Shown one piece after another: positions 1 to 22,298 of a stretch of DNA of 22,298 nucleotides; position 1 is the stretch's first letter; the number at the start of each line of letters is the position of its first letter. Source of the stretch: Chromera velia (taxonomy: Eukaryota > Sar > Chromeraceae). The stretch is taken from contig JAHBMJ010001425.1 in NCBI GenBank assembly GCA_018398765.1, positions 1-22,298 on the forward strand. The letters are read 5' to 3'. The notes under the pieces were generated by a model. That model was given only the letters and a program-made list of their open reading frames with translations. It did not search any database and was not told where the DNA came from. Both the position numbers and the translations under genes were made by a program.

Positions 1-26
1 GGGGCGGGGCGGGGAAGGGGAGGGGG
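1..26. repeat. G-rich tract at left edge
   Basis: Five or more runs of four or five G separated by single C or AA. The spacing would permit a G-quadruplex. Its position at the extreme edge suggests the window or contig begins where assembly failed in low-complexity sequence. Confidence 0.6.
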
Positions 27-240
27 TTGGATACTATGAGGTGAATCGAATCGAATCATTCGAATGAATGAAGAACTAGCTGTCTCTCTCCACTCTCTCT
101 TTCATTTGCATTCATCGCTTTCCCATTTCCTTTTTTTTTCTTAATCTTCCTGGCTCCATTTCTCTGTCGGGTCCGAAAGGATGCTTGTGTGTAGTTTGCC
201 ACTCCTTGCTTTCTCTCTCGTGACTTTTTTGCGTGCACAG

Positions 241-728
241 GATGCACAAAAAGACACAACAGACGTGTACTCTACCGCAATCAAACCATCAGTGAAGGCG
301 AACGATGTAATCGAAGCAGCTCTTCTACCTCTCTTTCTCTCTCTTGCTCTCTCTTGCTTCCTTCCCTCTTTTTCTTCATGCAAACGGTCAAGCAGGAAGA
401 CCGCTTTTTGGAGAGCCCTACGGTGAGTGACGGAGTCCGTGGCTGTACGTCGGCCTCCCTTTCACTTCGGTTCGAGGGTCATGTGTTGCCTCGTTCGACC
501 CTCGGCGGCAATCTTTTAATATCATTTGTTTTTTTATTATATTGCATACTGTCAGGCATGCTTGATTGCTTGCGTGCATGCGTATACGATGTTCCCCGCT
601 CTTCGCTCTTTCTTTTCCTCTATCCCTGTCTTCGATCAACCCCCCCCCCCCCCCCCCCCCCCCCCCCTCTCTCTCTCTCTGTGCCTTTGTTTTTGTTTTT
701 GTTCAAGTATGGTGGGTGGGAAGCTTAG
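241..728 (+). CDS. Possible 3'-terminal exons of a gene truncated by the left edge
   Basis: Not recognised. Position 241 follows a pyrimidine-rich stretch ending in GTGCACAG, a good acceptor. The open segment 241-306 (22 codons, beginning DAQKDTTDVYSTAIKP) ends before GTAATC. A second segment, 396-422, follows AAGCAG, encodes EDRFLESPT and ends exactly at a GTGAGT donor. Both are in phase 0, so they join without a frame change. A third segment, 708-728, after a long CT- and T-rich tract ending CAAG, would encode YGGWEA followed by TAG at 726-728. An alternative last exon starts near 780 after AAAACAG and reads TMEEERKVPER before a stop near 905. Upstream exons would lie outside the window. 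The exon-like pieces are short, so chance is possible; transcript data would settle it. Confidence 0.3.
640..681. repeat. 28-base poly-C followed by CT microsatellite
   Basis: Positions 640-667 are uninterrupted C, followed directly by alternating CT. If 708-728 is an exon, this tract is part of the polypyrimidine stretch in front of its acceptor. The exact run length is unreliable in most sequencing data. Confidence 0.9.
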
Positions 729-751
729 GTGAGTGAGTGAGTGAGTGAGTG
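729..751. repeat. GTGA tetranucleotide repeat
   Basis: Five to six tandem GTGA units begin immediately after the putative last exon at 708-728. Each unit looks like the start of a splice donor. The same kind of repeat starts the real intron at 13138. Confidence 0.8.
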
Positions 752-1251
752 CATGAATGAGTCTCGATCGAAAAACAGACCATGGAGGAAGAAAGGAAGG
801 TCCCAGAGAGAGTAGCCACGCACACCACCCGGAAGGAAAGAGAGGACTTAAAACAACCTGCCGGGGAAGAATTGGCAAGCAGAAAAAAGAGCCATAGGGG
901 TTGTTAAGGGGTGTTTGCACATCTCTGCCTGCTCCTGGATCCAACAAACAAAGACACTCGCCTCCTGATTGCGTACGATTGATTGTCGTATGTTCCGACT
1001 GCTTTGTTTTCTTTTCCACAATCATTGCCTCGAAATGGAGGTGGAAAGACAAAGAGACGCTCCAAAGAGAGAGGGGGGGACAGCAGGGCTGGACCGGTTC
1101 TTCTATTTGACTGACAGGAAGGGTGAGAAAGTTGATATGTGGGCTCCACCTGAAGTGAGGGAGCCTTCCTCAATCGAGCATCAAAACTGGAGGGGGGCTT
1201 CCGATAGTATGCGGATTAGTGTGCTGGGCTCAGGAACTAGGCATGTCACAG

Positions 1252-1450
1252 CAAAAAAAAAAAAAAGAAAAAAAGTCTCTATAGAAAAACGAGTTATCTA
1301 CTTTTTTCTTTCTTTTTTTTTTTTTTTGGCCTGCAACACCTTGCAACACTTGCGCAACACCCGTGCAACAGCTAAACAACAGTTGTTTTAGACAAAAAAA
1401 AAAGAAAGAAAAAAAAAAACCTGACAAAGAGAGTTATTTACTTTTTTTTT
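1252..1450. repeat. Paired A-tract/T-tract blocks around a phased GCAACAC cluster
   Basis: Two similar blocks, each an A-rich tract followed about 20 bases later by GAGTTATYTACTTTTTT, lie at about 1252-1330 and 1394-1450. Between them GCAACA(C) occurs at 1333, 1343, 1354 and 1365, spaced 10 or 11 bases. No coding potential is apparent. The block pair may be a degraded direct repeat; the function of the cluster is unknown. Confidence 0.5.
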
Positions 1451-1639
1451 CTGTGATACCCCTAGGCTTAGGAAGCCTGTGGGGGTGCATGTGGGTGCTG
1501 CTTGGTGGCACTTCGTGGGCATCTCTATGTTTTGTTGTCCCCGTCTAAGTGAAACCATTGGCCCTCTATATCAGATAGTCGGCTGGTCGTGATTGATTGA
1601 TTCGATATTCATCCATGGACCATGCTGGGTGACCACTGA

Positions 1640-2260
1640 CCTTGCATCTTCCTTTTTGGTCAAATTAATTAAACTCGTAATACACTTTAATTACCCTATA
1701 AAATTTCCTGTTGAAATCCTTGTTGTTTTACCTGTTACAGGTATTTTCACTACTTAGGGGAACAAAATTAATGCATAATTTTTTAAAAAAAAGCGAAGAT
1801 TTGAGTTTTTTAGAAAAAAGGGGCGGCTACATAGTGGCGTTAGCCGTAACTAATATAACTGTGTTACATATACATGGCCATATTATGTTTTATGTGGTGC
1901 GTAATATAAGTTGAAATGTAAATGTTATGGTTAAGGGCATAAATTATGCAAAGTTACTAGGCAAAGTTATCTTTAGGCAGGTAGGAAAGCACTTGAACAA
2001 CAAACGTTAACTATAAAGTTGCATCAACTGATTATAAACTGATTGATAACGATAATTTAAAAACACAGATTTGATGTAGCAATCGTTCTTCATATAATGT
2101 TTAAGTTTAACAGAGCCTCATCAATCGTTCTTACTGTAGCAATTAAGGGCTGATCGGGGCTGATTCGTTTCATTCGAAACTTAGACATTTACTGAAGTCG
2201 AGTGATAACAATGATAGCGGGCATTTTTAAGTTTTGTCATCAATCTGATTCAGTAGATCT
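1640..2260. other. AT-rich non-coding island
   Basis: Base composition becomes markedly AT-rich compared with the flanks. No long ORF is present. CAATCGTTCTT occurs twice (near 2080 and 2124), and a CGGCTA/TAGCCG hairpin lies near 1825-1850. I found no convincing terminal inverted repeat, so I do not call a transposon. From 2260 to 2606 the composition returns to normal and I see no gene. Confidence 0.5.
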
Positions 2261-2608
2261 CCAGACTGACGTAGTAGTCTCAATTTATCCTTCCTCTTCC
2301 CTTATTTTGAAGTCCTCCGCTCTCTCTGCTTCCTCCTCTCCCCCCTCTTGATAGCCCATATACAGCTCCTCTCCCCCCTCCTCTTCCTGGTTCTGGGGCC
2401 GGGAGAGCCCGGGATCTTTGGAGGTAGAGCTCTTCCAGGCCCGCTTCTCAAGCCAAGAAAGAAGGGATGGATTGGCTGGTAGCCAGGAGCTTGGCCACTT
2501 GATTATGTCAGTAAAGTTACTGCCGCGATCGACACCGTGACGCGTGCAATGAAGGCCATGCGTGGGGGATTATAGGCCTTAAAATCTTAAAATTACGTTT
2601 TTAACGTA

Positions 2609-2914
2609 TATCTATGAGGAATAACAAACTAAAATATCTGAGATATTTAAGGATATTTGTAATTATTTCTATCCCCCATTACTTCTATCTAAGTGTGACT
2701 CATACATAAGATAATGAAAGATAATGATAATGATAATTAAATTATTTAAAATAATTATTTGGTGAAAGATCATCAAATATCTTAAAATATCTTGAAATAT
2801 CATAAATATCCCTAAATATCTTCAAATATCTGGATATTTGGATATTTCATAATCAAATATCTTGGATATATGGATATTTCAGTCTAGATTTCAGTTTGTC
2901 ATTCCTCATAGATC
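2609..2914. mobile_element. MITE-like element with 27-bp terminal inverted repeats and TA flanks
   Basis: The left end (2609-2635) and the reverse complement of the right end (2888-2914) agree at 24 of 27 positions, sharing the core ATCTATGAGGAAT. A TA dinucleotide sits immediately outside each end (2607-2608 and 2915-2916), the target duplication typical of Tc1/mariner-type elements. The 306-bp interior is very AT-rich, has no ORF, and carries about a dozen AAATATC or GATATTT motifs in both orientations. Small size, terminal inverted repeats, TA flanks and absence of coding fit a non-autonomous miniature inverted-repeat element. The transposase family is inferred only from the TA. Confidence 0.75.
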
Positions 2915-2916
2915 TA

Positions 2917-3465
2917 AGAGAGAGGTTTTCCATCAGTATGCTCGATCTGCTATCAACGAAGCCTTCGTTTAGTCTCATCTTCCTGAGGTTTGTGTCTCGG
3001 GGAATACTAAATCTTCTGAGGCCGACAGAACCTCACACACAGCCTCGGCAGAGAGCCAATCACCACGGTGTTTTCCTCTTCCTCTGTACTTCCATCGCAA
3101 CAATCCACGTACACTAGTGGTCTGGCTTGATCTGGTTCTACCCTTCCTCGAAAAAATATTCTCTCTCTGTGGATCAGCATTCATGGTCTCTTTCCACAGG
3201 CAGTTATAATCTCTTCAAGCACAATACTTTCTCTCATGTGGCTTGCAAAGGAAGGACCAGATCAATCCATCAGACCAACTGTTCTATGGAAGCACCACAC
3301 TCAGTTTGAACAGGAAGAAATCTGTGACTCTGTCTGCCTTGGATTGAGCCGTCTGTTCGAACAAAGCTCTGCTATCCACCTGTAATATAATCAGTAGTCT
3401 AGCGGTAACAGAGCTCATATTCCAAGGAATAAAAGTAATGACACGAAGAAGGAGTGAACGGTTGG
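2917..3465. other. Intergenic stretch without a recognisable gene
   Basis: Short ORFs occur on both strands, but none has a recognisable domain or a convincing splice context. No repeat structure was seen. Confidence 0.4.
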
Positions 3466-3711
3466 CGTAGCGTTGTGAAGGTCTGACAAGCAGTTATATC
3501 AGGATGAAATGAAGTACGCGCGCATAATATATGTAGGGCGCATGCATACATGCATGCCGGGAATTAATTGTGCAGCATGCAGTCTCTATGAAGACATCCG
3601 TTGTTTGTCTTATAGAACAGAGATAGTAGAACTACCCATGTATGACAGAACCTTTATCCGTATGTAGGAGCTGATCTCAGCTACGACTAGCTGAGGGCCT
3701 ACATCCCTACG
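3466..3711. repeat. Dispersed repeat family 1, copy 1
   Basis: A 246-bp unit nearly identical to 8673-8917 in the same orientation, with a handful of substitutions such as TATATC versus TGTGTC. It begins CGTAGCGTTG and ends CCCTACG, so CGTAG/CTACG forms a very short terminal inversion. It contains a GCATGC-rich palindromic stretch and a CTCAGCT/AGCTGAG hairpin near the right end. No ORF or A-rich tail. A small non-autonomous element is the simplest reading; the family is not identified. Confidence 0.85.
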
Positions 3712-3925
3712 TGGCAGCGGAGCACACGATCCAGCCTCAGTGGGTTCGTGCGCTCTCTTCGGATTGATTGTTCGAACAGCCTTTCGCGCTGCAGTCGCAT
3801 TGCTTGTCGATTGAGCTTTGCACGTGGTCACTGTAGGAAGTCCAATTCAGTAGAAGCCACCTTTTTCAGAGCCCTTTGAATTTCTTTGTCAGTTGGCAGT
3901 CATGTCGGTAGTAGAACGGTAGTAG

Positions 3926-5002
3926 AATTTTGTGCTGTTGCTCGAGGCTCTTGACTGGTTCAAGAACATCCCCATCCTTCACGTGCAGAAGAACGGTCAA
4001 GCCCTCCTGGCAGATCTTCAAGGCAGAACACTCGCAGAGAATCTTGTGGAGGCTGCAGGTGGGTCTTCCACAGCCGCTCCTTCAGAAAAAAGGAATCCAC
4101 AGTCACCCTCAAGAAGATTCCTTGCCGATACAGAGGGAATTTTGAAGAAGTCGAAGACCCGAAGGAGTCAGAAGTTGACCGCTGGAGCCTGGGCCCGCAA
4201 ACAAGCAAACGGCTTATTAGGCGGCAGCACAAAGAAGCAGAAGACACCTTCAGGGGGAGGAGGGAGCAATAACAGTCCCCTGTCTGCGTCGCAAAGGTTG
4301 CAGATGAATGTGAAGAGAGAGAAGAGTCCCCACAGGAGAAGTGATTGGAGGCCCGTGAGGTCCGTCCCTGGTGTGCTAGTAGACCTGTCCACCCAGAAAG
4401 AGTCTGTTGAGAGAGAAGATAGAGGTCAGAGTACTTTCCTCCAGGTGACGTCCGAAGAAGCAGAAGAGAAGGAAAAAGACAGGGAGGGGCCGTCTTCTGA
4501 TGCTGGTCGACCGACTGACCAGGAAGACATTGACATGTACGACCCTAGCAGTGAAGAAACCCCGTCATTCAGTCCGGTCCAGCCCGTCCCAGTGATGGAA
4601 CCCATGCCGATGATGATTGGCAGAACTGAAGCAGGTGGAAAGGGGAAAGCCGAGAGAAGGAGAGAGAAACAACAGAGGAAGAGAGAGAGGCAAAAGGAGG
4701 TGAAGCACCATACAGAGATCAATACCATCTGGCAGGCTCGTGGGGATAGCCACCAGACAAATCTTGGTGCCTCCCTTCAAGGAGTAAGTGCAGAGGTGTA
4801 AGTAGAGAGACGGGATAGGGTTATAGTGCAGGAAGACCGAAAAAGAAGGAAAGAGGAGCGAAAGGAGTGGAAGAGGCAAGAGACTCAGAGAGCCGAAATC
4901 AACGCCCTCAAGCAGAGGCAGTCGTCGCTTCTTGGAAACCAAGCAAGAGCGACGGGGGAGAAAGAGCAGTGGGGGAGATTCAGCAGCAACTCTGTGCCCT
5001 AA
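3926..5002 (+). pseudogene. Charged ORF interrupted by an in-frame stop, unassigned
   Basis: The frame is open from just after a TAG near 3923 to TAA at 4799-4801. It has no ATG at its beginning: the first possible starts are GTG or CTG, near 3932. The predicted ~290-residue product starts with a compact segment (VLLLEALDWFKNIPILHVQK), then becomes low-complexity and rich in K, R, E, S and G, including a GGGG stretch. After the TAA the same frame is open for another 66 codons to a TAA at 5000, with similar charged composition. The motif 'charged run then EIN' occurs on both sides of the stop (HHTEINTIWQ and QRAEINALKQ), suggesting the stop interrupts one original frame. GTAAGT at 4798 resembles a donor, but the nearest acceptor would give a 34-base intron, far shorter than others here. 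No known domain recognised; it could be a decayed gene, a retroelement gag-like remnant, or one exon of a real gene. Confidence 0.4.
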
Positions 5003-6018
5003 CTTAGAGATCCCCATGAAATTCGAGAGCAACAAGTTGAACACAGAATCACGTCAGTACGCCTTCGCAGTAGCCAGAGGGCCTTGCCCACGACCGGCCA
5101 TCATAGCGTTCTTGTTTTTTCTGGGTGAGGCCCGGCACTGGCCACTGGGTCTTAGTCCACCCAAGAGCCCTACCTCTAAATTCTCATACAAATAAGAGCT
5201 GTGCCTCACTCTCACAACTTCAAATCACCCGAGATTACCAGCCGTAATGCTTCTTCATGAAACCCAAGCACCGACAAACGGTCCTCCGAGAAAAGCTCAG
5301 TCTGACCTGCAGCACAGATATGCAAAAATTCATAAAGTGGCTTACCTTCTGGCCACCCAGAGCTGGCCCCTTCATCCAGAAAGCCTTTCCAGCTCCTCAT
5401 CTAGAGCTTGTTAGAGCGCACGCACAGAAGGGATTCAATAAAAGCTTTACTGGGGCAACTTTGTAGGCCTTTTTGTGTGGAGACGGGCTAGGAGACGGGC
5501 CGTGCCCTTTATGATGGAAGATCAAAATTGCCCTCTCAGGGCAACTAGTAGAGTGAATGTCATAAACCCAAGAAAAAGCAAAGAAGCCAATCCTCTGGGC
5601 TTTCGATAAAGCCTACTTTCATTGCAGCTGGAGAGCAAGTCTGTGTGATGGGAAAGAGGCGCCACTAGGTCGTGCTCTGATCGACTTGAAACATTCGACG
5701 GAAAGCCGATTTTGGGAGCCGATTTTAGATTGGCCAACCATGTGACAGCCCCGGAAGGCAAGCTACACGTTGCGGGCCAGGGCCCGGCTGGCCATCAAGG
5801 CCAAAAAGCACTTCTCGGCTGCGCATTGACCCATCAAAATGCCGATCTGAAAAATTTTCAGTCAGGTCTTCAAAAAGTTCTCCTCTGCTCAGAAAGTCGG
5901 GTCAACAGAATGAGCCTCTATCCATAAAATCTCGTTGTCAAGCGTTCCATTAGATTGTATTGGAAGGCTTAACAACGACGAAATCGTGTTCAGCCTGTTA
6001 TTCCAGAACCTTATTTTT
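5003..6018. other. Intergenic stretch with no supported gene
   Basis: Only short overlapping ORFs without recognisable domains. AATAAA near 5437 is a possible polyadenylation signal, but no gene end can be tied to it. Small local duplications occur (GAGACGGG twice near 5480, GCCGATTTT twice near 5705). Confidence 0.4.
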
Positions 6019-6028
6019 AGAGGGGTTA

Positions 6029-6062
6029 CAGATTCCGGAGTTTTTTCCCCCTCCGGTATCTG
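6029..6062. repeat. Short perfect-loop hairpin
   Basis: CAGATTCCGGAG (6029-6040) pairs with CTCCGGTATCTG (6051-6062) with one T:T mismatch across a 10-base loop rich in T and C. Weak extra pairing between AGAGG near 6019 and CCTCT near 6077 may extend it. It stands about 140 bases before a far larger inverted repeat. Confidence 0.7.
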
Positions 6063-6200
6063 TGTTGGCTGGACACCTCTGGTTACTCGTGGGAGTGGTT
6101 GCTTTGGTGCAAAGGAGTTGTACAACACCTAGAAGGGTTGCCGGACTGGTTTGGATCGCTCAATCAGGTCAGTTTATTTTGTGTCATTCCATCAGCAACA

Positions 6201-6425
6201 GGGGGGGGTGGACCCTCTCGTAGGGGTACGAAGCGGCGGAATTTCGTACCCCTGGTGGAGGGGGGGGGTCCGACTCCCTCTGCAGGTTTGCGTCCAAAAT
6301 GTGTCTAGGAAACACTCCTAGATACATTTTGGACGCAAACCTGCAGAGCAGGTCGGACCCCCCCCCTCCACCAAGGGTACGAAATTCCGCCGCTTCGTAC
6401 CCCTGCGAGAGGGTCCACCCCCCCC
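6201..6425. repeat. Large nested inverted repeat (foldback element), 110-bp arms
   Basis: Arms 6201-6310 and 6316-6425 are reverse complements at 104 of 110 positions without gaps, around a 5-base loop (AACAC). Each arm starts with a run of eight G or C. Inside each arm a second palindrome is present: in the left arm GGGGTACGAA (6223-6232) pairs with TTCGTACCCC (6243-6252). No clear target-site duplication flanks it. Transcribed RNA would form a nearly perfect long hairpin; as DNA it could extrude as a branched cruciform. No ORF of interest. Confidence 0.9.
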
Positions 6426-6789
6426 TCCTAGTGAGGGAATTGAAAAAATCTTGTTTGCAGAGATGAGCCTTCTTGGTGCATACAGAAAGCTTCATACGAT
6501 GTTTGTGAGTGTTTCTGTATGGCTGCAACCTGGCCATTATGGTTTTTGAATGACTGACCGGTCTGCCCTCGGCAAAGCACAAAACTGCCGTCTCCCTTTG
6601 CATGTGTTGTTCACCCCTGCCCCCCTCCTCTGCTCTTTGCAGGTCGTAGGTCTCCTCCAGGAGATGCTTGTTTTGTGTCCCCGTCCTTTTTCAACTCCTC
6701 CAGAGGTAGGTCTTTGCATTTTCGTTAAGGCCGCAGTCTTCAGACTGCGAAAGGGAGTAGCGCCCCTACGTGCCGAGCCTGTGTTTTTT
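6426..6789. other. Non-coding spacer between the foldback element and the 36-bp array
   Basis: No gene supported. Short ORFs on both strands lack recognisable domains. The right part becomes pyrimidine-rich and grades into the tandem array. Confidence 0.4.
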
Positions 6790-7545
6790 TCTACCTGCCT
6801 GACTGCCTCCGAAATTTCGCCCTTCTTGCCTGCATGACTGCCCTCTAGCTTTCGGCCTTTCTGTCTGGCTAAATGCCTTCCCAATTTCAGCCTTTCCGCC
6901 CGCCCTATTGCCTTCCTAATTTCGGCCTTTGCCGTGCTCCCAATTTTTGTCTTCCTGCCTGCTCGATTGCCTTCCTAATTTCGGCCTTCTTGCCGCCCTG
7001 ACTGCCTTCCAGAGTTTTGCATTCCTGCCATGCTGACTGCTTTCCCATTTTGGCCTTCTTACCTATCTGACTGCTCTCCAAATTTTGGTCTTTCTGTTTG
7101 CCTCAATGCTTTCCAAATTTCGGCCTTTCTATCTGCCTGACTGACTTTGCAATTTCGGCCTTCCTGCCTGTCCGGTTGCCTTCCCAATTTCGGCTTTCCT
7201 ACCTGCCTGATTGCCTTCCCTATTTTGGCCTTCCTTCTTGCCCAAGTTTCCTCCTAACGCTTCCTAATTTCGGTCATCCTGCTTGCCCGATGGCCTTCCC
7301 AATTTTGTTCTTCCTTCTGGCCCGACTGTCTTCCCAAGTTCGGCCTTCTTGTGTATCTGACTACCTCCCAGAGTTCGTTCTTTCTGCTTACATGCCTGCC
7401 TTCCAATTTCGGTCTTCTTGGCGGCCTGACTGCCTTTCAATTTCGGCCTTCCTGCCCGCCCTAGTGCCCACCTGATTGCCTTCCCGATTTCGGCCTTCCT
7501 GCCCGTCCGATTGCTTTCCCAATTTCAGTCTTCCTGCTTTCATGT
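6790..7545. repeat. Degenerate ~36-bp minisatellite, about 20 units
   Basis: A pyrimidine-rich unit of 34-36 bases recurs, with landmark AATTTCGGCCTTCCTGCC followed by a TGACTGCC-like segment. I count roughly 20-22 landmarks between about 6810 and 7535. Because the period is close to 12 codons, one frame stays open (7098-7475) as a 12-residue peptide repeat around PNFGLP. I treat that as a by-product of the repeat rather than a gene, since units vary in length and no start or splice signal stands out. Confidence 0.85.
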
Positions 7546-8672
7546 ATCATCCTGATGTAAATTAAAGATACAGATTGTGTTTGTATGCATGCTTTTATAT
7601 GTATTCTGGCAATTCGACTGACTTTCTGTTTGTGTGCACATATTTCTGCAGGTGGCGTTCACGGGTGTGCATGTTTGATATATATTGAGATGCCCCCCCT
7701 CCCCCTTCCCCCTACCCCTGACACACCCGCCGTTAAGCAGTGCCTCATATGAATTAAAAACAAAACAGTTATGATCATGAGAAGAAATGCTTCAATTAAA
7801 TCGATTCAGGGCCATTCAGATGCATTTCTTATTGTGTTTTCGTCTTAGCGTTAATTTACGATGATAGGTACCAAACAATTTATGGTTTTGAAAAAATATA
7901 TACTCTATATATACATTTTTTTATTTTATTTTTTAAACATCTTGCTAAGCTTAAATAGTCTTAAATAAATTATGAAAATCAATGAGTTTAAAGGTTAAAC
8001 TATCTATTTTAATGTTTTAAAAACTAAATTTTTTAAAGTCACTTTCCAGTACAAAAGTTTCAATTGTCAGTACAGTCAGTTTGAGCAGCAATTTTTTTTT
8101 CTTGGTGATCGTTTCAATCGTTGCGTGCCTTTGCTCAGCCGCGGGACGCGGCGTTGGAGGAAGGGGGCATGGTGCAGGTAAGAAAGGAAGGGAGGAGACA
8201 GAAGCAGGTGGCATGCAGTAAGGAGACAAAGCAAAGAGAGAAAGAGAAGAAGAGCTGACAGTGAGTGACGGCCAGAAAGGGAAGACTCTGTTTGTGCAGC
8301 ATGATGGCTGGAATAAAGCAGACATTCAGATCAATCAGAAAAAAGAGAGAGCAAGAGTTGAAGTAGGCAGAGGTGGCTGTATTGGCTACGGATTAGCCAA
8401 TCAGAGAAACAGTTTATCTCATGTGCTGCTGCATTCCAGGTTCAAATCCTGTGAACGATTCTTTATCCCGCTTTTCATATGAGAAAAGAAAGCCTGCTTT
8501 GGAATCAGTCGTCATAAGCCTAATCGATTAGCAGCAAAGGCTGGAAGAGGGAGAAAATGACTTGAGATGATTTGCATAGATTCGAGACCGTTCTGTATGG
8601 ACTGCGCCTTTTTGAGATCAAATTGCCTCATGGTAATGAAGTGGCGGGACACCACTTTAGAGAGAGGGGGCA
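7546..8672. other. Non-coding region with AT-rich island and possible Pol III box pair
   Basis: From about 7740 to 8060 the sequence is AT-rich without ORFs. Around 8374-8449 an A-box-like TGGCTGTATTGG and a good B-box match GGTTCAAATCC (8439-8449) lie 65 bases apart, but no cloverleaf can be drawn. A tRNA-derived SINE remnant is possible. TTGGCT/AGCCAA makes a small hairpin near 8383-8401. No protein gene supported. Confidence 0.35.
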
Positions 8673-8917
8673 CGTAGCGTTGTGAAGGTCTGACAAGCAG
8701 TTGTGTCAGGATGAAATGAAGTATGCACACATAATATGCATAGGGCGCATGCATGCATGCATGCCGGGAATTAATTGTGCAGCATGCAGTCTCTATGAAG
8801 ACATCCGTTGTTTGTCTTATAGAACAGAGATAGCAGAACTACCCATGCATGACAGAACCTTTATCCGTATGTAGGAGCTGATCCCAGCTATGACTAGCTG
8901 AGGCCTACATCCCTACG
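8673..8917. repeat. Dispersed repeat family 1, copy 2
   Basis: Second copy of the 246-bp element at 3466-3711, same orientation, 245 bp. It shares CGTAGCGTTGTGAAGG at the left and ACATCCCTACG at the right. Differences are mainly transitions (for example CGCGCGCATA versus CACACATA), consistent with decay after dispersal. The flanks of the two copies are unrelated, which supports transposition rather than segmental duplication. Confidence 0.85.
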
Positions 8918-9556
8918 GTTGGCTTGTTCTAGAAACGTTTATCCTAGAAGTCCTACTTCACAGTCTGGTTCTCCTGATAGTCAATCTGGATGCCATGAAC
9001 ACAAGCCGTCTTGAAGCTGTATTGATTGGAGTGGCTACGGGCGTATGCGTTTCCGCTTGGTCCCGCAAGGCAGGCTCATACGTTCTCTCAACACCACCGA
9101 CCGGCCCATGCCAAGTTGAATGCTTAGAGGCGGTACAGCTACGAGCATTCATGTCACAACTACAATAAATTTTATAGTCACCTAAACTGACTTAAACTTA
9201 AGCTAGAACTTAAAATTTTTATAATTATGGAGGATGAGGAGTAAAGTTAAAAAAAAAAAACTACGAATTTTGATAGAGAACAGGAATATAACTTTTATAA
9301 TTAGGTTGTACGATATAGTATGATATTGTAGGAGAGTACGTTTAATTTATTTGTTATTTCTTCTAATTTCTTCTGTAAAAAAATAATTATTGGTTCATAA
9401 CTTCACATCAATTATAATGACTCTGTACAGCTCTCCATTTTGCTTGTCCCAATAAGAAGAAAAACAACATCGCCGTTTCTGTTTCAATATTATATCAAAC
9501 ACGTTCGTAACGATAAAAGCAGCGCTCCAATCGACTTGGCATCATCGGAAATAGTC
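8918..9556. other. Intergenic stretch including an AT-rich island (about 9160-9480)
   Basis: No gene supported. The island has a 12-base A tract near 9249 and two similar TTTTATAATTA-type segments, but no terminal inverted repeat that I can see. Confidence 0.4.
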
Positions 9557-9557
9557 T

Positions 9558-9581
9558 ATTGATTGATTGATTGATTGATTG
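9558..9581. repeat. GATT tetranucleotide microsatellite
   Basis: Five to six tandem GATT units. The same motif recurs in intron 7 of the Aha1-like gene near 13258 and singly elsewhere in the window. Confidence 0.9.
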
Positions 9582-9856
9582 TATATGGGTCCCAAGCAGA
9601 ATCCCCGGCGGCCCATGCAAGAGTTTCAACTTCGAGTCCTCCATGTATGCATTGGACTCAGCCTCTCTATTCAGGGCCCCGGCATACCCCCAAAGGAGGT
9701 AGATATATGGGAGGACATTGGGAGGACGGATGCGGATACGTATAGACGCGCGGGCACGGCCGGACCGGCAACCGCGTACACGGCCTGGTAGCAATGACGT
9801 AAGCTTGCTCACATGCATGCTTGACGACTGGCCGTCTCCCGCGTGTCCATGCAGGT

Positions 9857-10072
9857 ATCTGACGCACTCCGTGCGAATGGCCCGGAAAGCGAAATTTATT
9901 CTTGTTGCCCCTGCTTTAAATTTGGAAAGTGCCTCCTCAGCTGAATTGTCTTTCCGGGGCCGAGCTTGGCGTGCGTCAGATCTTCCTGAAACGTCGGACG
10001 CAGCCATCCATCCGTGTGGTCTGGGGGGGTGCAAGTTTTGTTAAGTGCCCTCTCAGCTTCGCTTTCCGGGCC
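9857..10072. repeat. Inverted and direct repeats upstream of the Aha1-like gene
   Basis: ATCTGACGCAC (9857-9867) and GGCCCGGAAAG (9879-9889) reappear inverted as CTTTCCGGGGCC (9950-9961) and GTGCGTCAGAT (9971-9981), making imperfect ~33-bp arms around a ~60-base loop. A third partial copy, GCTTTCCGGGCC, lies at 10061-10072 and is preceded by AAGTGCCCTCTCAGC, a near copy of the segment before 9950. The cluster ends about 240 bases before the start codon of the gene. It may be promoter-associated or a small element remnant; no known binding site is recognised. Confidence 0.6.
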
Positions 10073-10315
10073 ACACAGTCACTTGCCGTCTCTGAGACCT
10101 CTCACAGTCAAACTGCACAAAAGGATTAAGACCTGTTCCGATCAAAGAGACCAAACATAGGCAGGGAGTGCGTCCTTTTGGAATTTCTGGGCGGGACATG
10201 GCCCGAGTGGTCCGAAGAACATTGTGAAGACAGTGAATTAAGCGTCACACCGCGCTGCTCCAGAAGCTCGAAGAAGAGAGAAGGGGTGAGGAAAATCCGA
10301 ACCAGGACGACAATA

Positions 10316-12592
10316 ATGGCCACCGACGCTTCAGCCGCAGGTTCGGTGTGGAACAAAAACAGTTGGCACTGGTGAGTCAAAAAGGTGTCTTCAGTCGTGT
10401 TCTTGGGCTGGTCCCGTCCGAGCTGTTCAATCTCTTGTGTGCCGTCGTTTTCCCCAGTTTCTTCTGATCTGCGCGTCCGTTTTGCTTAGCTTATTTCGAT
10501 ATGCGCGCGCCCTTCGCCTTGCTTGATTGATTTGTGTGGGATCTGTGGCTGTTTGTTTGCAGGGAGGAAAAGAACTACACCAAGTTGGCCATAAGCCTTC
10601 TGAATAGCCTCCTGGCAGACTTCACGATCACCGCTTCTGACGAAGAGCCCTCACTGAAGTTCTCCTTCAAAGACGTCGAGTAAGTCAGTGAGAGAGGAGA
10701 GAGACATGGCGCATCACGCACTTGCTTGTGTATTACGTCATCGACCGGAAGACTGACAAGGCCACGTTACATGTTTTTGTGCATCGAAACATTTCGTCGG
10801 AAGTCATTCGGAGACTTTGAACTGAACCTTTTGTGCAAGGTTGGAAGAATCTGTGAGTAGTCAAGTCGAATTGCATGAGAAGGATCCAACCTCTTACCTT
10901 TGTCTGTCCTGCAGAGCAAAAGGAGAGGCCTCGGTGTCGGTGCGCAAGGGCAAGCGTATCGTCGCATTTGAGTTCGCTGTCGGGATGCAGTGGGAGGCGC
11001 AGTCGGAGTCCTCCAACGAGACGGCTACCGGAAGGCTGAACATCGGAGACTTTGCAGTAGACTCAGTGGCCGATCAGGACTACGAAGTGTCTCTGACTCT
11101 CCTCTCAGGGGGGGCTCTCGGGGAGAGGGCAAAGGTGGGAGGGGGGGGAGGGAGGGCAAATAGAGATTGCTGACTCTCCTCCACTGTCTGTGCAATGATG
11201 CCTGCGTAGTCGTCCGCTAGTTGGAAGATTCTCTCATGCATTTGAAGATGGTCGTCCCCTAGTTGGAAGATTCTCTCATGCATTTGAAGATGGTCGTCCC
11301 CTAGTTGGAAGATTCTCTCATGCATTTGAAGATGGTGATCGATCCTGTGGTTATGTTTCCATGTCTGCTTGTTACAGTATTTATGTCTCCCTCCAGTTCA
11401 GAGTTTTGGGTGTGCGAAGGCAACCTTCCAACATTCCAATGGGAATGGATGCGACTCATCTCTCTTTCCGGGAGAATCATGTTTGTTTTTGTTCCTCTTT
11501 GTGCTGTTCAGGGCAACAGAAAAGAGAAAACAGGGAAAACTGACATTACTTACTCTCCTTTGTTTCGTCTCTTTTTCCGAGCACTTTTCATGCCTTCGTT
11601 CCAGCCTGTGCAGCAGCGACAGCGCTTTCTTCCTTCTTTTTCATTTCCCCTCTTCCCTTCTTTCTTTGCTCGTTTCTCCATGTGCTCCGGCCTCGGTTTT
11701 CGGTTCTTCTTCATTCTTTTGTTTCTTTCTCTCTCTATGTCTGCTTGAAGGAATTTCTCCGAAAGGAAGGCGTGAAGGCCATGAAGAAGCACCTGGCGTG
11801 CTTCACAGAAAAGCTCTCCAGCCAGGAAAGTGACCAAGGTGGGTCACTCAGTGAATTAGTGAAGTAAGAAAAGAGTCACTATGGAACTTCTCCCCCCTAC
11901 TCCTCCTACATACATGTCGTATCCTCTTGTTTTTGAATTGCCATGTATGTGATGTTGCTTCAAATTTGTTTTGCTGCATAATTGAACTTTTGCTTGGGGG
12001 TCAGTTTTTAAGCGCTTTTCCTGTTAGTCATCCACATGCTCCCTCCCTCCCTCCCTCCCTCCCTCTCGAGTCTCTCTCCTCTCGTATGCAGAGCGTCTCG
12101 CGGCTGACAAGAAGAGACGGGAGGAGGAGGCTGAGCGGATGAGGCGTGCGGAGGAAGAAAAGGGAGAGGAGAAGAAAAAGTTCCTGGAGGAGCAAAAACG
12201 GAAGGAACAGCAGAAGAGAGAAGCCGACGCAGAGATGATGAAGAGACAGATGGAGACGGCAGGGCAAGTGGCGGGCCAGGGCTCAGTGTGGAATGCGAAC
12301 AGCTATCATTGGGAGGAGAAGCCCCAAAGCACGTGGGCAAGAGAGAGACTCCTTCAAATAATCGAGAATGCAAAGGTATGGTCGTCTTCCGGACAGGCAG
12401 ATGCAAGAGTGTGATGTTTCTTTTCCTATGGAGAGAGAGAAATATCATGAGAGAGTGTTGCAGGTGATCCCTGAAACTTCTTGTGGAGAGACTACCTTCT
12501 TTCCTCGCCCCTGCCTGTTTCTTGGTCAGGCCTCTCTCTGTCTCTGTCTCTCTCTTTCTCTTTCTCTTTCTCTCTCTCTCTCTGTCTCTCTG

Positions 12593-12632
<40 letters not shown>

Positions 12633-13456
12633 CCGTTTCTCTCTTTTTTTGTTCTTTGGGTGTGTGCGTGTTTGCCCCTCGTCTTGCCTATTCGCACTCA
12701 CTCGTGCCTTCCCTTCCCTTGTCTTCTTTCAGTTGAGTTTGCAGCCCCCTTCTTCTCCTTCCTCTGCCGACTCTTCCTTTGAACTCTCCCTGCTGGGTCC
12801 TGTGAAAGTCGAGGGCGAGGCCTCCACATCCATCAGAAAAGGCAGGAAGATCTGTGTGTTCGACATGAAGGTCAGTCGGTCAACCAGTCAGTCACTCAGA
12901 TCGGTAGGTAGAGAGTCGCATAGGGTCGCGACCACACACACACACACACACACACACACGCGCGCGCGCACATACACGCACACACAGAGGGAGAGCAGTA
13001 TGTAAGCGTGTGTATTCTCCTCTGTGGTTTGTTTGTTTGTTCTTCTGGCTGGACGTCTGCAGGTCTCCTGTGGTTGGGCGATGTTTGAGAGGGATGGGAC
13101 GGGAATGGTCGTGAACGAGTGCAAGGGTTCTCTTGAAGTGAGTGAGTGAGTGAGTGGGCTCTTTGCATGTGTTGTGTGTCTTTCTTCTTCTTGTCGGGCT
13201 GGATGGCTGGCTGGCTGGCTGGCTCGTAACACTCTCTCTCTCGATCGATCGATCGATCGATTGATTGATTTGGGTTTTGTAGTCTCAATTTACGTTCTTT
13301 TCAAACTCATCTGTCCTCATTGAGCTTCACATTCCAGCTCCGCTTTGCTTCTTCGTTTTGTTCTCTTCCAGGGCAGTGATTCGGTCTCTGTTATTTTCTC
13401 CCTTTCGTTGTCTTCCTTTCGTCCTTCCTGGCCACTTCCTCTCTGTCGCTCTCTCT

Positions 13457-13501
<45 letters not shown>

Positions 13502-14368
13502 TGAAATCCTTTCTTGTACACGATCACAGCAATTCGGCGTCCCGGCCCTTAGCTGCTTTGTGACATACGTGCGTGTTCGAGCACATGATTGCGACGCAAA
13601 AGCATCTGCATGATATAAAACTTCGAAGCGACAAATACGTTTCCCTCACTGCAGCGTCAGGAGTAGTAAATGAGTGAGTGAGTGATGGAGGCAGAGTGAT
13701 AGAGACAGAGATTGGCGGGGGGGGGAAGACTGAAATTGAATGGATGAATAGTGGATGGATAGAAAGATGAGGTTGCATGCATGGAGGCATGCAGGTGGAG
13801 AACTTCACGTCAGAGGATGAGGAGGACGAGTGGGCAGTGAAGGCAATTCCAGACCCCCAGTTCGCCTCCCACAAACACGCAGAGCCTCTGATCGTCAGTA
13901 AGTGAAGGAGTGATGGAGACCCCAACGCATAGCTGCCGATTTCTGTTTTCGCGGTCACAAGTGTCTGTCGTCTTCTCCTTCCCACCGCGTGTATTCGAAT
14001 AGAAAGAATGCACTGCTGTCTGTTCCTTTGAAACCTTCAACGGAACATCAGGGGAGGATCTGTATGGAATGGACTGACTGTGCTGTCTCTTTCGTCTTGA
14101 AGGTGTTTCTCTTGTTCAGAAGTCTTTCCCTGAACTCAAAGGCTCTTTGTATGAATTTGTACCTTTGTTCTACTTGAATTATGATCTGTCAGTTAAGCTT
14201 TGTTTCCTTTCGTGCTGCATCGGGGGGGGTTTGAGGCATCTGCAGACTGGTTTTTGAGCTTAGAAGTGATTTTCTTTTTGCCTGCAGGCGATTCTGAAGA
14301 AGGCTGGAGTGAGTGCGATTCGCGGAAAGTTGAAGTCATTCGTGGAGGAGCTGAAGCAGAGGGGGTAG
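10316..14368 (+). CDS. Tandem Aha1 N-terminal-domain protein (Hsp90 ATPase activator-like), nine exons
   Basis: Predicted cytosolic Hsp90 co-chaperone of 385 residues. Exons: 10316-10371, 10563-10679, 10915-11134, 11751-11838, 12092-12375, 12733-12870, 13063-13137, 13795-13893, 14288-14368; every intron is GT-AG and the frame is continuous. Two Aha1 N-terminal domains are visible: residues ~9-155 and ~224-385. Both open with the family signature (VWNKNSWHWEEK; VWNANSYHWEEK), both carry GEAS followed by the conserved RKGK-type motif (RKGK 68-71; RKGR 290-293), and both end in an amphipathic helix (EFLRKEGVKAMKKHL; AILKKAGVSAIRGKL). In Aha1 this domain binds the Hsp90 middle domain and stimulates ATP hydrolysis. 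Residues ~161-217 form a strongly charged K/R/E linker, probably helical or coiled-coil. The Aha1 C-terminal (AHSA1/START-like) domain is absent. Domain 2 has a Ser/Pro insertion (~260-270). The start is the first ATG directly before domain 1. The last intron in each domain is phase 0 at the same structural position. Confidence 0.88.
11209..11334. repeat. Three tandem 42-bp units in intron 3
   Basis: Units 11209-11250, 11251-11292 and 11293-11334 are almost identical, with one clear difference (CCGCTAG in unit 1 versus CCCCTAG). The unit contains TAGTTGGAAGATTCTCTCAT. The near-identity indicates recent expansion. Because 42 is a multiple of three, the minus strand stays open across it as a 14-residue repeat (MHERIFQL...), which I regard as incidental. 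Confidence 0.95.
12041..12064. repeat. CCCT microsatellite in intron 4
   Basis: Six tandem CCCT units form part of the pyrimidine tract that precedes the acceptor at 12091 of the Aha1-like gene. Confidence 0.9.
12530..12626. repeat. CT-rich tract followed by GT microsatellite in intron 5
   Basis: About 60 bases of CT and CTTT repeats lead into a GT run of roughly 16 units (12594-12626). The whole lies within intron 5 (12376-12732). Confidence 0.9.
12932..12970. repeat. CA then CG dinucleotide repeat in intron 6
   Basis: About 13 CA units (12933-12959) pass into a short CGCGCGCG stretch, an alternating purine-pyrimidine tract with Z-DNA potential. It lies within intron 6 (12871-13062). Confidence 0.9.
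13138..13270. repeat. Cluster of tetranucleotide repeats at the 5' end of intron 7
   Basis: GTGA units start exactly at the donor (13138-13157). TGGC units follow at 13205-13224, then GATC units grading into GATT units (13241-13269). Three different 4-base repeats within 130 bases. Confidence 0.85.
13461..13498. repeat. GT microsatellite in intron 7
   Basis: About 19 uninterrupted GT units inside intron 7 (13138-13794). The opposite strand reads as a Thr-His repeat in short ORFs, which are artefacts. Confidence 0.95.
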
Positions 14369-14555
14369 GCGCAGTAGTTAAAATAAGCATCGGACGGACA
14401 GAAGAGTAGGGAGGATCTAGGAAGATACGACTGGGAGAAGGGCAGTACTCGATAGCACGTCAACAATTTCAATATGAAAGAGGGGGGAGCACGCTATAGT
14501 ATGTCAAATGGTCGACATTTGGTTTGACTGCAATTGAGGTGTCACGGATCTGCTA

Positions 14556-14872
14556 TGTGCGTACAAGGCTAAGTAATCATGAGGCTAGCAGTGTGGTGGG
14601 CTAGACAGAGATCTTCTTGATCAGCCGTTCATAGAGGGAGTTTCATCTTAGAGTTCTGACAACAACCACTCATGCCAATCATCCAGCGCTTCTACTGCCT
14701 TCCAGGCGCTCTCTTGCTTGGCTACAGAACGCATGCCTCACTGAAAGTATCGTTTAGTGCACAGACGCACGCGCTCATCGATCCTGCGCCCTACTCCGTG
14801 CGAATAGCCTGTCGAACGACTAAGTACCATGACAGCCTCGTGGCGGCGCCACGTACAAGCCCTACATCTGCC
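14556..14872. repeat. Dispersed repeat family 2, copy 1
   Basis: A ~317-bp unit repeated in the same orientation at 18388-18717. Both begin TGTGCGTACAAGGCTAAGTA and end CCCTACATCTGCC. Conserved blocks include GATCAGCCGTTCATAGAGGG and GTTCTGACAACAACCACTCA. Copy 1 differs by substitutions and small indels. No ORF with recognisable content. Probably a small interspersed element; family unknown. It starts about 190 bases beyond the stop of the Aha1-like gene. Confidence 0.85.
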
Positions 14873-15959
14873 CGCTCGCCGAGGCCGACGTCCATGCTCG
14901 GCTCACACTTTCTTTCTTTTCCTCTCACCATCCATATTCCATCCCCACATCTGCCCACTCGCTCGGTGGGTTGGATAAGTAAAATAAATCCACCAAATCT
15001 TAATTCTTTCCTTTTCTCAATTAAGAATTTTTAATTAAGACAGCGTGATCGCATGATAACGATAAAATGGTCGTAATAACGTTGAGCTTCAGTCTTGGAT
15101 CGCTGAATAAAACTGCAGTCGACCTCCGAAACAGACGTATGGCATTGTAGCTCAGTACACCCTCTTACATACACTGGCTGGAGACCCTGAGCGCTCAATT
15201 CCCAGTCGACTGTTCAGGGTACACGCTGGCTTCCAGTTTTGAAGGACCGCAATGCCTCCCATCTCCAGCGCACAACACACTCAGTGTGTTATCCACATTA
15301 CCCTCCTAGGTTACCCTCTCTACACTTCTAGTTTATCTTCTCACCTCAGGCCCCCCGCTGCGCCAAGGCTGAAATCGCACATAGCCTCCTTATGGATGTG
15401 CAACTCTGTGCTTTTTCACACATTCTTGACAGTCGGAAGCAAAAATCTCAGCCCTCTGTGAGCGGTGCCATGGCAATGATCTGCATGGGCGCCAGAGGGT
15501 TCAGACACTGCGACGCATAGTCGGAATAAGACGAGTACGACCACACACCCACAAATATGGCCACAAACAACCGGGTTTTCTCTTTCTTCTTTCGATGGAA
15601 AGTCGACGGTTTCATGCGAAGTCAACACTGTGACACTGCTCAGAACTCCTAATCGCTAAGATGTGCTTTCAGAGTTCACAGCATGATTGATTTTGATTGA
15701 TTGATGCCAAACCCTAGGTGGAGTTAGAACTCCCGGGCGGCGCATACATGCATGGGTCTATTCAATTATGCCAGCTGCAAGCTAAGTGGACGACAGTTAT
15801 TCGAACTTAATCTAATCAATCATTTACTACAATATGGCAAGAAATGATAAAGAGGAGAGAGGGTTGAGAGCGCAAGAGCGATGTGATGAACTTGCGAACC
15901 CCCAGATCAGAAAAGGAGGCGGATGCAAAAGGTGGGTCACAACGAGTGAAGCGGTCTGA
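14873..15959. other. Intergenic region with a tRNA A-box-like segment
   Basis: No protein gene supported. At about 15137-15190 the segment GGCATTGTAGCTCAGTACA resembles the start of a tRNA with its A box, but the D arm cannot close with a normal loop and there is no proper T arm, so it is at most a SINE relic. An AT-rich stretch with CTTAATT/AATTAAG hairpin lies near 14995-15040. Confidence 0.35.
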
Positions 15960-16682
15960 TTAAATTAATGCCAACCACTGCAAAAAGCCTTGTTCAGCAG
16001 TCCATTGGGGGCAGACAGAGAGCCGATGAATAAAATCATCTACACACCGGTAGCAGGCTTCATAGGTGCACAGCTTTCTATTAGAGCAACCAACAGGCAG
16101 CCCACCTTGCCCGCCCATCGGGTTATATGTCAGCATGCGCAAAAAAGAAAAGATTGAGCTATCCGTAACCGACAGGGCAGAACGGGGAAGGGCAGAGACA
16201 GAAGGAACACCGGAGGATGACTTGCTGCACAGGAGGAAGACAAACATACGGCGGGAGGACGGGAAGTCGCGCTGCAGAGGGGTGAGTCTAGTAAGGAGGG
16301 GAAAGTGAGAGGAAGATTGCCCATCATCCTCAGAAGCCTTCATGCATTCCTTTGCAACTGTCTGTCTCACCTTGCCTTTGAAGAAAAGTGAGCCGGTGCC
16401 TTGTACCTTACGACCATTCTGCCCGCATTGGGAAGAGAGATCGGGCTCGACCCTCAGTGAGCGGACAGAAATCAAATCAGCCCAACGAAGCCGTCTATCT
16501 ATAGATCTTGTGAATTGTTGGCAGCAGTTATTCTTCCAGGCATGCAACATGGCTGCAGGAATAGTGTATGTTGTGATGGAAAGAGAGTGCCACCAGTCAG
16601 CCACGCGGGAGCAGAGAAGGGCTTTGCAAGGAAGAAGACCAAGGATGCAAAGAGAGGGTAGGCAGAAGCTGCGAGCAGACAA
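15960..16682 (-). pseudogene. Unassigned 240-codon ORF, possible retroelement remnant
   Basis: The minus strand is open for 240 codons from 16682 to a stop at 15960. The first codon of the open stretch is TTG, so a true start or an upstream exon is uncertain. Near the C-terminus the residues C210, C213, H219 and C224 (CYRCVDDFIHRLSVCPQW, encoded around 16011-16055) fit a CxxC-x5-H-x4-C-P pattern like the zinc-binding segment at the end of many non-LTR retrotransposon polymerases. Upstream there is no reverse-transcriptase motif, and no A-rich tail lies beyond the stop. The opposite strand also has a 114-codon ORF (16342-16686) that overlaps it. I infer a relic at best; chance cannot be excluded. 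Confidence 0.25.
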
Positions 16683-18387
16683 ATGACCACACCAACGGGC
16701 AAACCAAAGCTACAAAGCATCAAGAGCGAGCAGGTCTGTATCCCGTACTGGCAGATATTCAAGGCAGTAGAGCGCTACGGAGGTCCAGCAGGCTCTAAAG
16801 ACTGTTACCTGCACGTTAATGCTGAGCAGGCCCATGCTCGCAATCAATCCGATTACTCCCCAGAGCATATGGGGCATGGTTCGACGCGCAGTCGATACAC
16901 TTCCTGCATACTACTGGCTCGATATGAAGTCGACACTCTTACTCTTCTGTTTACTGTGTCAGCGTCATGCATGTGTGTGGATACTTGAGAGAGATTGATC
17001 GACCAAACAAGATGTTCTAACTTGATTAGATTAATTTGGTCACACAAACGGAAAGAAATAGAATCAAAAGTCAGTCAGATTTGGGTGTACAGTTCCTTTT
17101 CAAACAAAACCGTACAGCTATGATTGCTCCTTCTCCTGTGGATGAACAGAGAGAAAGCAAAGATAACAGATGTAGCTGTAAGACAGACAGCCAAAGAAGC
17201 AACACACTCGCATTCACCCTACACACATCCCGGCCAAAGTCATCAGCCCCCAGGCGGCCGTTCCCAAGCACTGAAAACATACAGCCTCTCCTTTTCCTGC
17301 CCTATTATCATTCCCTCACGCAGTCACTTCTCTTCTTCTCTTCATTGTCTCTTCTTTTTTGTGTTTGTATCTTTTTTTTTCAGCAATCCCCTCTCACCAC
17401 AACAAACCCTCAGTCTCCTCACCTCCAACTTCCTTTCCCTCCTCTCCTTCCTTTTTTTCTCTTTCCTTCCCAACTGTCTTAGCCCCTATGACCCATTCCT
17501 ATCATGAAGACACAATACAGTTAAGATGTACAGAGAGATCTAGAGAGAGATACAGTCAGATATAGCAGCCACCAGACCCATACCGACTTCAACATACTCT
17601 CTCTCACTTCATCACCTCCCTTCCTTCCTCCCCCCCAAACAAATTTTTTAACGTTCAACCCACAACCAAAAGAAAACAATCCAGGAGTTCACTAACATGG
17701 AGATATGTAGCAGCCGCGGTGCCCCCATAGCACTACTGAGCATTTGGAAACGCGGCATACCTAGTTGCGAGTGAAGACAAAGATCACACACCTCCAGTCA
17801 CCACAACCAAACCTGTACTCCACAAGATGCTCTTCTTCCTTCCATCCCAAACCTCTCACAGAGCAAAATAACCAAGAGCATCTTCTGCATCACCTGGGCG
17901 CGTTCCGTGTAGGCCTGAACACCTCGTGCTTCATTGCAGCACAATCAGCAGAGGCAGCAGTCAGTCAGACTGAGTCAGTCAGTTCAGTGACTTCAGTCAA
18001 TCAGACTGAATGGTCTCCCTCCTCAAGCTTGTCTTTGTGGACCCTCATCTCCAGCGGGCCTGCAACCTTGAGTTTCAAGAACTCTCTTAAGATAAAGAGA
18101 ACAGAAATTTAAGAAACACCGCGCTCCATGATATCTGGAAGAGAGTCTCAAATCCGCCATAAATTTTGATTCGAGAACAAACAACACAAAAGAGACGAAA
18201 TTTTTTTTCTTTTAACGAGTTTTTCTACTAACAAGCTGGCACTACACTTTTGTTAGTACAGACCTTACATATAGTGGAGAGAATTCTCTGTCCAGTCTGA
18301 CTGTTCATCAATACTACAAAGTTTACGATCTACACCACATCTGCCTCCCTGTGTTGCCAAACGCTCTGTTAATCAAACTGTAAGCTG
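16683..18387. other. Intergenic region, pyrimidine-rich in the middle
   Basis: No gene can be built with confidence. From about 17283 to 17480 the plus strand is mostly C and T, giving spurious Ser/Leu/Pro/Phe ORFs. From 17950 to 18010 CAGT and GACT motifs recur. On the minus strand 18085-18001 could be a terminal exon (see findings). From 18110 to 18300 the sequence is AT-rich. Confidence 0.4.
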
Positions 18388-18717
18388 TGTGCGTACAAGG
18401 CTAAGTAATCAATGATATGAGGCTAGCAGTATGGTAGGCTAGACAGAGATATAATTCTCGATCAGCCGTTCATAGAGGGAGTTCCATCTTAGAGTTCTGA
18501 CAACAACCACTCATACCAATCATCCAGCTTCTACTGCCTTCCAGGCGCTCTCTTGCTTGGCTACAGAGCGTATGCCTCACTGAAAGTATCGTTTAGTGCA
18601 CGCGTTCGATCATCAATCCCGCGCCCTACTCTATACAAGTAGTCCATCGAGCGACTAAGTACCATGACAGTCTCGTGGTGGCGCCACATACAGGCCCTAC
18701 ATTGCCCTACATCTGCC
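18388..18717. repeat. Dispersed repeat family 2, copy 2
   Basis: A 330-bp copy of the unit at 14556-14872, same orientation. Relative to copy 1 it carries small insertions (for example AATGATAT after AAGTAATC) and a short tandem duplication of CCCTACAT near its right end. Its flanks differ from those of copy 1. Confidence 0.85.
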
Positions 18718-19152
18718 ATGTTCAAGTACTTCCTAGAGTACTTCAATACTTTGTCTTTTCGGGATTCTGATAGGCATCTGCTACGTTTCAATTGAGCTTA
18801 CGCAGCGTCGTGTTACGACTCGTGTAACCTTATTGTAGAAAAGAGTTTTAAAAGACTAGAACAAAGACTAAGGAGTCCCTATGACTCCTGGTGTGACTCT
18901 TTGAGTACTGAAATCTTGTATTCTCCTAGGTATTCTCATAATCTTTATATTCCAGTAGTGAGACATGCTAGAAGTCGTCACTTAGTCCAACTCACAAGAC
19001 TTGGTTAGTCATGTCATTGCCGTATTAAACTATTTAAAAAAAAAAATTACTCTATTAAACTGTTAATTCAACGATAATTCTACTAAGGACGGGAAAAAGT
19101 GTATTCTAGAAAAGGTGCGCTATGAAAAATATACCTGATGCTATACTTGATT

Positions 19153-19187
19153 TGCACCTATGTACCTGGATGCACCTGATAGGTGCA
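19153..19187. repeat. Perfect 9-bp hairpin TGCACCTAT/ATAGGTGCA
   Basis: TGCACCTAT (19153-19161) pairs perfectly with ATAGGTGCA (19179-19187) over a 17-base loop. The loop itself contains another TGCACCT, so an alternative register is possible. Function unknown. Confidence 0.6.
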
Positions 19188-19336
19188 TTTTGTGGAGCAA
19201 AGAGATTGTTTTAAGAGTTGAATATTTAGGTGAAGATGTAGTAGCTGACGGGGCCCTCATTGGTGCGTGGTGCCCATGCAGCACCTCTAGCGCTGCAGGC
19301 CCAGGGCATTATGTGTCTCTCTTTTGAGTCTCTTAT

Positions 19337-19377
19337 GCGCCGCCAATCTCACATGCTATGAAAAGGCGTGGCGGCGC
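19337..19377. repeat. Perfect GC-rich 9-bp hairpin
   Basis: GCGCCGCCA (19337-19345) pairs with TGGCGGCGC (19369-19377) over a 23-base loop. It lies about 50 bases before the candidate exon at 19430. Confidence 0.6.
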
Positions 19378-19429
19378 TTGCAGAGCCTTGAGCCGGGCAT
19401 TTGAGCGTCGTCGCCGCATATCACTGCAG

Positions 19430-19588
19430 AAAAAGATATGACAGAGATCAAATAAAACGAAAAACAACAAAGAACAACGATGATCAAGGAAAAGAAAGGG
19501 AAATCAGAGAAACTCTCAGTAAATCAGTCAGTGAAATCGAACGGGCACCCCCTCGTATGGAAGAGCCCACTTCGGTTAACCTGGCTAA
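19430..19588 (+). CDS. Possible orphan internal exon, unassigned
   Basis: The segment follows ATCACTGCAG and ends before GTGAGTAT, a good donor. Between them one frame (first base completing a codon) is open for 52 codons and encodes a strongly charged peptide beginning KRYDRDQIKRKTTKNN and ending EEPTSVNLA. The other frames are less open. I found no partner exons; downstream lies the satellite array, which would then be intronic or beyond the gene. No domain recognised. The pyrimidine tract before the acceptor is weak, which lowers confidence. Confidence 0.22.
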
Positions 19589-19724
19589 GTGAGTATCCAC
19601 CATCCAGCTTCCTTCAATGAAGTGAATGACTGCGGTCGAGTACGGTCCATACTCACGTCTCTTCCACGGTTATCACACAAAGGCAACTCTGATTTTTTGC
19701 GCCCACCAGCAGCATCTAAAGGCT

Positions 19725-20041
19725 CCTTGGATGCAGCAAATCCTGCCGATAGGAGTTCTCCACACTTCTTGTAGAGCAGTAAATCCTGCTCAAAACGTAC
19801 ACCAAAACTCTTTGGATGCAGCAAATCCTGCCGATTAGAGTTCTCTACACTTCTGCAGAGCAGCAAATCCTGCTTAAAACATACATCAAAACTCCTTGGA
19901 GGCAGTAAATCCTACCGATGGGAGTCTTTACATTTATTGCAAAGCAGTAAGTCCTTGCTCTATACGTATACGCAGCTCCTTGGATGCAATAAACCCTGCC
20001 AATAGAAGACCTCAACGGTACAGCATTGAGAGACTTCAATT
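19725..20041. repeat. 84-bp tandem repeat, about four units
   Basis: CCTTGGATGCAGCAAATCCT-type starts occur at 19725, 19810, 19894 and 19978, giving periods of 85, 84 and 84. Each unit contains two related half-units around GCAAATCCTGC or GTAAATCCTGC, so it is itself an old ~42-bp duplication. Units diverge progressively to the right. Short ORFs inside reflect the period being a multiple of three. Confidence 0.9.
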
Positions 20042-21762
20042 CCTGCTATTTGCAGACCACGAAGCGCAAAGATGTCTCCCTCTGTACTCATTCCTGCTTA
20101 GACAGCAAAGAGAAAAGACCTCCCTGACTGTATTCATTCCTTCTTGCAAACACAGATCCATCCCTTTGCATCCCCTAAAGTTTCTTCCTGCACACAGTGA
20201 AGGGCAAAGATCCCTCTCAGCATCCCTGTAGGTTGTAATAGTTGCTTGCAGTGAGACGATGGCAAAGATCCTTCTCTTCATTCATTCCTTTTTACAGACA
20301 AGGAGAACACAGACCCGTCTCTCAGTATTTGTTTCTTTCTTGCAGACAGCGAAGGGCAAAGATCCCTTTCTGTATTCATTCCTCCTTACAGACAAGGAGA
20401 ACATAGACCCGTCTCTCAATATTCATTCCTTTCTTGCAGACAGTAAAGGGCAAAGATCCCTCTCTCAGCATTCATTCCTTCTTACAGAAAAGGAGAACAC
20501 AGATCTTTTTCAGCTTTTATTCCTTTCTTGTAGACAGCGAAGGGCAAAGATCCCTCTCTTTATTCATTCCTCTTTACAGACAAGGAGAACATAGATCCTT
20601 CTCAACATTCATTCTTTTCTTGCAGACAGCGAAGGGCAAAGATCCTTCTCTTCATTCCTTCTTCCTTACAAACAAGGAGAATACAGATCCCTCTCAGCAT
20701 TCATGACTTTCTTGCAGACAGCAAAGGGTAAAGATCCCTCTCTCAGCATTCATTCCTTCTTCCTTCACATAGTGAAGGGCAAGGCTCCATCCCTCTCGGC
20801 ATTCCTGCTTGCTTGCAGACAGCGAAGGGCAAAGATTCCTCTTTACATTCATTTCTTCTTACAGACAAGGAGAACACAGATCCCTCTCAGCATTTATTTT
20901 ACTTGCAGACAGTAAAGGGCAAAGATTCCTCTCTCAGCATTCATTCCTTCTTCTTTGATACAGTGAAGGGCAACAATCTCTTTTGGCATTCCTGCTTGCT
21001 TGCAGACAGTGAACAGTAAAGATCCTTCTCTGCATTCATTCCTCCTTACAGACAAGGAGAATACAGATCTCTCTCAGCATTCATTCCTTTCTTGCAGACA
21101 GTGAAGGGTAAAGATCCTTCTCTGCATTCATTCCTCGTTATAAATAAGGAGAACACATATCCCTCTCAACATTCATTTCTTTCTTGCAGACAATGAAGGG
21201 CAAAGATCCCTCTCTCAGCATTCATTCCTTCTTCTTTCACACAGTGAAGGGCAACGATCCCTCTCGGCATTCCTGCTTGCTTACAGACAGTGAAGGGCAA
21301 AGATCCTTCTCTCTGCGTTCATTCCTTTTTGCAGACAGCGAAGGGCAAAGATCCCTCTCTCAGCATTCATTTTGCTTGCAGACAGTGAAGAGCATAGATG
21401 CCTCTCTCTCCATTGAATTTCACTCCTTCTTGCGGATAGTAAAGGGCAAGGCTCCATCCCTTTGCATCCACTGAGATTCCTTCCGAAAGCGACAGATCCA
21501 TCCTTCTACATGCGTTCCAGCAAAGGTGCAGATCTCTCTCTCTCTGCAGTTATTCCTTAATTCCTGTAGAGAGAGAAGCGTACAGATCCCTCTCTCTGCA
21601 TTCATTCTTTTTTGTAGATAGGAAAGGGCAGAGATCCCTCTCTACATTGAATTTCATTCTCAGATTTATTCCGCCTCCGAGTCATAGAGAGAAGCGCACA
21701 GATCCCTCTCTCTTTGTTCATTCCTTCTTGCGGACAGGGAAGGGCAGAGATTCCTCTCTACA
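20042..21762. repeat. Long degenerate satellite: ~47-bp monomers in ~92-95-bp dimers
   Basis: The monomer core is GCAGACAGYGAAGGGCAAAG followed by ATCCCTCTCTCAGCATTCAT and a short T/C tract. It alternates with a variant containing AGACAAGGAGAACACAGATC. Core positions 20341, 20435, 20529, 20621, 20713, 20814, 20904, 21001, 21093, 21185 and 21282 give dimer spacings of 90-101, mostly 92-94. Near the right end (21282, 21330, 21377) the spacing drops to about 48, so monomers repeat directly there. The outer parts (20042-20340 and 21380-21762) are more diverged. Open frames across the array are repeat artefacts. Confidence 0.92.
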
Positions 21763-21858
21763 TTTAACAACTAGATTTTGATATATTAAAGGGTGTAGGC
21801 TGATACATATTCGTGAGTTTAGCTTAATTTTTTGTCAATGAAGGATAATGAAGGGGTG

Positions 21859-22161
21859 CGCATACCGGGGGTGAGTGGGGTGTTTTTTGCCCCCCCCTTC
21901 TGCATAGGAGACCGGCGCTTTTCCGCAAAAAACTCGTTCTTATCAGGGGTTAGAAGCTAAAACTTTGTGTAAGCAGACGTTGTAACAATAGAAAAAAGAA
22001 CTATAAAACAGATTTTTTATATTATTTCTAGAAACATAGGCTACTATACAAATTTTATAAGTTTTATACCATTTTTCTTACTGTTAAAAAATAATTGCAA
22101 AATCAAAAAAATTGTGCCGTTTTAGGGGGGCAAAAAGCACCCCACTCGTCCCCGGCATGCG
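21859..22161. mobile_element. MITE-like element with 37-bp G/C-rich terminal inverted repeats
   Basis: The left end (21859-21895) and the reverse complement of the right end (22125-22161) agree at 33 of 37 positions, sharing GAGTGGGGTG and TTTTTGCCCCCC. TG lies directly outside both ends (21857-21858 and 22162-22163), a possible 2-bp target duplication that could be chance. The interior, about 230 bp, is AT-rich with no ORF. The ends differ completely from those of the element at 2609-2914, so this is a separate family. It abuts the satellite array on its left. Confidence 0.75.
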
Positions 22162-22298
22162 TGTAGCCTGTCTAAGACCTTATACATATAACACAACACC
22201 CTAGGGGCATTGCTCCTTGGGCAAAACGCCTTTATATACAATGTTCTCAAGGCGTAGGCCCTCGGCACATCTCTATATACCACGCCCCCCCCCCCCCC
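22162..22298. other. Right-edge sequence ending in a C run
   Basis: No gene seen. The last 15 bases are C after CCACG, mirroring the G-rich left edge; this looks like an assembly boundary. Confidence 0.5.

Follow-up and report, generated by a model that had tools for sequence, protein, structure and literature searches.

The window analysed here, a stretch of 22,298 nucleotides from Chromera velia, contains a predicted nine-exon gene on the + strand at 10316-14368, the spliced translation of which is an uninterrupted protein of 385 residues. Its exons (10316-10371, 10563-10679, 10915-11134, 11751-11838, 12092-12375, 12733-12870, 13063-13137, 13795-13893 and 14288-14368) were delimited by visual inspection, guided by GT/AG dinucleotides and by similarity to the domains; the start codon, the splice sites and the union of both halves are predictions, and we infer that the transcript is spliced in this manner in the cell. 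All eight introns have GT-AG borders. The least obvious border is the end of exon 8, where the donor gtcagt at 13894 is in frame and a gtaagt four bases downstream breaks the frame. The donor gtcagt is also used after exon 6 as well as in four of the seven introns modelled for a TPR-containing paralog (see below). An in-frame stop is located 63 codons upstream of the ATG of the model.

Exon 1 (10316..10371, +) provides the ATG and, for domain 1, residues 13-19 with the motif NKNSWHW, whose final Trp is completed by exon 2. Exons 2-3 (10563..11134, +) encode the core of domain 1 including RKGK at 10943-10954; the Aha1_N match comprises residues 21-155 of the protein, and a six-frame match of 50.3 bits is found in this region at 10913-11101. 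According to the spliced model and Pfam, the terminal helix of domain 1 and the first linker residues are derived from exon 4 (11751..11838, +). The first part of exon 5 (12092..12279, +) encodes a linker rich in Glu, Lys and Arg and is followed by the NANSYHW motif of domain 2 (residues 228-234) at 12292..12312. The remainder of domain 2, with RKGR at 12835-12846, the terminal helix in exon 9 and the stop codon TAG, is encoded by exons 6-9 (12733..14368, +), where a second six-frame Aha1_N match of 27.9 bits is located at 12802-12897.

Both halves are united by intron 4 (11839..12091, +), which was scored with splice-site matrices built without this intron. Its donor ranks second among the 314 GT and its acceptor tenth among the 294 AG dinucleotides of the gene region, and the acceptor score is 10.1 as compared to at most 2.2 for every other AG in 11839-12150. 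The length of 253 bp is in line with that of the other introns of the gene (191-657), and the phase fits the reading frame of both halves. Retention of intron 4 leads to an in-frame stop and thus to a 169-residue product with a single domain.

In a Pfam profile search the 385-residue chain was matched twice by Aha1_N (PF09229; 156.6 bits in total), and AHSA1 (PF08327) was absent from it. Scored separately, the two halves gave 85.1 bits (E 6.7e-24) and 76.2 bits (E 3.7e-21) at a cut-off of 23.6. The preliminary description had proposed such a 385-residue chain with two Aha1 N-domains and had expected two N-domain matches and no AHSA1 match, and the exon model and the profile search agree with it on both counts. 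Domains 1 and 2 are identical at 46 of 147 aligned residues (31%; pairwise BLASTP E 3e-14) and the alignment places the functional motifs in both of them. The NxNNWHW consensus occurs in a relaxed form in both domains, because its fourth residue is Ser in either case and the first Trp is replaced by Tyr in domain 2, and a strict RKxK is present in domain 1 alone. The exchange of RKGK for RKGR in domain 2 is conservative. More telling is that the second NxNxxHW motif is situated within the chain and not at a free N-terminus. At yeast position 53 (numbering counted by hand), where Hch1p-like proteins have Asp, both domains have Glu like the human domain. The 385-residue chain carries no AHSA1 domain C-terminal to an N-domain as canonical Aha1 does, and in having no recognisable Aha1 C-domain it corresponds to the Hch1p-like proteins as characterized in the available sections of PMC6426937.

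No second copy of the tandem gene was found in a genome-wide search (177.8 Mb in 4040 contigs). Introns precede the terminal helices of domain 1 (after residue 131) and domain 2 (after residue 359), and both are in phase 0. Their use as proof of an internal duplication was abandoned, as they coincide in one of three alignment modes and are three columns apart in the other two, which is suggestive only. The third N-domain of the genome belongs to the TPR paralog, a gene with TPR repeats fused to an Aha1_N domain in which, according to the alignment, both motifs (NxNxWHW and RKGK) are missing. Thus, motif retention in both halves of the tandem protein is not simply a matter of inertia.

The linker between the domains had previously been described as charged and about 57 residues long; its charged nature is confirmed, and by count its length is 67 residues (157-223). 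Its charges follow a strong salt-bridge pattern: residues at i+3/i+4 spacing form 39 pairs of opposite and 11 of like charge, a difference of 28 that was reached by none of 20,000 shuffled linkers (mean 1.1, SD 6.5). In any register at most 4 of the 19-20 heptad a/d positions are hydrophobic, which argues for a lone helix (residues about 163-221) and not for a coiled coil. From exon 5 alone and with single-sequence input, AF2 predicts one helix of 59 residues (residues 2-60 of the fragment) with block pLDDT values of 89-97 across the first 50 residues. If straight, this predicted helix would be about 88 Angstrom long. The linker is therefore probably a long, charged and rigid alpha-helix, a prediction that fits bivalent binding and does not demonstrate it.

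The same genome encodes an Aha1 C-domain on another contig, C3838, where a gene of its own with five exons has a predicted product of 140 residues that was matched by PF08327 with 68.5 bits. Its closest solved relative in the Protein Data Bank is 3ni8 (PFC0360w from Plasmodium falciparum), with 56 of 132 residues identical (42%, E 8e-34). The 3ni8 sequence contains the AHSA1 domain only, and the C3838 product starts and ends where the native 3ni8 chain does, if the tag of 3ni8 comprises 18 residues. Loss of the C-domain from the whole organism had been considered, as genome searches with PF08327 (E up to 10) gave no candidate. This idea was overturned when 3ni8 as query gave a weak match to the last exon of the C3838 gene (E 0.33), besides three other matches (L024-L026). 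The gene was probably missed by the family search because its exons encode only about 12-41 residues each; negative family searches are therefore of limited weight for other split domains, including those in the window. The human C-domain as query matched L021 and L022 (E 1.4 and 4.7), where no C-domain gene was recognized by eye in the reading frames, and neither the human nor the 3ni8 query matched the contig of the tandem gene. With N- and C-domain on separate genes, Aha1 is thus split in the Chromera velia genome. The absence of a C-domain described earlier holds for the 385-residue chain, and the organism itself does have the domain. Tandem architecture, motifs and the separate C-domain gene are seen at the DNA level, as encoded by the predicted exons.

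Yeast Aha1p and human AHSA1 share with the tandem protein the PF09229 N-domain with NxNxWHW and RKGK motifs, and their linker past the N-domain is of comparable length (about 60 residues in Aha1 according to the available sections of PMC9138868). In contrast to them, the Chromera velia chain has two N-domains and its C-domain resides on another gene; moreover its linker is predicted to be helical, whereas the same sections of PMC9138868 describe the Aha1 linker as flexible. Yeast Hch1 also lacks a C-domain in the same chain and keeps the motifs, but it has one N-domain, and yeast additionally possesses an intact Aha1 with N- and C-domain (PMC6426937). In the temperature-sensitive yeast strain Hsc82 S25P, overexpression of Aha1 brings about rescue (PMC6426937). 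The contrast with Aha1 (N- plus C-domain) and Hch1 (N-domain only) drawn in the preliminary description does not include split Aha1, which is the nearest case on record.

In Plasmodium falciparum, N- and C-domain also appear to lie on separate genes, PFC0270w/PF3D7_0306200 and PFC0360w. The latter, which is presumably PF3D7_0308500, is apparently a stand-alone C-domain. The best Protein Data Bank match for the tandem chain is 3n72 (E 3.3e-11), which we take to be the Plasmodium N-domain of PFC0270w/PF3D7_0306200. It is nearly an even bet that alveolates have long had the tandem form as their usual one, with PF3D7_0306200 and its relatives built alike and already present in sequence databases, only undescribed. 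The separate C-domain gene common to Chromera velia and Plasmodium points in this direction, and the domains are about as near to 3n72 (30% identity for domain 1, 28% for domain 2) as to each other, as an old duplication would give. However, 3n72 is a fragment, and the reviews disagree on the Plasmodium genes: PF3D7_0306200 and PF3D7_0308500 are named as two Aha1 isoforms in PMC12570473, PF3D7_0306200 and PF3D7_1334200 are listed in PMC8616389, and a single gene is given in PMC9332011, the available text of all three containing nothing on two N-domains in Plasmodium Aha1. Likewise, among the matches listed for the open-access literature, neither titles nor the beginnings of abstracts describe an Aha1 protein that is split or that has its N-domain in tandem. 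With the tandem protein as query, 19 pattern matches were obtained in viral contigs, and an alignment of three domains gave 22 in viral and 22 in genome contigs, none of them a relative; since these collections consist of viruses, bacteria and archaea, such searches are silent on eukaryotes. An old alveolate form would bear on how ancient and how new the architecture is, and it does not conflict with a mechanism on one Hsp90 dimer.

The Chromera velia genome contains two Hsp90 genes with a MEEVD ending, by which mark the proteins are cytosolic, and further HSP90-family loci on C3798, C375 and C1945. We propose, at about even odds, that within one Hsp90 dimer the tandem N-protein spans both middle domains, with the C-domain protein acting in trans. 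The two Hch1-like N-domains would be kept apart by the charged, probably rigid helix. Domain 1, with near-canonical motifs near the free N-terminus, would bind the middle domain of one protomer, remodel its catalytic loop and reach across the N-domain interface, and domain 2 with its internal motif would dock on the second protomer of that dimer, where it would chiefly serve as an anchor or as the site that is used next. The final closing step would be provided in trans by the separate C-domain protein. One polypeptide would thereby fill two N-domain sites that need two ordinary Aha1 molecules. According to PMC9138868, two Aha1 molecules bind to apo-Hsp90, and the NxNNWHW segment crosses the dimer interface when the complex is closed; according to PMC5018835, the Aha1 N-domain can stimulate weakly from each of the two protomers, and it prepares the step carried out by the C-domain. 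Against the one-dimer proposal counts that the closed cryo-EM complex has one visible Aha1 N-domain together with two C-domains (PMC9138868, available sections). Furthermore, one Aha1 molecule is enough for full stimulation of an Hsp90 dimer (PMC5018835), so that there is no obvious need for a second N-domain on each dimer.

It is unlikely, though worth considering, that the tandem protein instead bridges two Hsp90 dimers, or that the partner of domain 2 is a client, a different Hsp90 isoform or some other protein, the rigid helix then spacing the two targets. A rigid rod would favour bridging or spacing over wrapping around one dimer, of the 147 residues aligned between the two domains 101 differ, the motif of domain 2 is internal although the known arrangement is near a free N-terminus, and the genome has the additional HSP90-family loci; nevertheless, both motifs with which ordinary Aha1 acts on cytosolic Hsp90 are still present in domain 2 in a relaxed form. 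Two adjacent genes or alternative splicing, with a single-domain, Hch1-like protein that terminates in intron 4 and another protein starting inside exon 5, are improbable: the 169-residue retention product is sensible and exon 5 has in-frame Met codons upstream of domain 2, but the sites of intron 4 are among the best of the region, its phase and size fit, and the charged helix starts at its acceptor, before any in-frame ATG occurs in exon 5.

With regard to Plasmodium, our results suggest that the genes called Aha1 isoforms in PMC12570473 encode the N-terminal and the C-terminal half of an activator that has been split, because 3ni8 consists of AHSA1 alone, provided that the second isoform gene is PFC0360w. 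More tentatively, and with the odds rather against it, this lineage, perhaps including all Plasmodium relatives, may use a two-protein accelerator in which a rigid double-N ruler loads both protomers and a free C-domain triggers closure. If so, the clamping of the two protomers could be controlled separately from the triggering, and the two Plasmodium isoforms would together make up a single activator. The number of Aha1 molecules acting per Hsp90 dimer and the need for a tether between N- and C-domain are open questions in the Hsp90 field, and a natural protein with two N-domains kept apart, together with a C-domain in trans, makes both of them testable with existing assays.

On the plus strand of contig C1423 (22,298 bases, belonging to a 177.8-Mb genome of 4040 contigs), a coding sequence of nine exons and 1158 bases was predicted at positions 10316-14368, encoding 385 residues in a frame verified by script. 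Exon borders were set by eye from GT-AG sites and domain similarity. With gtcagt as the donor after exon 8 the reading frame is kept and the chain has the length given in the preliminary description; gtaagt, 4 bases further on, breaks the frame as donor and was rejected. Intron 3 holds a minisatellite of three 42-bp copies (11209-11336).

A Pfam search matched Aha1_N to two segments of the full chain, with an overall score of 156.6 bits. The halves scored singly 85.1 and 76.2 bits at a cut-off of 23.6, in agreement with the double N-domain described earlier, and the presence of two N-domains in the predicted chain is beyond reasonable doubt. The claim that the 385-residue chain lacks AHSA1, the Aha1 C-domain family, also held; the only other families listed at E ≤1 were Caldesmon (0.049) and Oxysterol_BP (0.069), both below their own cut-offs and overlapping the charged linker. 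The chain matched 19 distinct solved sequences at E ≤1, namely six of Aha1 (3n72, 1usv, 1usu, 7dmd, 6xlb and 7dme; E 3.3e-11 to 1.1e-4), 12 of Fyn SH3 and one of myosin VI (these 13 at E ≥0.2). Domain 2 by itself retrieved the same six Aha1 structures plus one chance match (E 0.83). The two domains are 31% identical to each other and 30% (domain 1) and 28% (domain 2) identical to 3n72. Domain 1 carries NKNSWHW and RKGK, and domain 2 NANSYHW and, as first noticed by eye, RKGR. At the position of yeast Asp53 both domains, like the human protein, have Glu.

The joining of the halves depends on intron 4 (11839-12091, plus strand), which was assessed with splice-site position matrices from 14 other introns of the tandem gene and the TPR gene described below, a small set with exon choices made by eye. 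Its donor scored 10.7 (other introns 6.7-12.5; second of 314 GT) and its acceptor 10.1 (6.7-18.7; tenth of 294 AG), the latter with a wide margin over any other AG in the vicinity (2.2 at most). Since retention of intron 4 would yield a 169-residue product with a single domain, an Hch1-like isoform is possible.

The linker (residues 157-223) is rich in Glu, Lys and Arg. Its opposite-charge pairs at i+3/i+4 lie far above all 20,000 shuffles, and its heptads have few hydrophobic positions. Modelled by itself and from its single sequence, the fragment encoded by exon 5 formed one helix (residues 2-60), in which the mean pLDDT per block was 89-97 up to residue 50 and 69 beyond it; as single-sequence models of charged stretches lean to helix, this is support rather than proof. 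We read the linker as a single alpha-helix, perhaps spacing the domains by about 88 Angstrom.

Six-frame searching of the genome with Aha1_N gave three places, two exons of the tandem gene and one in a second gene. A whole-chain protein search (E ≤10) gave 27 matches, comprising the nine exons and 18 elsewhere (best E 0.026), of which 17 overlap the charged linker and one is the second gene on contig C2090 (E 2.5). The eight-exon model of this gene (L004, G000:C2090:73500-83000, exons at 771-4887) encodes 554 residues, with TPR repeats nearest 2fbn ('70 kDa peptidylprolyl isomerase, putative'), followed at the C-terminal end by a single Aha1_N (86.0 bits). WNARGTTF and VRGTK stand at the motif positions, so that both motifs are lost. 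Two Hsp90 genes on different contigs (L013/L019 on C3862; L014/L018 on C2506), identical in their last 65 residues, both finish with the TPR docking motif MEEVD. The C2090 protein is possibly an Hsp90 binder that docks by TPR without stimulation.

The PF08327 (AHSA1) six-frame search of the genome gave no match, and a human C-domain query, whose sequence agreed with 1x53, gave no credible one. In the Protein Data Bank this query retrieved 3ni8, 'PFC0360w protein' (residues 24-155 of 158), which we take to be PF3D7_0308500, PFC names presumably denoting P. falciparum chromosome 3. The 3ni8 sequence in turn hit contig C3838 (27 residues, 52% identity, E 0.33, top of four matches). Reading of this region and joining of exons by script gave a stand-alone C-domain gene that the PF08327 search had not detected (L027, G000:C3838:13000-19500, exons at 1199-4467), with five exons at 14198-14308, 14929-14994, 15443-15477, 16101-16222 and 17378-17466. 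Its 140-residue product scored 68.5 bits for AHSA1, shares 42% identity with PFC0360w (56/132) and 32% with the human protein (44/139), and ends in GYPKRK versus GYPKKK in 3ni8. The native part of 3ni8 would also have 140 residues if its tag has 18; the end of such a tag is visible in 3n72, and the tag is assumed for 3ni8. An in-frame stop lies 25 codons upstream of the ATG, and no Aha1_N was found on C3838 in the six-frame search. Because an acceptor-like AG directly precedes the ATG, there may be an additional upstream exon.

Elsewhere on C1423, a 231-nt direct repeat (3466-3696 and 8673-8903, 94% identical), perhaps a dispersed element, contains a 62-codon open frame in each copy. Three adjoining repeated blocks (14614-14867 and 18455-18702; 96%, 97% and 82% identity) begin about 250 bases 3' of the tandem gene stop codon. 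An inverted repeat (6186-6310/6316-6440) has 125-nt arms, 91% complementary, and a 5-base spacer. Minisatellites lie at 6788-7544 (35-bp unit) and 20261-21407 (92-bp unit, 12 copies). A 291-residue plus-strand frame (3926-4801) appears coding by eye and matched no Pfam family at E ≤0.1.

No description of a tandem Aha1 N-domain architecture was found in titles and abstract openings among the open-access matches listed; the form may already be present in eukaryotic sequence databases. Yeast Aha1 uses its N-domain to bind Hsp90 at the middle domain and to remodel the catalytic loop, and its C-domain at a later stage; apo-Hsp90 carries two Aha1 molecules, and in the closed state the NxNNWHW segment lies across the dimer interface (PMC9138868; PMC5018835). 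In metazoans, ATPase stimulation is reported to be inhibited by a peptide preceding the motif (PMC11316058). By this comparison domain 2, which has a long helix ahead of its motif, more probably serves as an anchor or second site than as the chief stimulator. We therefore propose that the tandem protein would act as a ruler on one Hsp90 dimer, with the C-domain protein joining in trans. Two observations speak against this: one Aha1 suffices, and the closed complex shows a single N-domain.
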